This document shows, in pieces, positions 1 through 64,000 of a DNA stretch of 64,000 nucleotides; position 1 is the stretch's first letter; every line of letters begins with the position of its first letter. Source of the stretch: Phaeocystidibacter marisrubri (GTDB lineage: Bacteria; Bacteroidota; Bacteroidia; Flavobacteriales; Schleiferiaceae); contig NZ_WBVQ01000003.1 of assembly GCF_008933165.1 (NCBI RefSeq), forward strand, positions 186,001 to 250,000, in the 5' to 3' direction. Both the position numbers and the translations under genes were made by a program. The notes beneath the pieces are model-generated. The model had not been told where the DNA came from and searched no databases. It was given only the letters and a program-made list of their open reading frames with translations.

Positions 1-794
1 ACTCCAGCTTTGGAACGTTGATGGATGGTCTTCTCAATAGAGTTCCACAACATTAACCTTGCCTCCAATGCTTCCACAGAGGCGTCTTCAGCTTCCATCC
101 ACTTTTGCTCGTCATTGCCACAGAGTTCGGTGATCATTCTCAAAGCCATCGGACCGTGTTCGTCGCCGTCTAATTCAATGTGACGATCGAGATAGTAAAC
201 GAAAGCGTCCAGTTGGTTTGGGAATTTGTTGTGAAGTTCTTTGACAATTTCCGTGAACATGTCGGGAATTAGATCTTCTCTTCCATAGGTGAATGCCGCT
301 GCCATTTCATGGACCTTTCCGCGCTTAATAATAGCGTAATTGGCTCTTAAATAATGCAAAATGGCTTCGTCGAGTTCCGCTAAATTGTACTTCAAAATGT
401 CCTTCACTTTGAAGCTTCGCTGCAGTGTTTGGATGAAGTGGTTAACCGGTCGTGTATTTGCACCAGCCTGACGCATCGCGTCGAGATAGAGTTCATAGTG
501 TGAAGCCGGATTTCCCTCTGGATCTTCGTCGCTTTCTTCCGCCAGAACAATCTCATTCACTAACCTTCTGGCCAGTTTGCTTTCAGTTGGAACCCAAGCT
601 TCATCAACGGAAGTGAGTTGTTTTTGAAGCCCTTTCAATAAACTCATGAAATCCCAAACAGCAAATATGTGACTCTCCATGAACCGACGAAGGTCGTCCA
701 TGGTGTTCAATGAGTCGTACAGGGAATGCTCGAGAATACGCTTTCTCAAGGGCTCAATGCGATGTTCTATTGCAGTGAGGTGGGAGTTTTTCAT
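1..794 (-). CDS. DUF3050 family protein (partial, C-terminus beyond window)
   Basis: The reading frame opens with ATG at 794 and stays open to base 1, giving 264 residues; the C-terminus lies outside the window. The N-terminal half has the family hallmark of DUF3050, a helical protein with a heme-oxygenase-like fold: DLRRFMESHIFAVWDFMSLL around residues 34-53, then EESDEDPEGN and an ELYLDAMRQAGA stretch, and later FTYGREDLIPDMF and YYLDRHIELDGDEHG with conserved His/Asp/Glu. No enzymatic activity is established for the family to my knowledge; the fold suggests a metal- or heme-type cofactor but that is inference. A G-rich tandem repeat begins two bases upstream of the start codon. It is separated from the next gene upstream by about 130 bases, so it may be its own unit. 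Confidence 0.85.
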   Translation of the reverse strand, partial: MKNSHLTAIEHRIEPLRKRILEHSLYDSLNTMDDLRRFMESHIFAVWDFMSLLKGLQKQLTSVDEAWVPTESKLARRLVNEIVLAEESDEDPEGNPASHYELYLDAMRQAGANTRPVNHFIQTLQRSFKVKDILKYNLAELDEAILHYLRANYAIIKRGKVHEMAAAFTYGREDLIPDMFTEIVKELHNKFPNQLDAFVYYLDRHIELDGDEHGPMALRMITELCGNDEQKWMEAEDASVEALEARLMLWNSIEKTIHQRSKAG

Positions 795-795
795 T

Positions 796-866
796 GGGGG
801 GTGAGGAGTTTAAAGTTTGAGGGGTTTGAGGGGTTTGAGAGGTTTAAGGAGTTTGAGGGGTTGTGG
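796..866. repeat. 9-bp tandem repeat, GGTTTGAGG-type, copy 1
   Basis: Five imperfect head-to-tail copies of a 9-base unit (agtttgagg, ggtttgagg, ggtttgaga, ggtttaagg, agtttgagg) occupy 814-858, preceded by a G6 tract at 796-801 and gaggagttt, and followed by a decayed copy. The tract sits directly upstream of the start codon of the DUF3050 gene. A closely similar tract lies at 53600-53650, again directly upstream of a minus-strand start codon. Function unknown. Confidence 0.85.
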
Positions 867-926
867 TGTTGGTAGGTGTTGATCACTCTTCCTTCATCCC
901 TCACTCTTTCCAAAAGTCAATGCACC

Positions 927-1436
927 CTACTTTGGTTTCTTGTACACGGGAACGGTTGAACAAGCCTCGCCGTACATCAAACTCTGAACGACGGGGGTGA
1001 GTTTTTCAGTGAGTCGGATGAAAGCTTGAATAGGAACCGGACAATCGGAACAACCCTTAACGATCACGCGTTTTCCGTGGTATTGATCGATGTCAAGATC
1101 ATCTAAAATTGACTCAAATAGAACCGCTTCGAGCTGTTCGAGGGAACCAAACACGGTTCGAACGGAATGACCATTTAAAGCGTTGGCTACGAGTATCCAT
1201 GCCCATTGAGGAATGATGGCATCGACACTGCAGTACACAGCAACATAGCTATCGTTGTACTGAGACCAATCGTGTTCTGCGATGTAGTTGCGAAAGTCCT
1301 TCTCGCGAAGTATTTGTTGCTCGTACAACCACGGTGCGATGTCCAGTTCAAATCGATTTCCTCTAGGATAGAACTCCTGAAGGTCGATGTTCACCAAACC
1401 GCTATTCGCAATCTTATTTACTATTTCGTCTGCCAT
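927..1436 (-). CDS. DUF2480 family protein
   Basis: A 169-residue soluble protein of the Bacteroidota-restricted DUF2480 family. Recognisable stretches are the N-terminal MADEIVNKIANSGLV, LREKDFRNYIAEHDWSQY near residues 44-61, SVDAIIPQWAW around 71-81, a VIVKGCSDCPVP motif around 124-135 and the C-terminal SLMYGEACSTVPVYKKPK. Cysteines in KGCSDC and GEACS are conserved in the family as I recall it. In many Bacteroidota it sits at the end of the SUF iron-sulfur operon, which fits its position here two genes after the DUF59 gene, so a role in Fe-S assembly is a reasonable inference, but no biochemical function is known to me. The start at 1436 is two bases after the HMG-CoA synthase stop codon, so the two genes are very probably co-transcribed. 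Confidence 0.85.
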   Translation of the reverse strand: MADEIVNKIANSGLVNIDLQEFYPRGNRFELDIAPWLYEQQILREKDFRNYIAEHDWSQYNDSYVAVYCSVDAIIPQWAWILVANALNGHSVRTVFGSLEQLEAVLFESILDDLDIDQYHGKRVIVKGCSDCPVPIQAFIRLTEKLTPVVQSLMYGEACSTVPVYKKPK

Positions 1437-1438
1437 AT

Positions 1439-2881
1439 TTATTGATACAGTCGATATCCCTTTCTGTTGCCATCGGTTTCTACCGCGGAAAGAATGGTCG
1501 TATCGGATTTAACCACCGATTGATTCACTGCACGTTGATGGAGTTTCTCGTACATCGAAAAATCAATGGGAGTTCTGCTGCTCAAAACAGCATCGAGTTG
1601 ACATTTGTTTGCTGCGTCTTTCCATCCTTCACGTACGATGAAGTGGAAAACTTTGGATTTACTGCCACTGCCGTAAGATAGGGCTCCGATTTTTGAACCC
1701 GTGATATCCGTTTCCTTCTGAGCCGCTCGGTCTAGGGTGCTAATCAGCGCCATGAAGATGGAGGCTGTATACATGTTTCCAATTCGGCCACTAGCGTATT
1801 CGCCGTCTGCAATGTTGTTTGAAACATAGCTTCGGTAGTGATCCGATTTACTCCAGGCTCGAACGAATTCTACTCGATTTTCCTCCGTATAACTCAATCC
1901 TATGGCTGTTTCAATTTCGGCGATTGCGCCTCTCTCGCTCCATAGATCGAGTGCAATATCTGGCCACATACGTCTTCCTTGGAATGCGTAGGGTAAATGA
2001 AATATCAACGCATTCCAATCTTTAGTGGGATGCTCTCCTGTTAGATTCATGTACATCCCAAGAGCTTCGCGAACGCGATTTTGGTAACATGAATTCGAAT
2101 AGGGGCCATCAAAGACAGGGGCTTCTCTAAATTGGTCGATATAGGCTTCTGGGGTTCCCCAAAAATCGTCGGAAGCACTTGCTACAAGTTGTTCGGCATC
2201 TGATTGAGAGATTTCCTTTCCCAATAGTTTTGCAGCTTCTTTAAGCAGATATGCTTTCGCAAAAGTTCTTCTCGGCTTAAAGAAGTCGCTCACGCTCTCA
2301 ATTGCAACTCCCCAATGTGTGCTCACTTCGGCTACACGTGGATTTTCGGTAAGCCAAAGTGTCACGGCACCCGCTCCTTGGGTGTATTCACCCGCTGAGT
2401 TCGGGTCGTATTTGGCAACATCGGAAGCAATGACAAGGGCCTTTCTATTTTCACCTAGACGGATCCAGTCTAAAGCGTTTTGAAAGGCATCCACCCCGCC
2501 AACACAGGCGAATGTCATGTCTACCGCATCGCAGTGCATCATGGAGCGTTTCCCAAACTTCGCTTCAAATCGACTCTCTAAAATTCCCAGCACATAAGTG
2601 GCTGTGGGTTTGGCTGCATCTACAGCACTTTCGGTTCCCAGATAAAGCCGACCAATTTCACCAGGTTGAATGTCGTTTTCTTCAATGACCTTCCAGGCTG
2701 CATCGGCTGCAAGTGTAGTTGCATCTTGATTGTAATCACACACGGCCATTTCCATCAAACCCAAACCTTTAACGAGTTTGGCTGGTTCAATGTTTCTCTT
2801 CACCGCCAATTCAGGGATGGGAAGGTAAAGGGAAGGAATGGCGAATTGAAGGGCGTCAATGCCTACGCTTTTCTGGATCAT
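1439..2881 (-). CDS. mvaS: Hydroxymethylglutaryl-CoA synthase family protein
   Basis: A 480-residue thiolase-fold enzyme that should condense acetyl-CoA with acetoacetyl-CoA to HMG-CoA, the entry to the mevalonate isoprenoid pathway. The catalytic residues expected of the family are present: Glu84 in GTESAVD, Cys126 in DMTFACVGG (acyl-enzyme nucleophile) and His295 in FHLPYAF. A GSGSKSKVFHF stretch near the C-terminus is the usual glycine-rich segment. It is longer than typical bacterial MvaS (about 390 residues), with additional sequence in the middle (about residues 205-260) and C-terminus, closer in size to eukaryotic-type enzymes. It is embedded between the SUF genes and DUF2480, an unusual position. 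Because members of this superfamily also act in polyketide beta-branching, the mevalonate role is inferred from residues and length; no other mevalonate gene is in the window. Confidence 0.85.
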   Translation of the reverse strand: MIQKSVGIDALQFAIPSLYLPIPELAVKRNIEPAKLVKGLGLMEMAVCDYNQDATTLAADAAWKVIEENDIQPGEIGRLYLGTESAVDAAKPTATYVLGILESRFEAKFGKRSMMHCDAVDMTFACVGGVDAFQNALDWIRLGENRKALVIASDVAKYDPNSAGEYTQGAGAVTLWLTENPRVAEVSTHWGVAIESVSDFFKPRRTFAKAYLLKEAAKLLGKEISQSDAEQLVASASDDFWGTPEAYIDQFREAPVFDGPYSNSCYQNRVREALGMYMNLTGEHPTKDWNALIFHLPYAFQGRRMWPDIALDLWSERGAIAEIETAIGLSYTEENRVEFVRAWSKSDHYRSYVSNNIADGEYASGRIGNMYTASIFMALISTLDRAAQKETDITGSKIGALSYGSGSKSKVFHFIVREGWKDAANKCQLDAVLSSRTPIDFSMYEKLHQRAVNQSVVKSDTTILSAVETDGNRKGYRLYQ

Positions 2882-2943
2882 CGGAAGTAATTTAGAAGGG
2901 GTGAACCTACGAAATTGTACAATTCACACTAACTAAAATTCTA

Positions 2944-3282
2944 TTAAAACATTCCGAGCTCAAGACGAGCTTCTTCGCTCATCATATCTTTCGTCCAAGG
3001 CGGATCGAAGGTGATTTCAACTTCAACATCTTTTGCTTCGTCAATGCACTTCACCTTTTCCTCTACTTCTACGGGAAGAGATTCGGCGACAGGGCAATTG
3101 GGAGAAGTGAGTGTCATTAAGATGTGAACGTCTCCGTCTTCCGAAACCTGTACATCGTAAACAAGTCCGAGTTCGTAAATGTCCACCGGAATTTCCGGGT
3201 CGTAAATAGATCGCAAGACATCAACGGTGTCGGCGCCTAATTTCTGCATTTGGTCTTCGTTCAATGCCATAGCTGTGGTCAT
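2944..3282 (-). CDS. DUF59/MIP18 family Fe-S assembly protein (SufT-like)
   Basis: A 112-residue MIP18 (DUF59) domain protein. The family signature is visible as DVLRSIYDPEIPVDIYELGL (residues about 22-41), followed by VHILMTLTSPNCPVAESLP, with the conserved Cys around residue 62, and VEITFDPPWTKDMMSEEAR near the C-terminus. DUF59 proteins of SUF operons (SufT/PaaD type) help maturation or delivery of Fe-S clusters. Its start codon overlaps the sufE stop by four bases, so translation is probably coupled. An ATG five codons in (MALNEDQMQ) is an alternative start; the overlapping one is preferred for coupling. The next downstream gene begins 62 bases later. Confidence 0.9.
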   Translation of the reverse strand: MTTAMALNEDQMQKLGADTVDVLRSIYDPEIPVDIYELGLVYDVQVSEDGDVHILMTLTSPNCPVAESLPVEVEEKVKCIDEAKDVEVEITFDPPWTKDMMSEEARLELGMF

Positions 3283-3707
3283 GCTGTTTTGGACTGAAAA
3301 GCAAGAGCGTAAAACTTCATTTGTTTAATCATACTCACCAATCCGTTCGCTCTTGTGGGTGATAAATGTTCTTTCAAGCCAATTTGATCCACAAAGGTCA
3401 AGTCGGCATTGATAATGTCTTCTGGTTTTTGTCCGCTCAATGCACGGATCATAAGGGCAATAATCCCTTTGGTGATGATAGCGTCACTATCGGCAGTAAA
3501 CTGTACAGTTCCATCTTTGAATTCGGCGTGAAGCCAAACTCTACTTTGACAGCCTTTAATGAGGTTATCATCAACCTTGTACTCTTCATCAATCAAGGGG
3601 AGTTCTTTTCCCAATGAAATGATGTAGTCATACTTGTCCATCCAATCCTCGAACATGTCGAATTCATCGACGATCTCTTCGGAAATAACTGCTATACTCT
3701 CACTCAT
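3279..3707 (-). CDS. sufE: SufE sulfur acceptor protein
   Basis: A 142-residue SufE/CsdE family protein that takes persulfide sulfur from the cysteine desulfurase SufS and passes it to the scaffold. The acceptor is Cys53 in the loop motif KGCQSRVWL. The family-typical SDAIITKGIIALMIRALSGQ helix (about residues 74-93) follows. The gene starts four bases after the sufS stop and ends overlapping the DUF59 gene, giving a compact sufS-sufE-DUF59 operon. Length is normal for SufE. Confidence 0.93.
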   Translation of the reverse strand: MSESIAVISEEIVDEFDMFEDWMDKYDYIISLGKELPLIDEEYKVDDNLIKGCQSRVWLHAEFKDGTVQFTADSDAIITKGIIALMIRALSGQKPEDIINADLTFVDQIGLKEHLSPTRANGLVSMIKQMKFYALAFQSKTA

Positions 3708-3711
3708 AATT

Positions 3712-4947
3712 CTATCTCAACATTGGAATAACGCGGTTTAACGCCGCCACCAATTGATCAATTTCATCTTTTGTATTGTACACCGCCAACGAAGCGCGAA
3801 TGGTTCCTGGAACGTCAAGGCGATTCATCAATGGTTGTGTACAATGATGTCCCGTACGAACGGCAATGCCCAGTTGGTCTAACAGGGTTCCCACGTCGTA
3901 CGGGTGTAATCCTTCAATATTAAAACTGAACAAAGCAGATTTCTCGGGCCCCGTGCCATACAGTTGCAGTCCTTCTACAGAAGAGAGGGCTTCAGTGCCA
4001 TAAGCAAGTAGCTCTGCTTCGTAAGTCGTGATATTTTCGAGACCAATTTCATTCATCCAGTCGATGGATGCGGCCCATGCAATCACTCCTTCAATGTGCG
4101 GTGTTCCTGCTTCAAATTTATGAGGAAGATCGGCATAGGTCGTTTCCTCAAAGGTCACAGTGGCAATCATTTCACCTCCACCTTGATACGGGGGAAGTTT
4201 GTTCAACCACTCTTCTTTGCCGTAAAGTGCACCAATTCCTGTAGGACCGTACATTTTGTGGGCGCTTATGGCATAGAAATCAACATCCAGATCGCGGACA
4301 TCTACCTTGAGGTGGGGCATGCTTTGCGCTCCGTCTACCAATACAGCAGCACCCACTTCGTGCGCCATTTTGGTCATCTCTTTCACCGGGTTGATGATTC
4401 CCAAAGCGTTCGAAATGTGATTGAAAGCTACCAGTTTGGTCTTCGGTGAGAGGAGTGAAGCATAGGCTTCCAAATCCAGTACACCTCGGTCGTCCATGGG
4501 AATAACCTTCAAGGTAGCCTTTTTGCGTGCACACATCATTTGCCAAGGAACAATATTGCTGTGGTGCTCTAGGGTAGAGATGATAATCTCATCGCCTTCA
4601 TTCACAAAATCAGCAAAACTAGACGCAATGGTATTAATGCTATCCGTTGTTCCCTTGGTGAAAATCACTTCGTAACTGTGCTCGGCGTTCAGGTGAGCGC
4701 GAAGTTTTTCACGTGTAAGTTCAAAGGCATCTGTGGCAAGTTGACTCAGGTGATGAACACCGCGATGAACGTTGCTATTAATCGTTTCGTAATAAGCGGT
4801 AATAGCATCGGTCATGGCCTTTGGCTTATGCGTGGTTGCGCCGTTGTCCATGTATACCAATGGCCTTCCGTTTACCTCTCTTTCAAGGACTGGAAATTGC
4901 TTGCGTATTTCGGTTACCGAGAATCCGGTAGAAGTCTTTTCTGTCAT
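3712..4947 (-). CDS. sufS: Cysteine desulfurase SufS
   Basis: A 411-residue pyridoxal-phosphate cysteine desulfurase of the SufS (type II) subgroup, which removes sulfur from cysteine for Fe-S cluster assembly. Visible landmarks are VYMDNGATTHKP near the N-terminus, FTKGTTDSIN, LVDGAQSMPH (PLP Asp), SAHKMYGPTGIGALYG with the Schiff-base Lys, and the active-site RTGHHCTQPLM cysteine near the C-terminus, followed by the short RASLAVYNT motif. The frame extends further upstream, but the extension runs into a tandem repeat and has no homologous character; the ATG at 4947 gives the usual MTEKTS...IRKQFPVLERE N-terminus. A GAccTTTG box lies eight bases before it. sufB, sufC and sufD are not adjacent and are absent from this window. 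Confidence 0.93.
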   Translation of the reverse strand: MTEKTSTGFSVTEIRKQFPVLEREVNGRPLVYMDNGATTHKPKAMTDAITAYYETINSNVHRGVHHLSQLATDAFELTREKLRAHLNAEHSYEVIFTKGTTDSINTIASSFADFVNEGDEIIISTLEHHSNIVPWQMMCARKKATLKVIPMDDRGVLDLEAYASLLSPKTKLVAFNHISNALGIINPVKEMTKMAHEVGAAVLVDGAQSMPHLKVDVRDLDVDFYAISAHKMYGPTGIGALYGKEEWLNKLPPYQGGGEMIATVTFEETTYADLPHKFEAGTPHIEGVIAWAASIDWMNEIGLENITTYEAELLAYGTEALSSVEGLQLYGTGPEKSALFSFNIEGLHPYDVGTLLDQLGIAVRTGHHCTQPLMNRLDVPGTIRASLAVYNTKDEIDQLVAALNRVIPMLR

Positions 4948-4954
4948 TGCTCTG

Positions 4955-4962
4955 CAAAGGTC
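4955..4962 (-). promoter_or_regulatory. Probable -7 promoter box of sufS
   Basis: On the minus strand GACCTTTG, one mismatch from the Bacteroidota -7 consensus TAnnTTTG, ends eight bases before the sufS ATG. The same variant precedes tatD at 35581. A transcript from it would have almost no 5' leader. Confidence 0.5.
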
Positions 4963-5039
4963 GTAAATGTTAACCACAAAGTAGAACACGTCTAAATAAG
5001 AATGGTTTAAGGGGCTGGCTTTTAACTGCTGACATCCAA

Positions 5040-5074
5040 CACCCGTCACCCGTCACCCATCACCCGTCACCCAT
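5040..5074. repeat. 7-bp tandem repeat CACCCGT/CACCCAT, copy 1
   Basis: Exactly five 7-base units (cacccgt, cacccgt, cacccat, cacccgt, cacccat) in 35 bases, lying between the divergent sufS and threonine dehydrogenase genes. A second five-unit, 35-base copy lies at 45458-45492. The tract creates spurious open frames on both strands but is not coding. Confidence 0.9.
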
Positions 5075-5102
5075 CTTTATCTCTAGTCTCACAACTTGTA
5101 TT

Positions 5103-5110
5103 TATCTTTG
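5103..5110 (+). promoter_or_regulatory. Probable -7 promoter box of the threonine dehydrogenase gene
   Basis: TATCTTTG matches TAnnTTTG exactly and ends 21 bases before the ATG at 5132, leaving a short untranslated leader. No clear -33 TTTG is visible; the upstream sequence is close to the tandem repeat at 5040-5074. Confidence 0.6.
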
Positions 5111-5131
5111 CCGCGCTTAATTCCCCACCCC

Positions 5132-6091
5132 ATGAAAGATGTAGTTCTAGTTCTCGGTGCTTCTGGACAGATTGGAACCGAATTGGTAATGACATTGCGC
5201 GAAATGTATGGCAACGACAATGTAGTTGCATCCGACATTAAAGACGCGCATCCAGACGTGATGAACTCTGGTCCGTTTGAGAATATCAATGCCATGGACG
5301 GTGAGCGAATGGCAGAGGTAGTGAAGAAGTATAAAGTGACTCAGATCTATCATCTCGTGGCTATGCTTTCTGCCGTGGCAGAGCGAATGCCAGAGAAAGG
5401 CTGGGCCTTGAATATGGAGAGTCTTTTCCACGTTTTGAATTTGGCAAAAGATGGCGGTGTTAAGAAGGTCTATTGGCCGAGCTCAATTGCTTGTTTTGGC
5501 CCGAATACGCCAAAGATGAACACGCCACAGCACACCATCATGGAGCCGAGTACGGTTTACGGTATCAGTAAACAAGCGGGTGAACAATGGTGTAATTACT
5601 ACTATTCAAAGTATGGTGTAGATGTGCGCTCTATTCGCTACCCAGGTTTGATTTCATGGAAGAGTGAACCGGGTGGGGGAACGACGGACTACGCGGTAGA
5701 TATCTACTATAAAGCACTGCAAGATGGCAAGTACACGAGTTTCCTAGATAAGGGAACCATGCTTCCAATGATGTACATGCCTGACGCAATCCGCGCGACT
5801 ATTAGTTTGATGGAAGCTCCTGCTGATAAAGTGAAATTGCGCACGAGCTATAACTTGGCTGGAATCTCTTTTGCTCCAGAAGATGTTGCAGCTTCTATCC
5901 AGAAACACATTCCTTCCTTTGAACTGTCGTACGATCCAGATTTTCGTCAGGCGATTGCCGATTCTTGGCCTAGCTTGATTGACGATACGGCCGCTAGAGA
6001 AGATTGGGGATGGGCGCACGAATTCGACCTCGATCGTATGACGGAGGATATGCTTGCGAACTTAAAGGTGAAGTTGGGACTATTGGCTTAA
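5132..6091 (+). CDS. L-threonine 3-dehydrogenase, NAD-dependent epimerase/SDR type
   Basis: A 319-residue extended short-chain dehydrogenase that should oxidise L-threonine to 2-amino-3-ketobutyrate with NAD+. It shows the Rossmann motif GASGQIGTEL (residues 8-17), YHLVAMLSAVAE, SSIACFGP and the YGISK catalytic Tyr/Lys pair, together with the sub-family phrases MEPSTVYGISKQAGE and SIRYPGLISWKSEPGGGTTDYAV that distinguish the UDP-galactose-epimerase-like threonine dehydrogenases known from flavobacteria. An ATG-less 12-codon upstream extension is rejected. The usual partner, 2-amino-3-ketobutyrate CoA ligase, is not adjacent. Its stop codon overlaps the stop of the convergent lipoprotein gene within a shared TTAA. 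Confidence 0.88.
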   Translation: MKDVVLVLGASGQIGTELVMTLREMYGNDNVVASDIKDAHPDVMNSGPFENINAMDGERMAEVVKKYKVTQIYHLVAMLSAVAERMPEKGWALNMESLFHVLNLAKDGGVKKVYWPSSIACFGPNTPKMNTPQHTIMEPSTVYGISKQAGEQWCNYYYSKYGVDVRSIRYPGLISWKSEPGGGTTDYAVDIYYKALQDGKYTSFLDKGTMLPMMYMPDAIRATISLMEAPADKVKLRTSYNLAGISFAPEDVAASIQKHIPSFELSYDPDFRQAIADSWPSLIDDTAAREDWGWAHEFDLDRMTEDMLANLKVKLGLLA

Positions 6092-6594
6092 CGCTCGATA
6101 GTCGCTTCAATTTGTGCGTTCGCTGATTGACCGCCAAAGCTGATTTGCTGATTAGAGCGAAGTATCATTCGAGTGTCGTTCCAACTTAGAATACCGTAAC
6201 GCGTGGTAGATCCGCTTTCGGTGATAATCAGACTGTCGTTTCCTTTAAATTCCCAGGTTCCTGTTCCAGATCGCTGATAAGGAACGGTTATATTCGTGCC
6301 TGCACTGATGTCAATGTCTGCATCTACGCTGTAGTTTACCGACTGAGAAGGAGAGGTGCGGAAATCGAAGTAGCTTCCTGGAGAAATTGTGGCACCTGTG
6401 GTTACAAAAGGAAGGGTCGTTCCCATAAAGTCTACAGTACCACTCGCGTCCATGTCGGTTAGATACCAAACTCCAGATATGCGCTCCTCATTGCTAGGAG
6501 TGCTGCTGCCACCTTTGTCATCATCTTTTTTGCAACCGGTGAAAGTGATTCCCAATGCGAGTAGAGCAATCCAAAGAGAGAAAGAAGTTTTCAT
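6088..6594 (-). CDS. Lipoprotein, lipocalin-like
   Basis: A 168-residue probable lipoprotein. A hydrophobic signal peptide ends in the lipobox GITFTGC (Cys about residue 20) followed by KKDDDKGGSS, a charged linker typical of Bacteroidota surface-exposed lipoproteins. The rest (RISGVWYLTDMDASG, GTGTWEFKGNDSLIIT, TTRYGILSWNDTRMILRS) resembles the beta-rich lipocalin-like domain found in many small Bacteroidota lipoproteins; function unknown. The start at 6594 is chosen because it gives the signal peptide and is preceded by a perfect TATATTTG box; the longer frame reads back into the neighbouring phosphoesterase gene. Confidence 0.75.
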   Translation of the reverse strand: MKTSFSLWIALLALGITFTGCKKDDDKGGSSTPSNEERISGVWYLTDMDASGTVDFMGTTLPFVTTGATISPGSYFDFRTSPSQSVNYSVDADIDISAGTNITVPYQRSGTGTWEFKGNDSLIITESGSTTRYGILSWNDTRMILRSNQQISFGGQSANAQIEATIER

Positions 6595-6614
6595 AGGACG
6601 AGTTCTAATTTTAG

Positions 6615-6622
6615 CAAATATA
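6615..6622 (-). promoter_or_regulatory. Probable -7 promoter box of the lipocalin-like lipoprotein
   Basis: TATATTTG on the minus strand is an exact TAnnTTTG match, 20 bases upstream of the ATG at 6594 and just after the stop codon of the upstream phosphoesterase gene, so the lipoprotein probably has its own promoter. Confidence 0.6.
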
Positions 6623-6634
6623 AGATTTTGGCTA

Positions 6635-7873
6635 TCACGCCTTTCTGCGCAACTCAAGAAGGGTAATCTCTGGCCAAATGCCCACCCTTCCCGGAAATGC
6701 CAAGTAGCCAAATCCACGGTTGACGTATAGTTTTCTTCCTTTTTCTTGATAAAGTCCAGCCCACTTTGGATAGGCGAAAGAAGACGGGCTCCATTTTACA
6801 AAACCGGGTATTTCAATTCCAAATTGCCAACCGTGTGTATGTCCTGATAAGGTGAGGTGAACTTTCTTTTCATGGTGAATAACCACTTCGTCAAAGTGAG
6901 TGGGATCATGACTCATGAGAATTTTGAAGGAATCTTTTTCAAGATCTTTCATCGCTAGGTCCAAATCTCCTCGTTGCTTGAAACGGAGTCCCCAGTTTTC
7001 GACCCCTACGAGATCAATGGACTGACCGTCTTTTTCAATCTTCACGTTCTCATTTCGCAAGTTTCGAAAGCCGATTTCACTTTCCATACGAACTAAGGCT
7101 TCTACATCGGCCGCTTTATCAGCCTCAGAATCCCAGGTCATGTAATCGCCATAATCGTGATTGCCCAATACACAGAACTGTCCATGCGGGGCTTCGATTC
7201 CCTTAAAAACATCGAGCCAGGGAATACACTCGGAAGATTGGTTGTTAACCATGTCTCCCGTGAAGAGGATGAGGTCGGCTTTCTGCGCTTTTATTAGATC
7301 AACACCGTATTGGATCTTTTCTTTATCATCAAAGGAGCCGGTGTGAATGTCGCTGATTTGTAGAATGGTGAAACCGTCGAATGCCTCTGGTAAGTCGTCG
7401 TAAAACAGGGTTTCTTTGATCACTCTATAGTTGTACTTCCCCTTCCAAATGCCATGGAGTACACCAAGGAATGGAATAGAAGCAAGACCTAAAGCGACAT
7501 TTTGAACGAACTTTCTTCGTCCCGGCACAAAGCTCTCGCCCAATTCTTTTACTTCGGGCTTGGCAACTCTTCGGTACAATCCAAAGAGAAGTCGAGTGAA
7601 GTCTTCCAAGAGCAATATGGCAATAATCAAAAACTTAGGGACGTACCAAATCATGATCAGTGTGGCAAATCCATTCACTACTTTTCTAGACTCATTTGCC
7701 CTGTCGAAGCCCAGAAAACTCGTTAGCATATAGAGGTATCCGACGATACAGATCAACCAATATATTCGGCGAACCCATACATTGGTGTATGCTCGCTTCA
7801 CACTTTGGTAGACATAGTAATCAATCCCAAAAAAGAGGGCTAGAGTGAGTGTGAAAACTAAACCTGGAGTCAT
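6635..7873 (-). CDS. Membrane-anchored metallophosphoesterase (YkuE-like)
   Basis: A 412-residue protein with hydrophobic segments at about 3-20, 36-54, 66-90 and 122-140, then a calcineurin-like phosphoesterase domain. Metal-binding motifs are all present: SDIHTGSFD (174-182), FTGDMVNN (204-211), LGNHDYG (236-242), MSHDPTHFD and SGHTHGWQFG. The second hydrophobic stretch begins with GRRKFVQNVALG, resembling a twin-arginine motif as in YkuE-type enzymes, though here it follows other membrane helices. The family hydrolyses phosphodiesters or pyrophosphates; the substrate cannot be told. The start at 7873 gives a membrane helix immediately; the longer frame adds a basic stretch without homology. 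It is divergent from the histidine kinase gene. Confidence 0.87.
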   Translation of the reverse strand: MTPGLVFTLTLALFFGIDYYVYQSVKRAYTNVWVRRIYWLICIVGYLYMLTSFLGFDRANESRKVVNGFATLIMIWYVPKFLIIAILLLEDFTRLLFGLYRRVAKPEVKELGESFVPGRRKFVQNVALGLASIPFLGVLHGIWKGKYNYRVIKETLFYDDLPEAFDGFTILQISDIHTGSFDDKEKIQYGVDLIKAQKADLILFTGDMVNNQSSECIPWLDVFKGIEAPHGQFCVLGNHDYGDYMTWDSEADKAADVEALVRMESEIGFRNLRNENVKIEKDGQSIDLVGVENWGLRFKQRGDLDLAMKDLEKDSFKILMSHDPTHFDEVVIHHEKKVHLTLSGHTHGWQFGIEIPGFVKWSPSSFAYPKWAGLYQEKGRKLYVNRGFGYLAFPGRVGIWPEITLLELRRKA

Positions 7874-7972
7874 TTGATTTCTTTGTTCGAACCTGCAACG
7901 CGAAAGTAGGGCAATTGTTTCGCTAACTCTTCGTTTGTAGGGCAACTCAACTTAATCGCGTAATTTTCGGCC

Positions 7973-9136
7973 ATGCGTCAGCCCGATTTCTATAGAAATA
8001 AGAATGCTTGGAAGCTCATTTTGTTCATTTTTGCCCTGTTGATTGGGGCGGGAACGCTTTGGTATACAGAGACTTTCTTGAAGGATCTCCGAAAAGAAGA
8101 GGAGAAATCGGTGAAGATTTGGGCCCATGCACTGAAGGTGTTTATGACAGGTACGGCCACGGGCGACTTGAGTATTTACGGGATTATCATGCAAGAGAAC
8201 AACACCATTCCAATCATAATGACCGATGGGGATGGCAATGTGATTACCTACAGAAATCTCGATTCATCTAAAACCAGAAATCCAGATTACATTAAAAATC
8301 TCATTCCTGTGATGGCGGAAGAAAATGAACCTATCGAGGTGGAGTTCGCTGCAGGAAAGAAGAATATCATTTACTATCAAGAGTCGATTCTACTCAAGAA
8401 ACTCCGGATCTACCCGTTCGTACTTCTGGGTGTGATTGGTGTGTTTGTGGGGATTGCTTACGCAGCATTCTCCAGTGCTCGAAGAACGGAGCAAGACCGC
8501 GTTTGGAGTGGTATGGCTAAGGAAACAGCTCATCAAATTGGAACACCTCTGAGTTCTCTAATGGGGTGGATAGAGTTGCTGAGGGTTCAAGGTGCAGATG
8601 AAGATGCGCTTTCGGAAATGAGTAAAGATGTGGATCGCCTTGAAACCATTACTTCCCGATTCTCTAAAATTGGCTCTGTGCCACAATTGGAGCTCTTGGA
8701 TATTATCACCGAAATTGAAGATTCGCTGGATTATCTCAGGAGAAGAACAAGCAATAAAATCGACATTCGCTTCAAAGCGCCCGATACTGAAATTGTGATT
8801 CCTATCAATCGACAGCTCTTTAGTTGGGTGATTGAAAACTTGATACGAAATGCGATTGATGCGATTGAGGGGCCTGGCTATATTCAAGTAACAGTAGTGG
8901 AAGCAGGTCGAAATGTTCGCATTGAGGTGGAGGATAGTGGAAAAGGTCTGACGAGAAATCAATTCAAGGCTATTTTCCGTCCGGGGTATACTACCAAAAC
9001 GAGGGGGTGGGGCCTTGGCTTGAGCTTGGCTCGCCGCATTATTGAAGACTATCACAACGGCCAGATTTTCGTACTTCGCTCTGAACCTGGAGTGGGTACA
9101 ACCTTCCGACTCTCACTTCCAATTTCTAAGGAATGA
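7973..9136 (+). CDS. Sensor histidine kinase
   Basis: A 387-residue membrane histidine kinase. Two membrane segments (about 15-32 and 147-168) bracket a small extracytoplasmic sensor of roughly 110 residues. The phosphoacceptor is His187 in ETAHQIGTPLSSL, and the catalytic domain shows the N box NLIRNAIDAI, G1 EDSGKGL and G2 GWGLGLSL. The HisKA variant with HQIGTPLSS is typical of Bacteroidota kinases encoded next to hemW. The stop overlaps the hemW start by four bases (ATGA). No response regulator gene is adjacent, so its partner is elsewhere. A near-consensus TAATTTTC box lies five bases before the ATG. Confidence 0.9.
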   Translation: MRQPDFYRNKNAWKLILFIFALLIGAGTLWYTETFLKDLRKEEEKSVKIWAHALKVFMTGTATGDLSIYGIIMQENNTIPIIMTDGDGNVITYRNLDSSKTRNPDYIKNLIPVMAEENEPIEVEFAAGKKNIIYYQESILLKKLRIYPFVLLGVIGVFVGIAYAAFSSARRTEQDRVWSGMAKETAHQIGTPLSSLMGWIELLRVQGADEDALSEMSKDVDRLETITSRFSKIGSVPQLELLDIITEIEDSLDYLRRRTSNKIDIRFKAPDTEIVIPINRQLFSWVIENLIRNAIDAIEGPGYIQVTVVEAGRNVRIEVEDSGKGLTRNQFKAIFRPGYTTKTRGWGLGLSLARRIIEDYHNGQIFVLRSEPGVGTTFRLSLPISKE

Positions 9137-10257
9137 GTGGAATTTATCTCCATATCCCATTCTGCCGAAAAGCTTGTCATTACTGCGATTTCCACTTTAG
9201 TACATCTACAAAGTCGTATGCAGATGTACTGGCGTCCATGAAGGCTGAATTGCGCTATTGGGCTCCAGCTTGGGAGGCCAAGGTTCAAACGATTTATTTT
9301 GGAGGAGGAACACCCAGTATGTTGAACGAGCAAGATTTGAGAGAGCTTCTCGACATTATTCGTTCTGAATTTGATGTGGAACAAGGGGCCGAGATTACTC
9401 TTGAGGCTAATCCAGAAGACATTTCAGGTGAGCGTCTATCGGCTTGGAAAGAAGCTGGAGTCAATCGACTGAGTATTGGAGTTCAGTCCTTTTTTGATGA
9501 TGAGTTGGAGTGGATGAATCGAAACCACAAGGCTTCCAAATCGATTGAATCCGTTCGATTGGCCCAGAAGCACGGCATCGATAATATCACCATTGATTTG
9601 ATTTACGGCGTTCCCGCTTCGAGTATGGAACGTTGGAAGGAGAATGTAAAGATGGCCCTTGAGCTTGAGGTGCCTCATATTTCCGCATATGCCCTAACCG
9701 TGGAGCCTAAAACAGCGTTGGCGCATTCGGTGAAAGTAGGAAAGGTGACTGAACCCAGCGAAGGAGAAGCGCACGCACAGTTTGTATATCTCCGCTCCGC
9801 TTTAAATGAAGCGGGATTTGAGGCATATGAGATTTCGAATTACGGCAAACCGGGTTGGCACAGCGTACACAATAGCAATTACTGGAACGGCGTTCCCTAT
9901 CTCGGAATTGGTCCTGGAGCACATAGCTTTGATGGAGACATTCGACGATGGAATATTCGGAACAACGTGAAATACGCACGCGCGATTCAGAATAGCGTAA
10001 ATTGGTTCGAAATCGAACAGTTGAGTGTTCGAGATCGATACAATGAATTTGTGATGACGGGTGTTCGAAGAAGTGCTGGAATCTCTCTGGAAGAAGTTCG
10101 AGTTCGTTTTGGAGAAGAGTATAGTGCTCATCTTCAGTCTGAAGCGGAGAGATATATCGAAAATGGTTGGTTGGCTTGGAACGGTGATCGACTGTGTCTT
10201 ACCTCTGATGGCTTGTTTTTTGCCGATGGCATAGCGGCGGATTTATTCCTAGTATGA
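9133..10257 (+). CDS. hemW: HemW family radical SAM heme chaperone
   Basis: A 374-residue radical SAM protein with the cluster-binding CxxxCxxC motif at Cys11, Cys15 and Cys18 (FCRKACHYCDF), the SAM-binding YFGGGTPS motif and the HemW-typical VNRLSIGVQSF. Proteins like this were long annotated as oxygen-independent coproporphyrinogen oxidase but lack the extra cysteine of HemN (PCYTSYPTA...CxxxCxC arrangement) and act as heme chaperones for respiratory enzymes. The absence of the HemN N-terminal extension supports HemW. It overlaps the kinase upstream and the cyclase gene downstream by four bases each, a tight three-gene operon. True oxidative coproporphyrinogen decarboxylation is covered by hemF at 56 kb. 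Confidence 0.9.
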   Translation: MSGIYLHIPFCRKACHYCDFHFSTSTKSYADVLASMKAELRYWAPAWEAKVQTIYFGGGTPSMLNEQDLRELLDIIRSEFDVEQGAEITLEANPEDISGERLSAWKEAGVNRLSIGVQSFFDDELEWMNRNHKASKSIESVRLAQKHGIDNITIDLIYGVPASSMERWKENVKMALELEVPHISAYALTVEPKTALAHSVKVGKVTEPSEGEAHAQFVYLRSALNEAGFEAYEISNYGKPGWHSVHNSNYWNGVPYLGIGPGAHSFDGDIRRWNIRNNVKYARAIQNSVNWFEIEQLSVRDRYNEFVMTGVRRSAGISLEEVRVRFGEEYSAHLQSEAERYIENGWLAWNGDRLCLTSDGLFFADGIAADLFLV

Positions 10258-11075
10258 GACAATTAAGAATACTACTTTTCATCACAATAATAGCCTGTTC
10301 AGGCGACCCTCAAACTCAAAAATCGAATTCAATGCAATTGGATGCTCACCTTAATGGAATAACGTATCGATTTGATTCTGAAATATTTTATGATTTAAGC
10401 ATACCCATAGACACTACTGGACCATTGGCATGGTATCTAGATGAAGCTCAGATTGAAGCGGTTCGTGATGAAAATTGGGTAGGAGTGGTGGCTGAAGGTG
10501 GATCGGTGAATTTTAGAAATATTCACTTTAATCCGCACGGACACGGAACACATACGGAAGGTCCAGGTCACGTAGAATCGGAAGTTCATTCCATCGACAG
10601 AGCCGTGAAAAGTTATCATGAACTGGCCGTTTTGGTGAGTGTTGAGCCTCGCGTTACTGAAAACGGCGATCGGGTTATTTTTTGGGATCAATTGGAATCA
10701 GTCGTGACGGGTTCTAATGCAAAAGCTGTGATTCTCAGAACAAGTTCAGAAGATCGAAGACATACGAATTGGTCGAATACCAATCCCCCTTATTTGGATG
10801 CCCATGCTGCCGCTAAAATGGCTGAGCTGGGAATCCTGCATTTATTGCTCGATTTGCCTTCTGTTGATCGCGAAAGCGATGGCGGAAAGTTGGCTGCTCA
10901 CAAGGCCTATTGGCAAATCCCAAATTCAACTCGATACAACGCTACCATTACAGAACTGATTTATGTTCCCGCTGAGGTAGCAGATGATATATACCTCCTC
11001 AATCTGCAAATTGGTCCATTTGTAAACGATGCTGCGCCGAGTAGACCCGTCATTTACCCCGTTCGTAAAGTTTAA
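10254..11075 (+). CDS. Cyclase family protein (kynurenine formamidase-like), lipoprotein
   Basis: A 273-residue member of the cyclase/kynurenine formamidase (KynB-like) family of metal-dependent hydrolases. The metal-binding signature HGHGTHTEGPGH is at residues 95-106, and the later LPSVDRESDGGKLAAHKAYW is the usual second conserved block. The N-terminus is a short hydrophobic segment with a lipobox-like IIACSG (Cys15), suggesting an exported lipoprotein, which is unusual for a cytosolic kynurenine formamidase and argues for another amide or ester substrate. It overlaps hemW by four bases, so it is translated in the same operon. Confidence 0.8.
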   Translation: MRQLRILLFITIIACSGDPQTQKSNSMQLDAHLNGITYRFDSEIFYDLSIPIDTTGPLAWYLDEAQIEAVRDENWVGVVAEGGSVNFRNIHFNPHGHGTHTEGPGHVESEVHSIDRAVKSYHELAVLVSVEPRVTENGDRVIFWDQLESVVTGSNAKAVILRTSSEDRRHTNWSNTNPPYLDAHAAAKMAELGILHLLLDLPSVDRESDGGKLAAHKAYWQIPNSTRYNATITELIYVPAEVADDIYLLNLQIGPFVNDAAPSRPVIYPVRKV

Positions 11076-11126
11076 TTTTTTTTCGAGATACCTGACGAAC
11101 TCTTCGCCTATTAAAACCCCCTTCGT

Positions 11127-13664
11127 ATGAGGAATTTTCTCGCACTTACTCTCGTCCTCTTCTCTGTGGCCCTTTCGGCTCAAGTCGTGCTACGCGGTCG
11201 CGTGGTCGATGCAGAAAACGGTCAATCTGTTCCCTTCGCGGGAATTAATGTCAACGACTCTCGATCTGGCTTCACGGCAGATGCCGATGGCGTTTTTGAG
11301 ATCCGTTGGAATGCACCCATAACCCACATCTATGTGAGAGCTTTTGGGTACAATCGCAAGCGAGTAGAGATCGATCCAGCCACGCGTGACATTGTGGTAC
11401 GTATATCTACTGCCTCAGATGAATTGAATGAAGTGGAAGTGATTGCAGGTGAGAACCCGCTGCACAAGATTATCCGAAAAGTGATTGATCACAGAGATGA
11501 GAACAATCCTACGGAGCTAGATGCCTTCAAGTATCAAACCTATTCTAAGGTTTTATTTACGATCGCCATAGATTCTGCTATGCCAGATTTTGATACCGCA
11601 TTTGCTCCTCTCGACACGGCCAATCCAGATTCGGGGTGGGATACGGATAGCGTCCAGAAGGTGGATTCTTCGGGGTTCTTTGCTCGACAGTTTGCTTCGC
11701 AACAGCACATCTTTATGATGGAATCGGTGACGGAACGCAAGTTCAAATCGCCTAGAGATAACGAGCGCGTTTTGGCTTCTCGAGTGAGTGGGTTGAAAAC
11801 TCCTCTCTTCGTTTTGATCTCAAGCGAAATGCAATCCTTTTCCTTCTACGATAACTATATCAATATTTTGGGATCAGATCGAGTGAGTCCCATTGCACCC
11901 GGTGCGATAGGTCGATATGCCTACATTCCAAAAGATACGCTTTACGAAGGGTCGGATACCATTTTCGTGATCAAGTACTTCCCCGTGAAAGGCCACCGAT
12001 TCAAGGGGGTTGATGGAGAGCTTTATATCACATCGAATAATTGGGCGGTAACGGAAGTTATTGCTCGTCCCACGCACCAGGATATTCTTGGGGTAGTGAC
12101 CGATACAAGCGGTACGGTGTTCGGTGTTGAGATTCATCAAACCTATGATTTGGTAGAAGGGCATTGGTTTCCGCGTGAGATGATGCTCAATTTCCGTCAG
12201 TTTGCCCAAGATGATTTTGGAGCGAGTACGATTGCAGAATCCAATGCAGATGTAGACCTAGTTGGTTTTGGAAGGACACTGATCAAGAACATCGAAATCA
12301 ATCCAGATTTGAGTCGATCCGATATTGACCGCGTTTCAGTGGCTGTGGATTATGACGCAACCGAAAAGGACGATGCGTTTTGGTATCAGTACCGAGGGGA
12401 TTCTCTTGACGCTCGCGAAAAGCGTACATACGAGTTCATGGATAGCGTAGGTCAGGAACTCGATATCGAGCGTAAAATCAAATGGTTAATGGCCTTAACT
12501 ACCGGCAAATTGCGTTGGGGCTACTTTGATTTTAACATCGATCGCATCGTTCGATACAATGTGTACGAAGGGTTCCGGTTAGGAGCGGGTGTTCAGACCA
12601 GTCCGAAGTTGTCCAATTGGTTCTCAATTGGGGGACATTTTGGATACGGATTCAAAGACAAGGTCTGGAAGTACGGATATTTTGGAGAGATCTATCTCGA
12701 TAAATCCACAGAAGCCACGTTATATGGTGGCTATGATTACGACATTTATGAAATCGCTGGTACGAGCTACAAACTTCAACGGAAGACCATTTTTGGAAGC
12801 TCGGATTATCGCTTCTTGAACATTCCAACCTTTGATGAAATCAGTGATGTTTATGGAGGGTTCCGCTATCGAATTTGGCCGAACTTGCAAATGGATGTCA
12901 GTTTGCATCGTCAGAACCGCCTCACTATGAGTGATTATGCCTATCGGTACTCAGATGAGCAAGGCGACATCAATCTCAATGGATTTAATGTGCTCTTTGC
13001 TAGATTAGAGTTGGAGTATGCTCCCAATGATCGATACATGTCGGGCCCCTTTGGATTGCGGCCGATTGAGATCACTTATCCGAGATTCCGACTGGCCTAC
13101 GAAGAGAGTTTTGACAATGTGTTTGATCGAAGCTTCCCATATCATAAGATCAATGCGGAGGCCGCGCATCAAATAAAGCGCGTGTACACTGGCATCACTA
13201 CGCTTACGCTTTCGGGTTCTTACGTGAGTGGTGATGTTCCATATACGTTCTTGAGTGGACCGCAAGCCAATGGCGTTGGCGCATTGAGTGATTTTACTTT
13301 TACAAATGCGATTTCCAGTGCTCGAAGTTTTGAAACCATGCCATTCAATCAGTTCGCAGCAGATGCCTATGTGGCTTTGGATATTCGTCACAGTTTTGAA
13401 GATCGACTCTTTACCATTGGTTCTTGGGCGCCGAAAATTGATGTGTTATGGCGTTCAACGATCGGTACACTTTCCAACCCTGAACTTCACACAGGTTTTG
13501 AGCTTCAGAGCCTTGAACACGGATATCACGAAGTGGGGTTAGAGGTCAATGAACTAATTAATGGTTTAGGTATAGGTTTTTATCAACGCTTTGGAGCTTA
13601 CTATTCAGGGGCTTATGGGGATAACGCCGCAGTGAAGTTGACCTATCGCACATCCGTTTTCTAA
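11127..13664 (+). CDS. DUF5686 family outer-membrane protein with carboxypeptidase-regulatory-like domain
   Basis: An 845-residue exported protein. A signal peptide (hydrophobic core residues 4-18, ending near SAQ) is followed by a carboxypeptidase-D regulatory-like beta-sandwich (about 22-100, VVLRGRVVDAENGQSVPFAGINV), as in the plug-proximal region of SusC-type proteins. The middle contains the DUF5686 region with HKIIRKVIDHRDENNP near 112-127, and the C-terminal half is rich in alternating beta-strands (GGFRYRIWPNLQMDVSLHR, GLEVNELINGLGIGFYQRFG) ending in an aromatic-terminal strand (TSVF), consistent with an outer-membrane barrel. Function of DUF5686 proteins is unknown. The gene stands alone between the hemW operon and the MMPL exporter. 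Confidence 0.85.
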   Translation: MRNFLALTLVLFSVALSAQVVLRGRVVDAENGQSVPFAGINVNDSRSGFTADADGVFEIRWNAPITHIYVRAFGYNRKRVEIDPATRDIVVRISTASDELNEVEVIAGENPLHKIIRKVIDHRDENNPTELDAFKYQTYSKVLFTIAIDSAMPDFDTAFAPLDTANPDSGWDTDSVQKVDSSGFFARQFASQQHIFMMESVTERKFKSPRDNERVLASRVSGLKTPLFVLISSEMQSFSFYDNYINILGSDRVSPIAPGAIGRYAYIPKDTLYEGSDTIFVIKYFPVKGHRFKGVDGELYITSNNWAVTEVIARPTHQDILGVVTDTSGTVFGVEIHQTYDLVEGHWFPREMMLNFRQFAQDDFGASTIAESNADVDLVGFGRTLIKNIEINPDLSRSDIDRVSVAVDYDATEKDDAFWYQYRGDSLDAREKRTYEFMDSVGQELDIERKIKWLMALTTGKLRWGYFDFNIDRIVRYNVYEGFRLGAGVQTSPKLSNWFSIGGHFGYGFKDKVWKYGYFGEIYLDKSTEATLYGGYDYDIYEIAGTSYKLQRKTIFGSSDYRFLNIPTFDEISDVYGGFRYRIWPNLQMDVSLHRQNRLTMSDYAYRYSDEQGDINLNGFNVLFARLELEYAPNDRYMSGPFGLRPIEITYPRFRLAYEESFDNVFDRSFPYHKINAEAAHQIKRVYTGITTLTLSGSYVSGDVPYTFLSGPQANGVGALSDFTFTNAISSARSFETMPFNQFAADAYVALDIRHSFEDRLFTIGSWAPKIDVLWRSTIGTLSNPELHTGFELQSLEHGYHEVGLEVNELINGLGIGFYQRFGAYYSGAYGDNAAVKLTYRTSVF

Positions 13665-13683
13665 GCTGCTGAATGAATTTATC

Positions 13684-13691
13684 TACCTTTG
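13684..13691 (+). promoter_or_regulatory. Probable -7 promoter box of the MMPL exporter gene
   Basis: TACCTTTG, an exact TAnnTTTG match, 22 bases before the ATG at 13714 and directly after the DUF5686 stop codon. Confidence 0.6.
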
Positions 13692-13713
13692 CCGCCACAA
13701 GCCCCAATAGGCA

Positions 13714-16101
13714 ATGTGGACAAAAATTGCTCGACTAATACTTCGAAAAAAAGCTCTGCTCTTAAGTCTTGTAGTGCTCGCTACTGCATTTATGGCTTAT
13801 CAGGCTTTAGATATTAGAATCTCGTACAAGTTTTCGAGGATTCTACCTGTCGATAATCCGATAAGTATAGCCTACGATGAATTCCGTGATCAGTTCGGTG
13901 AAGCGGGAAATGCTGTGGTGCTTGGCGTGGCCAATGACGGGTTTTGGACACCTGAAGGTCTGGATACTTGGAAGCGACTATCTGATTCTATCTTGAGTAT
14001 TGAGGGCGTTGAGAATGTTCTCTCCTTAGCGAATGCATACAATCTTAAAGTAGATGAGCAGAAAGGGGAGTTTGCGGCCTCTACGGTGATGGACAAAGTT
14101 CCAACCACGCAGGAGGGAGTGGATTCCATCAAAAGTGTTTTCTACAACTTGCCTTTTTACAAGGGCATGCTCTATTCTGAGGATGGGAAAGTAGAGTTGA
14201 TGATTGCGCGAATCGCATCGGATAAACTGTACAATGCCGAAATTATCCGAATTGTAGATCGAATTCGAAAAGTGTCGACGCACTTTGAGGAGGCCACGGG
14301 AATTCAGGTTCGCGTTTCAGGTCTTCCTTATATCCGAATGGCCAACACCGAAAAGGTGAAGAAAGAGGTTTACCTCTTCATCTTCCTCACTTTCTTGGTA
14401 ACGGCCGTTATCCTTGGGCTCTTCTTGAAAAGTCTTCGTGCAGTGGGGGTTTCGCTCATTGTGGTAGTCATTGGTGTGATTTGGTCCTTTGGATTGATTT
14501 CCTCCTTCAACTATGAAATCTCACTTCTCAGCTCCTTGATCCCTCCATTGGTTATTGTAATTGGTGTGCCGAATGCCATTTTCTTGATCAATAAGTACCA
14601 CTCGGAATACCGGGAGCACGGCAACAAGATCTTGGCCCTTCAAAGGGTGATCCGAAAGATTGGAAACGTAACCATGCTCACCAATACCACTACGGCGTTG
14701 GGATTTGCTGCGTTTATTTTAACCGACAGTATTACGCTGGTTCAGTTCGGCGTTGTAGCCTCGGTGAATATCATGGTAGTGTTCTTCTTGAGCATTATCA
14801 TTATTCCAATTATGTACACTTTCTTGGCGCCTCCAAAAGAGCGTCACTACAAGCACTTGGATAGAAAGTGGGTGATTGGCATGGTGGAGTTCCTTCAAGG
14901 AGCCGTCGTCCATCACAGAAGGTTGATATATATCGGTACCGTAGTTTTTGTATCCCTTGGTATTTGGGGGATGGGAATGGTTCACACTACTGGGAACTTG
15001 ACCGAAGATTTTGGCGAAGACGATCCACTATATATCGATCTCAAATATTTAGAGTCGGCTTTCCATGGTGTAGTTCCTATGGAAATTATCATTGATACTC
15101 ATGAAGATCATGGAGTGGAGCGCGGCTCATTTTTAAAGAAGGTAGACCGACTTCAGGAGTCGTTGGACAGTATTCCAGAGACCTCTCGAAGCGTATCCAT
15201 TATCGATTTCCTCAAGTTTAGCCGACAGGCTTTTATGGGAGGTAATCCCAATATGTACAAATTCCCGAGCAGCACAGAGCGCAATTGGATTGCCGAATAT
15301 CTACCACAAGATCAAACGGAGAACCCTCTTTTGCGAAGCATGGTGGATTCCTTGGGTTCTAAAGCCCGTATCACTCTGCAAGTTCCAGATCTTCCAACTC
15401 CTTTAATGGAGGAACTCGAGGCGGAGGTTCAGAAGCGCATTGCCACAGTTTTTGATACCGATGAATACACGACAACCATTACAGGTGCCAGCGTAGTATT
15501 CTTAGCTGGTACGAGCTATTTGATTAAGAATTTGATTCAGAGTTTGCTGTTGGCCATTGCGGTGATTTCTATCATCATGGCCTTCCTCTTTGGTTCGGCG
15601 AGAATGGTGATTGTTTCCATTGTTCCCAACTTGATTCCACTAGTGATGACGGCTGGTATTATGGGATTCTTCGGTATTCCACTCAAGCCTTCTACCATCT
15701 TGGTGTTCAGTATTGCCTTTGGTATTTCGGTGGATGATACCCTTCACTTCTTGGCTAAATACCGACAAGAGTTGAAGTCGAATGGCTGGAGAATAGGCAA
15801 GGCGGTTCTCGCTGCAATCCACGAAACAGGGATCAGCATGTTCTACACCTCCATTGTGTTGTTCTTTGGCTTTACCATCTTCATTGCTTCCGATTTTGGA
15901 GGAACCGTTTCCTTGGGAATCTTGGTGTCCATTACGCTCTTTTTTGCCATGTTCGCCAACTTATTGATTCTACCTGCGTTTTTGATGAGTGTAGAAAAGT
16001 GGATCAATGCGAAGTCTTTCAATGAAAATATTATCGAAGTTTACGAAGGCTTCGATGAAGACGATGAAGACGAAGAGAAGAACGAACTCCCAGCAAAATA
16101 G
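13714..16101 (+). CDS. RND superfamily exporter, MMPL type
   Basis: A 795-residue inner-membrane transporter of the MMPL branch of the RND superfamily. The architecture is duplicated: a first helix (about 15-30), a periplasmic loop, five helices (about 218-370) containing the sterol-sensing-like region FLTFLVTAVILGLFL, a second helix near 408-425, another loop, and a final helix cluster (about 600-765) with FGISVDDTLHFLAKYR carrying the paired acidic residues for proton coupling. The C-terminal tail (about 775-795) is strongly acidic. Such proteins export lipids or hydrophobic small molecules (HpnN-like, lipid transport); the substrate is not evident, but the immediate downstream polyprenyl synthetase suggests a terpenoid or lipid context. 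Confidence 0.87.
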   Translation: MWTKIARLILRKKALLLSLVVLATAFMAYQALDIRISYKFSRILPVDNPISIAYDEFRDQFGEAGNAVVLGVANDGFWTPEGLDTWKRLSDSILSIEGVENVLSLANAYNLKVDEQKGEFAASTVMDKVPTTQEGVDSIKSVFYNLPFYKGMLYSEDGKVELMIARIASDKLYNAEIIRIVDRIRKVSTHFEEATGIQVRVSGLPYIRMANTEKVKKEVYLFIFLTFLVTAVILGLFLKSLRAVGVSLIVVVIGVIWSFGLISSFNYEISLLSSLIPPLVIVIGVPNAIFLINKYHSEYREHGNKILALQRVIRKIGNVTMLTNTTTALGFAAFILTDSITLVQFGVVASVNIMVVFFLSIIIIPIMYTFLAPPKERHYKHLDRKWVIGMVEFLQGAVVHHRRLIYIGTVVFVSLGIWGMGMVHTTGNLTEDFGEDDPLYIDLKYLESAFHGVVPMEIIIDTHEDHGVERGSFLKKVDRLQESLDSIPETSRSVSIIDFLKFSRQAFMGGNPNMYKFPSSTERNWIAEYLPQDQTENPLLRSMVDSLGSKARITLQVPDLPTPLMEELEAEVQKRIATVFDTDEYTTTITGASVVFLAGTSYLIKNLIQSLLLAIAVISIIMAFLFGSARMVIVSIVPNLIPLVMTAGIMGFFGIPLKPSTILVFSIAFGISVDDTLHFLAKYRQELKSNGWRIGKAVLAAIHETGISMFYTSIVLFFGFTIFIASDFGGTVSLGILVSITLFFAMFANLLILPAFLMSVEKWINAKSFNENIIEVYEGFDEDDEDEEKNELPAK

Positions 16102-16132
16102 GCGGGCAACTGTCTTTTACAACCCATACTGA

Positions 16133-17104
16133 ATGCGAGACTTAACGCAACTTCAAGAGCTGTTTATCAAGGCTATTTCCGAAAAGAATTTTGGAGAAGA
16201 ACCCAAGAACTTATACGAACCGTTTCACTATATCTTGAACTTAGGAGGCAAGCGACTCCGTCCCGTTCTCGCACTGCTGGCCTGTGAGTCCTTTGGCACA
16301 AAAGCCGAAGAGGCTATGGATGCTGCCATGGGTATTGAACTCTTGCACAATTTTTCACTGATTCACGATGATATTATGGACAATGCGCCTCTTCGAAGAG
16401 GTCGGCAAACCGTCCATGAAAAGTGGAACCTAAGCGTGGGTATTCTTTCGGGAGATGCCATGTTAGGGGCATCTTTCCGCTACATTTCTATGGTCGATGA
16501 TCGCATCTTTAGAAAGGTGTTTGACGTTTTTTCACGAACCGTTTTGGAGATCTGCGAAGGTCAGCAGTGGGATATGGATTTTGAATTGAGAATGGATGTT
16601 ACCGAAGCGGAATACATTCGAATGATTCAATATAAAACCTCAGTTTTGCTCGGTGCATCTCTGGAGATTGGCGCCTTGATTGGCGGGGCAGATGAGGTGG
16701 GAGCAGAGCAGTCCTATCAATTCGGATTGAACCTAGGGACATCCTTTCAGATTAAGGATGACCTTTTAGATGCCTTTGGCGATCCAGAGAAAGTAGGGAA
16801 ACAAGTAGGAGGGGATATTCTTTCCAACAAGAAGACCATCTTGCTGATTCACGCACTGCGTCACGCCACAGGAGAAGATAGAGATGAACTCTTGGCCTGG
16901 TTAAAAGAAGACCATCTTCCAGCAGAGAAAGTAAAGGCCGTTATGGAGATCTATCAGCGTGTGGGTTCTGTACGCTATGCCGAAGAGCGAATGGAATCAT
17001 ACTACCGCAAGGCGCTTAATGCCTTAGACGAGTGTTCGCAGCACGGAGCAAATATTACGGAGTTAAAGAACTTTGCCGAGTATCTATATCATCGCGACCA
17101 CTGA
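16133..17104 (+). CDS. Polyprenyl synthetase family protein
   Basis: A 323-residue trans-isoprenyl diphosphate synthase. The first aspartate-rich motif is DDIMD at 79-83 followed by NAPLRRG, the second is DDLLD at 209-213 in FQIKDDLLDAFGD, and GGKRLRP at 38-44 binds IPP. The residue five positions before the first Asp is Phe74; an aromatic there is known to limit chain length in short-chain synthases, so a C15-C20 product is a reasonable inference rather than a long-chain quinone tail, but this cannot be decided by reading. It begins 31 bases after the MMPL gene and is probably co-transcribed with it. It gives a downstream use for mevalonate-derived precursors. Confidence 0.88.
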   Translation: MRDLTQLQELFIKAISEKNFGEEPKNLYEPFHYILNLGGKRLRPVLALLACESFGTKAEEAMDAAMGIELLHNFSLIHDDIMDNAPLRRGRQTVHEKWNLSVGILSGDAMLGASFRYISMVDDRIFRKVFDVFSRTVLEICEGQQWDMDFELRMDVTEAEYIRMIQYKTSVLLGASLEIGALIGGADEVGAEQSYQFGLNLGTSFQIKDDLLDAFGDPEKVGKQVGGDILSNKKTILLIHALRHATGEDRDELLAWLKEDHLPAEKVKAVMEIYQRVGSVRYAEERMESYYRKALNALDECSQHGANITELKNFAEYLYHRDH

Positions 17105-17155
17105 TTCTCACTAACAACCTTGTCTATTAACCGATACGGCTGTACCTTCCGGTTT

Positions 17156-17779
17156 ATGCGCAGTTTGTTCATTCTCTTCCTTGTACTTCTGCCCTGGGTT
17201 GCATCGAGCCAAACCCAGGATTCTACAGCGTCGGAACGTGGAGGCCCTATCGAAAAGTCGTGGTTGACTTTGCGAACTCACCCTCTTCGTTTCATCTATG
17301 GATTGAATGCCGGAGTTGATGTCCGATTATCAGATCGAGTTCTGATTGGTTTCACCTTCCAGAATTATAACCGCGATTTCATGTCGCCAGAATTTGCCCC
17401 GCTCGATGTGAAATTGACAGATGCAAAGGGCTATCTATGGGACGTTCAATTGTATATCGAAACACATACAGTTGCGTTTCACGGTCCGCGTTTCGCGCTC
17501 AAGGCCGTTACTTTTGCAGACTGGGAGTACACAGATGAAGACGCAGTCACTTATGTTATTTGGCGCGATCAACAGAATTGGTATCTGACCTACACCTTGG
17601 GACTTCGTCGCATTGAGAGCGGGATGAATGTGATGGTTTATGCTACTGCAGGCGCCGTAGTGTACCGTGCCTTTGAAACCAATTCACTCAAGGATCCACC
17701 GAATACTTCACAAAGTGGATTGTTTGAACACGTTTATCCGCATGTACTTATTGGCGTATCTCTAGGATATTCGTTTTGA
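17156..17779 (+). CDS. Uncharacterised exported protein, probable outer-membrane barrel
   Basis: A 207-residue protein of unknown family. The ATG at 17156 starts a classical signal peptide (RSLFILFLVLLPWVASSQ) and is preferred over upstream non-ATG codons. The mature part alternates short beta-strand-like segments (FIYGLNAGVDVRLSDRVLIG, YLWDVQLYIETHTVAFHGP, WYLTYTLGLRRIESGMNVMV) and ends in an aromatic residue (SLGYSF), the usual sign of an outer-membrane beta-barrel in this phylum. It lies 51 bases after the polyprenyl synthetase and overlaps the next small gene at its stop codon. No specific function can be assigned. Confidence 0.65.
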   Translation: MRSLFILFLVLLPWVASSQTQDSTASERGGPIEKSWLTLRTHPLRFIYGLNAGVDVRLSDRVLIGFTFQNYNRDFMSPEFAPLDVKLTDAKGYLWDVQLYIETHTVAFHGPRFALKAVTFADWEYTDEDAVTYVIWRDQQNWYLTYTLGLRRIESGMNVMVYATAGAVVYRAFETNSLKDPPNTSQSGLFEHVYPHVLIGVSLGYSF

Positions 17780-18132
17780 ACGGCGAATTGTCCAAATATG
17801 AGTCGGAACTCGTTGCTTCCAACGCTGAATTGCATCGAGCGTGGATAGAGCAAATAGAGAAGGACTTGGGCGAACAGTTGCCATTAACTTCACCACAGGC
17901 TTCTTGGAAGAAAGTGTGTGAGGTCATCTTGAGAGTGCTTCAATCCCAGTTTGACATTAGCCAAGGAAGAGTCCCTGAATTGCTTTATCGCATTGATATT
18001 TCCGAAGCAAAACTGCGCCGCGAGATGATGTCTGGTAAGTGGAATTCATGGCACGAGTTGTTGGCGCATTCCATCGCTGAACGAGAAGCTTTAAAAGTGA
18101 TCTTTCGATTTCGCTTCAGCGGTAAGCTCTAG
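17776..18132 (+). CDS. Small uncharacterised protein, TTG start
   Basis: A 118-residue acidic, helix-rich protein (residues about 5-25 ELSKYESELVASNAELHRAW form a likely coiled coil) that I do not recognise. No ATG is available before residue 80, so the likely start is the TTG at 17776, which overlaps the TGA stop of the preceding gene (TTGA), implying coupled translation. The C-terminus (WHELLAHSIAEREALKVIF) is helical. No signal peptide or membrane helix is present, so it is probably cytosolic. Its stop codon shares CTAG with the stop of the convergent gene. Codon composition looks like the neighbours, supporting a real gene. Confidence 0.6.
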   Translation: MNGELSKYESELVASNAELHRAWIEQIEKDLGEQLPLTSPQASWKKVCEVILRVLQSQFDISQGRVPELLYRIDISEAKLRREMMSGKWNSWHELLAHSIAEREALKVIFRFRFSGKL

Positions 18133-18752
18133 AGCATAAAGGAGAGTCGAAGGCTCCACGGACTCGCATACAGACTTCGGTCGGGATCATAAAGGACGTT
18201 ATACAGCGCCATGAAGTAAACTCCGCCCCCTCTGCTATTCACCTGCTGATAAAGCGCCGCGCCAATGTGCCAGCCCGGTACCCATTGTCTTTGGTATTCG
18301 TAATCGCGATAGTTGAATAACTCATAATTCAACATTTCGAATTCTTGATGCAAGGCAATCGGAAGTTGGATAGGTAGGTTGTAGGTGGTGTACTCGTGCA
18401 TACCGTACACGTATGTTTCGTAGCCGGGATAACCTTGTCCGTAGAAGTTTCGTGGAATTTTGCTGTAGATGAAATTCACACCCAATCCAGCAGTAAGGTC
18501 GTTGGTTACGCGGTATCCTACGCGTGGACTCACTTCAATGTAGGTGGTTGATCCAAAACTCAGGGCGAAGTTACCCCCGTAAACCAAGCGTTGGAAGAAC
18601 GTTTGTGAGCTCACATCCGATGATTGGGATTGGGTAGTTTGAGTGTCCCCTTCCTCCTCTGTTTCTGCTCTTTTGGAGATCGGGCCATATTGGGCGGAGG
18701 CCCAGAATGAACAACTCAGTAAAATGGCGGTTAGAACAGTACTCTTCATCAT
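18129..18752 (-). CDS. Outer-membrane beta-barrel protein
   Basis: A 207-residue exported protein. It has a signal peptide (hydrophobic residues about 5-19, ending WASAQ), a short acidic and Ser/Gln-rich linker (about 28-48), then a barrel-like region with SPRVGYRVTNDLTAGLGVNFIY, PIQLPIALHQEFEM, GWHIGAALYQQV and a final strand SLRLSFML. This is the common Bacteroidota outer-membrane beta-barrel type (OmpA/porin-like fold) of unknown ligand. The gene is convergent with the TTG-start gene, overlapping by the four-base CTAG, and divergent from sucA. Confidence 0.7.
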   Translation of the reverse strand: MMKSTVLTAILLSCSFWASAQYGPISKRAETEEEGDTQTTQSQSSDVSSQTFFQRLVYGGNFALSFGSTTYIEVSPRVGYRVTNDLTAGLGVNFIYSKIPRNFYGQGYPGYETYVYGMHEYTTYNLPIQLPIALHQEFEMLNYELFNYRDYEYQRQWVPGWHIGAALYQQVNSRGGGVYFMALYNVLYDPDRSLYASPWSLRLSFML

Positions 18753-18821
18753 AATAGATTATCAACGAATTTACGTCATTAGAAGATGAAACGCAGGAAG
18801 AGGTTTGCAAATTATTTGTTG

Positions 18822-18829
18822 TAATTTTG
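18822..18829 (+). promoter_or_regulatory. Probable -7 promoter box of sucA
   Basis: TAATTTTG matches TAnnTTTG exactly and ends 26 bases before the sucA ATG at 18856. A TTTG lies at 18804-18807, fourteen bases upstream, closer than the usual spacing for a -33 element. Confidence 0.6.
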
Positions 18830-18855
18830 GCGGAAATTTTTTGTAGAGAAATCCC

Positions 18856-21585
18856 ATGGACAGATTCTCCTTCTTAGGTAGTGTACATATTGGTTTTATT
18901 GACGACTTGTACGAAAAGTACCTGAAGGATCCCGATTCGATTGAGCCGAGCTGGCGCTCTTTCTTTCAAGGTTACGACTTTTCGAGAGAGGTGTACGGTG
19001 ACGACCCGATGGGGGCAGTCGATAGTCAGGCTCTTGATGATGTACGAAGAGAGTTTTTAGTTCTCGATCTTATTCAAGGATACCGTTCACGCGGTCACTT
19101 GTTTACCGAGACCAACCCTGTACGCGCTCGACGCAAGTACTCGCCAACGCTGGATATCCAGAACTTCGGTTTGGAGGAAGCAGATATGGATCGCGAGTTC
19201 ATGGCCGCTACAGAAGTTGGACTTCCGGGTCCAGCAAAGCTTAGCGTTATTGTTAAGCATCTTCAAAACATGTACTGCCGCTCTATCGGTGTGGAGTACA
19301 TGTACATCAGAAATCCAGAGGTTACCAATTGGGTTAAATCATGGCTACATCAGAATGAGAATTCTACCGTCTTTAATCAAGATGAGAAGGTTCGCATTCT
19401 TCATAAATTGAACGAGGCAGTAGCTTTTGAATCGTTCTTGAACACAAAGTTCGTAGGACAAAAGCGCTTCTCTATTGAAGGGGCTGAGTCGTTGATTCCC
19501 GCAATGGAATTCACCATCGATTACGCTGCACAAGGTGGAGTGGAGGAGTTCGTAGTGGGGATGGCTCACCGCGGGCGTCTTAACGTTCTCTCTAATATTT
19601 TCGGAAAGCCGCGCAAGCAGATCTTTTCAGAATTTGAAGGGAAAGCCTTTGTGGAGGATGAATTTGACGGCGACGTTAAGTACCACTTGGGTTACTCAAC
19701 CACGAAGCAATTAGCGGGTCACGAGGTGAAGTTAAACCTTGCACCAAACCCTTCTCACTTGGAAGCGGTGGACCCAGTTGTTGAAGGTATCGCCCGTGCG
19801 AAAATCAACAACGATTACAATGGCGATCAATCTAAAGTGATGCCTATCCTCATTCACGGCGATGCGGCTGTTGCAGCTCAGGGCGTGGTTTATGAGGTGA
19901 TCCAAATGGAGGGTTTGAGCGGTTATGCAACCGGTGGAACACTTCACATTGTGATTAACAACCAAGTTGGTTTTACCACCAACTATCTCGATGCGCGAAG
20001 CAGTACCTACTGTACCGATATCGCCAAGGTAATTCTCGCTCCTGTTCTTCACGTGAACGGCGATGATCCTGAGGCATTGGTACACGCTATGCGTTTCGCC
20101 GTAGAATACCGTCAGAAATTCAACAAAGACGTCTTCATTGATTTGTTGTGTTACCGTAAGTACGGTCACAATGAAGGAGATGAACCGCGTTTCACACAAC
20201 CCTTGTTGTACAAGGAGATCTCTCGCCATCCAAATCCGCGTGAGATTTACAGTAAGAAGTTGATGGAATTCCACGACCTGCAAGAGTCAGTCCTCACCGA
20301 AATGGAGAAGGAGTTCAAGGCTATGTTGGAAGAGGATTTCGACGAATCGAAGAAAATCGAGAAGAACTTCATCACTCCATTCATGGAGTCTGATTGGAGT
20401 GAATATCGCCAGAGTGTTCCAGAAGATTTCGAGCTTTCACCAGAAACAGGTTTGAAGGTAGAAACGCTCAAGAAAATTGCGGAGACCATCACTACGCTTC
20501 CGAACGACTTGAAGTTTATCAATAAGATCAAACGCCTATTCAAGGATAGAAATGCCCAAGTATTCGAGCGCAACAGTCTCGATTGGGGTATGGGAGAGTT
20601 GATGGCTTATGGAAGTTTGATAGTTGAAGGTTTCAACGTTCGAATTTCTGGGGAAGACGTAGAACGCGGAACTTTCTCTCACCGTCATGCAATTGTGAAG
20701 GTGGAAGATAGCGAGCAACGCGTTTGTCGACTTGATGAGATTCCAGGAAGAGAAGGTCGCTTTGCGATTTACAACTCTCTTCTTTCAGAATATGCCGTTC
20801 TCGGATTTGACTATGGTTACGCTATGGCTAGTCCGAAAACATTGACCATTTGGGAAGCCCAGTTTGGTGACTTTGCCAATGGCGCTCAAATTATCATCGA
20901 CCAATTCTTGGCCGCTGCAGAAGATAAGTGGAAAGTTCAAAACGGACTTGTCATGCTTCTTCCGCACGGTTATGAAGGTCAGGGTGCAGAGCACTCTAGC
21001 GCGCGTTTGGAGCGATTCCTTCAATTGTGTGCGCAGTACAACATGCAGGTAGCAAACATTACTACTCCGGCGAACTTCTATCACGCGTTGCGCAGACAAA
21101 TGCACCGCCCATTCCGCAAGCCACTTGTGGTAATGAGTCCAAAGAGCCTCCTTCGACATCCAAAAGTGGTGTCGAGTTTAGAGGAATTCAGCTCAGGAAG
21201 GTTCCAAGAAGTAATTGACGATACCCAAATTGATGCGAAGAAAGCCGAGAAGGTCGTATTTGTATCTGGTAAATTGTACTATGATTTGTTGGCAGAACGC
21301 GAAGAGCGCAACGACGAAACCACTGCATTGGTTCGCCTAGAGCAGCTTTATCCATTGCCAGAAAAGCAAATCAAAGATGTACTTGCGAAGTACGCTCACA
21401 TTGACAAGAAGATTTGGGCGCAAGAAGAACCGGCAAACATGGGGGCATGGACACATATTTTGTGGAGATTCCCAGAGCGTTTGGAATTGTGTGCTCCAGC
21501 GGCGAGCGCAGCTCCAGCGGCAGGTTCCTCTAAGACGGCACATGCTCGTCACCGCCAATTAATTGAATCCGTTTTCAACGCATAA
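18856..21585 (+). CDS. sucA: 2-oxoglutarate dehydrogenase E1 component
   Basis: A 909-residue thiamine-diphosphate enzyme that decarboxylates 2-oxoglutarate in the TCA cycle and transfers succinyl groups to the E2 lipoyl domain. The N-terminus has the E2-interaction segment SFLGSVHIGFIDDLYEKYLKDP-like start with PSWRSFFQGYD (residues about 27-37). Catalytic landmarks are GMAHRGRLNVL, the ThDP motif HGDAAVAAQG ... NNQVGFTT, and LPHGYEGQGAEHSSAR in the C-terminal half. Length is standard (about 900). A short Ala/Pro-rich insertion (APAASAAPAAGSS, about 882-894) precedes the conserved C-terminal HARHRQLIESVF and is slightly unusual. It is followed 27 bases later by sucB. The E3 gene is not here. 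Confidence 0.96.
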   Translation: MDRFSFLGSVHIGFIDDLYEKYLKDPDSIEPSWRSFFQGYDFSREVYGDDPMGAVDSQALDDVRREFLVLDLIQGYRSRGHLFTETNPVRARRKYSPTLDIQNFGLEEADMDREFMAATEVGLPGPAKLSVIVKHLQNMYCRSIGVEYMYIRNPEVTNWVKSWLHQNENSTVFNQDEKVRILHKLNEAVAFESFLNTKFVGQKRFSIEGAESLIPAMEFTIDYAAQGGVEEFVVGMAHRGRLNVLSNIFGKPRKQIFSEFEGKAFVEDEFDGDVKYHLGYSTTKQLAGHEVKLNLAPNPSHLEAVDPVVEGIARAKINNDYNGDQSKVMPILIHGDAAVAAQGVVYEVIQMEGLSGYATGGTLHIVINNQVGFTTNYLDARSSTYCTDIAKVILAPVLHVNGDDPEALVHAMRFAVEYRQKFNKDVFIDLLCYRKYGHNEGDEPRFTQPLLYKEISRHPNPREIYSKKLMEFHDLQESVLTEMEKEFKAMLEEDFDESKKIEKNFITPFMESDWSEYRQSVPEDFELSPETGLKVETLKKIAETITTLPNDLKFINKIKRLFKDRNAQVFERNSLDWGMGELMAYGSLIVEGFNVRISGEDVERGTFSHRHAIVKVEDSEQRVCRLDEIPGREGRFAIYNSLLSEYAVLGFDYGYAMASPKTLTIWEAQFGDFANGAQIIIDQFLAAAEDKWKVQNGLVMLLPHGYEGQGAEHSSARLERFLQLCAQYNMQVANITTPANFYHALRRQMHRPFRKPLVVMSPKSLLRHPKVVSSLEEFSSGRFQEVIDDTQIDAKKAEKVVFVSGKLYYDLLAEREERNDETTALVRLEQLYPLPEKQIKDVLAKYAHIDKKIWAQEEPANMGAWTHILWRFPERLELCAPAASAAPAAGSSKTAHARHRQLIESVFNA

Positions 21586-21612
21586 ACAAGACCCCGTAAA
21601 GTTCTCAATACG

Positions 21613-22827
21613 ATGATCGTAGAAATTAAAGTCCCTTCTCCCGGAGAATCTATTTCTGAAGTAGAAATCGCTTCTTGGCTAGTTGCTTCTGGTGACTACG
21701 TGGAAAAGGATCAGGAAATCGCTGAGATTGACTCAGACAAAGCCACACTTGCACTTCCTTCAGAAGAGAGCGGTGTGATTGAACTCGTTGTAGGTGATGG
21801 TGAAGTCGTTCAAGTGGGTCAAGTAATTGCCAAGATTGACACTTCTGCCGCTGCTCCAGAAGGTGCTTCTACACCGAAAGAGGAGAAGAAGGAAGCTGCA
21901 CCAAATCCAGGTCCAGTTGCCGAAGCTCCAAAGGCCGATGAGAAATCATACGCTGCCGGAACTCCTTCTCCAGCAGCTAAGAAAATCCTCGACGAAAAAG
22001 GAGTAGATCCAAAGAGCGTATCAGGCACCGGAAAAGGTGGAAGAATTACCAAAGACGATGCTGTGAAAGCAGAGGCTTCTATGGGTTCACCAGGTCTTGG
22101 AAACCGCGGTTCAGAGCGCAAGAGAATGAGTTCGCTTCGTCGCAAGCTCGCTCAGCGCTTGGTAAGCGTGAAGAATGAAACGGCGATGTTGACCACTTTC
22201 AACGAAGTGGACATGAAGCCAATCTTCGATTTGCGTGCTGAGTACAAGGATGCCTTTAAAGAAAAGCATGGAGTGGGTCTTGGCTTCATGAGCTTCTTTA
22301 CCCTTGCCATGGTTCATGCTCTAAATGAGTTCCCGCAAGTGAATAGTATGATCGACGGTGACGAGCTCGTTACTTTTGATTACAAGGATATTTCTATCGC
22401 CGTTTCAGGTCCAAAAGGTCTGATGGTTCCAGTGATTCGCAACGCGGAGAACTTGAGCTTTGCAGGTGTGGAAAAAGAAGTGAAGCGCTTGGCAATTCGT
22501 GTTCGTGACGGTGAGATTACTGTAGACGAAATGACGGGTGGTACATTTACCATCACCAACGGTGGTGTATTTGGTTCTATGATGTCTACACCAATTATCA
22601 ACCCTCCTCAAAGTGCCATCTTGGGAATGCACAACATCGTTGAGCGTCCAGTGGCTGTGGATGGAAAGGTTGAGATTCGCCCAATTATGTACGTGGCATT
22701 GAGCTACGATCACCGCGTAATTGACGGTCGTGAATCGGTAGGTTGTTTGGTGGCTATGAAAGAAGCACTAGAGAATCCAGCTGAAATCCTGATGGGTGGA
22801 GATCCGAAGAAAGCTCTCGGATTGTAA
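21613..22827 (+). CDS. sucB: 2-oxoglutarate dehydrogenase E2, dihydrolipoyllysine succinyltransferase
   Basis: A 404-residue E2 enzyme. Domains in order: an N-terminal lipoyl domain (1-76) with the lipoylated Lys43 in EIDSDKATL, an Ala/Pro/Glu-rich linker, a peripheral-subunit-binding domain (about 116-152, SPAAKKILDEKGVDPKSV), and the catalytic domain (about 172-404) with His367 and Asp371 in YDHRVIDGRE. The order and sizes match 2-oxoglutarate rather than pyruvate dehydrogenase E2. It is co-transcribed with sucA and followed by a strong intrinsic terminator. Confidence 0.95.
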   Translation: MIVEIKVPSPGESISEVEIASWLVASGDYVEKDQEIAEIDSDKATLALPSEESGVIELVVGDGEVVQVGQVIAKIDTSAAAPEGASTPKEEKKEAAPNPGPVAEAPKADEKSYAAGTPSPAAKKILDEKGVDPKSVSGTGKGGRITKDDAVKAEASMGSPGLGNRGSERKRMSSLRRKLAQRLVSVKNETAMLTTFNEVDMKPIFDLRAEYKDAFKEKHGVGLGFMSFFTLAMVHALNEFPQVNSMIDGDELVTFDYKDISIAVSGPKGLMVPVIRNAENLSFAGVEKEVKRLAIRVRDGEITVDEMTGGTFTITNGGVFGSMMSTPIINPPQSAILGMHNIVERPVAVDGKVEIRPIMYVALSYDHRVIDGRESVGCLVAMKEALENPAEILMGGDPKKALGL

Positions 22828-22845
22828 ATTCCAATTATCGATATC

Positions 22846-22876
22846 AAAACCCCGGCATTTGTCGGGGTTTTTTGTT
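22846..22876 (+). terminator. Intrinsic terminator after sucAB
   Basis: Stem AAAACCCCG / CGGGGTTTT with a seven-base central part, followed by a T-rich run. It lies 19 bases after the sucB stop codon. Confidence 0.9.
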
Positions 22877-23078
22877 TTACGGCCTTACGTCTCACGTCGG
22901 TGTTTGAAAGGAGTTCCCAATTTCAATTCTTTTACCGAACTTAACAACCGTTATCGCATCTCTCAACCATGGACATTCCACATTGGGTAACAGGTCTCCT
23001 CGAAAATCTATACTCAGTTTGTGATTTCATGCTGTGATGTGTTCACATGTATTGCCTTCTATGTTCAAACATTCCTCT

Positions 23079-26000
23079 ATGTTCAGATTTTTGCTGCTCA
23101 TCGCCCTCTTTCCCCTTTGCGGATTTTCTCAAATTAATAAAGATTACCAAGGCCTACTCTGGAAGATTTCTGGAAATGGACTGGATGAACCTTCCTATTT
23201 GTACGGAACGATGCACGTGAGCAATCGCGTTGCTTTCCACCTGAGTGAAACATTCTTTGATGCAATCGACAATGCAGATATCATTGCTCTAGAAACCAAT
23301 CCGGATACTTGGGTGAAAGACATGACGTCATCCTCACTCTACCGTGATTATGTAGGGATTTCATTTCAGTTTTCTGGGCCAGGGGTTCCACTCTATGAGT
23401 CTTTCATCCCCAATGAACCTCAACAGCAGGAGTTGGAGTATTACTTGTCAAGAGATCAAGACCTCTTGAACAACCTTTTGTATCGACTCAATACGTATGA
23501 GCAAGACTTCTCGGAAAACACCTACCTCGATCTTTTCATTTTCCAAGCGGGGATGAAGAGCGGAAAGAAGATCGTTCCATTGGAAGATTACGAAGAGTCG
23601 TTTAAGCAAGTGATGATGTCGAGCCGCAGGGACAAGGATGCCGTGTACATCACGCCTCGACAGGCTGAAGATATGTTGGGAGACTATTCCGACTGGCAGA
23701 TGTTGTTGGATGATGCCTATCGCCGTGGGGATTTAGACTTACTAGATACGACTTACACGCTTCTCTATCCGGGTAAATACTACAAGAAGTATATGCTTCA
23801 CGTGCGTAATGCCATCATGGTAGAAGGAATGGATTCATTGATGAATGAAGGCGTTCTTTTTACAGGAGTGGGTGCAGCTCACCTTCCTGGCGATCAAGGA
23901 GTGATTAACCTACTTCGCCAAAAGGGGTATACTGTAGAGCCAGTAGATCGCGCAGTAACCGCAACCAGTATTAGTCGCAAGGATGGAATTGATGAAGTGA
24001 TTCACACGACGGAATTGCGTTCATTCGAATCTGATGACCATTTTGTCCGTACTCGAGTACCGGGAGAAATGACCAAATTACTGAGTAAGCCGTTCCAGGA
24101 ATATGTATTTGCAGATATGGTGAACGGTGGATACTACAGTCTCCGAAGAATCAACACTTTTGGAATGTTGAATGGGAAAGATGAGAACTTCTACTTTGGG
24201 AAGTTGGACAGCATGCTCTTCGAGAATATCCCTGGTAAAATTCTGAGTAAGGACACCATTGAAGTGTCGGGATATCCGGCCTTAGAAATTCGAAACGAGA
24301 CCCGAACTGGAGATCATCAACATTACCAAATTGTATGCACCCCATTGGAGATATTAATTTTCAAGGTAGGAGGGCACAAAGAGTTTGCGAATTCAGAACT
24401 TCCCGAGGCCTTCTTTAAAAATATTGAATTGAGAGCCGTTGAATCGACGGAGAAATACCAACCTAACTCAGGTGGATTGGAGGTGAACTTGCCAGGAAGA
24501 CTGAGGACAGAATTGTACCCAGGCGTTTTTGAAGAAGCGAACAATACCTTTTGGGCACAGTCGTATGACGAAGGGGATTATTATGCTGTAGGTGTTCGTC
24601 AGTACTATGATTTCTCCTATTTGGAAGAAGACGACTTTGAGCTCACTTACATGGTAGAGAAGTGGGCCGATGAGCGTGATTTAGAGATCGATGAATTGAC
24701 GGTTGAAGGAGGCGAGTTGGCTTTCAGCCGTTTTGAACTGAGTACGAAGAAAGGCACGTATTACGGGGAGGTTCACATTCAAGGACCAAAGTATGTGATG
24801 CTGATTACCACCGCAGAGAAGAAGGCAAAGCGAAATGATTTCTTCTCATCTTTTCAATTTACCCCCTTCGTTTATAGCGACGAATTTGTGGAGTACAAGG
24901 ATAGCGTGTATCACATTGTGATGGAGTCGCCTGTAGATTTGAACAACTACGATTCTTTCTTCGAAGGTTTAATGGGAGGGGCAGTGCGCGGTGCCGGCAA
25001 TTCCGATTTTGAGGGAGAACATAAAACCAGTGTTTTAGAATACATCCCTACAGGCGAGGATTTGCTCATTGAGTTTACTACACTGCCGAAGTATGCGTCG
25101 ATGCATAGTGTAGAAGAATTCTGGGAGTTTGCTTTGAGCGATTTACTATCCGAAAAGAAACTTACCATCGCTAGCGATAGCACTTTATACACCATTGAGA
25201 AAGATGGTTATTTCAGTCAAGCGAAGGCCTACACCTTCACTGCTCCCAATACTGAAAGAGTGATTAAAGCTAAGCTTATTGTAGAAAACGCAGCATTGTA
25301 CGGGATTTATGCAAACGTTCAATCTGCCGATTACCACTCAGAATTTGTCGATAGAGCTTTCGCAAGTTTCCGCCCTTCTGACGATACCATTATTGGACTT
25401 CCGATTACCATGAGCAAGGCGGATTTGTTCTTTGAAGCCTTAGACAGCCATGATAGCACTCAGGTGTATCAAGCGAGTAAGTCTGTTCGGGATGTATGGT
25501 TTGGGGCCGACGATTCTGAGCGGATTAAAGAGTACTTGAGTAATTATGTAGAAGACGGATTTACGAGGAGAACTCGATTGGCATTGATTCATAAATTGAG
25601 CACTATGGATAATGTCAACGCCAATATTCCATATTTGGAAGACTTGTACTACGAGAAGCTAGACTCTTCATCGTACCAATTCGAGATTCTTGAAACTCTA
25701 CTGGAGTTCGATACGAAAGAAGCGGTGGAGAGTTTCAATAAGTTAATCTTAGATGAACCACCATTTACCACCAATGAATATACATATTCTTCCTTGTTTC
25801 ACGAGTTTAATGATTCTTTGGAATTGGCTCCATCTATCTATCCAGATATTCTAACGTTAGCTGATTTTGAAGATTATCGACTTCAGATATATGATTTGTT
25901 GGCTGACTTGCTGGACAGTGGCTTGGTAGAAGGATCCGACTATCAATTGAAGTACGAAACCCTTCTGCTATTTGCCAAGGTTGAGCTCAAGAAGCAACAC

Positions 26001-26645
26001 GCAAAGGATGAAGTGCAGAGAGGATTGTATGGAAGCAGCTCCTCTACCAATAGAGCACTTTCGATTTATACCAAGCTACTCACCCCATATAAGGAGGAAG
26101 ACGAAGTTCAAGATCATTTTAGAAAAATTGCGAGTATTCGAAGCAAGCGTGTTTTAGCGGAGCTGTTAGTGGTGACCGATCCACATGAAGAGGTGGAGGA
26201 TTCTACTTGGAGTTTCGTAGCGTCTGATCCCAAAGCATTCTACAAAGTCTATCCATACTTACAAGAGAATGATAAACTCGATTTGTTAGAAGACCAATAC
26301 CAGTCTCGCGATGCATTGGCCAAGAGTATTCTAGCGAATAGAAATTACAGAAATTACGACAGCATCTCTTTCATTCAGAGTGAGAAAATTGATATCAAGC
26401 CTTGTGCAGCTGAAGTCTTCTTCTTCCGCGCAAAGAACGATGATGATCAACTGTGGAGGCTGTTCTATGTGGTGGTAGAAGACAAAGAAGTAATGGATAC
26501 AGAATATGTGATCATCGAAGAAGCGGAGACCTATAATGAAAGTCACGGTATCCTTGATGAAATCATCGAAGATGCGCTGGATGATATTCGCTTATATGAT
26601 AGGGAAAGGGCGTCTACAAGCAATCCATATATGTCATATTACTAG
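23079..26645 (+). CDS. Very long TraB/GumN family protein
   Basis: A 1188-residue exported protein. After a signal peptide (hydrophobic residues about 3-15, ending GFSQ) the first ~290 residues form a TraB/GumN domain: LLWKISGNGLDEPSYLYGTMHVSN with the GTMH motif, then ADIIALETNPDTW, and the C-terminal hallmark GVGAAHLPGDQGVINLLRQKGY. This domain is an EreA/ChaN-like metal-dependent hydrolase or protease fold (TIKI-related). The remaining 900 residues are not recognisable to me: an alpha/beta region with repeated ELSTKKGTYYGEVHIQGP-like stretches, then from about 780 a helical repeat-like segment (DDTIIGLPITMSKADLFFEALDS..., SLELAPSIYPDILTLADFEDY), ending acidic. Typical TraB/GumN proteins are about 300 residues, so this is a large fusion. 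A GTG/ATG further upstream was rejected in favour of the ATG giving the signal peptide. Confidence 0.8.
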   Translation: MFRFLLLIALFPLCGFSQINKDYQGLLWKISGNGLDEPSYLYGTMHVSNRVAFHLSETFFDAIDNADIIALETNPDTWVKDMTSSSLYRDYVGISFQFSGPGVPLYESFIPNEPQQQELEYYLSRDQDLLNNLLYRLNTYEQDFSENTYLDLFIFQAGMKSGKKIVPLEDYEESFKQVMMSSRRDKDAVYITPRQAEDMLGDYSDWQMLLDDAYRRGDLDLLDTTYTLLYPGKYYKKYMLHVRNAIMVEGMDSLMNEGVLFTGVGAAHLPGDQGVINLLRQKGYTVEPVDRAVTATSISRKDGIDEVIHTTELRSFESDDHFVRTRVPGEMTKLLSKPFQEYVFADMVNGGYYSLRRINTFGMLNGKDENFYFGKLDSMLFENIPGKILSKDTIEVSGYPALEIRNETRTGDHQHYQIVCTPLEILIFKVGGHKEFANSELPEAFFKNIELRAVESTEKYQPNSGGLEVNLPGRLRTELYPGVFEEANNTFWAQSYDEGDYYAVGVRQYYDFSYLEEDDFELTYMVEKWADERDLEIDELTVEGGELAFSRFELSTKKGTYYGEVHIQGPKYVMLITTAEKKAKRNDFFSSFQFTPFVYSDEFVEYKDSVYHIVMESPVDLNNYDSFFEGLMGGAVRGAGNSDFEGEHKTSVLEYIPTGEDLLIEFTTLPKYASMHSVEEFWEFALSDLLSEKKLTIASDSTLYTIEKDGYFSQAKAYTFTAPNTERVIKAKLIVENAALYGIYANVQSADYHSEFVDRAFASFRPSDDTIIGLPITMSKADLFFEALDSHDSTQVYQASKSVRDVWFGADDSERIKEYLSNYVEDGFTRRTRLALIHKLSTMDNVNANIPYLEDLYYEKLDSSSYQFEILETLLEFDTKEAVESFNKLILDEPPFTTNEYTYSSLFHEFNDSLELAPSIYPDILTLADFEDYRLQIYDLLADLLDSGLVEGSDYQLKYETLLLFAKVELKKQHAKDEVQRGLYGSSSSTNRALSIYTKLLTPYKEEDEVQDHFRKIASIRSKRVLAELLVVTDPHEEVEDSTWSFVASDPKAFYKVYPYLQENDKLDLLEDQYQSRDALAKSILANRNYRNYDSISFIQSEKIDIKPCAAEVFFFRAKNDDDQLWRLFYVVVEDKEVMDTEYVIIEEAETYNESHGILDEIIEDALDDIRLYDRERASTSNPYMSYY

Positions 26646-26653
26646 CCAATATG

Positions 26654-26690
26654 AAAAAGCCCCTGTACACATTTCTGCGTACAGGGGCTA
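26654..26690 (-). terminator. Terminator hairpin between convergent genes
   Basis: Perfect 11-bp stem AGCCCCTGTAC / GTACAGGGGCT (26658-26668 and 26679-26689). A run of five A on its left becomes a U-tract on the minus strand, so it is best oriented to end the T9SS cargo gene; it may also stop the TraB transcript from the other side. Confidence 0.85.
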
Positions 26691-26708
26691 GGTTGATTGG
26701 ATTGGAAT

Positions 26709-29700
26709 CTAATGCACAATCATCACCCTACTCACTCTTTGTGAGCTTTGGCCTATCAGGCGGATCATGTAGATGCCTGACGGAAGGTGCATGGTGTTGA
26801 TTTGAACCTCTTCTTCGTGGTTCACATTTCTTTCTCGGAGGATTTTGCCTCTACTGTCCATCAATAGTAAGGTGTGAAAATCTTGCGCTGTTCCCAGATA
26901 GACGGACACACTTGCATCCGCAGGATTAGGATAAATGACCATGCCGTCGTTTTCATCTTCTTCTATGGATATAGTGGAAGTAAAGTTGACACAAGAGGTA
27001 TCATTTGCAGCAATGACATCATTAGGGTGTTCAATCACCCCGCAAATGCTTAGTGGTCCAGAAATCGTTGGTGAATAGGTGTTTTGAAGTGCAATTGATT
27101 TTGGTTGTCCGGGGTATAAGGTGTCGTTTATGGTCTCTGTCCACATATACTGACCATTCTCAAACAAGGAAAGGTCGAAGTCGTAAACAGGATCAAATGA
27201 CAGATTGGTAAACTCCGCAGTTACCACTTGTGGATTGGCACCTGAGCTCCCACTCAAGCTAAAATTCGAGAGGTTGATATCGATGAAATTCGTTTCTGCT
27301 TGGTTGAATCCATCCCCTATGCCACCTCTAAAGAATGCAGGAGAAGTTAGTTTCAGCTTAGCCAGCGTGAATCCATCGCTTTGCTGACCTGCAAAGAAGG
27401 ATGGTTCTAGTACGAGGACTTGTTGTAAAGCGTGGCCATCACTTGTTGTTCCTGTGTAAAAACTAGGATCATTTACAGCCCTAATCGTGCTGCTATATCC
27501 ATCATCATTACCGCCAACCATGAAAGGAGTAGGTAGAATTTGCACGTAGATAGAATCTTCCGCATTACATCCATTGGGTGTCGTCACAAACAGGGTGTAC
27601 ATCCCACTGGAGAATATAGTTGCGCTAGCGGTAGAATCGCCATTAGTCCAATAGTACGAGTTGTTCGAGTTGAACTCATCAGGACGGATTACATATTGAC
27701 CGGTTGATGTAATTGTATCCATTGAAATATCCGCGTTCGGTAAAACAGGAATGAAGGAGTCACGTCCGTAGAATCCAATTTTATATGAAGGCATACTGCC
27801 CGCTGTTGTGAATGTTCCTCCAAAGAAGTAGCCATTGTCTGCAGCTGAGATGGCGTAAACACGGTCGGAGTTCATTTGAACGTCTACACCAGATCCAAAG
27901 AAGCCTGCGGTTCCACTAGGACTCACACGTGCCACGTGGTAAATTTCAAAGCCATTTGCAGTTGGAATTCTTCCTCCAAGAATGATATTTCCACTGGAGT
28001 CTACATCTACAGCATGTGTGTAAGTGTTGTATCGCTCTTGAGCTGTCATCCCTAAATCATAACCCGTTATTACTTTCTGACTAGAGATAGCTACAACAGC
28101 CGCCACGTTGTTATTAAATACAGAACTACTTGAGTTCACCGTCTCAAGGCCATTGCCTACAACGTACATCACGCCTCTAGCAGTGTCTTGCGCTAAAGCT
28201 CGGACCACCCTGTAACCATTAAATGTTGGCCAGATAGAGGAGAATTGAGAGCCATCATACACCACTAAATCCGACTGACTCGCGTCGCCGTTGTGTGAGT
28301 AGATTTCCCCACCTATGAACAAAAGAGAATCGCCCTGATTTTCTAATGCCATAATCTCATCCGAATAGTGAGTAAAGTTGCCAATTGCTACCCAGGATGT
28401 TCCGTTGAACTTAGCCATGTTATTGGCAGGTGTCCCATCAATTGACGTGAATGAACCGGCGATGTACACTTCTCCTTGGAATACTTCAATAGCATTAATT
28501 CTACGGTTGTTTCCGCTAATACCAGTGCCAAATACCGTCCAAGTACGGGTGTTCAAATTGAATCTGCCAATTCCATCACTGTTGTCATCAATTATCCCAT
28601 CAATTCTACCTCCAACCCATAGTTCATTGCCTTGAAGTTTGAGCGCTTTTACTTGTTTTGCGTAGGGTGTGTTGAATCGAATTCCGAGGTCTTCCCATTC
28701 ATTTCCATTCCAGAAAGCAACGCTATTTAGGTTTTGTAACGGGCCGGCATTGGTGAAGTAACCGGCCACAATGGTTCCGCTGCCATATTTTTCCATGGCA
28801 TATATGGTGTTCGATCCGCCGGATACCCCATTGCCATAAGAGTGTAAATGGCTTCCATCCCATGAGGCGAAGCCAAAAGCGCTAACGGTATCGTTTACTG
28901 AATTGAAGGTGCCGCCTAGATAGAGGTGTCCGTTGTAGGGAGCCACGCAATGGACCATGAGACCTTCGGTTACTCCATCTTCCAACTCATCAAACAACAA
29001 TGTGCTCAGGTTTAATTTGACAATACCATTTCCAGGAGAAGGATTTACGCCTCCATAATTGCTGTATTTTCTAAAGTCGCCCGCAATGTAGAGTTCGGCG
29101 TTTGCTGTATCTAGATGCATACCTCTAACCGAGAACGCGGTCGTTGATACAGGTACACCAATGGATCGTATTTTTGTCCAGCTAAGACCATCAAATACGG
29201 CCAATCCTCTTTGTTGGTAAACTCCTGCCGAAGCAATGAAATCCCCAAACACTCCACCTACGTACAGCTTGTTGTTGGCATGATCGTATTGCATAGATTG
29301 TACGGAGCCGGGACTTATGCTATAGGAAGTGGTTTGGTGAACACCTCCAGCTAAACTGTCCCAACCAGAACTGGCGCTCCATTTTCCAATTCCATTCAAG
29401 CTGTGTAAATCACCGGAAACATCAAACTGTCCTCCAATGAAGACAGAGTTATTTGGACCTATTTCAATGTCGTGTACTGTGCCATTCTGATAGCCAACAG
29501 AACTGTATACACCGCCATTCAGATTGTTCCATGTATTCGAAACCTCATCAAACAGGGCTACATTGGTGAGTTGAACAGTGTCGGTTGCGGTATAGCCTTC
29601 TGTGAATTTCCCACCCACAAATAGCGTATCTCTCCTCCATTCTAGATCTTCAAAACTCAAGGATCCCGAGCCGCCTATGCCTGTTCCAACGGGAGAATAT

Positions 29701-30131
29701 GTTTTGGTGAAAACGTTGTAACGAATAATGTTTTTCGAGTAAACAATTGAGCCGTTTGGATTTTCCGCTGCTTTGAAGATTCCAGCGAAGTACAAGTCTC
29801 CGTTTTTTCCTTTGGTAATGGCTGTAACATGTGATGTTCCAAATCCACATTGTGAACATCCAATTCCAGGCACAATGTGCCATCTTGTACCATCCCAAGC
29901 TCCTACAAATTTCACTCTGGAATCTCCACCAAAGTTTTGCGCACCATAGCCGCACACATACAAAAGGCCGTCATCACCTTCTATCATGTCATTTACTTGG
30001 CCTTGTTGCAAACCAGGATACCCAAAATTGGGGCTCCATTGGGCGTCATCACCAGGTACTGAACACAACTGAGCAAAGGTCTGTAAAGTAGCCAGTGCAA
30101 TCGTTACTATTGCCAAAAGTAGCTTTCTCAT
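26709..30131 (-). CDS. T9SS type A sorting-domain protein with beta-propeller repeats
   Basis: A 1140-residue secreted protein. A signal peptide (about 1-20) precedes some 800 residues of repeated blades with the phrase xxxGGxF (FAGIFKAAENPNG, VGGKFTEGY, IGGQFDVSG, VGGVFGDF, LGGTFNSV, VGGRIDG, IAGSFTSIDG), a delta-60/kelch-like propeller pattern. A PKD-like or SprB-type segment follows, then a run of three to four short repeats with the consensus PsFfxGxxsDGf (27285-27524). The last ~80 residues are a canonical T9SS type A C-terminal domain (MVIYPNPADASVSVYLG, LLMDSRGKIL, LPSGIYMIRL), which directs secretion across the outer membrane and anchoring. ATG at 30131 is preferred to the GTG two codons earlier. 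It follows the FGE-like gene after 29 bases and ends at a terminator. Confidence 0.88.
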   Translation of the reverse strand: MRKLLLAIVTIALATLQTFAQLCSVPGDDAQWSPNFGYPGLQQGQVNDMIEGDDGLLYVCGYGAQNFGGDSRVKFVGAWDGTRWHIVPGIGCSQCGFGTSHVTAITKGKNGDLYFAGIFKAAENPNGSIVYSKNIIRYNVFTKTYSPVGTGIGGSGSLSFEDLEWRRDTLFVGGKFTEGYTATDTVQLTNVALFDEVSNTWNNLNGGVYSSVGYQNGTVHDIEIGPNNSVFIGGQFDVSGDLHSLNGIGKWSASSGWDSLAGGVHQTTSYSISPGSVQSMQYDHANNKLYVGGVFGDFIASAGVYQQRGLAVFDGLSWTKIRSIGVPVSTTAFSVRGMHLDTANAELYIAGDFRKYSNYGGVNPSPGNGIVKLNLSTLLFDELEDGVTEGLMVHCVAPYNGHLYLGGTFNSVNDTVSAFGFASWDGSHLHSYGNGVSGGSNTIYAMEKYGSGTIVAGYFTNAGPLQNLNSVAFWNGNEWEDLGIRFNTPYAKQVKALKLQGNELWVGGRIDGIIDDNSDGIGRFNLNTRTWTVFGTGISGNNRRINAIEVFQGEVYIAGSFTSIDGTPANNMAKFNGTSWVAIGNFTHYSDEIMALENQGDSLLFIGGEIYSHNGDASQSDLVVYDGSQFSSIWPTFNGYRVVRALAQDTARGVMYVVGNGLETVNSSSSVFNNNVAAVVAISSQKVITGYDLGMTAQERYNTYTHAVDVDSSGNIILGGRIPTANGFEIYHVARVSPSGTAGFFGSGVDVQMNSDRVYAISAADNGYFFGGTFTTAGSMPSYKIGFYGRDSFIPVLPNADISMDTITSTGQYVIRPDEFNSNNSYYWTNGDSTASATIFSSGMYTLFVTTPNGCNAEDSIYVQILPTPFMVGGNDDGYSSTIRAVNDPSFYTGTTSDGHALQQVLVLEPSFFAGQQSDGFTLAKLKLTSPAFFRGGIGDGFNQAETNFIDINLSNFSLSGSSGANPQVVTAEFTNLSFDPVYDFDLSLFENGQYMWTETINDTLYPGQPKSIALQNTYSPTISGPLSICGVIEHPNDVIAANDTSCVNFTSTISIEEDENDGMVIYPNPADASVSVYLGTAQDFHTLLLMDSRGKILRERNVNHEEEVQINTMHLPSGIYMIRLIGQSSQRVSRVMIVH
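27285..27524 (-). repeat. Tandem peptide repeats inside the T9SS protein (period about 21 residues)
   Basis: Within the C-terminal third of the T9SS protein, four successive units share an aromatic-aromatic-x-G-x-x-x-D-G-aromatic core: FMVGGNDDGYS, PSFYTGTTSDGHA, PSFFAGQQSDGFT and PAFFRGGIGDGFN, each followed by about ten hydrophobic/polar alternating residues. They lie between the propeller and the sorting domain. Confidence 0.75.
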
Positions 30132-30160
30132 AATCACAGTATTTTGAGATTACGGTGAGC

Positions 30161-31624
30161 TTAAAGCCTTCCTCTTCCTCCATTCATGTACACAGGGATG
30201 TCATTGGTAGTCGCACTCACGCAAATGGATACCGTTGCAGTTGAACTGAGAGCATAGATGTTACTTCCTCCTTTTACCAATGAATAATCCCTTGCGTTGA
30301 AATTGAAACCATGTTCCCCATTCAAGGTGTCTGGATTAAATGTGACACCGAGTATTTCGGCATAGCCATATTGTATAAGAACGTACTCGCCTACATTTCC
30401 GGTTAAATCCTGGAGGCCATAGTAAGAAGCACTGGCTCCTATTCTAGTTGTGGTATTCGATTCGGCAAGTACCCCACAACGGATTGGGCCTGTAAATGGT
30501 GAAGAGGTGTTGGTGTGCAAATGAGCGCGGTAGTTCATTTTAACTTGAACGGTTTCGTTTGGTGCACCTGAGTTTTGCAGCATGCTACTACTGGTGAAGT
30601 CTATAGGAGCAATGTCTGATGTGCCCCATGCAAATTCATCTGCATTTGGAAACAACGGGCCTCTTGAGCATTTTTCATAGTCGAATTCTGTCATAGCCTG
30701 AAGACCTGCCCAATGGAGATAGTCGTAAAGTTGATCAGGGCTCAAGTAGTTACATGCGATGTTTAGTCCATCGGTGTTTTCGTTTGCTACGCTGTTGTTG
30801 TTAAGGTCACAGTAGAAAGTGAGTGGTCCTGAAACAGTGTCAAAACCTGCGTCAATTCTAATTCCATTTCTAAAAGATGGCGTTGCTGTTTCAGAAAGGG
30901 CGAATACGTTGTTACTGCTCGTGCTTAAGTCAAGAGGAACTGCGTTGTCTTGTTGCGTTCGGCTCAAGCTGTTCAAGAAGCTCACAAACTGATCTTGGCT
31001 CACTTCGTATTTCATTACCCAGAATTCTTCGGTTGAGGCTACCACATAAGGAACAGAGGAGTTGTTTAGGTGGTCTATTCCTCCTTGAGTGCGGTAAATG
31101 GTGTCTGATTGGGTTACATGATACGGCTCATCGTTGTTGGAGCCGTATTGGTGCCAACTGTAATCGCCATAATCGCCAACATAGTAAGGGCTTGACGGGA
31201 TTTTTACCATCTCCACAGCATGTACTTGAACTTCCAATCCGTAAGGAGTAGAGAGCAGATTGCTGATGGTTATTCCGACAGAACCGTTAATGGTTCCTAC
31301 TGTATCTACTGATGGCATGAATTTTACTCCTAATTGACGCGGATCAGCCTCATAACCCAATATGCCTGAAACGATATTGGAAGACGAAACAAATCCATGC
31401 TTCCATTCAGGCATTGCCATAGTTCGGTATTTGATAAACACCCAGGCTCCATCCATAAATTCAGTACCTCCAGCAATTCTCCAACCGTTGTCCCAGCTTA
31501 GGTCAAAAGTGATGACAGCCTCGTTGGTGCTTGTGTTTGGGGTGACTTGTACGTTCGTAACTTGAATGTTGCTTCCAAAAAGTAGAAGTGGAAGCATGGC
31601 GAAAAAGGTGGTAATTTTTTTCAT
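30161..31624 (-). CDS. Exported formylglycine-generating-enzyme/SUMF1-like domain protein
   Basis: A 487-residue exported protein. The ATG at 31624 gives a signal peptide (KKITTFFAMLPLLLFG); longer frames do not. An Ig-like N-terminal region (ITFDLSWDNGWRIAGG, FIKYRTMAMPEWKHGF, about 20-150) precedes an FGE/SUMF1-type domain (about 190-480) recognised by EEFWVMKYEVSQDQFVSFLNSL, LSPDQLYDYLHWAGLQAMTEFDYEKCSRGP, GLQDLTGNVGEYVL and the terminal SLVKGGSNIYAL ... GGRGRL. In true FGE two cysteines bind copper; here only scattered Cys (CSRGP, CGVLAE, SICVSA) are seen, so catalysis is doubtful. Such proteins are common secreted Bacteroidota proteins, including gliding GldJ/GldK relatives. It is co-oriented with the T9SS cargo gene. 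Confidence 0.75.
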   Translation of the reverse strand: MKKITTFFAMLPLLLFGSNIQVTNVQVTPNTSTNEAVITFDLSWDNGWRIAGGTEFMDGAWVFIKYRTMAMPEWKHGFVSSSNIVSGILGYEADPRQLGVKFMPSVDTVGTINGSVGITISNLLSTPYGLEVQVHAVEMVKIPSSPYYVGDYGDYSWHQYGSNNDEPYHVTQSDTIYRTQGGIDHLNNSSVPYVVASTEEFWVMKYEVSQDQFVSFLNSLSRTQQDNAVPLDLSTSSNNVFALSETATPSFRNGIRIDAGFDTVSGPLTFYCDLNNNSVANENTDGLNIACNYLSPDQLYDYLHWAGLQAMTEFDYEKCSRGPLFPNADEFAWGTSDIAPIDFTSSSMLQNSGAPNETVQVKMNYRAHLHTNTSSPFTGPIRCGVLAESNTTTRIGASASYYGLQDLTGNVGEYVLIQYGYAEILGVTFNPDTLNGEHGFNFNARDYSLVKGGSNIYALSSTATVSICVSATTNDIPVYMNGGRGRL

Positions 31625-31674
31625 CGGTATAGGTTTGCGATTTGATTTGAATCGTAAACCTAGAGACACAGCTG

Positions 31675-31688
31675 AGCATGACCATGCT
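31675..31688. promoter_or_regulatory. Perfect palindrome AGCATG-N2-CATGCT upstream of the FGE-like gene
   Basis: AGCATGACCATGCT is an uninterrupted 6-2-6 inverted repeat, located 51-64 bases before the FGE-like ATG and 37 bases after the stop of the LytTR regulator gene. It could be an operator or a small RNA hairpin; LytTR proteins usually bind direct repeats, so the adjacent regulator is not the obvious ligand. Confidence 0.4.
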
Positions 31689-31724
31689 GTTTCGAGTAAT
31701 CACAACGGATTTGTTAGTACTTGG

Positions 31725-32459
31725 TTAGGCGCCCATTTTTCGGAGCAATTCCGATTTGTGTTGACGAGATACGGGGATGTTCTCTTTATTACTCATCACT
31801 AATGTTCCGCCAGCCCCCCTCCTGTAACTGTTAATGTGGTTAAGGTTGACTACATGTGAAGCGTGAACGCGCATGAAAATGGAATCTGGCAATTGCTCTT
31901 CTACCTGTTTTAAGGTTTTGGATAGAATATGCTGCCCATCTTCGGTTACTACTGTAGTGTAGTTGGAATCGCTGGTGCAACGAATTACTTTGCTGTAGGG
32001 AACCCAATCAATTCCGCCCATGCTGCCAATGGCGAGCTTTTGTAACTGGGGTGCGCCTAAAGTTGACTGAAGAAGTTCAACTAAATGTTGCTCTTTTTCC
32101 GACTTTCTAGAACGGATTGCTTTTTGAACGGCCGTAATTAAGTCCTCAACTACAATGGGCTTTACGAGGTAATCAATGGCATGCGCTCTAAATGCTTCAA
32201 GCGCGAATTGATCATATGCCGTTGTGAATATGACGCTGGGAAGTGGAGAATCTACTTTCTTCAGCAATTCAAAACCATTCATGCCTGGCATTTCAATGTC
32301 CAAGAAAAGTATATCGTAGCCCATATTCTTCAACATGGTTACCGCTTCATCAGGTTTGTTGGTGCGGTCTATTTGAAGGATGTCTGGACAATTTTCGGCA
32401 ACTAACATCTCAGTGATTTCTGAGCTGTGAACTTCGTCGTCAACTATGAGAGCTTTCAT
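31725..32459 (-). CDS. LytTR family response regulator
   Basis: A 244-residue two-component regulator. The receiver domain (1-120) carries DDE at 7-9, the phosphoacceptor Asp54 in LFLDIEMPGM, the Thr in FTTAYD and Lys in YLVKPI. The C-terminal LytTR DNA-binding domain (about 145-244) has CTSDSNYTTVVTEDGQHILSKTLKQVEEQL and MRVHASHVVNLNHINSYRRGAGGTLVMS. The start overlaps the kinase gene's end by 20 bases, so both are translated from one mRNA; the longer frame upstream is inside the kinase gene. It is the obvious partner of the propeller kinase. Confidence 0.92.
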   Translation of the reverse strand: MKALIVDDEVHSSEITEMLVAENCPDILQIDRTNKPDEAVTMLKNMGYDILFLDIEMPGMNGFELLKKVDSPLPSVIFTTAYDQFALEAFRAHAIDYLVKPIVVEDLITAVQKAIRSRKSEKEQHLVELLQSTLGAPQLQKLAIGSMGGIDWVPYSKVIRCTSDSNYTTVVTEDGQHILSKTLKQVEEQLPDSIFMRVHASHVVNLNHINSYRRGAGGTLVMSNKENIPVSRQHKSELLRKMGA

Positions 32460-35454
32460 ATGGCATGGTGATTTTAACTCGGGTTCCGCTCGGTTCTCCG
32501 TCTTCAAATAGATCGGTGATTTCAAACTTGGCCTCCCGTTTTTTCATTTCTGACAGCGATTTGAGTCGCTCAGCTGTAATGCTCAATCCAAAAGATTTGT
32601 GTGCTTTACTGTTCTTGCTCAAAGCACTTTCCCTACCCACACCATTATCTGAAATGGTAATGATAAGGTGATTGCCTTCTTTTTGAACCGATAGTTTCAA
32701 ATGCCCGTTGGTTTCAAGGGGCATGAGGCCGTGCCAAATGGCATTTTCAATAAACGGCTGAATAATCATAGGTTGAATTACAATCTGCTGAGTGTTCAGA
32801 TCTGTACCTATTTCAATTTCAAAGGTGAACTTCTTGTTGAATCGGATTTGTTCAAATTCTATATAGTTCTTCACACCCTGAATTTCTTCATGTAGACTCA
32901 CATTCTCTTGATTGCTTAAGTTGAGAATGAACCGAAGGAGTTTAGAGAACTTTGCAAGGTAATCTGAGGCTGTATTCTTGTCTTCCTTTAAGATGTAATA
33001 TCGAACCGAATTAAGAGCATTGAAAATAAAGTGTGGGTTCATTTGAACGCGAAGCATTCGCATTTCCAAACTTCTCAACTGATCCTTGTATTCAAATTCG
33101 ATACGTTGCTCTCGCTCAATTTGCGCAATTCGATATCTATAAATAGAATAGGCAGCGGCACCCACAGTAATCATCATGAGAAGGTAGAACCACCACCTTT
33201 GGTACCATTCAGGAAGAATCCGAACGGACATCAAATTATAAACGGGACTAAAGCCCAAGTCAGATTGGTATGTTTTGGCATTGAGAATGTAGGTGCCTGG
33301 ATCCAAATTGGAAATAGAGAAATTTTCTTCGCCATTCAATTTTCTCCAGTTATCCGATATGCCTTTTAGTTGAACATATACGTCGCCCTTATTGGGATTG
33401 TGGAAATTGGATGCAACGATTTGCCATTCAAGCCAGTTTTGGGAGGGCTGGAGTGTTATTTCATTGATGGGATGAATGGATTTGCCCATAGCTCTAAAAG
33501 ATTGAATGATGGGCGAAGAGAGTAGAGGAGATCTTGAAATGGTAAATGGAGAAGTCCAACGGTAGTGCTTTCTCCCATTCACAAAGTGTAGCACGTTGCC
33601 GTCTTGAACTAGGTGATTTACATTCTGTAATTGGTAGGACGGACCAAAAAGTACAGGTGAAGAATCTCGACCAATTTTCAGCAATCCATTGTCGGTGCCG
33701 ATTAAATAGGTGTCGTTCCAAAAGCAGTACTGGTTGAATCGTGTAGAGTGGTAATCCGTTGGTATGTACTTTTCACTAATCTGTAAGTTGTGGAGTTGAA
33801 TGACGTAAATGCCGTCTTCTTTACCAAACAGTCTTATGTGCGATTCATCCACCCACTCTACACCATTGGGAATCATGCCAGCAGGGAGTTCGGCTATTTC
33901 TTTAAAGTTGACAGATTGAAGAGGTGCGAACTCACTATTGGTAAGTAGGATGGAATTTTCAGTTACAACGCACCATCTATCTCCATGCCTGTCCATGCAT
34001 TTAATCCAGAATTCTAAAAGTGAAGGATTTTGATAGGAACGCCATTCATTGGTGCGGAAATCGAATTGATGTATTCCCGTTCCTTTGGTCCCCAGTGTCA
34101 ACTTTTGGGTGACCGCTTCAAAATGAGTGGTTACAATTTCACCAGCAGTTCCAAATTTACTGGAAGGAAACTCCAGCAAAGAGAGTTGGTTTCCCGTGTA
34201 GAGGCGAATCATGTTTGGTCGGATCAAGAGAACTCGAGACGAGTCTATTCGGTATACTCCAGAAATGATATCGGAATATCGCTCTACGGGAATAACTTGA
34301 ATCCCATCCTTCCATATCAAGGTGTCATTAATGCTAAGGAGCGACTGAAGTGGGAAGTGTGGTGATTTCCACAGCGCATCTACCTTGCCTTCAGCGTGAA
34401 GGATATCCCAATTATTGGTGTGAGTCGTGTCTAGCACATAGAATTTGTTGTTTTCACTCCACGCAATTCCACCTGGTATATATGTCCAATCCTTAGCTTC
34501 TCCAAACAAGGGGTTAGCAAGAGGGTCTGTCAAGAGATGAAACGACTTGCTCGCTTTATTGAACCGGAAGACTCCTGCATAAATATGTGAAAGGAGAAAG
34601 GTGGAATCAGACTCAGGATAGATCCGAGCGATGTTGTGCTTAAGTCCGGTGGAAGGAAGATCTAGGGAGTGAGTGTATTTGTGATAGAAACCACTTTTTA
34701 AGTCCATGTGCAGGAGGCCTCCTCCCCAGGTTGCGAGATAGATGGAATCGTCCGAAACGATAGCATCCCTGATTCTAGATTCATCACCAGAATAGTTCGC
34801 GTGGCCTACTAAGTGATCGCGGTCTGTGGGGAGATATCGAAAAAAGGTCTGGGTGTGTAAATCGAGAATTAGAACTCCCCCTAACGTGGTAATGATTTTC
34901 TGTCGGGGTTGATTGGGATAATCAAACATCCCAGAAACAATGTGATTTCCTCTTTGGCTTACACCATTAATGTTGTCCGTCTCAAAGAAGGTGATTTCAG
35001 TTTTTCTAAGGTCAAAGAAACCCAATCCGAAGTGATGAATCTGTGCCCAGACTCCCGTGTCCGATACACTGAGGATTATTCCAGTTCTTGGGTAAGGGAT
35101 TTCTGGATATCCTCGTTCCGTGGCAAAAGGCCAACTCAATTTTCCCTTTTGTAAATGATAAAAGCCCAATCCTGACTTTAATGTGCCTATCCATATTCCA
35201 CTATCAGAGGGAGCTACATCTAATACCGTAATGCCACGAAGAACGCTATCTCCTTCAAAAACGGAGAAGTCATTTCCGTTGTGAAACCAGATGTTGTCTT
35301 CAGAAACAAGCCAAAGTCGGTTGTGGCCATACGCGAGCTTGCTGATGAATCCGATGTTGTCATTTTGAATTTCGAATTCCACCACCTGGCCATGAGAGGA
35401 GAGGGAGCTGAAAAACAGCCACAATAAAAGAATGCGTAAGCTAGCGAGGTTCAT
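32440..35454 (-). CDS. Two-component propeller sensor histidine kinase (LytS-type catalytic domain)
   Basis: A 1004-residue membrane sensor. A signal peptide (about 1-21) leads into a large periplasmic region of repeated WxSxxN/LxT blade-like segments (two-component regulator propeller, residues about 25-660), followed by a Y_Y_Y immunoglobulin-like domain (about 685-745, VQLKGISDNWRKLNGEE, LDPGTYILNAK), one membrane helix (about 757-775, WWFYLLMMITVGAAAYS), a coiled linker, and a His_kinase domain with phosphoacceptor His808 in MNPHFIFNALNS and the ATPase motifs QPFIENAIWHGL and ISDNGVG. It pairs with the downstream LytTR regulator. Propeller sensors of this kind in the phylum often detect carbohydrates, but no carbohydrate genes are adjacent, so the ligand is open. 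Confidence 0.92.
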   Translation of the reverse strand: MNLASLRILLLWLFFSSLSSHGQVVEFEIQNDNIGFISKLAYGHNRLWLVSEDNIWFHNGNDFSVFEGDSVLRGITVLDVAPSDSGIWIGTLKSGLGFYHLQKGKLSWPFATERGYPEIPYPRTGIILSVSDTGVWAQIHHFGLGFFDLRKTEITFFETDNINGVSQRGNHIVSGMFDYPNQPRQKIITTLGGVLILDLHTQTFFRYLPTDRDHLVGHANYSGDESRIRDAIVSDDSIYLATWGGGLLHMDLKSGFYHKYTHSLDLPSTGLKHNIARIYPESDSTFLLSHIYAGVFRFNKASKSFHLLTDPLANPLFGEAKDWTYIPGGIAWSENNKFYVLDTTHTNNWDILHAEGKVDALWKSPHFPLQSLLSINDTLIWKDGIQVIPVERYSDIISGVYRIDSSRVLLIRPNMIRLYTGNQLSLLEFPSSKFGTAGEIVTTHFEAVTQKLTLGTKGTGIHQFDFRTNEWRSYQNPSLLEFWIKCMDRHGDRWCVVTENSILLTNSEFAPLQSVNFKEIAELPAGMIPNGVEWVDESHIRLFGKEDGIYVIQLHNLQISEKYIPTDYHSTRFNQYCFWNDTYLIGTDNGLLKIGRDSSPVLFGPSYQLQNVNHLVQDGNVLHFVNGRKHYRWTSPFTISRSPLLSSPIIQSFRAMGKSIHPINEITLQPSQNWLEWQIVASNFHNPNKGDVYVQLKGISDNWRKLNGEENFSISNLDPGTYILNAKTYQSDLGFSPVYNLMSVRILPEWYQRWWFYLLMMITVGAAAYSIYRYRIAQIEREQRIEFEYKDQLRSLEMRMLRVQMNPHFIFNALNSVRYYILKEDKNTASDYLAKFSKLLRFILNLSNQENVSLHEEIQGVKNYIEFEQIRFNKKFTFEIEIGTDLNTQQIVIQPMIIQPFIENAIWHGLMPLETNGHLKLSVQKEGNHLIITISDNGVGRESALSKNSKAHKSFGLSITAERLKSLSEMKKREAKFEITDLFEDGEPSGTRVKITMPYESSHS

Positions 35455-35557
35455 TTAGTACTAATGTAGTTTCTTTCGGTTGGTTTGGATTACAGTTTCT
35501 CTTGAATAGGCCTATTTATTTAGTAATTGGTGAACAGTTTGAATTCACCTTGGTCTT

Positions 35558-35588
35558 TTTGTTCAGTTTGTAGGAAAGTCGACCTTTG
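35558..35588 (+). promoter_or_regulatory. Promoter of tatD-ansA (TTTG-N19-GACCTTTG)
   Basis: TTTG at 35558-35561, exactly 19 bases, then GACCTTTG at 35581-35588. This is the Bacteroidota primary-sigma arrangement (TTTG, 19-21 bases, TAnnTTTG) with one mismatch in the -7 box. The tatD ATG begins five bases later at 35594, so the transcript is expected to be leaderless or nearly so. Confidence 0.7.
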
Positions 35589-35593
35589 CGCCC

Positions 35594-36379
35594 ATGCAGT
35601 TTATCGATACCCATACCCACCTTTTTCACTCGCAATTTGACGGTGATAGAAAAGAGGTGATGCAACGCGCCATACAAAGTGGTGTGAAGCGTGTATTATT
35701 GCCCAACATCGATGTCAGCACGTACGATCAGATGATGGCGATGGTGCGTGACTATCCCGGTGTGGCCTTCCCAATGATGGGGATACATCCCACACATGTT
35801 GGAGAAGATAGAGAAGAGCAACTTCAAGCGGTTGAGGTTGCTTTTGATCAGAATCCTGAAGCCTTCGTTGCCGTGGGTGAAATTGGAATTGACCTTTATT
35901 GGGAAAAGGATAAACTAGCTTGGCAGCAAGAGGCCTTTGCCCGTCAGATTGATGTCGCCCTCAAGCACGATAAGCCCATTGTTATTCATGCTAGAGATTC
36001 CTTCAACGAGATATTTGAAATTGTTGAGGAGAAACAAAACGGTGAACTGAAAGGGGTGCTTCATTGTTTTACTGGGAATTTAGAACAGGCCCAACGTTGT
36101 TTGCAATTGGGATTACACTTGGGTATTGGAGGAGTGGCAACCTTCAAGAATGGAGGGTTGGATGCGGTTTTACCGCATATGCCTACCGACAAGCTCGTGT
36201 TGGAAACTGACAGTCCGTATTTGGCACCCGTTCCCTATCGCGGCAAGCGCAACGAAAGTAGCTATGTTCCCATAGTAGCTCAACGAGTGGCCGAACTCAC
36301 GGGGTTAAAACTGACCGAGGTGGCAGCCATTACAACGGAGAATGCAGAGAAACTCTTTAACCTTCCCCAGCAGAAATGA
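35594..36379 (+). CDS. tatD: TatD family metal-dependent hydrolase
   Basis: A 261-residue TIM-barrel hydrolase of the amidohydrolase superfamily (TatD/YcfH), 3'-5' exonuclease-type DNase or related nuclease. Metal ligands are seen in DTHTHLFHSQFD (4-15), VGEIGIDLYW (95-104), VIHARDSF (125-132), LHCFTGN and LETDSPYLAP. Length is normal. The stop codon overlaps the asparaginase start by four bases (ATGA), a two-gene operon. Several TatD proteins act in DNA repair or tRNA processing; which applies is not visible. Confidence 0.9.
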   Translation: MQFIDTHTHLFHSQFDGDRKEVMQRAIQSGVKRVLLPNIDVSTYDQMMAMVRDYPGVAFPMMGIHPTHVGEDREEQLQAVEVAFDQNPEAFVAVGEIGIDLYWEKDKLAWQQEAFARQIDVALKHDKPIVIHARDSFNEIFEIVEEKQNGELKGVLHCFTGNLEQAQRCLQLGLHLGIGGVATFKNGGLDAVLPHMPTDKLVLETDSPYLAPVPYRGKRNESSYVPIVAQRVAELTGLKLTEVAAITTENAEKLFNLPQQK

Positions 36380-37407
36380 GTGCAGATAAGCCTAGAATCT
36401 TATTGTTCTATACAGGAGGTACCATAGGAATGGTGCGAGGTGCGGGTGGAGAGCTCAAGCCGTTCAACTTTGAGCATTTGTTAGAGCAAGTGCCGGAACT
36501 GTCTCAGCTCAACTGTGAAATTGAAACCACATCGTTTGAGCATCCGGTTGACTCCAGCGTGATGAAGCCCAGTCATTGGGTTGAAATGGCCGATATCATT
36601 GAAAAGTCATACGATGATTTTGATGGATTTGTGATTCTTCACGGAAGCGATACCATGGCGTATACTTCCTCAGCTTTGAGCTTCATATTGGAGAATTTGG
36701 CAAAACCAGTCATATTAACAGGATCGCAATTGCCAATAGGAATGTTGCGTAGCGATGCTCGCGAGAACATCATTACGGCCATGGAAATTGCAACGGCACG
36801 GACCGAAGAAGGCAAGCCGATGGTGCCAGAAGTTGCTGTTTATTTTGAATATGTATTGCACCGAGGCAATCGTGTGTATAAGTATTCCTCTCAAAGTTTT
36901 GATGCTTTTGATAGTCCGAATCACCCCATTTTGGCTGAGTCGGGTGTCGATCTTCACATTTTTAAAGATAAAATTTGCAAGGGAGCAGACGCCCCGATGA
37001 AAGTGCATCGAAATCTCGAAACAAACATATCTGTGCTTCACTTTTATCCTGGTATTGAGCGAGATATCATTGAGCACACCCTGTTAAGAGGGAATAGGAA
37101 AGGGGTCATTTTGCACACCTTTGGAGCAGGGAACGCTCCTATGGATCCGTGGTTGGATGAGGCTATTCGTCAAGCCATTGCCAACGGTACCGTTGTGGTA
37201 AACGTAACACAGTGTAAGGCAGGAGGCGTAGATCAATGGAAATACGCTGCAGGTGCGCATCTAGCACGATTAGGGGTAATCAGTGCTGGCGATATGACAC
37301 TAGAAGCTGCTATCACTAAAACAATGGTATTGTTAGGTGAAGGATGGACCGCAGCGGAATTCCGCGTAAAATTTGAGAGTTCTCTTTGTGGAGAACGTTC
37401 AAATTAA
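36376..37407 (+). CDS. ansA: Type I L-asparaginase
   Basis: A 343-residue asparaginase that hydrolyses asparagine to aspartate and ammonia. The first threonine motif is FYTGGTIGMVRG (11-22), the second HGSDTMAYT (around 89-97, with the Thr/Asp pair) and ILTGSQLPIG follows. No signal peptide is present, so it is the cytosolic, low-affinity type I enzyme. It is translationally coupled to tatD. No terminator hairpin with a T-run was seen after it; a CCGCA-type hairpin lies at 37450-37470 just before the tRNA. Confidence 0.92.
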   Translation: MSADKPRILLFYTGGTIGMVRGAGGELKPFNFEHLLEQVPELSQLNCEIETTSFEHPVDSSVMKPSHWVEMADIIEKSYDDFDGFVILHGSDTMAYTSSALSFILENLAKPVILTGSQLPIGMLRSDARENIITAMEIATARTEEGKPMVPEVAVYFEYVLHRGNRVYKYSSQSFDAFDSPNHPILAESGVDLHIFKDKICKGADAPMKVHRNLETNISVLHFYPGIERDIIEHTLLRGNRKGVILHTFGAGNAPMDPWLDEAIRQAIANGTVVVNVTQCKAGGVDQWKYAAGAHLARLGVISAGDMTLEAAITKTMVLLGEGWTAAEFRVKFESSLCGERSN

Positions 37408-37487
37408 GGTTTGAGGCAGTAGTATTTTTTGTATTTTGCCGCCGATTTTCCGCAGCCCATAAGCTTGCGGATTTGTCGTTGAAATAC

Positions 37488-37574
37488 GGAGAGGTGTCCG
37501 AGTGGCTGAAGGAGCGCGCCTGGAAAGTGCGTATACGTTAACGCGTATCGAGGGTTCGAATCCCTCTCTCTCCG
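37488..37574 (+). tRNA. tRNA-Ser (GGA)
   Basis: An 87-base class II tRNA. Acceptor GGAGAGG (37488-37494) pairs with TCTCTCC (37567-37573); the anticodon stem CGCGC/GTGCG encloses CTGGAAA, giving anticodon GGA at 37522-37524; a long variable arm (tatacgttaacgcgtatc) and the T-arm GAGGGTTCGAATCCCTC follow. CCA is not encoded. Confidence 0.95.
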
Positions 37575-37638
37575 CTGAGTTCTTTTTAAAAACCCTAATT
37601 GTACGGTACTTTAAACGATTAATTAAGCAACGTTGAAA

Positions 37639-38493
37639 ATGAGAAGAGTACTTTCTTTGTTGGTTCTAGCCGGAATGTTGAGTTTCGGTACGGCCAATGC
37701 TCAAGATGAAATGTCATCATCACAAGAGCAAACAGAACAAGCTGACGCATCTATGGCATCTGGGGATAGCTCCTCATCTGCAGAAGCTGCTGAAGCACCT
37801 ATGGAAGAAGCGGCAGCCCCAGCTGAAACTTCTGCCCCAGCTCCTGCACAAGAAGAAGAATACACGCAAGTATTGCGTCGTTACTTCATCGAAGGTGGCG
37901 CTGGCTTTATGGGAATCGTATTGGTAGCCTTGATTCTTGGTCTTGCGATCGTAATCGAGCGTATCCTTTACTTGACATTCTCTATTTCTAACAACGACCG
38001 TCTACTTCGCAAAGTAGAAGAGGCTTTGAACTCAGGTGGTGTTGAAGCAGCTAAAGAAGTTTGCCGTGGCGAACGAGGACCAGTTGCAACCATCTTCTAC
38101 GAAGGTTTGGATCACTACGACGAAGGCATCGAAATGGTTGATAAATCAATCATCTCTGTAGGTTCCGTTGAACAAGGTAAACTCGACAAGGGTGTATCTT
38201 GGATTTCATTGTTTATCGCCTTGGCTCCAATGCTTGGTTTCATGGGTACGGTAATCGGTATGATCCAGGCGTTCGACGCGATTGAAGCAGCGGGTGATAT
38301 CAACCCATCCCTAGTAGCGGGTGGTATTAAGGTGGCACTTTTGACAACCGTATTCGGTTTGATCGTAGCCATCATCCTTCAGATCTTCTACAACTTGATT
38401 GTAGCGATGATCGACAATATCGTTAACAAAATGGAAGACGCTTCCATTTCATTCCTTGATCTTATCATCGAATTCGAAAAGAAAAATAAGTAA
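37639..38493 (+). CDS. exbB: MotA/TolQ/ExbB proton channel family protein, with periplasmic extension
   Basis: A 284-residue subunit of an ExbB/TolQ proton channel that energises outer-membrane processes together with ExbD/TolR. Starting at ATG 37639 there is a signal peptide (about 1-22, ending NAQ), then a low-complexity Ser/Glu/Ala/Pro-rich stretch (about 23-75), and the channel domain with helices near 88-112, 180-205 and 222-250. The conserved GxxMGxxGTV region appears as LAPMLGFMGTVIGMIQAF. The extension resembles the long-form ExbB of some Gram-negatives. It heads a four-gene run with a small membrane protein and two ExbDs. Confidence 0.9.
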   Translation: MRRVLSLLVLAGMLSFGTANAQDEMSSSQEQTEQADASMASGDSSSSAEAAEAPMEEAAAPAETSAPAPAQEEEYTQVLRRYFIEGGAGFMGIVLVALILGLAIVIERILYLTFSISNNDRLLRKVEEALNSGGVEAAKEVCRGERGPVATIFYEGLDHYDEGIEMVDKSIISVGSVEQGKLDKGVSWISLFIALAPMLGFMGTVIGMIQAFDAIEAAGDINPSLVAGGIKVALLTTVFGLIVAIILQIFYNLIVAMIDNIVNKMEDASISFLDLIIEFEKKNK

Positions 38494-38495
38494 TC

Positions 38496-38912
38496 ATGAA
38501 ATCAAACATCAAAATGATTTCGATGATTGCAGCGTTGGTAATTGGCCTCGTAGGAGCTATCTCCGTTCTCAGCATTTTTTTAGCAGAGGAAGAGGGAGCA
38601 GCTGTTGAAATGGCGATTTACGTTACCATCGGCATTCTCGTACTCGGTGTGATTGCTGCACTTGCCTCTTCATTGAGAGGTATGGTAGTAAACCCGGTAG
38701 GAATGAAGAATGCTCTCATCGGAGTCGGAGCACTCGGATTAATCGTGGTTATTTCTCTCGGCTTGGCTGATGGAAGTGATTACGCGAATTACAAGAACAC
38801 AACAGAAGAAACTGCATATTACGTGTCGGCAGGTATGAATGCCTTCTACATTACAGGACTTTTGGCTGTTCTATCTGTATTGTATTCAGCTGTAGCGAGA
38901 ATTATTAAGTAA
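38496..38912 (+). CDS. Four-helix membrane protein of the ExbB-ExbD operon
   Basis: A 138-residue integral membrane protein with four hydrophobic segments (about 7-28, 40-62, 75-93 and 112-135). I do not know a named family, but proteins of this size and topology lie between ExbB and ExbD in many flavobacteria. It starts two bases after the exbB stop and ends five bases before the first exbD, so it should be a partner or accessory subunit of the proton channel. No function is documented to my knowledge. Confidence 0.7.
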   Translation: MKSNIKMISMIAALVIGLVGAISVLSIFLAEEEGAAVEMAIYVTIGILVLGVIAALASSLRGMVVNPVGMKNALIGVGALGLIVVISLGLADGSDYANYKNTTEETAYYVSAGMNAFYITGLLAVLSVLYSAVARIIK

Positions 38913-38917
38913 GTATC

Positions 38918-39523
38918 ATGGCAAGAAAAAAACGCGAAATAGCAGAGATCAACGCCGGCTCGATGGCCGATATCGCGTTCTTGCTTCTGATCTTCTTCCT
39001 CGTTACGACTACGATGGATATTGATAAGGGTTTGAATCGTCTCTTGCCTCCAATTGAGGAAGATAAGCCGGAAATTCAAGATCAAATCAAAGAGAAGAAT
39101 ATCTTCGTCGTGGTAATCAACGCCAACAACCAATTGTTGGTGGAGAACGAATACATGGAAATTTCAGAGTTGCGTGAAAGTGCAATGGAATTCATCGACA
39201 ACAACGGTGATGGAAGTTGTATGGAATGTGGCGGAGATCAGAGTCCAACCTCGTCAGACAATCCTAAGAAGGCGATTATCTCTATTTCGAGTGACCGTGG
39301 TACTTCTTATGATATGTACGTTTCTGTAACCAATGAGCTCATGGCAGCTTACCACGAATTGCGCGATGACTTATGCATGCGCAAATGGGGTAAAGACTAT
39401 GATACCATTAAGGAAGAGGCAAAAGACGCTGAGGACGACTCAGAGGCAAAAGACCGCTACAAGTACGTTCAAGAAGTTTATCCATTGCTCCTTTCAGAAG
39501 CAGAACCTAAAAGCGTAGGATAA
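38918..39523 (+). CDS. exbD: ExbD/TolR biopolymer transport protein (first copy)
   Basis: A 201-residue ExbD/TolR protein. A short basic N-terminus leads to one membrane helix (about 15-37, MADIAFLLLIFFLVTTTMDI) with the conserved Asp18 that carries protons, then a periplasmic domain. The C-terminal region is longer than in enterobacterial ExbD and contains an insertion with CMECGG (two cysteines, about residues 97-100) and acidic stretches. Its stop codon overlaps the start of the second exbD (TAATG). Both copies probably form a heteromeric complex with ExbB, which is inference. Confidence 0.88.
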   Translation: MARKKREIAEINAGSMADIAFLLLIFFLVTTTMDIDKGLNRLLPPIEEDKPEIQDQIKEKNIFVVVINANNQLLVENEYMEISELRESAMEFIDNNGDGSCMECGGDQSPTSSDNPKKAIISISSDRGTSYDMYVSVTNELMAAYHELRDDLCMRKWGKDYDTIKEEAKDAEDDSEAKDRYKYVQEVYPLLLSEAEPKSVG

Positions 39524-40017
39524 TGTCACACATTAAGAAAGAAAAAGCCAGAGAAACCCCTGCGGTTTCTACCGCGTCCCTTCCGGATATCGTGTTCATG
39601 CTTTTGTTCTTCTTCATGGTGGCTACTACCATGCGTGAGGTTGAATTGAAAGTGACGGTAGGTAAGCCTAGCGCAACAGAAATTCAGAAGCTAGAACGTA
39701 AAGATTTGGTTTGTTACGTTTACGTTGGTGCTCCTAAAACGGATTACCAAGCAAAGTTCGGTACTGAGCCTCGTGTTCAGCTAGACGATCAAATTGCAGC
39801 AGTGAGTGAAGTTGGGTTCTTTGTAACTCAAGTTCGTTCTGACATTGCAGAAGCGGAACAATCAAAAATGACCGTTTCCATCAAAGCTGATGGCAACGTG
39901 AAGATGGGCCTCATCTCGGATATCAAACAAGAACTCCGTCAGGTGAATGCCTTATTGATTAACTATTCGACTCAGCCGGTGGTAGACGCCGAAAAGATGT
40001 TCGAATCGAATATGTAA
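39523..40017 (+). CDS. exbD: ExbD/TolR biopolymer transport protein (second copy)
   Basis: A 164-residue ExbD/TolR paralogue. The membrane helix (about 18-38) has the conserved SLPDIVFMLLFFFMVATTM, with Asp22 in the proton-carrying position, and the periplasmic domain contains VSIKADGNVKMGLISDIKQELRQV. Two successive ExbD genes after ExbB are characteristic of Bacteroidota. It is the last gene of the operon; a perfect terminator follows 25 bases later. Confidence 0.88.
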   Translation: MSHIKKEKARETPAVSTASLPDIVFMLLFFFMVATTMREVELKVTVGKPSATEIQKLERKDLVCYVYVGAPKTDYQAKFGTEPRVQLDDQIAAVSEVGFFVTQVRSDIAEAEQSKMTVSIKADGNVKMGLISDIKQELRQVNALLINYSTQPVVDAEKMFESNM

Positions 40018-40042
40018 GAACTCTTCTCATACATATAGGAAG

Positions 40043-40077
40043 AAAAGGCCACTACAACGTAGTGGCCTTTTTGTTTT
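40043..40077 (+). terminator. Intrinsic terminator after the ExbB-ExbD operon
   Basis: Stem AAAAGGCCACTAC / GTAGTGGCCTTTT with a two- to four-base loop, followed by a T-run. The AT-flanked symmetry means it may also act on the minus strand for the convergent CPBP gene. Confidence 0.9.
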
Positions 40078-40097
40078 GTAGAAAGATGGTCGAAGAA

Positions 40098-40934
40098 CTA
40101 GTCTTTCATGGGGTCATTCTGCTGAAGCGGACGCCACGTAAAGGAACTCTTCTTAGCTGTTAGTATTAGCGCGAGTCCCACCACAGCACATACAGTAATA
40201 GTCAGTTCATTCTGAGGAATATCAAAGTAGCCCAAGGAAGAGAAATAGGTGATCCCGTTAAATACCATGTGGGCGACAATGGTCATCCATAGCTTGTGGG
40301 TGCGGTGATAGATCAATCCCATGCCTAGGGCCAAAAGGAAGATGCTCACGGCGTTGTCAATTTGTAGGTGTGCAAAAGAAAAGAAGACAGCCGTTAAAGT
40401 GATCGCAGCCCACGAAGGCATAGATCGATAGAGGAGTCGTTGAACCGTTCCACGGAAAAAGAATTCCTCAGCAAAAGGTGGAAGAAGTACTAAGGCGAAG
40501 AATACCGCTGCCTGAGTGAGTGCTTTTGAAGCCAACATTTCTTCAATGAAGCTCTCAGAGCTAGCTTGGAGTTCTCGTTGTTCTAACCACCAATCTGGAG
40601 CGCTTTCCCATGAGTGGAAGAGTAGTGAAATATATTCTCCTAATGGAAGCAAAAGCGCGATTCCTAGGAGAGCAACCATCCAATCGCGTGGACTTTTAGT
40701 CGGTATGAGATTCCAAGTGTGAACCGCATCTTCTCCTCGCCATTTCAGCAAGAGAAGTGGGGGCATAAGGAATACCATTGTCATGTTTAGAACCTGACGA
40801 ACAACGGTCCATTCCAACGTGGAAGGGAAGCTGGAAAGTCCGGCCAAGACGATGAACTGCGACACCATTCCGATTAAGATGGCCAGTAAGATTTGGCTAC
40901 CTATCGATAATTGAGTGAAAATACCTCTCTGCAT
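40098..40934 (-). CDS. CPBP family intramembrane glutamic endopeptidase
   Basis: A 278-residue multi-helix membrane protein (seven or eight hydrophobic segments) of the CAAX protease / bacteriocin-processing (Abi) family. The active-site motif EEFFFRG lies at about residues 155-161, followed by SFAHLQID and VAHMVFNG, the histidine motifs. In bacteria these proteins cleave or modify hydrophobic peptides or serve accessory roles; the substrate is unknown here. The gene is divergent from dus with only 33 bases between the start codons. Confidence 0.85.
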   Translation of the reverse strand: MQRGIFTQLSIGSQILLAILIGMVSQFIVLAGLSSFPSTLEWTVVRQVLNMTMVFLMPPLLLLKWRGEDAVHTWNLIPTKSPRDWMVALLGIALLLPLGEYISLLFHSWESAPDWWLEQRELQASSESFIEEMLASKALTQAAVFFALVLLPPFAEEFFFRGTVQRLLYRSMPSWAAITLTAVFFSFAHLQIDNAVSIFLLALGMGLIYHRTHKLWMTIVAHMVFNGITYFSSLGYFDIPQNELTITVCAVVGLALILTAKKSSFTWRPLQQNDPMKD

Positions 40935-40954
40935 TTAAGTCCTTTGATGTTTCG

Positions 40955-40962
40955 TACTTTTG
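40955..40962 (+). promoter_or_regulatory. Probable -7 promoter box of the dus gene
   Basis: TACTTTTG, an exact TAnnTTTG match, ends five bases before the ATG at 40968, so the transcript is probably leaderless. No TTTG is seen nineteen bases upstream. Confidence 0.6.
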
Positions 40963-40967
40963 CTCCC

Positions 40968-41969
40968 ATGAGCGAGAGCGTAAAAATAGGGAATGTAGAA
41001 GTGGGAGATTTCCCATTGTTGTTGGCTCCTATGGAGGATGTTAGTGATCCTCCTTTTCGTGCCTTGTGTAAGCAGCATGGAGCTGATGTGATGTACACGG
41101 AATTCATCTCAAGTGAGGGCCTTATTCGCGATGCGGCGAAGAGTGTCCAAAAACTGGATATTTTCGAGTACGAACGACCTATTGGTATCCAGATTTTTGG
41201 GTACGATATCGACAGTATGCGCGAAGCGGCGGCCATCTGTGAAGAGGCTAATCCCGACATCATCGACATCAATTATGGTTGTCCGGTGAAGAAGGTTTCG
41301 TGCAAAGGTGCAGGTGCGGGTATCTTGCGCGATATCCCAAAAATGGTTTCCATGACGGAGGAAATCGTCAAGGCTGTAAATAAGCCCGTTACCGTGAAAA
41401 CTCGTTTGGGCTGGGATGAGAACTCCAAGTATATTGTTGAAGTAGCCGAACGCCTTCAGGATGTGGGTATTCAAGGACTATCTATCCACGGCCGAACCCG
41501 CAAGCAAATGTACAAAGGCGAAGCCGATTGGACGCTCATCGGAGACGTGAAGAACAATCCTCGCATGCACATTCCGATCTTTGGGAATGGTGATATAGAC
41601 ACTCCTGAGAAAGCTGTGGAATACCGTGATCGCTATGGGGTTGATGGCATTATGATCGGTAGGGCTTCCATTGGATATCCTTGGGTTTTCAATGAGATTA
41701 AGCACTACATGAAAACGGGCGAACACCTCACTAAACCCACCATCAAAGAACGTGTAGAAGCGGCGCGCAAGCATTTCGAGATGGCACTTGAGTGGAAAGG
41801 TGAGCGGTTGGCGATCAATGAAACACGTCGCCATTATACCAGCTATTTTAAAGGTCTACCCAACTTCAAGGAATACAGAACTCGCCTAGTGACAGAAGAC
41901 TATGCGGAGCAGGTATTTGAGATCTTGAACGAAATAGAGGAGACCTACGTAGGGGAAGCAATTCTTTAA
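40968..41969 (+). CDS. tRNA-dihydrouridine synthase (DusB type)
   Basis: A 333-residue flavin enzyme that reduces uridine to dihydrouridine in the D-loop of tRNA. Landmarks are LLLAPMEDVSDPPFR (18-31), the catalytic Cys105 in INYGCPVKKV, CKGAGAGIL, VKTRLGWDEN, SIHGRTRKQMYKGEADW and FGNGDIDTPEKA. The ATG at 40968 gives the typical short N-terminus directly before the APMEDV motif; the nineteen-codon extension lies in the promoter. The stop shares TTAA with the convergent permease gene. Confidence 0.92.
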   Translation: MSESVKIGNVEVGDFPLLLAPMEDVSDPPFRALCKQHGADVMYTEFISSEGLIRDAAKSVQKLDIFEYERPIGIQIFGYDIDSMREAAAICEEANPDIIDINYGCPVKKVSCKGAGAGILRDIPKMVSMTEEIVKAVNKPVTVKTRLGWDENSKYIVEVAERLQDVGIQGLSIHGRTRKQMYKGEADWTLIGDVKNNPRMHIPIFGNGDIDTPEKAVEYRDRYGVDGIMIGRASIGYPWVFNEIKHYMKTGEHLTKPTIKERVEAARKHFEMALEWKGERLAINETRRHYTSYFKGLPNFKEYRTRLVTEDYAEQVFEILNEIEETYVGEAIL

Positions 41970-43183
41970 CTGAGCTTTAGTTTCTCAATCTTTAATCGGC
42001 GAACCGCCAACCACGAGATGCTAATTCCTACCGCTAAAATGGTTAGGATGACTTGCAGAATATCCCCTGCCCGAAACTCCACGGGATAGTATTCAACGAT
42101 GTAGCCGGCGCCAATGGAAACGAGTCCAAATTGTTGTTGGAGAAAAACGATAATCACCCCGAGCAGAAAGCCTATTCCCGCTCCTCCTATGGAAATGAGT
42201 AATCCCTCAGCCATAAAAATCCTTCGGAGTAATTTTTCGGATGCCCCCATGCTCCAAAGTGTAATGAGGTCTTTCTTCTTTTCGAGAATCAAGATGTTCA
42301 CCGAGGAAAGGATGCCAAAACTCGCGACGAGTAGAATGAAAGTGAGTACTAAGTAGGTGATTAAGCCTTCCGATTTCAGTACTTTGAAAATGGCCACTTG
42401 TAGGTCATCTCGATCTAAAACTTTCCAATCTTCACCGAGTTTCTCGCTCAATTCATCCTTAAAATCAGCAAGATGGGTTTGTGAATCGAGGGCGATTTCC
42501 ATCCCAGAAATCAAGGTGTCCACATCAAAGAGTTGCTGTGCAAAGTCGATGGATGTAAACACATACTTAGCATCAAATTCGGGCTGAACTTGAAAGATGC
42601 CTTCTGGATAAAGCAGTTTAAATCGAACATTACCCATGGGGTTAAACTGGTCTACTTTGCCCGCTCGGGGAACATACACATGAATGGGAGCAGGTGAAGC
42701 CAGGTTACTAACGCCGAGATAAACGGAGACGCCATAGCCGAGTACGGCACCATGTTTCTCTTTGTTGAAACTCAAAAAATGACCTCTGGTAAGCGAAGAA
42801 TCAATGTCTGTGATCGATTCATACTTTGTATCTACCCCTTTTACCGTGGCAATGTATTCTCTTTCATGATGACGAAAGAGGGCCTTGTCTTCTACCACTT
42901 TTGAATAGTGCTTCACTCCGTCCATCGATAGGAGCACATCCTGTTGGTCGGGAGTCCAAGCTGCAAATTTCCCAGTGGCGGGAACTACCTTGATGTCGGG
43001 ATCAAACGAAACATAGACGCTTCTTACCAAGGTGTCTAATCCGGCGAAGGCCGACAGAACGACTACCATAGCAGCTGTTCCTACCATTACGCCAAGAGAA
43101 GAAATGCCCGTAATCCAGTTTACCGCATTTGTCGATTTTTTCGCAAACAGGTAGCGACGAGCTATGTGGAAAGGGAGCCTCAC
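41966..43183 (-). CDS. FtsX-like ABC transporter permease (LolC/LolE type)
   Basis: A 405-residue permease with a cytosolic basic N-terminus (FHIARRYLFAKK), a first helix (about 25-47), a large periplasmic domain (about 50-265), and three helices at about 275-300, 325-350 and 368-395. The pattern is that of MacB/LolCDE-type permeases; the N-terminal IARRYLFAKKSTNAVNWITGISSLGVMVG is the LolE-like signature. A lipoprotein-releasing role is possible, but no ATPase subunit is adjacent. It overlaps rbfA upstream by four bases (ATGA), so it is translated from the rbfA mRNA. Confidence 0.87.
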   Translation of the reverse strand: MRLPFHIARRYLFAKKSTNAVNWITGISSLGVMVGTAAMVVVLSAFAGLDTLVRSVYVSFDPDIKVVPATGKFAAWTPDQQDVLLSMDGVKHYSKVVEDKALFRHHEREYIATVKGVDTKYESITDIDSSLTRGHFLSFNKEKHGAVLGYGVSVYLGVSNLASPAPIHVYVPRAGKVDQFNPMGNVRFKLLYPEGIFQVQPEFDAKYVFTSIDFAQQLFDVDTLISGMEIALDSQTHLADFKDELSEKLGEDWKVLDRDDLQVAIFKVLKSEGLITYLVLTFILLVASFGILSSVNILILEKKKDLITLWSMGASEKLLRRIFMAEGLLISIGGAGIGFLLGVIIVFLQQQFGLVSIGAGYIVEYYPVEFRAGDILQVILTILAVGISISWLAVRRLKIEKLKLS

Positions 43184-43539
43184 TTAATAGGATTCTCTCC
43201 TTCACCTCGAAGAAGACGATCGATGTTTTCTTGATAATCTAAGGAGTCGTCTACGTAGAATTCCAACTCGGGTACAATGCGCAATTGATGGCGCACGCGT
43301 TGAGCTAAGTCATTGCGAATGGCAGCCGAATTGTGACGAACCCAAACGAGCAATTCGTTCTTGTCTTTTACTGGGAACATAGAAATGTACACACGAGCAA
43401 TTCCCAAATCGGGTGTTACGCGAACTTTGGTAACTGAAAGCATAGCGCCAGGGAAGTGGTCTTTGCCCAAACGTTGGAAGATTTCTCCAAAATCGCGCTC
43501 GAGAAGGCGCGCTATTTTTTTCTGTCTTGTACTTTCCAT
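43180..43539 (-). CDS. rbfA: Ribosome-binding factor A
   Basis: A 119-residue KH-like RNA-binding protein needed for 16S rRNA 5' end maturation and 30S assembly. It contains the family stretches RLLERDFGEIFQRL (about 10-23), VTKVRVTPDLGIARVYISMFP (about 37-57) and RHQLRIVPELEFYVDDSLDY (about 83-102). The ATG at 43539 is chosen because a TACCTTTG box sits six bases upstream; a non-ATG codon three residues earlier is rejected. Coupled to the permease gene that follows. Confidence 0.92.
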   Translation of the reverse strand: MESTRQKKIARLLERDFGEIFQRLGKDHFPGAMLSVTKVRVTPDLGIARVYISMFPVKDKNELLVWVRHNSAAIRNDLAQRVRHQLRIVPELEFYVDDSLDYQENIDRLLRGEGENPIK

Positions 43540-43545
43540 AGTGCA

Positions 43546-43553
43546 CAAAGGTA
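43546..43553 (-). promoter_or_regulatory. Probable -7 promoter box of rbfA
   Basis: TACCTTTG on the minus strand ends six bases before the rbfA ATG, predicting a leaderless mRNA. A TTG lies fifteen bases upstream of the box. Confidence 0.6.
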
Positions 43554-43601
43554 CGGATTGGACGTTAGCAATGGTCTATCCATTAATCGAATATAGGTTA
43601 T

Positions 43602-43609
43602 TACCTTTG
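43602..43609 (+). promoter_or_regulatory. Probable -7 promoter box of the MsbA-type exporter gene
   Basis: TACCTTTG, identical to the rbfA box on the other strand, ends five bases before the ATG at 43615; the two boxes are divergent and 48 bases apart. Confidence 0.6.
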
Positions 43610-43614
43610 CTGCA

Positions 43615-45456
43615 ATGAAAAAGTATCTACGCGTTCTTCGTTTCGCCAAGCCATACGCTCTGAATGCAGTTGCCAACGGTTTCTTTAACCTGTTGATGGT
43701 TATCTTTTCTTTTGCCTCCATCGGTACAGCGCTTCCTCTTTTGGAAATGCTTTTCGAGAATACGAGTCGCATAGAAGAACTCCCAGAAGATTTCAGCTTT
43801 ACAACCCACGCCAAAGATTGGGTATACTTTCAGTTCGGGCAATTGATTGATCAATATGGCGAAATAAAGATGCTGGGCTATGTTGCAGTGGCCGGTGCTG
43901 TCATGTTCTTTTTCAAGAACCTGTTCCGCTATTTGGCACTTTGGTCTCTAGCGCCACTTCGCAACGGCGTTATTCACGACATGCGCCGCGCGGTGCACAA
44001 GAAGTGTCTGGAATTGCCTATTTCTTACTTCAGCGAGAAGAGAAAAGGAGATGTTCTAACGCGAATGAGTTCCGATGTTACTGAATTGCAGTGGAGTTTC
44101 CTCACATCTTTGGAGATGGTGGTTCGCGATCCGTTGATGATTATCGGAACTATCGTTCTGTTGTTCACCTTGAGTACGAAGCTCACCATATTTGTAATTA
44201 TTGTTTTTCCACTTACCGGTTTGCTCATCGCTTTCATCGGAAAGTTTTTGAAACGCGCATCGGGTAGAGCACAAGCTCAATTAGGATTCTTACTTTCCAT
44301 TTTTGAGGAGACCTTAACGGGATTGCGAATCATCAAAGCATTCCGTGCGGAGCGTACTCAGGAAGGTCGGTTTGACAAGGCAAGTGGAGATTACACGCGC
44401 TCTATGAATTCCACACTTCGCACTCGTGATTTGAGTTCACCTGTGAATGAGTTCATCGGTGCCTCTGTGATTTTCATGATCATGTGGTACGGTGGCATCA
44501 TCATTTTGGATAATCCTGCTGATTCAAATTCCATCGGACTCACTGGTGCGCAGCTCATGTTGTACATCGCCTTGTTCTACCAAATCATCCCTGCTTTTAG
44601 GAGTCTTACGGGAGCCATCAACAACATTCAGAAAGGTACTGCTTCAGCCGAGCGAATTCTCGAGATATTGGATGCGGAGAACCCCATTACAGAAGCGAAG
44701 AATGCCGTTGCGATCGATTCGTTTAAGGACAAGATCAGTCTGAATAATGTGACCTTCAGATACGATCCTGATGGTCCGGCAGTATTGAAGAACGTTAGTT
44801 TTGATATCGAGAAAGGCAAAACTATCGCTCTAGTAGGTTCTTCCGGTTCAGGTAAAACCACCGTGTCCAATTTGATTCCTCGATATTGGGATGTGACGGA
44901 AGGATCTATCCGCATAGATGGAATAGATATTCGTGATGCGAAGCTAGCGAGTGTGCGAGGTTTGATGGGAATTGTGAATCAGGAGTCAATTCTCTTTAAT
45001 GATACCATTCGAAATAACATTGCATTGGGGAAAATGGATGCGACCGACGAAGAGGTTCGAAAGGCCGCCGAAGTAGCCAATGCACTGGAGTTTATCGAGA
45101 AAATGGAGAACGGCTTTGAGTCGAATATTGGTGAAGGCGGTGGAAAACTCAGTGGTGGTCAACGTCAGCGTATGAGCATTGCCAGAGCTGTATTGGAAGA
45201 TCCGCCGATTTTGATCTTAGACGAAGCCACATCGGCACTCGATACCGAAAGTGAACGCGTGGTTCAAGATGCTCTCAACAAACTGATGACCAATCGAACA
45301 TCGCTGATCATCGCTCACCGTTTGAGCACTATTCAGCACGCCGATGAAATATTGGTCATGCAAGATGGGGTTGTTGTTGAGCGAGGAACACATGATCAAC
45401 TTTTGGCGGCGAATGGCGCCTATGCAAACTTGGTAAATATGCAGTCGTTTGCTTAG
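43615..45456 (+). CDS. ABC exporter, permease-ATPase fusion (MsbA-like)
   Basis: A 613-residue half-transporter. Six membrane helices lie in residues about 18-330 (for example 18-42, 88-110, 165-187, 190-210, 280-300, 312-335), then the nucleotide-binding domain with Walker A GSSGSGKTT at 408-416, signature LSGGQRQRMS, Walker B ILILDEATSALD and the H-loop IAHRLST. It resembles lipid A/glycolipid flippase MsbA of Bacteroidota; a lipid role is inferred from that similarity only. It is divergent from rbfA and is followed by the epimerase gene. Confidence 0.9.
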   Translation: MKKYLRVLRFAKPYALNAVANGFFNLLMVIFSFASIGTALPLLEMLFENTSRIEELPEDFSFTTHAKDWVYFQFGQLIDQYGEIKMLGYVAVAGAVMFFFKNLFRYLALWSLAPLRNGVIHDMRRAVHKKCLELPISYFSEKRKGDVLTRMSSDVTELQWSFLTSLEMVVRDPLMIIGTIVLLFTLSTKLTIFVIIVFPLTGLLIAFIGKFLKRASGRAQAQLGFLLSIFEETLTGLRIIKAFRAERTQEGRFDKASGDYTRSMNSTLRTRDLSSPVNEFIGASVIFMIMWYGGIIILDNPADSNSIGLTGAQLMLYIALFYQIIPAFRSLTGAINNIQKGTASAERILEILDAENPITEAKNAVAIDSFKDKISLNNVTFRYDPDGPAVLKNVSFDIEKGKTIALVGSSGSGKTTVSNLIPRYWDVTEGSIRIDGIDIRDAKLASVRGLMGIVNQESILFNDTIRNNIALGKMDATDEEVRKAAEVANALEFIEKMENGFESNIGEGGGKLSGGQRQRMSIARAVLEDPPILILDEATSALDTESERVVQDALNKLMTNRTSLIIAHRLSTIQHADEILVMQDGVVVERGTHDQLLAANGAYANLVNMQSFA

Positions 45457-45457
45457 T

Positions 45458-45492
45458 CACCCATCACCCATCACCCGTCACTCATCACCCAT
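45458..45492. repeat. 7-bp tandem repeat CACCCAT/CACCCGT, copy 2
   Basis: Five 7-base units (cacccat, cacccat, cacccgt, cactcat, cacccat) starting one base after the exporter stop codon and ending 25 bases before the epimerase ATG. Same unit and same five-copy, 35-base length as the tract at 5040-5074. Confidence 0.9.
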
Positions 45493-45517
45493 CTCCAAAC
45501 ACCAAAAACCACCATCC

Positions 45518-45925
45518 ATGGGACTAGATAAAATTGAACACTTAGGCATCGCGGTAAAAGACCTAGGTGCATCTGAAAAGTTGTTTGAAGCGCTATTAGG
45601 TGTGGCGCCCTACAAACGGGAGGAAGTAGAGCGAGAAGGAGTGATTACATCCTTTTTCCAAACGGGACCCAACAAAGTTGAATTATTGGAAGCCACCAAT
45701 CCGGATTCTCCGATTGCGAAGTATGTAGAGAAGAAAGGCGAGGGTTTGCATCACGTTGCCTTTGCGGTGAATGATATTCGCGCTGAAATGGCCCGACTTA
45801 AGTCGGAGGGGTTTCAGTTGTTGAGTGAGGAACCAAAAGAAGGGGCCGACAATAAGTTAGTGGCCTTCTTGCATCCTAAATCCACCAATGGTGTACTTAT
45901 AGAGCTTTGTCAAGATCGAGGATAG
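45518..45925 (+). CDS. mce: Methylmalonyl-CoA epimerase
   Basis: A 135-residue vicinal oxygen chelate enzyme interconverting the R and S forms of methylmalonyl-CoA, linking propionate or odd-chain metabolism to succinyl-CoA. Two beta-alpha-beta modules are visible with metal-binding His8 (KIEHLGIAV), VELLEAT around 55-60, the HHVAFAV histidine near 78-79, and a C-terminal Glu in VLIELCQ. The ATG at 45518 is chosen since the upstream frame is repeat-derived (HPSPITRHSSPIS). The methylmalonyl-CoA mutase is not here. Confidence 0.9.
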   Translation: MGLDKIEHLGIAVKDLGASEKLFEALLGVAPYKREEVEREGVITSFFQTGPNKVELLEATNPDSPIAKYVEKKGEGLHHVAFAVNDIRAEMARLKSEGFQLLSEEPKEGADNKLVAFLHPKSTNGVLIELCQDRG

Positions 45926-46490
45926 ACATTTCATCGGCGTCGTGAAACATAGAAGGGATTCCGAGTTTTTCAGCAGCTTCGATATTGGCAGGGGTGTCAT
46001 CTACAAATAGACAATCTTCGGCTTTCAGCTTTGCGTCCTTCAAAACGTGCTCGTAAAATGCAGCATTCGGTTTGCGCTCGCCAATTTCATAGCTGAAGTA
46101 CATCTTTTCGAAAAGCGAGCAGAACTGCTTCCATCCAAAAAGACCTAATTGTTTTTGGATAGCCTCTATATGGATAGGGTTGGTGTTGCTCACCAAATAG
46201 AGTTTGTAGTCTTTCTTTAATCGTTTGAGGTAGGCCAGGGTTTCTTCTGGAATGGGTTCAAGTAGAGCATTCCAAGCATTTACAACATCACTTTTCATGG
46301 TCCATGTTGCGGCAGGCCACTTCGAAATAAATTCATCCGCAGATATTTTCCCCGTTTCAAAGTCCTCGAAATCTACCGAAGGGAGGGAGTCTTTTACTCC
46401 TAGTGAAATCATCGCATCCTTCGTGTAGTCTGGATTGATGGGGATGATAACTCCGCCGAAATCGAGTAATAGAGCCTTTGGTTGATCCAT
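45897..46490 (-). CDS. HAD superfamily hydrolase (IA type)
   Basis: A 197-residue haloacid dehalogenase-like phosphatase. The first motif is LLLDFGGVII (nucleophile Asp at residue about 9), the second LYLVSNTNP, the third GERKPNAAFY with Lys, and the fourth CLFVDDTPANIEAA. The variant DFGG (rather than DxDGT) is common in this sub-branch (YihX-like, alpha-D-glucose-1-phosphate phosphatase type). It is convergent with the epimerase and overlaps its end by 29 bases. The ATG at 46490 is used; an in-frame codon eleven residues earlier is less likely. Confidence 0.87.
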   Translation of the reverse strand: MDQPKALLLDFGGVIIPINPDYTKDAMISLGVKDSLPSVDFEDFETGKISADEFISKWPAATWTMKSDVVNAWNALLEPIPEETLAYLKRLKKDYKLYLVSNTNPIHIEAIQKQLGLFGWKQFCSLFEKMYFSYEIGERKPNAAFYEHVLKDAKLKAEDCLFVDDTPANIEAAEKLGIPSMFHDADEMSILDLDKAL

Positions 46491-46536
46491 AGTATAGAGC
46501 GTTCGAGTATTGATAGAATGCACTTCGAAGGTGATA

Positions 46537-46544
46537 CAAAAGTA
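46537..46544 (-). promoter_or_regulatory. Probable -7 promoter box of the HAD hydrolase gene
   Basis: TACTTTTG on the minus strand, 46 bases before the ATG at 46490. A TTTA lies nineteen bases upstream of the box, near the -33 consensus TTTG. Confidence 0.5.
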
Positions 46545-46622
46545 GTAGGTTCTGCAACTTTTTTAAAAGAAATTCCTTTCCTTGAATCCAACTAACACAT
46601 TTCACTCGTATCTATTCCAGTT

Positions 46623-47216
46623 ATGAGTGCTTTGCGAAACAACGAATATTCGTCACAGGCAATGGCCAACACACCCCGAAAATCTGAAGAAGAGATCGTG
46701 GCATTGCTTCAAGCGGGGGACAGGAGTGTAATGGAGTATTTATACGACCATTATTCTGCTGCCCTGTATGGAGTATGTCTCAAGGTCGTGCAGGATGAAA
46801 CTGCTGCGCAAGACGTGTTGCAAGAAGGCTTCGTCAAGATCTGGAAGCGAGGAGCAAAATACGACCCTACCAAGGGTAAGCTCTTCACTTGGATGTTGAA
46901 TGTAGTGCGCAATACGGCTATTGATTACTTAAGGTCTAAGGCTGTAAAGTATGAGATCAACGGAAACGAGCGCGTATCACATATTATTGAAACCAACAGC
47001 TCTCAGGAGATGTCGGTTGATGGTATTGGATTGCGGAAACATCTTTTGCAATTGAGAAAAGAAGAAAGAGAAATTATTGAACTCTCCTATTTTGGTGGAT
47101 ACACGCAAGATGAGATTTCAAAAGAGCTCAAAATCCCGTTAGGGACGGTTAAAACAAGAGCTCGACGAGCGTTAACGGATTTAAGAAAACTGATAGGCAC
47201 AAACGGTGGATACTAA
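46623..47216 (+). CDS. ECF-type RNA polymerase sigma factor
   Basis: A 197-residue extracytoplasmic-function sigma-70 factor. Region 2 (about 36-105) is visible with YLYDHYSAALYGVCLKVV, DVLQEGFVKIWKRG and LFTWMLNVVRNTAIDYLRS; region 4 (about 135-190) has LRKEEREIIELSYFGGYTQDEISKELKIPLGTVKTRARRAL. The gene overlaps the anti-sigma gene by eleven bases. The upstream sequence has CCAAC and CGTAT spaced like the -35/-10 pair of some ECF promoters (46607-46611 for the CGTAT), which would fit autoregulation but is weak evidence. ECF factors of this size act on a small regulon; the downstream anti-sigma should set its activity. Confidence 0.92.
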   Translation: MSALRNNEYSSQAMANTPRKSEEEIVALLQAGDRSVMEYLYDHYSAALYGVCLKVVQDETAAQDVLQEGFVKIWKRGAKYDPTKGKLFTWMLNVVRNTAIDYLRSKAVKYEINGNERVSHIIETNSSQEMSVDGIGLRKHLLQLRKEEREIIELSYFGGYTQDEISKELKIPLGTVKTRARRALTDLRKLIGTNGGY

Positions 47217-48063
47217 GCAATACATTGGGTCTGGCATACTGGAGGACTACATCCTCGGTATGGTATCCGATCAAGAGAAGAGAGAGGTTGAGTGCCTTTC
47301 TAAGATCTATCCGGAGATCGCCTCTTATCTTGCTGAGATAGAGGACGAGCTTGCCGAAGCGGTTTTAGAAAATGGTGTTACGCCTCCTATGGATCTGAAA
47401 TCCAAGATCCTTGACAATTTACCTGAACGAGACGACGACGAAGAGGACGTTCGTGAAACTCCAATTATTTCGTTGGTTGATACTCGTCCAGAAGAGAAGA
47501 AAGAAGAACCTGTTAAGCGGAAATTCCCATATGGGATAGCGGCTTCCTTTGCGGTTATCATCGCTTTGGGCACGGGTTACTTAAGTTCGAGAAATCGCGT
47601 TGGCGCTCTAACCGAGGAGTTGATTCAAACTCAAACTCGTGCAACCTTGGCCAATCAGCGATACGAAGCATTGGAAGAGTCAAATGCTCAATTGGCAGCG
47701 GAGTTTGATATGGTGTCGAATCCCAAGACGATGAAGATTGAATTGGGTGCGGTCAATGATGATTTGGCTCAGTCCGTTCAAGGTGCTCCAGTCATTGTGT
47801 TTTGGAATCCAGAAAGTCAGGAAGTGATGTTGAATGACATTGCTCTACCTCGTGCGCCTGAAGGGTCTCAATATCAGTTATGGACCCTTGAAGGAGGTCA
47901 GCCGATCAATAGAGGTATGCTTTCCCTTGAAGAGAAATCGGGACTTCAAAAGATGATAAGTGCGAATGCTGCAGATGCTTTTGCAATTACTTTAGAACCG
48001 CGTGGAGGCTCGGAGTCGCCTACTTTAGAGCAGCTTATGGTTTTAGGTAAAGTTGAAAGTTGA
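47206..48063 (+). CDS. Anti-sigma factor (RskA-like)
   Basis: A 285-residue membrane anti-sigma protein starting at GTG 47206, inside the end of the sigma gene, so translation is coupled. The cytoplasmic N-terminus (1-105) is acidic and helical, without the HxxxCxxC zinc motif; one membrane helix spans about 108-125; a coiled coil follows (about 130-165), then an extracytoplasmic RskA-type domain (about 180-280, APVIVFWNPESQEVMLNDIAL). Such proteins hold the ECF factor inactive until a signal releases it, often by proteolysis. No candidate signal protein is adjacent. Confidence 0.88.
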   Translation: MDTKQYIGSGILEDYILGMVSDQEKREVECLSKIYPEIASYLAEIEDELAEAVLENGVTPPMDLKSKILDNLPERDDDEEDVRETPIISLVDTRPEEKKEEPVKRKFPYGIAASFAVIIALGTGYLSSRNRVGALTEELIQTQTRATLANQRYEALEESNAQLAAEFDMVSNPKTMKIELGAVNDDLAQSVQGAPVIVFWNPESQEVMLNDIALPRAPEGSQYQLWTLEGGQPINRGMLSLEEKSGLQKMISANAADAFAITLEPRGGSESPTLEQLMVLGKVES

Positions 48064-48092
48064 TTTCTATTAGGAATTAATGATGAAAGGCC

Positions 48093-48100
48093 TATTTTTG
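48093..48100 (+). promoter_or_regulatory. Probable -7 promoter box of the CAU tRNA gene
   Basis: TATTTTTG is an exact TAnnTTTG match, eleven bases before the tRNA 5' end, as expected for a tRNA promoter. Confidence 0.6.
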
Positions 48101-48111
48101 CCGGCATGATT

Positions 48112-48185
48112 GGGCCCATAGCTCAGCTGGTTAGAGCAGTTGACTCATAATCAATTGGTCGCGGGTTCAAGTCCTGCTGGGCCCA
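48112..48185 (+). tRNA. tRNA with CAU anticodon, probably tRNA-Ile2 (lysidine type)
   Basis: A 74-base tRNA: acceptor GGGCCCA/TGGGCCC, D-arm GCTCAGCTGGTTAGAGC, anticodon arm GTTGA-CTCATAA-TCAAT (CAT at 48146-48148) and T-arm GCGGGTTCAAGTCCTGC. CAU is shared by Met and the Ile2 isoacceptor. C4-G69 and C5-G68 in the acceptor and the TTGGTCGC variable/T-arm start resemble the minor tRNA-Ile2 of E. coli, so TilS modification to lysidine is likely. Assignment to Met rather than Ile cannot be excluded by sequence alone. CCA is not encoded. Confidence 0.7.
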
Positions 48186-48194
48186 CAGAAGTAC

Positions 48195-48234
48195 ATCCCT
48201 CGTATCGAATAAGATGCGGGGGATTTCTTTTTTT
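48195..48234 (+). terminator. Intrinsic terminator after the tRNA
   Basis: A twelve-base-pair stem (48195-48206 with 48213-48224, including two G-T pairs) with loop GAATAA, followed by a T-rich run. Confidence 0.88.
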
Positions 48235-48318
48235 ATTTCATCTGTATCCTAGAATTGGCGGGCGGTTTCGTTGTTTTTTCATAAGTTCGGTTACCATATA
48301 ACATAAAACTTAACCCCT

Positions 48319-48630
48319 ATGGCTAACGGAGCATTTATTTCTAAAGATGAAGCCGCTGAAATGGTGAATCGATTCAAGAACAATACAACAACCGTTGTAA
48401 ACACCCCTTATGGTTTTTGGTACGACCGATCAATGGTCGATCAGTTGTTTGAAGACAATCCTACAGCAACCGGGATTCGTGTTTACACTGGACTTGATTC
48501 GAATAACCACATGAAGACCATCATTGTGGCTGTTGACTCTCATGGAAATAACCTCTTTGGTGGAGGTACGAATCCGTGTTTAGATCAAGGTGTTTGTTGT
48601 CCTCCAGATTGCGGTAACCACCAGCTTTAA
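48319..48630 (+). CDS. Small protein with a cysteine-rich C-terminal tail
   Basis: A 103-residue protein without signal peptide. Its middle has TATGIRVYTGLDSNNHMKTIIVAVDSHGNNLFGGG, and the C-terminus carries four cysteines in CLDQGVCCPPDC. Related small proteins of unknown function occur in flavobacteria as far as I recall. The cysteines could bind a metal or form disulfides. It ends eight bases before the next gene, a membrane protein, and appears to start the four-gene signalling cluster 48319-50751. I do not know a function. Confidence 0.75.
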   Translation: MANGAFISKDEAAEMVNRFKNNTTTVVNTPYGFWYDRSMVDQLFEDNPTATGIRVYTGLDSNNHMKTIIVAVDSHGNNLFGGGTNPCLDQGVCCPPDCGNHQL

Positions 48631-48638
48631 AACGAATC

Positions 48639-49337
48639 TTGGAGATTAAAGAAACTATATCGTTTCTATCTTCTAGTATCCAATTTTGCTTATTTGCAAT
48701 GTTGGTGATTCTTCCTATCCAATGGATACGCCATCGCACAGTTAGTTGGCCTGTATTAGGCACTTTCCTCTGGATTTCTATCTGTGACATGGCGTCCTTT
48801 TGGATGGGGTATTATGGTATTTTTTCCTTTGTTATCCGATTTCTTTACGGTCCAGGAGCTATTCTCGCCTACTATATCGCCTTTGGTGTTTCTATTCAGC
48901 ACAAAAAGCGGTTTGCCATCACAACCATTCTCGCTTTTCTTGGATGTTTCATCATCATCGGACATACGTTCTTTGTGTATGGAATACATCGAACGGGTTT
49001 ATGGACGAGTATTATTCCTTATGCTGTCACCACTCCAGTGATCATTTCTATGGGGCTCTTGTTCGATTTGGACATACTGCTAAGTGATCGTCCGAGCAAT
49101 CGAGATGTGAGAGGCATGGTGTGGTTGAATAGAGCTTGGATGCTCTACTTTGCTTTGGGATATTTAGGTTGGGGCATGCAAGGGTTTGGCCTGATGGTGA
49201 GCGACGAAGACTATGAATCTCAGTTTCGCTTATTCAGGCTTATCTCATTGGCGATGGGCTATGCGGTTTTGACTGTTATCGGAATCTACGCTGCCTTTAA
49301 ATTCAATTTGAAAAAAGAGTGGAAGACGATGAACTGA
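48639..49337 (+). CDS. Multi-helix membrane protein, uncharacterised
   Basis: An approximately 232-residue integral membrane protein with six to seven hydrophobic segments (about 10-28, 36-55, 60-85, 93-112, 124-143, 168-185 and 200-222). I do not recognise the family; a 7TM-type sensor domain is possible. The frame starts with a TTG at 48639, eight bases after the preceding stop; an ATG at 48699 would give a shorter protein lacking the first helix. Its end overlaps the kinase start by 19 bases, so the two are translated together and probably act together. Confidence 0.7.
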   Translation: MEIKETISFLSSSIQFCLFAMLVILPIQWIRHRTVSWPVLGTFLWISICDMASFWMGYYGIFSFVIRFLYGPGAILAYYIAFGVSIQHKKRFAITTILAFLGCFIIIGHTFFVYGIHRTGLWTSIIPYAVTTPVIISMGLLFDLDILLSDRPSNRDVRGMVWLNRAWMLYFALGYLGWGMQGFGLMVSDEDYESQFRLFRLISLAMGYAVLTVIGIYAAFKFNLKKEWKTMN

Positions 49338-50080
49338 TAAAAGTCCTTTTCCTTTTTGGGGGCGGTTTAATTACCATCCTTATTGTGATGATTGGCAGTA
49401 TCTATGCGCTCAGTCATTCCAGAAGAAAGGTCGTGGAAACCGAACAGGAAAAGGCTCGGATTCTGGTAGAAGAGCAGAACAAGCTATTGCGAGCTACCAT
49501 TGAGGGAAGTGAGCGCGAAAGGAAGATGATATCTGAGGAGTTACACGATCAGATCAATGCGCAACTTACGGTAGTTAGAATGGCTGTTGCCCAAAACGGT
49601 GGGGACAATTCTAGCGCGCTGGAAACCCTAGATGCCACCATTCAAGACCTGCGTTCCATCAGTAGGGAATTAATGCCTCCTGTTTTAGAGCGATTTGGTT
49701 TGTTAGATGCTTTGGACGATTTGTTTGATCGTGTTGAATCGCAAACCGGACTTGCGATAGAATTTGAAGCTCCTGAAGAATGGGTAGAGTTCAAGGTAAA
49801 CCGCGATTTGGCGTTGTACAGAATTCTTCAAGAGTTTATCCAGAACACCTTAAAATACGGTCAGGCCAAACAGATTTGTGTGAAAGTTGACATTGTGGAT
49901 AACACAGTAAATTTCTCCATAACGGATGATGGTGTAGGCTTTGACATGAATGCAGTTGACGCTGGTCTTGGTACACGAAATATCAAGTCGAGAGTGGAGT
50001 ACCTCAACGGATCCTACAAATTGTGGTCGGAGCCAGGCAAGGGCGTATCTTTACAAATGACCGTTCCATTAGAAGATTGA
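49319..50080 (+). CDS. Sensor histidine kinase, DesK/NarX-like HisKA_3 type
   Basis: A 253-residue kinase with one N-terminal membrane helix (about 10-31), a coiled linker, a HisKA_3 dimerisation domain with phosphoacceptor His76 in ISEELHDQINAQL, and an HATPase_c domain with QEFIQNTLKYG, ITDDGVGFDM and GLGTRNIKSRVEYLNG. The start GTG (49319) lies inside the membrane-protein gene. With only one helix it has little sensor of its own; the upstream membrane protein is the natural sensory partner (inference). The LuxR regulator follows after eight bases. Confidence 0.9.
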   Translation: MEDDELIKVLFLFGGGLITILIVMIGSIYALSHSRRKVVETEQEKARILVEEQNKLLRATIEGSERERKMISEELHDQINAQLTVVRMAVAQNGGDNSSALETLDATIQDLRSISRELMPPVLERFGLLDALDDLFDRVESQTGLAIEFEAPEEWVEFKVNRDLALYRILQEFIQNTLKYGQAKQICVKVDIVDNTVNFSITDDGVGFDMNAVDAGLGTRNIKSRVEYLNGSYKLWSEPGKGVSLQMTVPLED

Positions 50081-50088
50081 CTTTAGAC

Positions 50089-50751
50089 ATGAGCAAGGAA
50101 AAAATTCGCGTGGTTTTAGCCGAAGATCAACAGTTGATTCGTGCTGCGTTGGTCAATTTGATCAACAGTTTGATTGGAGTTGTCGTGGTGGCGGAAGCTT
50201 CCGATGGCGTTGAATTACTAAATATTCTGGATACCACCCCTTGTGATATTGTAATCACAGATATTCGAATGCCAAAAATGGACGGTATTGAAGCGGTTGG
50301 GAAAATTGCTGAATATCATCCTGAACTCGGTGTGATTGGCCTTTCTCAGTATGACGACAATGATATCATTGTAGAATTCATTCGAGCTGGTGGTCGCGCG
50401 TTCTTACTTAAGAATGCAGATCCTACAGAAGTTGAGCTAGCCATTGAGAAGGTTCATGAAACCGGTCAGTACCTGAATCAAAAAGTCAGTCAGTCGCTGT
50501 TTCAAAATAGCTTCAGAGCTCGTCGCCGTCGTAAGTCTTCATTATTGAGTGGTGTTACCGAAAGAGAGGTGGAGATTCTCAATCTTCTAAGCAAGGAACA
50601 CACCGCGGTTGAAATGGCGGAGAAGCTGAACATTTCATCTAGAACGGTAGAGAAGCACATTTCTCATTTGCATCAGAAGTTTGAAACCAAGAAGACCATT
50701 GGGCTAGTCTTATGTGCTATTCGTGAGGGTATCATCCAGATTGAAATGTAG
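50089..50751 (+). CDS. LuxR/NarL family response regulator
   Basis: A 220-residue regulator. The receiver has Glu/Asp at 12-13, phosphoacceptor Asp58 in VITDIRMPKMDG, and Lys in FLLKNADP; the C-terminal LuxR helix-turn-helix (about 155-215) has LSGVTEREVEILNLLSKEHTAVEMAEKLNISSRTVEKHISHLHQKF. The ATG at 50089, after the kinase stop, is used; the longer frame lies inside the kinase. It completes the two-component pair. A non-coding transcription unit begins downstream. Confidence 0.92.
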   Translation: MSKEKIRVVLAEDQQLIRAALVNLINSLIGVVVVAEASDGVELLNILDTTPCDIVITDIRMPKMDGIEAVGKIAEYHPELGVIGLSQYDDNDIIVEFIRAGGRAFLLKNADPTEVELAIEKVHETGQYLNQKVSQSLFQNSFRARRRRKSSLLSGVTEREVEILNLLSKEHTAVEMAEKLNISSRTVEKHISHLHQKFETKKTIGLVLCAIREGIIQIEM

Positions 50752-50866
50752 TACAAGTACATTTTCTACCCCTTTCCGTACGTATTTCTACGTATTTTAA
50801 TTTTCTAAGTTGCTCAAATTCAGCACCTGCTTTAGTGGGGGTGGAAATTCATGTTTTATCCATTGG
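50752..50866. other. Intergenic segment after the response regulator gene
   Basis: Between the regulator stop and the promoter of the candidate RNA there are about 115 bases. It holds a repeated ACGTATTT (CGTACGTATTTCTACGTATTTT) but no gene, tRNA or terminator hairpin that I can see. Confidence 0.6.
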
Positions 50867-50874
50867 TACATTTG
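50867..50874 (+). promoter_or_regulatory. Probable -7 promoter box of the candidate non-coding RNA
   Basis: TACATTTG is an exact TAnnTTTG match in a gene-free region; a start site about six bases downstream (near 50880) would produce an RNA ending at the terminator 51067-51099. No TTTG is seen nineteen bases upstream. Confidence 0.5.
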
Positions 50875-50879
50875 AATCA

Positions 50880-51099
50880 GTCAAATAATGCTATTGGGAT
50901 AATATCAGATGAGCACTCCGATTAGACAGTCCAACCAAACTAGGTACAGAATAAAGCATCCTGTACTCGTTCGGAGTGTTCGCTGGTCAGTCAGTATTAA
51001 GCGAAACGCAATTCCTGATAGTTATTAATTTCTCTTGCGCAGGGGGAATCTAGTACCCCGTCTCTCAAGGCCGATTTCACCTAGAATCGGCCTTTTTTT
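50880..51099 (+). ncRNA. Candidate structured non-coding RNA, about 220 nt
   Basis: A gene-free region with its own -7 box and terminator holds nested inverted repeats. Outer: AATAA-tg-CTAT (50884-50894) pairs with ATAGTTATT (51018-51026). Inner: GAGCACTCCGA (50911-50921) pairs with TCGGAGTGTTC (50971-50981) over 11 bp with one G-U. Innermost: GGTACAG / CTGTACT (50943-50949, 50961-50967). A small GCG-AAA-CGC hairpin (51001-51009) and GGGG/CCCC (51042-51059) follow, then the terminator. The long rod with a large internal loop is reminiscent of 6S RNA, but I cannot confirm it. Flavo-1-type RNAs are another possibility. Alternatively it could be the 3' UTR of the response regulator mRNA. Confidence 0.55.
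51067..51099 (+). terminator. Intrinsic terminator of the candidate RNA
   Basis: Stem AAGGCCGATT (51067-51076) pairs with AATCGGCCTT (51085-51094) and runs into seven T. The T-run overlaps the stop codon of the convergent XRE gene. Confidence 0.9.
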
Positions 51100-51463
51100 A
51101 TTTCAAGCCTTTCTTAATCGACTCGATAATTGCGCTTTTTGTGTCCTCAGTTAACTGATCAACCTTCTCGAGATGGACGTGGATGTGTACTTGTTTGTCT
51201 TTCCCGAGGTAGGGAGACTCGGACTCTAGCGAGACTTCTAGTTCCGATTCAGAACGGAGGATTAAGGAATATTCTGTGAAGAAGTCGTAGTTCAAACACC
51301 TTGAAATTTCCAACAAAAGTTGCGTGTCAATGGTGTCTCTCTTAAAGATGTTGTGAACGTTCTGCCTCGTCTTGTGGATCATGCGTGCAAACTCGGAAGG
51401 CTTCAATCCAATTTCTTCCGTTCTCGCTTTAATGAGTTCTCCTATTTTAAGAGTATCCGACAT
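51098..51463 (-). CDS. XRE-family helix-turn-helix regulator
   Basis: A 121-residue DNA-binding protein. An N-terminal HTH_3 domain spans about 5-60 (IGELIKARTEEIGLKPSEFARMIHKTRQNVHNIF), followed by ISRCLNYDFFTEYS, then a C-terminal acidic helical part (about 70-121) rich in Glu/Ser, with HIHVHLEKVDQL. Such short regulators are common in flavobacteria; their targets are usually unknown. The ATG at 51463 is preferred to the seven-codon extension. Both flanks hold plus-strand candidate RNAs. An imperfect inverted repeat (acgacagatt / gatttgtcgt, 51523-51532 and 51549-51558) upstream could be its operator. Confidence 0.85.
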   Translation of the reverse strand: MSDTLKIGELIKARTEEIGLKPSEFARMIHKTRQNVHNIFKRDTIDTQLLLEISRCLNYDFFTEYSLILRSESELEVSLESESPYLGKDKQVHIHVHLEKVDQLTEDTKSAIIESIKKGLK

Positions 51464-51584
51464 GAACAAGGTTGTTATTAACACGTAAAAAGTGCTTTAA
51501 CAAACATGTCCAGTTTTGTTTTACGACAGATTGGAATAATGTCCGATTGATTTGTCGTGATGTGTAATAATATTTTACTAAATT
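51464..51584. promoter_or_regulatory. Divergent control region between XRE gene and candidate RNA
   Basis: Contains two ATGTCC half-sites 33 bases apart (51506-51511 and 51539-51544), an imperfect inverted repeat ACGACAGATT / GATTTGTCGT, and on the plus strand TTTG (51551-51554), 16 bases, TATTTTAC (51571-51578), a weak promoter-like pair for the RNA to the right. No coding sequence. Confidence 0.4.
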
Positions 51585-51709
51585 GAAGATAGGATGCGGC
51601 TTTGAATGATGACCTCTTCAGCTTGCTCCCACTGGTGTCACCTGAAGCGTGGTAACTTCAGGTGTTTTGGTTAAGCGTTCCCAGCACTCCTTTGTTGGGA
51701 ACGTTTTTT
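51585..51709 (+). ncRNA. Candidate small RNA, about 125 nt
   Basis: A gene-free stretch ends in two strong plus-strand hairpins: CACCTGAAG / CTTCAGGTG (51639-51647 and 51656-51664, nine perfect pairs, followed by TTTT), and the terminator 51675-51709 with a T-run. No plus-strand gene lies upstream that these could terminate (the gene to the left is on the minus strand), so a separate short transcript is implied. The 5' end is uncertain. Confidence 0.45.
51675..51709 (+). terminator. Intrinsic terminator of the candidate small RNA
   Basis: Stem CGTTCCCA (51676-51683) pairs with TGGGAACG (51696-51703), extended by a G-T pair, followed by a run of six T which overlaps the stop codon of the convergent lipoprotein gene. 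Confidence 0.85.
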
Positions 51710-52790
51710 AATGCCTGTTGTCACAGCGCAAGGTAATGCCTCCCTGATTCCTGTCTATAAACTGGAGGTCAGAACAGCCAAAGCTCTGATATTCCATATC
51801 GGAAAGGATGGGGGGATACCCGTTGAATAGAGTACCTATCCATTGATTGGCTACACCATTTTCATCACTGCTCGATTCTGTGATAAAGGCCGGAGAAGAG
51901 CCTTCGGTGTCAAAGTAGAATTTCTCACAGATGAGCTCTTTTGTTTTGTTATCAATAACGACTAGTTTCCGCAAGATGTGGTTGTAATAGGAGATATACT
52001 CATCTCTTCGCTTTCTGCGGAACTCCTGATAGAAGTCTTGGACGATGAGATGGTAGTTCTGATATGTGAATTCCAATGGAGTTCCTGCTGAATCTACCCG
52101 ATAACATCGATTGGGTCCCATGATGGTCATGTCTAGATCGAATAAAAGGGTATCACTCTTCCGCCAATGGACAGGATGAAGTCCTGTCGTACTATATGGA
52201 TTACGAGTGTCAACTGCGGTTATTCCTGTTTCCAGATCGTTCCGAGACGGTGAGGAGTCAATTTCAAAACCTACCATAAACTGTGACGAGCTATGAGCGG
52301 AGCTGCTCTCGTAGTAACTCACCCAGGCAACAACTTTCAGGTCGGCAACCTGCGAACGTTTTATCCGGTTCGAGCCATAGACATAGGTAAACACGGAATC
52401 TGTCTCAGACACTTGTATAGAATCTAAGAATGCTCGTCTATTCCTGGGCGCAAGCGTGTGATAGTTATTGTTAGCATTAATTTTCCCTAAGTATTTTCTA
52501 TCGATGATGGCGGAGTCTAAGTCCACTTCTCTATGCCAATGCCAGTTGTAACTATCTGAAAGCGGTGTAAAGGAGATATAGCGCTGCCCATCCTCAATGC
52601 CCACATTGTAATCTGCATAAACTCGTAGATTCTCTGAAGTATACCTGTGAATAGTTTCGACGTCGCTCGGGATTTGTGAAGTTGTGTCTGCAAGGTTAGT
52701 AGAGATAGGTCTACTAGAGTTTTGATCATTTGATACTTGACATGAGAATAGTAGTAGAGCGAAGAAATAGAAGTAGAGGTGGTATTTCAT
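51708..52790 (-). CDS. Uncharacterised lipoprotein
   Basis: A 360-residue probable lipoprotein: signal peptide (about 4-16, YFYFFALLLFSC) with lipobox Cys17, then a Ser/Asn linker and a mostly beta-strand-like body (for example YISFTPLSDSYNWHWHREVDL, VADLKVVAWVSYYESSSAH, HLIVQDFYQEFRRKRRDEY). The C-terminus has two cysteines (FGCSDL, LRCDNRH). I do not recognise the family. The 53-codon upstream extension, including HHQSQIALC, is in the GC-rich gap and rejected because the ATG at 52790 starts the signal peptide. Confidence 0.75.
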   Translation of the reverse strand: MKYHLYFYFFALLLFSCQVSNDQNSSRPISTNLADTTSQIPSDVETIHRYTSENLRVYADYNVGIEDGQRYISFTPLSDSYNWHWHREVDLDSAIIDRKYLGKINANNNYHTLAPRNRRAFLDSIQVSETDSVFTYVYGSNRIKRSQVADLKVVAWVSYYESSSAHSSSQFMVGFEIDSSPSRNDLETGITAVDTRNPYSTTGLHPVHWRKSDTLLFDLDMTIMGPNRCYRVDSAGTPLEFTYQNYHLIVQDFYQEFRRKRRDEYISYYNHILRKLVVIDNKTKELICEKFYFDTEGSSPAFITESSSDENGVANQWIGTLFNGYPPILSDMEYQSFGCSDLQFIDRNQGGITLRCDNRH

Positions 52791-53114
52791 ATGAAGTAAG
52801 GTTAGAGGAGAGTTGAGAATTGAGGAAGCATGGGGTTTATGTTCGAAAGAGTGGAGCTTAGAGTGAATACTTTGAATACAAAGTGCGATTTGGGATTGAT
52901 GATGGGGTGGGCGCATGCCCGGGGGCAGTACCCGCTGCCCCGCTATCAAGGTAAGCGTTATTTTTTCATTAGTCGTACGATAAACGAGTGTAAACGATTA
53001 GTATATAACACCTTGCATCTTATTTTGAGTTTTTAAGATAAGACGAAAATTATCACGAAATTGAGAACGGGGAGGGGTGGACGTTAGTCCCCGGGGAATC
53101 TCAAACGCTTAAAG
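52791..53114. other. Gene-free gap with GC-rich hairpins
   Basis: A 324-base gap with no convincing gene. It holds GGGC-GCAT-GCCC (52909-52920), GGGGCAG / CTGCCCC (52922-52928 and 52935-52941), an AT-rich hairpin TCTTAT / ATAAGA (53018-53023 and 53038-53043), the palindrome TCGTACGA, and near the right end GGACGTTAGTCC followed by CCCCGGGG. The GC-rich blocks stand out from the AT-leaning surroundings. Function unknown. Confidence 0.6.
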
Positions 53115-53594
53115 TCACTTGGAGGATACTCTCACTTTTAAAGCCGCAAATTTTTGAGCTTCTTCCCAAGATCGTACATAGAATTTCTCCTCTGCCCACA
53201 ATTTTTCTGAAGTTATATATCTAACCGTACAACGATAGAGATAATAGTCGCGCTTCCTTTTTTGCCTTGGAGAGACTGTAATTTTTGAGATGTCCTCAAT
53301 CGGGATGGTTAATTCGTTTTCCCCGTAAAGTTGCGAGTACACTCTCGCGTGTAGGGCATCGCTTTCTACCGACATATCAGGGATGTAGCACTTTTTAGAT
53401 AGAGTGTATAGTCTATATATCCAAATGGATAGAGTGCCTATGAGAATGCCCGCGTTAAAGGCGATCGCTTTATCTAGATGGATGTCGAGAAAAAGGACAG
53501 CAATCAGATTTCCTCCCGTTTGCGCTGCCAAGAGCCGTATGGAATCTCTTAGAATGCGTCTTTTTAATAGGTGATGGTTGATGGGAGGTGACAT
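53115..53594 (-). CDS. Small membrane protein, uncharacterised
   Basis: A 159-residue protein with two adjacent hydrophobic segments (about 21-38, ALAAQTGGNLIAVLFLDI, and 44-63, AFNAGILIGTLSIWIYRLY), followed by a cytosolic C-terminal domain of about 95 residues with IEDISKITVSPRQKRKRDYYLYRCTVRYI. It resembles small bacterial PH-like or YcxB-type membrane proteins but I cannot name the family. It starts six bases from a G-rich tandem repeat and stands alone between the lipoprotein and heme operons. Confidence 0.65.
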   Translation of the reverse strand: MSPPINHHLLKRRILRDSIRLLAAQTGGNLIAVLFLDIHLDKAIAFNAGILIGTLSIWIYRLYTLSKKCYIPDMSVESDALHARVYSQLYGENELTIPIEDISKITVSPRQKRKRDYYLYRCTVRYITSEKLWAEEKFYVRSWEEAQKFAALKVRVSSK

Positions 53595-53599
53595 GTTTA

Positions 53600-53650
53600 G
53601 GGGGGGGGGTGAGGGGTTTAAGGGGTTTGAGGGGTTTGAGGAGTTTGGAG
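53600..53650. repeat. 9-bp tandem repeat, GGGGTTTGA-type, copy 2, with a G10 tract
   Basis: Four 9-base units (ggggtttaa, ggggtttga, ggggtttga, ggagtttgg) at 53613-53648, preceded by ten consecutive G (53600-53609) and tgag. It lies six bases upstream of the membrane-protein ATG, like the related tract at 796-866 upstream of the DUF3050 start. Homopolymer G10 is prone to slippage. Confidence 0.85.
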
Positions 53651-53689
53651 CTAGGTTTAGCCACTAGACATCCAATTTAATAATAAGCC

Positions 53690-53728
53690 CCTCCAAAAAG
53701 AAAAAAGACAGTGAGATCACTGCCTTTT
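53690..53728 (-). terminator. Intrinsic terminator of the heme operon
   Basis: On the minus strand an eleven-base-pair stem with a four-base loop (paired positions about 53703-53713 with 53718-53728, one G-U pair on that strand) is followed by a U-rich stretch. It lies just downstream of the hemL stop codon. Confidence 0.8.
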
Positions 53729-53744
53729 AAACTATTTCGAGACT

Positions 53745-55046
53745 TTATTTTTTCATCTCTTGTAAGACTCTGTCTGCTGCGTAGAGGGTGTGCTCAAGTT
53801 CACTTTCCCCAATGGTCATGCTGATGAACCAAGTTTCGAAAGCGCTTGGTGGAAGGTAGACTCCTTCGTTCAACATGCCGTGGAAGAACTGCTTGAACTT
53901 GTCGTTATTGCCTTCCATAGCTGAATTAAAATCAACGACATCAGTGTCGCAAAAGTGAATGCTAATCATGCTGCCTAAACGGTTGATTCGATATTCAAAC
54001 CCGTGTTTATCCAGCAATTCTCTCATCCCCGTTTCAATACGCTCGGTCATGTGATCGATCTGAGCGTATGTTTCTGGATGATCCTTCAAATAGTTGAGGG
54101 TAGTCAATCCACTTACTACTGCGAGCGGGTTGCCGCTTAGAGTTCCCGCTTGATAAACGGGACCATTTGGTGCAATATGGTCGAAGATTTCACGCTTTCC
54201 GCCAAAAGCTCCAACAGGCATGCCGCCGCCAATCACTTTGCCGTAGCAAACTAAGTCGGCTTTAACTCCTAAGCGTTCTTGTGCGCCCCCTGGAGCTAAG
54301 CGAAATCCGGTCATTACTTCATCCATGATGAAAACAATACCATGTTCGTCACAAAGGGCGCGAAGGCCTTCCATGTATCCTTCTAGTGGAGGAATACATC
54401 CCATGTTGCCCGCTACGGGTTCAGTGATGATTGCAGCAATTTCACCTGGATTTTCTTCAATCAATTTCTCTACAGCGGCCAAGTTGTTGAATGGTGCAGT
54501 GAGTGTGTCTTGGGCTGTGCCAGAAGTTACACCTGGACTGTTAGGTAGGCCAAGGGTAGAAACGCCAGATCCTGCTTTGATGAGAAAGCTGTCTGCATGA
54601 CCGTGGTAACAGCCTTCAAATTTGATAACCTTATTGCGGCCAGTGTAGCCACGTGCCAAGCGTATCGCGCTCATGCAGGCTTCTGTTCCACTATTTACCA
54701 TGCGCACCATGTCGATGCCCGTCATTTCGCATATGGTTTCCGCAAGTTCAATTTCCAACTCTGTCGGAGCGCCAAAGCTCATGGCTGTTTCTGCTTGCTT
54801 TTGTATCGCAGAAACAACTTCTGGAAAACCGTGTCCTAAGATCATAGGACCCCATGAATTGATGAAGTCAATGTACCTATTTTCGTCTTCGTCAAATAAG
54901 TACGCACCCTCTGCTTTTTTGAAGAAGATTGGGGTTCCTCCTACAGATTTAAATGCGCGGACAGGAGAGTTTACACCGCCTGGAATGTGCTTGTTAGCGC
55001 GTTCAAACAGGGATTCACTTCTCTTTCTTTCAGTAGGATTGATCAT
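53745..55046 (-). CDS. hemL: Glutamate-1-semialdehyde 2,1-aminomutase
   Basis: A 433-residue PLP enzyme making 5-aminolevulinate from glutamate-1-semialdehyde (C5 pathway). The Schiff-base lysine is Lys270 in [14 protein letters not shown], with the PLP-binding Asp242 in [28 protein letters not shown] and YHGHADSFL are typical. Length is standard. It overlaps hemB by four bases and is the last gene of the operon hemA-C-D-E-F-B-L, so the two enzymes of the C5 entry (hemA, hemL) are at its two ends. Confidence 0.96.
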
Positions 55047-56023
55047 AACTTGTATTTTTCAATGAGTCGGGCAACGTCTTTCGCAAAGTAGGTAGCAATA
55101 ATATCTGCACCTGCGCGCTTGAGTCCCAACATAGATTCAATGACAGCTTGTTCTTCGTTTAGCCATCCTCTTTCTGCCGCGGCTTTTATCATGGCGTATT
55201 CACCACTTACGTGATAGGCACTCACGGGCAACAGCAGTTCTTCTTTAAGGGTCTTGATGACATCTAGATAAGAAATGGCGGGTTTCACCATCAGCATATC
55301 AGCGCCCTCTTCCATATCTAAGATAGCCTCTTTCAATCCCTCGCGAATATTTGCAGGGTTCATCTGATAGGTCTTCTTGTCGCCAAAACCTGGTGCGCTG
55401 TCGAGAGCGTCACGGAATGGGCCGTAGAAACAGGATGCGTATTTGGCGCTATAGGCCATGATTCCAGCATTGGTGTATCCGGCTTCTTCAAAAGCGAGTC
55501 GGATTGCCCCAATTCTGCCATCCATCATATCACTTGGAGCTACCCAATCGGCACCAGCCTTGATATGACTTACGGCCATTTGGGCGAGAACTTCTACCGT
55601 AGGATCATTGATGATTTGGCCGTTTTCTACAATGCCGTCGTGGCCGTAGCTGGAGTATGGATCTAAAGCAACATCCGTAAGAACCAGCAATTCTGGATTG
55701 ACGTCCTTCACTGTTCGAATGGCGCGTTGCATTAATCCATTTGGGTTCAAGGCTTCCGTCCCAGCATTGTCTTTGAGGGCGTCTTCCACCTTCACAAAAA
55801 GGAGTACGCTTTTCAAGCCGAGATCTGAAATCTCACGGATTTCATCGACCAACAGATCTAGGCTGTAGCGATAGTACCCAGGCATGGAGGCGATGGGTTC
55901 TTTAATCCCGGTTCCTTCTACAATGAAAAGAGGAACCATGAAGTCTGATACGTGAATTCGTGTCTCTTGAACCAACTCACGTACGGCTCCAGATGCACGA
56001 AGAATTCTAGGACGTACGATCAT
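55043..56023 (-). CDS. hemB: Delta-aminolevulinic acid dehydratase (porphobilinogen synthase)
   Basis: A 326-residue enzyme condensing two aminolevulinate molecules to porphobilinogen. The two active-site lysines are Lys194 ([12 protein letters not shown]) and Lys247 ([10 protein letters not shown]). The metal site reads [14 protein letters not shown] (117-130) with no cysteine triad, as in the magnesium-type enzymes, so it is predicted to be zinc-independent. Length is normal. It starts three bases after the hemF stop and overlaps hemL by four. Confidence 0.95.
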
Positions 56024-56026
56024 AAC

Positions 56027-56932
56027 TTATAGATTTAACCAGTTGCGTGGTTGGAGTGCAGCTACCATTTCTGCCTCGGGTGTGCCGGGCTTAGGGTGGT
56101 AGTCGTATTCCCAACGAGCACGAGCTGGAAGACTCATCAATATACTTTCTGTTCTTCCGTTCGTTTTGAGTCCGAAGGTGGTGCCTCTATCGTGTACCAA
56201 ATTGAACTCAACATAACGGCCTCGGCGGATTTCTTGCCAAAAGGTATTTTCTTCGGAATAGGGCAATTCCATTCGCTTTTCTACAATTGGTAAATAGGCG
56301 TTGAGAAAGGCCTTGCCACAGGCGGAAGCTAAGGAGTAGTAGTCTTCTGCCGAGTGTTTTTCATCCACACGCATATAATCGTAGAAGATACCGCCAATAC
56401 CGCGATTTTCATTCCTATGCGTGTTGACAAAGTAATCGTCACATTGTTGCTTGAAGCGCGGGTAGAAGTTGGCGTCAATGCTATCGCATGCGTCTTTGTG
56501 CATTTGATGAAAGTGAACACAATCATCTTCAAAGAGATAGTAAGGAGTGAGATCAGCACCGCCACCAAACCATGCATCTTTCACGGACCCATCCTCGTTG
56601 TACATCTCAAAATAACGATAGTTGAGATGAACGGTGGGCACCATAGGGTTGACGGGGTGAATCACCAATGAAACTCCAGTGGCATAAAATTCAGCACCTT
56701 CTACACCCAATCTTTTTTGCATGATCTCGGGCAACTCACCATATACTTCAGAGGTGTTGACACCTCCTTTTTCGAACACTTTGCCATCGCGGATAACACG
56801 GGTCCTACCGCCTCCTCCTCCAGGTCGTTCCCAAAGGTCTTCTTCGAATTTTGCACCCCCATCGAGATTCTCGAGGGCGTTGCAAATCTCATCTTGAATA
56901 TCTCTGACAAGTTGTGCGAAACGCTCTTTCAT
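56027..56932 (-). CDS. hemF: Oxygen-dependent coproporphyrinogen III oxidase
   Basis: A 301-residue enzyme that decarboxylates two propionates of coproporphyrinogen III using O2. Recognisable stretches are GGGGGRTRVIRDG, SLVIHPVNPMVPTVHLNYR, WFGGGADLTPYY, YMRVDEKH and EFNLVHDRGTTFGLKTNGRTES. The presence of hemF (and not a HemN-type enzyme here) implies aerobic heme synthesis; the separate HemW at 9 kb is a chaperone, not a substitute. Its end lies three bases before hemB and its start five bases after hemE. Confidence 0.96.
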   Translation of the reverse strand: MKERFAQLVRDIQDEICNALENLDGGAKFEEDLWERPGGGGGRTRVIRDGKVFEKGGVNTSEVYGELPEIMQKRLGVEGAEFYATGVSLVIHPVNPMVPTVHLNYRYFEMYNEDGSVKDAWFGGGADLTPYYLFEDDCVHFHQMHKDACDSIDANFYPRFKQQCDDYFVNTHRNENRGIGGIFYDYMRVDEKHSAEDYYSLASACGKAFLNAYLPIVEKRMELPYSEENTFWQEIRRGRYVEFNLVHDRGTTFGLKTNGRTESILMSLPARARWEYDYHPKPGTPEAEMVAALQPRNWLNL

Positions 56933-56937
56933 CTTGC

Positions 56938-57966
56938 TTACTTCTCGTAATTCTTTACTGCGTTTACAAAGGCTATAGCGTGGTCTACCGGAATGGTAGG
57001 AAGAATACCATGTCCCAAGTTTGCGATGTATCGCTGGGTTCCAAAACCATCAATCATTTCCTTCACCATCTTTTCGATGACAGGGATAGGACTTAGAAGT
57101 CGGCTTGGGTCAAAGTTGCCTTGAAGGGTGATGTTTTCACCCGCAAATTGACGTGCCTGCTGTGGCGTTACGGTCCAGTCTACACCTAGTGCTGATGCGC
57201 CTGTTTTAGCCAAGTCGCCCAGTGCATACCAACAGCCTTTGCCGAAGAGTACGACTGGAACTTCATCTTTCAATGCCTTTGTGATTTTATCGAGGTAAGG
57301 AAGGGAGAATTCCGAGTAATCAGCCTGACCGAGCATACCACCCCAAGAGTCGAAAAGCTGAATCACATCCACACCAGCGCGAATTTTTCCTTTGAGGTAA
57401 GCGATGGTCGCATCTGTAATGGCATCGAGAAGTTTATGTGCTAAATCAGGACGATGGAAGCAGAAACTCTTGGCCGTTGAAAATTCTTTCGAACCTTGTC
57501 CTTCTACCATGTAACAAAGGATGGTCCATGGAGATCCTGCAAAACCAATGAGCGGAACGCGGTTGTTCAGCGCTTGTTTGGTTAGCTTGATGGCTTCATA
57601 AACATAACCCAAGCTCTCTTCAACGTCTGGCTTTACGAGACGAAGAAAGTCTTTTTCTTCGCGAATAGGATTGGGAAGGTAGGGCCCTTTGCCTGGGATC
57701 ATCTGAACTTCGATGCCCATGGCCTGAGGAATTACCAAGATGTCAGAGAAGAGAATCGCCGCATCTACACCTACCTGATCTACGGGTTGAAGGGTGATTT
57801 CGGTGGCCATTTCTGGGTTCCCAATTCGTTCAAAGAATGGATATTTCTCTTTCAACTTCATAAAGTCTGGCAAGTATCTACCAGCTTGACGCATCATCCA
57901 TACAGGTGGACGAGAAAGTTCCTCTCCGCGCAATGCACGAAGCAAAAGATCATTTTGAAGAGCCAT
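56938..57966 (-). CDS. hemE: Uroporphyrinogen decarboxylase
   Basis: A 342-residue enzyme removing four carboxyls from uroporphyrinogen III. The N-terminal signature is [17 protein letters not shown] (residues about 20-36), with further [16 protein letters not shown] and DSWGGMLG (substrate-binding Asp/Ser/Gly) and [13 protein letters not shown]. Length is normal. It overlaps hemD by 17 bases. Confidence 0.96.
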
Positions 57967-58636
57967 GAGCTTTTAATTCTAAATAGTGTTGTGTCAATAA
58001 GAGTACATCGGGTGTTTCTGGTACAACCAATGGAGTGATGCCTTGTTTTATCAATGCTTCGGCTGTGGTTGGGCCAATCGCTAGTGCGTCGGTGCCCGAT
58101 GTTGGCCATTCGTTGTGACGAAGGACGGAGGTTACATTGCGCGGACTAAAAAAGCAGACCGCGTCAAAGTTGTTGAAATTCACATGTGGGTGAGTGGCCT
58201 GTGTCCAGTACGTTTCTATGGTTTCGAAATCCCAGTCATTGGACGAGAGGTAATTCTCAACTGCTGGAGTCCGGTCTTTTCCACATAAGTACTGTGCACT
58301 GCCCGATTCTGGAAGCTTGCTCACCAAGTCTTTTCCATGGTTCGCTTTGATCGTTGTTGTGATACCGAATTCGGCAATCTTTTCTTGAGATCGAAAGCCA
58401 ACCGTTGCCCATTTAGAGTTCTTACCCCATCCTTGTTCAAGCAGGATACGAATGCTTTCGAGTGCATTTGGACTGGTCACGATAATCCACTCTTTGGGTT
58501 CTGGAAGTTCACTGATGGGAAGTAGTACGGGCTCAAGAGCTTTCACTTCTGTTACTTCTACCATCTGTTCCAGCAAAGCCTTGCGGTGTTCACTTAGGGG
58601 CTTTGTAAAGAGAATACGTTGTTGATTGGCGCTCAT
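57950..58636 (-). CDS. hemD: Uroporphyrinogen-III synthase
   Basis: A 228-residue enzyme closing and rearranging hydroxymethylbilane. Sequence conservation in this family is low; visible are [60 protein letters not shown] and [16 protein letters not shown], the usual order of substrate-cleft segments. The ATG at 58636 overlaps the hemC stop by four bases; the longer frame extends into hemC and is rejected. The call relies as much on the operon position between hemC and hemE. Confidence 0.88.
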
Positions 58637-59547
58637 TTCAATGTGCTTAGAATGGCATCTCCGCCATTTTGCTTTGCACGCAGAGCGAATTTTTCGCCGA
58701 GCGTTGGCCAATCTTCAAGATTAGCAGAGTCTTCCACCTTCACTTCAGATTTGCCATCTAAGGAGTGAAGGGTTCCAACAAAGAATATTTTTTGTCCTGA
58801 TACTCGCGCAAGTGCTCCAATCGGAGCTGAACATCCTCCTTCTAAGGTGCGAAGGAACTGTCGTTCTACGGTGCTTGTAATTCGGGAGAGTTCTACGTCG
58901 AGAAGTTTACAAGCATCGAGTGCAATTACATCGCCTTCTCTGTGAGTAATTCCCACTACGCCCTGTGCGGGTGCTGGAATCATCCAATCCAATGCCACAG
59001 CATTTTCTGGAACTAACTCCATTCTTCGCAATCCCGCAGATGCCATAATTATCCCACTCCAATTGCTTTCTTTGAGTTTGATCAAACGCGTTTGTACGTT
59101 TCCTCTCAAATTCTCCGTGGTGTGGTTTGGAAAGTGATGTAGCCATTGCGCTACTCTGCGAATGCTCCCAGTGCCGATGGTAGAAACACTTTCTCTGTCA
59201 TTCAAAAAAGAAGTGTCGCCTTTTGGAATGAAGAGATCCATGGGGTCTTCTCTTTCTAAATGTGCCGAAAGCACAATGCCCGCAGGTGGCTGAGTAGGGT
59301 AGTCCTTAAGCGAGTGAACGGCGATGTCAATTTCATTATTGAAAAGGGCATCGTCTAAAACTTTCGTAAAAACGCCTGTAGTGCCTAGCTCGTGAAGCGG
59401 GCGGGTGGTATCAATATCGCCTTGTGACTTCACAGGGATAATTTCGACCTCTATATTTTGAACACGAAGAAGACGAGCTACGGTGTGTGCTTGCCACATG
59501 GCAAGCTTGCTGTCTCTTGTGCCAATCCGAATTGGGGAGTTGCTCAT
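58633..59547 (-). CDS. hemC: Hydroxymethylbilane synthase (porphobilinogen deaminase)
   Basis: A 304-residue enzyme polymerising four porphobilinogens. The dipyrromethane cofactor attaches to Cys239 in LEGGCSAPIGA; DLFIPKG, TIGTGSIRR and NVQTRLIKL, APAQGVVGI are typical, as is the N-terminal RIGTRDSKLAMWQA. Length is standard. Overlaps hemA and hemD by four bases on either side. Confidence 0.96.
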   Translation of the reverse strand: MSNSPIRIGTRDSKLAMWQAHTVARLLRVQNIEVEIIPVKSQGDIDTTRPLHELGTTGVFTKVLDDALFNNEIDIAVHSLKDYPTQPPAGIVLSAHLEREDPMDLFIPKGDTSFLNDRESVSTIGTGSIRRVAQWLHHFPNHTTENLRGNVQTRLIKLKESNWSGIIMASAGLRRMELVPENAVALDWMIPAPAQGVVGITHREGDVIALDACKLLDVELSRITSTVERQFLRTLEGGCSAPIGALARVSGQKIFFVGTLHSLDGKSEVKVEDSANLEDWPTLGEKFALRAKQNGGDAILSTLK

Positions 59548-60755
59548 TTTGAACTTGTTACCGACAACCTCGAAGATAAGTCGGTTCGAATGAATTCTAC
59601 GCTTTGTCCTCTACGAATGTGGTAGCAGAAGTAACGTTGCATTTTTTGTTTGAGGAATGCCTCTTCAGAAGTGGGCATCATAGCGGTTTCATAGGCTTCC
59701 GACACCAGGTCGAGAAGTTCAGTTCCCTTAGAAAGGATGAAATCGATGGCGGTTTCAATTTGTGGAGCGTGTCCACGCATGGTGTGCCAATCCATTAATT
59801 CGTCAATTTCTTCAGCAACTATGGCTTCCACAGCAGGAAGTTCATCCAATCGTTTCTGAAGTGCATTGCGCGTCATCTGTGATAGCTCATCCACATCTAG
59901 AAGACGAAGCTGAGGTAAATCTCCAACTTCAGTGGCTACGTTCGAAGGAACAGCCATGTCAATCACTGTGGTGAGCTTAGGACGGTCGAGTTCGTTTACG
60001 GTAAGAATCGGTCGATCTGCACCTGTCGCCACAATCAAGATGTCGGTTTGGTCGATGGCAGATTGTAGGCTCTCGTGTGGACAGTAGACGGCGCCAGACT
60101 CGTTAGCGTATTTTTCCGCTTTTTCGTCCGAACGGTTCACCAAGGTGATGTTTTTTGGAGCAGTAAGGCCCAAGAGGTGATCAAGTGTAATTCGACCAAA
60201 TTTACCCAAGCCATAAAGCGTGATTTTTACATCCGACAAATCTTCGAATTCATCCTTCAAATAACGCGCAGCAGCGTAGGAAACAGAAGTTGCTCCAGTG
60301 GAGTAGCCTGTTTCAGATTTCACGCGCTTGCTAGCATGGATAACGTGATTGATGATTTTTTCGAGGTAACCATTTACGGCATTTGCCTTGTGAGCCCAAC
60401 GGAAGCCTTTGCGAACCTGCATTATGATTTCAAAATCACCCGGGATTTGACTTTCCATCCCCACACTTACTTTGAAGAGATGTGAAAGTGCATCCATCCC
60501 TCGAAGCGAGTACCCTAAATCCGCAAACTCTTCGGCATTGCCATTGGTGTGATCTAGATAAAGGGCGAGAACAGACTCCGGTTGATGAGTCAGGCCGATG
60601 ATTTCTGTGCGGTTGCAGGTAGAAATGATGAAGCCTTTGAAATCGGTTTGTTCAGTGAGTTCGGACAACAAGGAGGCTTGCTCTACCTCACTCAAGCTGT
60701 AGGCTTGACGTTGGTGAACGTTGGCTGTCCGGTAACTTACACCGAACACGGTCAT
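59544..60755 (-). CDS. hemA: Glutamyl-tRNA reductase
   Basis: A 403-residue NADPH-dependent enzyme reducing glutamyl-tRNA to glutamate-1-semialdehyde, the committed step of the C5 pathway. The catalytic Cys47 is in FIISTCNRTE; VSVGMESQIPGDFEI has Pro where ILG is usual (QIL), a small oddity; the NADPH domain has LYGLGKFGRITLDHL. ATG at 60755 is used; the ten-codon extension starts at TTG. It is the first gene of the seven-gene heme operon, with a leader of about 54 bases and a TATTTTTG box at 60809-60816. Confidence 0.95.
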   Translation of the reverse strand: MTVFGVSYRTANVHQRQAYSLSEVEQASLLSELTEQTDFKGFIISTCNRTEIIGLTHQPESVLALYLDHTNGNAEEFADLGYSLRGMDALSHLFKVSVGMESQIPGDFEIIMQVRKGFRWAHKANAVNGYLEKIINHVIHASKRVKSETGYSTGATSVSYAAARYLKDEFEDLSDVKITLYGLGKFGRITLDHLLGLTAPKNITLVNRSDEKAEKYANESGAVYCPHESLQSAIDQTDILIVATGADRPILTVNELDRPKLTTVIDMAVPSNVATEVGDLPQLRLLDVDELSQMTRNALQKRLDELPAVEAIVAEEIDELMDWHTMRGHAPQIETAIDFILSKGTELLDLVSEAYETAMMPTSEEAFLKQKMQRYFCYHIRRGQSVEFIRTDLSSRLSVTSSK

Positions 60756-60808
60756 TTCCTCAAAATGGTCTGTGGTCCTTTTCAAACTAAGTTCTTTCTG
60801 AACGGTGA

Positions 60809-60816
60809 CAAAAATA
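60809..60816 (-). promoter_or_regulatory. Probable -7 promoter box of the hemACDEFBL operon
   Basis: TATTTTTG on the minus strand matches TAnnTTTG exactly; the hemA ATG is 53 bases downstream. The palindromic operator candidate at 60883-60901 lies 67 bases upstream of the box, so it could act on this promoter only at a distance. Confidence 0.55.
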
Positions 60817-60882
60817 CCTATGAGAGTAATTGGAAAATACCTCTAGAAGTAAAATAAATACCCTCATAGAATGATGTGATTA

Positions 60883-60901
60883 ATTTAGAATCGTTCTAAA
60901 T
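60883..60901. promoter_or_regulatory. Palindromic operator candidate between the divergent heme operons
   Basis: ATTTAGAATCGTTCTAAAT is a perfect inverted repeat with 8-base arms and a 3-base spacer, lying in the 213-base region between hemA and the araC gene. Its right half falls on the expected -33 position of the araC promoter (box at 60913-60920). The dyad pattern TTAGAAnnnTTCTAA is like sites of Fur-superfamily iron/heme regulators (Irr, PerR types); that comparison is from memory, not a search. Confidence 0.65.
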
Positions 60902-60912
60902 CTTCCGTGAGG

Positions 60913-60920
60913 TAATTTTG
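60913..60920 (+). promoter_or_regulatory. Probable -7 promoter box of araC-hemH
   Basis: TAATTTTG, an exact TAnnTTTG match, 48 bases before the araC ATG. No TTTG at the -33 spacing; the palindrome covers that position. Confidence 0.6.
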
Positions 60921-60968
60921 CTCAATGCCTTGAATAGTCGAGGTTTTGAGTTGAAAATACCGCTGATT

Positions 60969-61877
60969 ATGAAAGTAGGTGCCACTGAATTCAAAAGTAC
61001 GGAGGATCCAGAAAATATCGCTGAACGAAGTAGAGAACTCATTCGCGTATCGGAGGGGATAACCTTGGTGAAGATTGAGAATGACGGGAGTGAACCCTTT
61101 GTGATTCAGAGGGATATGCCCAAAAGTGTCATTCAATTCTATTTTGCATTGGAGGGTCAAAGTACGTTCAAGTTTGGTCCTACATATCAACTACAACTCC
61201 AAGAGGGGAAGAACTTTTTCTTCTACAATCCGGAGAAGGAATTGCCAGTGAATATCACTGTTAACCCGGGCGCAAAGCACGTGTTCCTCTTCCTTACGAT
61301 AGATCGTGTGCATGAGTTGTTTGTGGAAGACGCCGCAGAGCTACCTTTTTTGTCGAGCGAGAATATCAATCGCAAGTTTTACGACGAAAGGCAGATTGCA
61401 TCTCAAACCATAGTGGTTCTAAATCAGTTGTTTAACACACATCTGTCTCCGCAAGCTCAAAAACTTTTCTACAAGGGGAAAGTGTATGAACTTTTGAGTT
61501 TTTACTTCAGTGCCCGAGAAGTAGATACGGTGAGCTGTCCTTTTTTGAATGATGAGGACAATGTTCGCAAGATCAAATTGGCAAAAGAGTTCTTGATGAA
61601 GAACATGGCCAATCCACCGAGCATTAAAGACCTTGCTAGAGAAGTGGGCTTGAATGAGTACCGACTCAAGGTGGGCTTCAAGGAAGTGTATGGAAATACG
61701 GTATATGGTTACTTGCTCGATCACAAGATGGATCATTCGAGATCTCTCTTAGATTCGGGAAAATACAAAGTGAATGAAGTGGCGTATGCCTTGGGGTACA
61801 CCAACCCGAGCCATTTCATCACCGCTTTTAAAAAGAAATTTGGCATAACACCTAAAAAATACTTGTCTAACGAATGA
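60969..61877 (+). CDS. AraC family transcriptional regulator
   Basis: A 302-residue regulator with an N-terminal ligand/dimerisation region (1-190, no recognised motif) and a C-terminal AraC double helix-turn-helix (about 200-300): SIKDLAREVGLNEYRLKVGFKEVYGNTVYGYLLDHKMDHSRSLL and YKVNEVAYALGYTNPSHFITAFKKKFGITPKKYL. The ATG at 60969 is preferred to the TTG at 60918. Its stop overlaps the ferrochelatase start by four bases, so it is co-translated with hemH. That position suggests heme- or porphyrin-related control (inference); some bacteria use similar regulators for siderophores. Confidence 0.9.
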   Translation: MKVGATEFKSTEDPENIAERSRELIRVSEGITLVKIENDGSEPFVIQRDMPKSVIQFYFALEGQSTFKFGPTYQLQLQEGKNFFFYNPEKELPVNITVNPGAKHVFLFLTIDRVHELFVEDAAELPFLSSENINRKFYDERQIASQTIVVLNQLFNTHLSPQAQKLFYKGKVYELLSFYFSAREVDTVSCPFLNDEDNVRKIKLAKEFLMKNMANPPSIKDLAREVGLNEYRLKVGFKEVYGNTVYGYLLDHKMDHSRSLLDSGKYKVNEVAYALGYTNPSHFITAFKKKFGITPKKYLSNE

Positions 61878-62890
61878 AGACAGCAGCCTTACTCGTAAAC
61901 CTAGGATCTCCGGATTCTACGGAAGTGAAAGACGTAAAGAAGTATTTGGATGAATTCCTGATGGATAAACGCGTGATCGATTATCCATTCTTGTTCCGAG
62001 CGCTATTGGTTCGAGGCATCATCTTGAACACACGTCCAAAGAAATCGGCGGAAGCGTATAAGTCCATTTGGTGGGATGAAGGTTCGCCTTTAATTGTATT
62101 GACGAAGCGCCTTCAAAAGAAGGTGCAGAATGGGACTTCATTACCCGTGGAAATTGCCATGCGTTACGGGAATCCATCCATTGCTTCTTCCTTAAAGAAG
62201 TTGATGGAGAGAAATAGTGACTTGAAGAAGGTGTATGTTTTGCCGCTGTACCCGCACTACGCCATGTCGAGTTTTGAAACGGTGGTTGAAAAGGTTAAGG
62301 AGGAAGCAGCTGTGATTTGTCCAGGTGTTGAGCTGGATTTTCAAGATCCTTTTTACAACGATGAAGACTATATCAATATCCTAGCGGAGTCTATTCGTCC
62401 ATCATTGCAGGAGCCTTTCAACAAGGTGCTATTCAGTTACCACGGGGTTCCTGAGCGTCACATTTTAAAGGGGGATGTGACGGGCTGTCATTGCTTGAAG
62501 ACAGAGAATTGTTGCAGTACACCTTCGCCTGCTCATGCGCAGTGTTATCGTCACCAGTGTTTTGAAACTACACGTTTGGTGGCTGAGAAACTCGGACTCA
62601 CAACGGATCAGTACAGTGTGAGTTTTCAGAGTAGACTGGGCAGAGACCCATGGCTCACACCGTTTACGGATGCAACGCTGGAAGAGTATGGCAAATCTGG
62701 AATGGAGAAACTCATTGTGGTTTGCCCAGCGTTTGTGTCTGATTGCCTTGAGACGCTAGAAGAAATTCAGGTAGAAGGGGCCGAAGAGTTCATTGCTGCA
62801 GGAGGGAAATCAATCGATGTTGTCGACTGTTTGAACGATCGCGATGATTGGTCGGCCTTGCTGAGCAAGTGGATTGAGGAACGCGCCTAA
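61874..62890 (+). CDS. hemH: Ferrochelatase
   Basis: A 338-residue enzyme that inserts ferrous iron into protoporphyrin IX. Catalytic His190 is in FSYHGVPERH; LVNLGSPDSTEVKDV opens the sequence, and FVSDCLETLEEI carries the acidic pair (Glu near 293). A cluster of six cysteines (205, 207, 213, 214, 224 and 229) lies in GCHCLKTENCC ... CYRHQCF, reminiscent of internal Fe-S-binding ferrochelatases. It is coupled to araC and ends in a strong bidirectional terminator. Confidence 0.94.
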   Translation: MKTAALLVNLGSPDSTEVKDVKKYLDEFLMDKRVIDYPFLFRALLVRGIILNTRPKKSAEAYKSIWWDEGSPLIVLTKRLQKKVQNGTSLPVEIAMRYGNPSIASSLKKLMERNSDLKKVYVLPLYPHYAMSSFETVVEKVKEEAAVICPGVELDFQDPFYNDEDYINILAESIRPSLQEPFNKVLFSYHGVPERHILKGDVTGCHCLKTENCCSTPSPAHAQCYRHQCFETTRLVAEKLGLTTDQYSVSFQSRLGRDPWLTPFTDATLEEYGKSGMEKLIVVCPAFVSDCLETLEEIQVEGAEEFIAAGGKSIDVVDCLNDRDDWSALLSKWIEERA

Positions 62891-62904
62891 GTCTTCGCTG
62901 TAAT

Positions 62905-62946
62905 CCAAAAAAAGCCCTCCATCGGAAGATGGAGGGCTTTTTTTGG
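62905..62946. terminator. Bidirectional intrinsic terminator
   Basis: A perfect stem CCAAAAAAAGCCCTCCATC / GATGGAGGGCTTTTTTTGG around a GGAA loop, with A-run and T-run on opposite sides, so it works for hemH (plus) and the lipoprotein (minus). Confidence 0.92.
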
Positions 62947-62960
62947 ATTGGGCAATCGAA

Positions 62961-63647
62961 TTACATTTCCTCTTGGTAAACGTATTCGCCTTTCGAAGGG
63001 GTAAGGATATCTTTAATGGCTTCCTCGCCTTCCACAAATTCGGTTGCTTCCATGATCATTTTGAACTCTTGTCCACCTTGATTCATGATTACTTCAACGT
63101 AGAGTGGAGTGCCTTCAACGTTTCCGGTAGCTTGAGCTCCGTTCATCATGTTCGGCATTCCCGATGGTGAGTTTAGCGTGAAATCACTGTTTACGTAAAG
63201 TGTAGAAACGGTTTCACCCGCAGTTACACGGTAACCTTTACAAGTCATTCCCAACACCTCTTTGGTGTCTCCCAATTCTTCTACAACGGTTTCAATTTCA
63301 CCTTGCTCAGAATCTGCTTGATTGTTCAAGTTAGAGATGGAAGTCTTGATGAATTCACCGCCAGCGGCAACGTACACCATGCTGTCGGCAGACTTAGCAA
63401 CGATGTGCATGGCTTGCATACCGTCCATTCTCATGGCGTAATCTACACCGTTAGAAGCTTGTTCCACTCTTGATGGAAGGAACTGTTGCATGGCTTCAAT
63501 CATTGGGTTGTCTTGGCCGTCAACTGACTCCACTTTCATTGAGTAAGTGATTTTCCCAACTACTGGTTTTGGTTCAGAAGATTTAAAAGCTCCACAGCTA
63601 ACAAGTGCTAGTGCAGCAAAGACAGGTAGAATGTGTTTAAATTTCAT
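62961..63647 (-). CDS. Lipoprotein, DUF4412-like
   Basis: A 228-residue lipoprotein (signal peptide with lipobox LALVSCG, Cys18). The body contains GKITYSMKVESVDGQDNPM, VYVAAGGEFIKTS, LGMTCKGYRVTAGETVSTLYVNSDF and PLYVEVIMNQGGQEFKMIMEATEF, reminiscent of DUF4412 / GLPGLI-type proteins of Bacteroidota with a conserved Cys/Lys pair in the turn. Function unknown. It stands alone, convergent with hemH. Confidence 0.75.
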   Translation of the reverse strand: MKFKHILPVFAALALVSCGAFKSSEPKPVVGKITYSMKVESVDGQDNPMIEAMQQFLPSRVEQASNGVDYAMRMDGMQAMHIVAKSADSMVYVAAGGEFIKTSISNLNNQADSEQGEIETVVEELGDTKEVLGMTCKGYRVTAGETVSTLYVNSDFTLNSPSGMPNMMNGAQATGNVEGTPLYVEVIMNQGGQEFKMIMEATEFVEGEEAIKDILTPSKGEYVYQEEM

Positions 63648-63705
63648 GTTGATTCATTTATGATTCGTTAAAGGTCGATATTTTGTATCAATTCACCGAA
63701 TCGAT

Positions 63706-64000
63706 TCACTCTTCCGCTCGAGGCTCCCAATCAGAGGGGATTTTTCGCGCAAGCCAAGTCTCAATTTCTCCGTTCTTTCTCAGCTCAACAAGTTCGTCCA
63801 TGTTTTCCATGGTAGGGAAGCTGCCACGTTCATAGAGGTCAATCATCCATATCAACCCATTTAGTTCAGAAGCATAGGAGTCAGGAGGGGTGTTGGGGTG
63901 GGCTCTGAGGTAGGCGAGTTTTCCAGCGACGTGCTGGGTCATCAACTCGTGATTCTTCTCAGAGTGTTTCAACAAGTAATCCAACTGGTTAATGATGATG
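63706..64000 (-). CDS. Uncharacterised protein, 5' end beyond window
   Basis: The last frame on the minus strand runs from a stop at 63706 and stays open to base 64000, so the N-terminus lies outside. About 98 residues are visible, mostly helical: YLLKHSEKNHELMTQHVAGKL, YASELNGLIWMIDLYERG and a C-terminus PSDWEPRAEE. No family is recognised. The in-frame TTG at 63984 is probably not the start. Confidence 0.6.
   Translation of the reverse strand, partial: IIINQLDYLLKHSEKNHELMTQHVAGKLAYLRAHPNTPPDSYASELNGLIWMIDLYERGSFPTMENMDELVELRKNGEIETWLARKIPSDWEPRAEE

Follow-up and report, generated by a model that had tools for sequence, protein, structure and literature searches.

What is encoded at positions 50867–51099 of the window, the 64,000-nucleotide stretch of the Phaeocystidibacter marisrubri genome analysed here (contig NZ_WBVQ01000003.1, positions 186,001–250,000, forward strand)? 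A sequence-only reading had taken the region for a probable structured non-coding RNA of about 220 nt, with a shape recalling 6S RNA, in a gene-free stretch opened by a -7 box. Comparison with two congeneric genomes (G001 and G002; the genus provides three of the 88 family genomes searched) points instead to a small-protein gene, which very probably yields an mRNA of ~220 nt that is probably under regulator control and carries a conserved 3'UTR. This reading follows from the place of an ORF and its coding pattern, the fixed spacing of an upstream repeat, an invariant 3'UTR and base pairs that are not conserved.

The two ends of the unit are where they had been placed before. The consensus -7 promoter box, TACATTTG, is present at 50867–50874 (+ strand), is kept as TAYATTTGA in all three genomes of the genus, and fits TAnnTTTG, the flavobacterial consensus at -12 to -5 (PMC9723704), so that transcription would be expected to start near 50879. 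It is the sole TAnnTTTG on either strand of the 3271-base locus (L001), where 2.3 are expected by chance; a scan with the E. coli-type sigma-70 consensus, which differs from the Bacteroidota type of the box found here, gave one site against 1.0 expected. The unit closes with an intrinsic terminator (51067–51099, + strand), a strong 11-bp stem at 51067–51094 followed by T's, and a hairpin is likewise placed in both relatives. Between G001 and G002, 12 of 13 terminator pairs hold and 8 are altered on both sides; the P. marisrubri terminator aligns poorly with these two (5–7 pairs hold), and each genome has one. Conservation of both ends in three of three species supports a discrete transcript of ~220 nt with its own promoter and terminator: RNA polymerase would start at TACATTTG and stop at 51067–51099.

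A conserved ORF whose substitutions follow a coding pattern takes up more than half of this transcript and speaks against both the gene-free surroundings and the non-coding nature assumed before. The ORF (50909–51028, + strand) has 39 codons and an ATG start, is shorter than the usual length cut-offs, and encodes the basic small protein MSTPIRQSNQTRYRIKHPVLVRSVRWSVSIKRNAIPDSY. ORFs of 38 and 39 codons lie at the equivalent place in G001 and G002. The upstream gene is common to all three genomes of the genus, and so is the downstream gene, barring an insertion in G002. Overall identity of the small protein is 36–41%, with a poorly conserved N-terminal half and a core near the middle, LxRSxRWSxxxKR, that is common to all three species. 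In these three genomes, the only ones on which the coding statistics are based, frame +1 is free of stops and is the sole frame that scores as coding: its BLOSUM sum is +98 vs. −43 (sd 29) in column shuffles, with 0 of 2000 as high, and 8 variable codons keep their amino acid vs. a shuffle mean of 2.2, a count of 8 being reached by 2 of 2000 shuffles. Within a 15-codon core, third positions differ 9–10 times per genome pair and second positions 1–2 times.

Ribosomes would accordingly be expected to translate 50909–51028 into a strongly basic protein of 39 aa bearing this core. The predicted product has a pI of 11.7–12.0 across species (11.7 in P. marisrubri) and a charge of about +7, and is hydrophilic (GRAVY −0.71 to −0.85). 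It has no match in Pfam, NCBIfam or PDB sequences, and its structure prediction was uninformative (mean pLDDT 59). A short ORF limited to one lineage and equipped with its own promoter and terminator would also fit a type I toxin whose antitoxin is an antisense RNA running across the ORF; we consider this extremely unlikely here, as a hydrophilic, basic protein of charge about +7 is not a membrane-spanning peptide and L001 has no opposite-strand TAnnTTTG box.

If the transcript were instead a structured RNA that encodes no protein, 6S-like or of a new type, and the ORF a chance occurrence, the stable folds found in the three genomes would be accounted for. Folding of 50880–51099 gave −65.2 kcal/mol (z −3.44; none of 200 shuffles reached this stability), and all three transcripts, terminator included, are more stable than their dinucleotide shuffles (z −3.44, −4.04 and −2.34). 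The long-range pairing and stems described from the sequence do appear in the minimum free energy (MFE) structure (50886–50899 with 51013–51027; 50943–50949 with 50961–50967; 50904–50921 with 50971–50987, whose one bulge lies at the start-codon A), but outside a short hairpin and the terminator they are not conserved in the relatives. Of the 44 MFE pairs outside these two elements, 21 stay standard in G001 and 19 in G002 on an ORF-anchored alignment; converse projections of the relatives' folds keep 18–21 of 45–49 pairs, and each of the three species folds differently. The GGGG/CCCC hairpin is kept, yet its four pairs never vary. RNAalifold, run on an alignment of poor quality across the ORF, found 34 pairs; for 10 of these, at least one sequence carries a change at both paired positions, and the covariation term is just −0.66 kcal/mol. 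Within the ORF, the stems show no covariation, an outcome that the sequence-only reading itself had named as counting against a structured RNA. Set against the coding pattern, the species-specific folds (18–21 of 44–49 pairs kept), the small covariation term and the search results for known RNA families given below, a noncoding RNA is very unlikely. The small-protein gene would then be a clear case of a coding unit mistaken for a structured RNA on the basis of a stable fold in one genome, and the comparison with two relatives brought out coding evolution and no covariation.

Some selection at the RNA level is nevertheless possible within the coding transcript, as the folds are better than shuffles in all three species and better than recodings in two: synonymous recodings were equally stable in 2.5%, 0.5% and 30% of cases in the three species (400 recodings each). 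The start region of P. marisrubri is more paired than 399 of 400 recodings, a point on the side of a noncoding RNA; only 0.25% of recodings reach this pairing, and the values in the other two species are 27% and 25%. Start-codon sequestration as a conserved control was considered and rejected as inconsistent, with mean unpaired fractions around the start of 0.27, 0.54 and 0.44 vs. means of 0.52, 0.59 and 0.52 in recoded sequences.

The resemblance to 6S RNA reduces to a length of close to 200 nt and, in P. marisrubri only, a rod-like fold. The rod of 6S RNAs is conserved and opens into a central bubble; here the relatives keep 19–21 of 44 pairs, and the region is coding. A search of the whole window with Rfam models at the gathering threshold found no family at 50867–51099, 6S and 6S-Flavo included, and its only two matches were tRNAs. 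Permissive searching of 50600–51300 gave seven matches (best E 0.12), all below the cut-off and taken as chance, the top three of which all overlap the terminator; neither 6S (RF00013) nor 6S-Flavo (RF01685) matched this interval even at E 10. RF00013 had no match anywhere in the P. marisrubri genome. 6S-Flavo, a Bacteroidetes RNA listed as sharing its function with a known class (PMC2864571), gave one sub-cut-off match in each of nine out of nine genomes tested (33.8–58.6 bits vs. a cut-off of 85). The P. marisrubri match (37.4 bits) lies outside the window at G000:C1:1403654–1403795, so that a 6S-Flavo-like candidate exists elsewhere in this genome. We infer that these sub-cut-off matches are true 6S RNAs. 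The Rfam cut-off may miss 6S RNAs of this bacterial family.

The most conserved part of the unit is its 3'UTR, in which pyrimidine-rich stretches stand on both sides of a hairpin with a variable loop. Block 1, AATTTCTCTTGCGCAGGGG (51027–51045, + strand), is a 19-nt run identical in all three genomes, the first two bases of which end the stop codon; the GGGG/CCCC hairpin (51042–51059, + strand) has an invariant stem and a loop of variable length and sequence; and block 2, CCCCGTCTCT (51056–51065, + strand), is a 10-nt run again identical in all three. As just 7 of 61 fourfold sites of the adjacent regulator gene are identical in all three genomes, with synonymous sites near saturation, such long invariant runs point to selection. 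Most likely, the 3'UTR acts at the RNA level, and the arrangement UCUCUUGCGCA-GGGG-loop-CCCC-GUCUCU would serve either the stability of the transcript or the binding of a protein or another RNA.

If the 3'UTR were itself regulatory, as a seed or a protein site and possibly processed out of the mRNA, the transcript would be a dual-function RNA that also codes for the small protein. The exceptional conservation of the 3'UTR and its pyrimidine-rich stretches around the variable-loop hairpin are in keeping with such a role, and UTR-derived small RNA candidates, together with many small ORFs, have been reported in Bacteroides thetaiotaomicron, with validation lacking for most (PMC7366714). However, the exact complement, TGCGCAAGAGA, of one 11-nt 3'UTR stretch has four matches besides the locus, none of them common to the three genomes, and a stability or termination element could also explain the conservation. 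We therefore treat a dual function as possible but rather improbable. The best-supported reading, a small-protein mRNA, shares with dual-function small RNAs a short transcript with its own promoter and terminator, a protein of <50 aa and a conserved non-coding part. SgrS/SgrT is an example of this kind. The present unit differs from known cases in that neither a sequence relation nor base-pairing targets are evident and the lineage is little studied. Translated small RNAs have been argued to be probably under-counted (PMC10339803). In Bacteroidota, small proteins and UTR-derived RNAs have so far been characterised in only a few cases.

Upstream of the promoter lie the genes of a two-component system, both on the + strand. 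A sensor histidine kinase of 253 aa (49319–50080; HATPase_c 7e-12, HisKA_3 2.7e-4, the latter below the curated cut-off) is followed by a NarL/LuxR-type response regulator (50089–50751; Response_reg 8e-24, GerE 1e-10), the start of which was picked from the alignment with relatives (80–82% identity) and which is the probable controller of the unit. Between regulator and promoter, the repeat TACGTATTTCTACGTA (50779–50794, + strand), a predicted regulator binding site, is nearly invariant in all three genomes; it has the core TACGTA-nTTC-TACGTA and is part of a near-invariant stretch, TACGTA-nTTC-TACGTATTTT, at 50779–50798. In the three genomes, 73, 73 and 74 nt separate the repeat from the -7 box. 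This near-constant spacing across otherwise poorly conserved DNA suggests an activator site held in fixed helix phase. Most likely, the binder of the repeat is the adjacent response regulator, the obvious candidate, and the kinase/response-regulator pair would control the small-protein gene by binding TACGTA-nTTC-TACGTA, which keeps a fixed distance to the promoter. The possible tie to the neighbouring regulator raised by the sequence-only reading is compatible with these data. In the literature searched, no paper brought TACGTA together with a response regulator in flavobacteria.

Allowing up to one mismatch, the three genomes contain 5, 4 and 3 copies of the repeat pattern, and the reversed control pattern has none. 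In P. marisrubri, two of the four further TACGTATTTCTACGTA-like sites precede similar genes for secreted-looking proteins (L158 and L167), which the same regulator may also target. One of these sites stands at a spacing of 45 to its TAnnTTTG box and the other is without an exact box, so the 73-nt spacing is not general. If real, the locus would offer a compact and testable unit of two-component system, fixed-spacing operator, small basic protein and conserved 3'UTR.

The unit has been seen only in this genus, in 3 of 395 genomes of the order for ORF and 3'UTR alike. DNA searches of 60 genomes at E up to 10 returned clear matches in the P. marisrubri genome itself and G001 (2.4e-13) and a weak but true match in G002 (3.8e-4), the remainder being noise from 0.009 upward. 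An ORF profile run against the 395 genomes gave three strong matches, which are its own source sequences; the next-best had E 0.008 and worse, with 142 genomes matched in all at E up to 5, and the only weak match inspected, in G065, fell in an unrelated coding region. Within the family, the exact 3'UTR pattern is confined to 3 of 88 genomes. A covariance model of the 3'UTR, with the 5-bp hairpin as its only pairs and the terminator left out, matched the three members of the genus among the 395 genomes, plus seven others at 24–29 bits; none of these seven stretches contains CTTGCGCA. Searches of IMG/VR and of plasmids gave no match. At E 1e-40 or better, the regulator is matched in 7 of 60 family genomes, at about 1e-141 in the three of the genus; the other four (5e-45 to 9e-41) look like paralogues. 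A single scan for the regulator in named genomes returned only relatives at ≤35% identity and was not used. It is conceivable, though we think it unlikely, that the unit is a genus-specific dual-function RNA of Bacteroidota, NarL-type-regulated, with the 39-aa basic protein as effector and a 3'UTR acting in trans or recruiting an RNA-binding protein, and that its 3' end doubles as a landing site for retron DNA.

The transcript is met from the opposite side by a convergent gene (51098–51484, − strand), the stop of which overlaps the T tract. It encodes a protein of 128 aa that by its sequence appearance is probably a small helix-turn-helix DNA-binding protein, with no Pfam match and 44–52% identity to the relatives' copies. 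In G002, about 1.9 kb is inserted between the 3'UTR and this gene. The insert carries the set expected of type VI retrons, namely RT_VI (5.6e-57, PADLOC), HTH_VI (1.4e-30) and a weak SP_VI (5e-4), which identifies it as one. The retron (L032 1765–3745, G002:C44) is flanked by two copies of the 3'UTR plus terminator, 66 bp and 89% identical, of which the left ends the small-protein mRNA and the right adjoins the convergent gene. Such flanking copies are what remains when an element inserts at a gene's 3' end and rebuilds that end, and the arrangement looks as if the 3' end of the small-protein gene had served as attachment site. No integrase was recognised in the stretch of the insert that was read, and among the papers matched on retron insertion sites, none was recognised as bearing on this case. 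The retron is a guest in one relative, absent at this site from the P. marisrubri window and from G001, and its landing at the 3' end is a separate, second point of interest. Past the convergent gene in the P. marisrubri window, at 51636–51706 (+ strand), two terminator-like hairpins were noticed by eye in tandem: TCACCTGAAG...CTTCAGGTG, and GTTCCCA...TGGGAAC followed by T's.

Follow-up and report, generated by a model that had tools for sequence, protein, structure and literature searches.

In the E. coli araC–araBAD system, araC is transcribed divergently from its target operon, AraC half-sites lie 21 bp apart by the target −35 element, a CRP site is located between the two promoters, and a further AraC site lies near or in araC itself. 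Within the order Flavobacteriales, the R. anatipestifer Fur box ATTTAGAATTATTCTAAAT was predicted from promoters under Fur control and is backed by gel shifts with four promoters; the published sites lie within 100 bp of the start codon of mostly uptake and other genes, the site table lists neither hemA nor nqr nor sdh, and there is no description of phased upstream sites (PMC5609570). In alphaproteobacteria, Irr and its iron control element represent a Fur-family regulator of heme synthesis and of iron-using genes (PMC11442138, citing Rudolph et al. 2006), and regulators such as Irr are known to bind heme through a Cys-Pro motif (PMC11442138). PgFur from Porphyromonas gingivalis is a Bacteroidota Fur that fails to bind the E. 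coli Fur box and belongs to a separate Fur subfamily; the passages concerned describe neither a matching palindrome nor a heme-synthesis regulon (PMC6613475).

The locus studied here lies in the window, by which we mean the whole 64-kb stretch of DNA analysed. With araC–araBAD it shares the divergent araC, half-sites 21 bp apart, a putative site of a second global regulator between the promoters and a site near or inside araC; it differs in that the target is a heme operon and the second regulator would be Fur instead of CRP. On the minus strand, hemA, encoding glutamyl-tRNA reductase (59544..60785; TIGR01035 above cut-off; listed from TTG, the start likely being further in), is followed by hemC, hemD, hemE, hemF and hemB (55043..59547). 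On the plus strand, the gene for an araC-family regulator with an invariant CPFL linker (Cys190-Pro191) (60969..61877; HTH_18 and HTH_AraC above cut-off) precedes hemH, encoding ferrochelatase (61874..62890; TIGR00109 above cut-off). Between the divergent genes, ATTTAGAATCGTTCTAAAT forms a perfect 8-3-8 dyad at 60883..60901 (no strand assigned) with a 7-1-7 core, TTAGAAT-C-GTTCTAA, exactly where the sequence-only reading had located a palindrome in the heme control region. We predicted −7 boxes by matches to the flavobacterial consensus TAnnTTTG (PMC9723704), and these do not represent mapped starts. The hemA box TATTTTTG (60809..60816, minus strand; CAAAAATA when read on the plus strand) is separated by 67 nt from the dyad's 17-base core, the distance given earlier, and the araC-hemH box TAATTTTG (60913..60920, plus strand) lies 12 nt past the core, with the dyad centred at about −33 of this promoter, in keeping with the earlier reading, which had put the right arm on this element.

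By itself, the dyad is weak evidence and mildly improbable only, because about one perfect 8-3-8 dyad is expected per 64 kb (0–3 in first-order Markov sequences of window composition), the window has three, and sequences modelled on the hemA–araC intergenic stretch contain one in 0.5% of cases (P ~0.005), or a perfect dyad with any loop of 0–6 nt in 2.4%. The other two lie at 38430 and 40048, and the palindrome, described earlier as the only perfect long dyad noticed in a control region, is so for the 8-3-8 form in the hemA–araC control region but not in the window. We take conservation, assessed with controls, as the evidence that decides against chance. HemA was searched in 60 related genomes and 30 hemA loci were read: the pattern TTTAGAA-N3-TTCTAAA occurs with at most two mismatches in 19 of the 30 upstream regions; first-order Markov sequences built on these regions average 0.46 matches (of 30) and reach at most 3. 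A search with an alignment of the AraC N-domain yielded 80 named loci (selected on CPFL), including Phaeocystidibacter luteus. Divergent hemA is present at 67 of them, and the box was found within two mismatches at 64 and within three at 66 of these 67, F. johnsoniae included. The dyad is conserved in the hemA–araC region of relatives, a check that the sequence-only reading had proposed, and its position between divergent hemA and araC-hemH promoters is likewise borne out. No HemA was matched in 25 of the 60 relatives of the HemA search, among them G006, G007, G012, G013 and G026, and heme auxotrophy may be common in the window's family. G012 and G013, where no HemA was found, still keep the box at actA.

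The best intergenic sites in the source genome are those at hemA/araC-hemH, nqrA (G000:C1:522626, L057), actA of alternative complex III (G000:C1:114683, L056), sdhC (G000:C2:823940, L064), an HmuY-domain gene (G000:C1:1624891, L058) and a DUF4856 gene (G000:C2:833630, L065). The genome scan suggested earlier did yield further copies at iron and heme-protein genes. Within two mismatches, the box lies upstream of orthologs in relatives at actA in 29/30, at nqrA in 14/30 and at sdhC in 15/30, against random maxima of 3–4; at nqrA and sdhC it is missing or weak in about half of the relatives. Control patterns (the reversed pattern, six permuted palindromes, and loops of 1, 2, 4 or 5) gave 0–3 of 30. 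Box-bearing actA genes include that of F. johnsoniae. Since counts across the source genome at three mismatches showed no excess over the reversed control, we used only sites with at most two mismatches and comparative support; near matches in coding sequence (L059–L063, L068) were dropped. Cytophagales show no convincing actA box, and the regulon is therefore claimed for Flavobacteriales only. In the actA upstream regions (L160–L189), the two arms differ consistently: the promoter-distal one is nearly fixed as TTTAGA, and the proximal one mostly reads TATAAA or TTTAAA. The distribution of sites suggests one conserved heme-and-respiration regulon, comprising heme synthesis, Nqr, succinate dehydrogenase (SDH) and alternative complex III, by which iron supply would probably set heme synthesis and respiration jointly. 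In E. anophelis, transcripts for complex III and SDH rise with iron (PMC7221216). In R. anatipestifer, low iron reduces the transcripts of SDH and complex III whether or not fur is present (PMC5609570), and this fur-independent fall argues against Fur as the sole activator in that organism.

The window box and the R. anatipestifer Fur box are identical in 17 of 19 bases, with both 8-base arms exact; the likeness extends to the same 19-bp palindrome with the same arms in the same order of bacteria. The source genome holds two Fur-family genes only, for a 157-aa Fur encoded beside purA (PF01475 at 99.9 bits) and for one Zur-like protein, and in several genomes with an actA box the sole Fur-family gene is of the 157-aa Fur type. 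The recognition helix of this Fur reads ATLYNTIEL in most of 25 relatives, with YN(T/N) conserved; SRATLYNTIELL is nearly invariant among them (L052 reads ATIYNNLEVL), and an N stands where Fur of Campylobacter and Magnetospirillum has R. Most of these Fur proteins (L019, L190–L209) lack the second structural-zinc CxxC cysteine and keep HDH and the other metal-site histidines. With curated NCBIfam models, the Fur of the source genome scored 38.9 and 38.1 bits for Irr (cut-offs 150 and 170) and at best 59.6 bits for PerR (cut-off 180). It contains no CP at all, and in contrast to Irr it is without the heme-binding GCPWH motif; a Cys-Pro is found in the neighbouring AraC instead. The earlier assignment to Fur-superfamily (Irr/PerR) sites survives as to type, the best match being the flavobacterial Fur box, but not as to Irr or PerR. 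The link to peroxide also raised there gained no support, no peroxide gene having been found among the box sites examined. The protein that binds here is likely to be the 157-aa Fur rather than an Irr or a PerR, and we consider it highly probable that the palindrome is a site of flavobacterial Fur, with a predicted dimer on TTAGAATCGTTCTAA. We infer from these comparisons that Fur would bind in its iron-loaded form.

A separate family of direct repeats, AAAATA(A/C/T)C(C/G)C, is present on the plus strand at 60834 and 60855 next to the hemA −33 element, at 60954 at the araC start codon and at 61012 inside araC. The two upstream copies, AAAATACCTCTAGAAGTA (60834..60851) and TAAATACCCTCATAGAAT (60855..60872), are 21 nt apart; their tandem half-sites, counted from TACC to TACC (60838, 60859), are spaced by the same 21 nt, or two helical turns, and recur in relatives. 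The copy over the araC start codon, AAAATACCGCTGATTATGAAAGTA (60954..60977), has the same place in Flavobacterium, the intragenic copy is AAAATATCGCTGAACGAAGTA (61012..61032), and a repeat-like copy overlapping the hemA −7 box, AAAAATACCTATGAGAGTA (60810..60828, plus strand), may be promoter only. This layout recurs in relatives with araC (L021–L043, L253–L319) and was not seen in relatives without araC. Using a matrix built from noncoding copies of other loci, we compared the araC 5′ coding region to its synonymous recodings and obtained p=0.002 at the window locus and p<0.06 in 16/18 loci (mean z 2.4), loci that are related, so that the combined value is not independent. Because the coding region outscores its recodings, it appears to be under selection at the DNA level. 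The protein scores 73.2 bits for PF12833 and 54.5 bits for PF00165 in its HTH domain. Its AlphaFold model has pLDDT <50 for most of residues 1–16, and Foldseek on this model returned generic AraC-family matches with a whole-chain TM of ~0.3, which is uninformative on the ligand. CPFL (residues 190–193, in the linker before the HTH) is present in 11/11 hem-linked AraC orthologs and in 0/5 paralogs with an aligned linker, a count that leaves out the 80-locus search, itself selected on CPFL. By analogy, we tentatively propose that the hem-linked AraC senses heme via Cys-Pro; that it activates hemA is rather more credible than otherwise. An ortholog with CPFL kept (L220, G012:C3:22669-23532) occurs in a genome in which the HemA search gave no match. 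Cytophagales hold close relatives of the hem-linked AraC (L241–L251) with no hemA in the flanks examined, and a palindrome, GTTAGAATGATTCTAAG, lies ~200 nt upstream of one of them (L242).

These observations bear on what the palindrome could be other than a Fur site. A dyad arisen by chance, or one forming an RNA hairpin without a bound protein, would agree with the background of about one per 64 kb; sequence and position are, however, kept across dozens of genomes and four operons, by which the chance reading is practically refuted, and the hairpin was discarded since in this lineage the dyad comes before the predicted araC start site and would not be part of the araC RNA. We give these readings virtually no weight. 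The palindrome adjoins araC and sits among AraC-type repeats, as an operator of the adjacent AraC protein might, yet copies of the palindrome are found at nqrA, sdhC and actA, and also in genomes without hemA (for example at actA of G012 and G013), and AraC proteins usually read direct repeats, a role that the separate repeat family fits, which renders this reading very unlikely. Somewhat less remote, though still improbable, is that in this lineage the box is read by another regulator with the same motif, be it Irr-like, PerR-like or an unrelated dimeric protein. The functions concerned, heme and respiration, resemble those of Irr, and the palindrome resembles the alphaproteobacterial Irr iron control element. 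In Bizionia, the different, non-Fur iron regulator MliR also affects complex III (PMC9478572). Against this stand the small complement of Fur-family genes, one of the two being Zur-like, the Irr and PerR scores far below cut-off, and the binding of a flavobacterial Fur to fragments carrying the motif (PMC5609570). The site is real and conserved, and it is best read as a flavobacterial Fur box, so predicted, in a composite Fur/AraC control region.

How Fur would act from this box can be approached by the gap that separates the box from the closest TAnnTTTG downstream of it. Gaps are mostly 35 nt at nqrA and sdhC, 45–48 nt at actA and 56–58 nt in a few lineages; at hemA, the gap is 67 nt in the window, 67–69 nt in most relatives of its family and 130–133 nt in Flavobacteriaceae. 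They cluster around whole-turn classes (R=0.77 for the set of distinct operon–gap pairs; as high in 0/5000 random sets), with a p-value that is nominal because the random-gap null ignores relatedness, the classes were set once the data had been seen and a few hemA loci with gaps of 104–107 were omitted. Moving the box by 4–25 nt abolishes the whole-turn relation. On the araC-hemH side, the 12-nt gap centres the box on −33; gaps of 11–13 nt are found in many relatives but not in Flavobacterium, where the box lies between TAAATTTG and the araC start codon, so that this geometry is lineage-specific. The HmuY gene has a gap of 12 nt to a near-consensus −7 box, as at araC, and the box of the DUF4856 gene follows closely on TACTTTTG, where transcription is expected to start. 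Sites exchanged by whole turns are characteristic of activators that contact RNA polymerase, and the whole-turn distances at hemA, nqrA, sdhC and actA suggest activation, while the 12-nt gap on −33 at araC-hemH and the HmuY gene suggests repression; in each case we infer the direction of Fur action from promoter geometry. Fur elsewhere is mainly a repressor, and it could be only that here as well, shutting araC-hemH in iron excess and reaching hemA indirectly via AraC levels. The box centred on the araC −33 element in this lineage and the equal gap at the HmuY gene would suit such a role, but the boxes of nqrA, sdhC and actA are found far upstream of the −33 element, at fixed distances of whole turns, where a simple repressor would be poorly placed, and the hemA gap keeps the register too, at 67–69 or 130–133 nt. 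We regard a purely repressive Fur as a possibility to be taken seriously, although not the probable case. The bound repressor envisaged in the sequence-only reading, for the araC-hemH side and possibly for the whole pathway, agrees with the box on the −33 element of araC-hemH and is probably incomplete because of the activator-like, whole-turn upstream boxes and the AraC repeats as sites of a second regulator.

In the mechanism we propose, an iron-loaded Fur dimer would occupy the palindrome between hemA and araC-hemH. On the araC-hemH side, bound Fur should block the promoter, since the box covers −33. On the hemA side, bound Fur would help to activate hemA jointly with AraC at the 21-nt repeats between box and promoter, because the 67-nt gap puts the box in the same helical register as the sites of nqrA and sdhC at 35 nt and of actA at 46 nt; a contribution of Fur to hemA activation is nearly an even matter in our judgement, leaning slightly against. 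AraC probably also regulates its own expression through the repeats at and within araC, and its Cys-Pro may allow it to report heme. As a whole, we consider it probable that the palindrome is a Fur site in a conserved heme-and-respiration regulon, with composite Fur/AraC control at hemA–araC. More speculatively, and on balance unlikely in this full form, iron-loaded Fur in Flavobacteriales would directly activate Nqr, SDH, complex III and heme synthesis from phased sites (35, 46, 57 or 67 nt from −7) and repress uptake genes from core-promoter sites, and at the heme locus it would partner a heme-sensing AraC with an intragenic operator, in parallel to CRP and AraC at araBAD.

How Bacteroidota adjust heme synthesis seems little described; in a search of mostly open-access literature, no paper turned up that describes this hem-linked AraC or a Fur regulon with these members. 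The laboratory species F. johnsoniae carries the box at both hemA and actA. If it is true, one type of site ties iron supply to heme synthesis and to three respiratory complexes, and the position of the box predicts whether Fur activates or represses. This could explain the rise of flavobacterial respiratory genes with iron.
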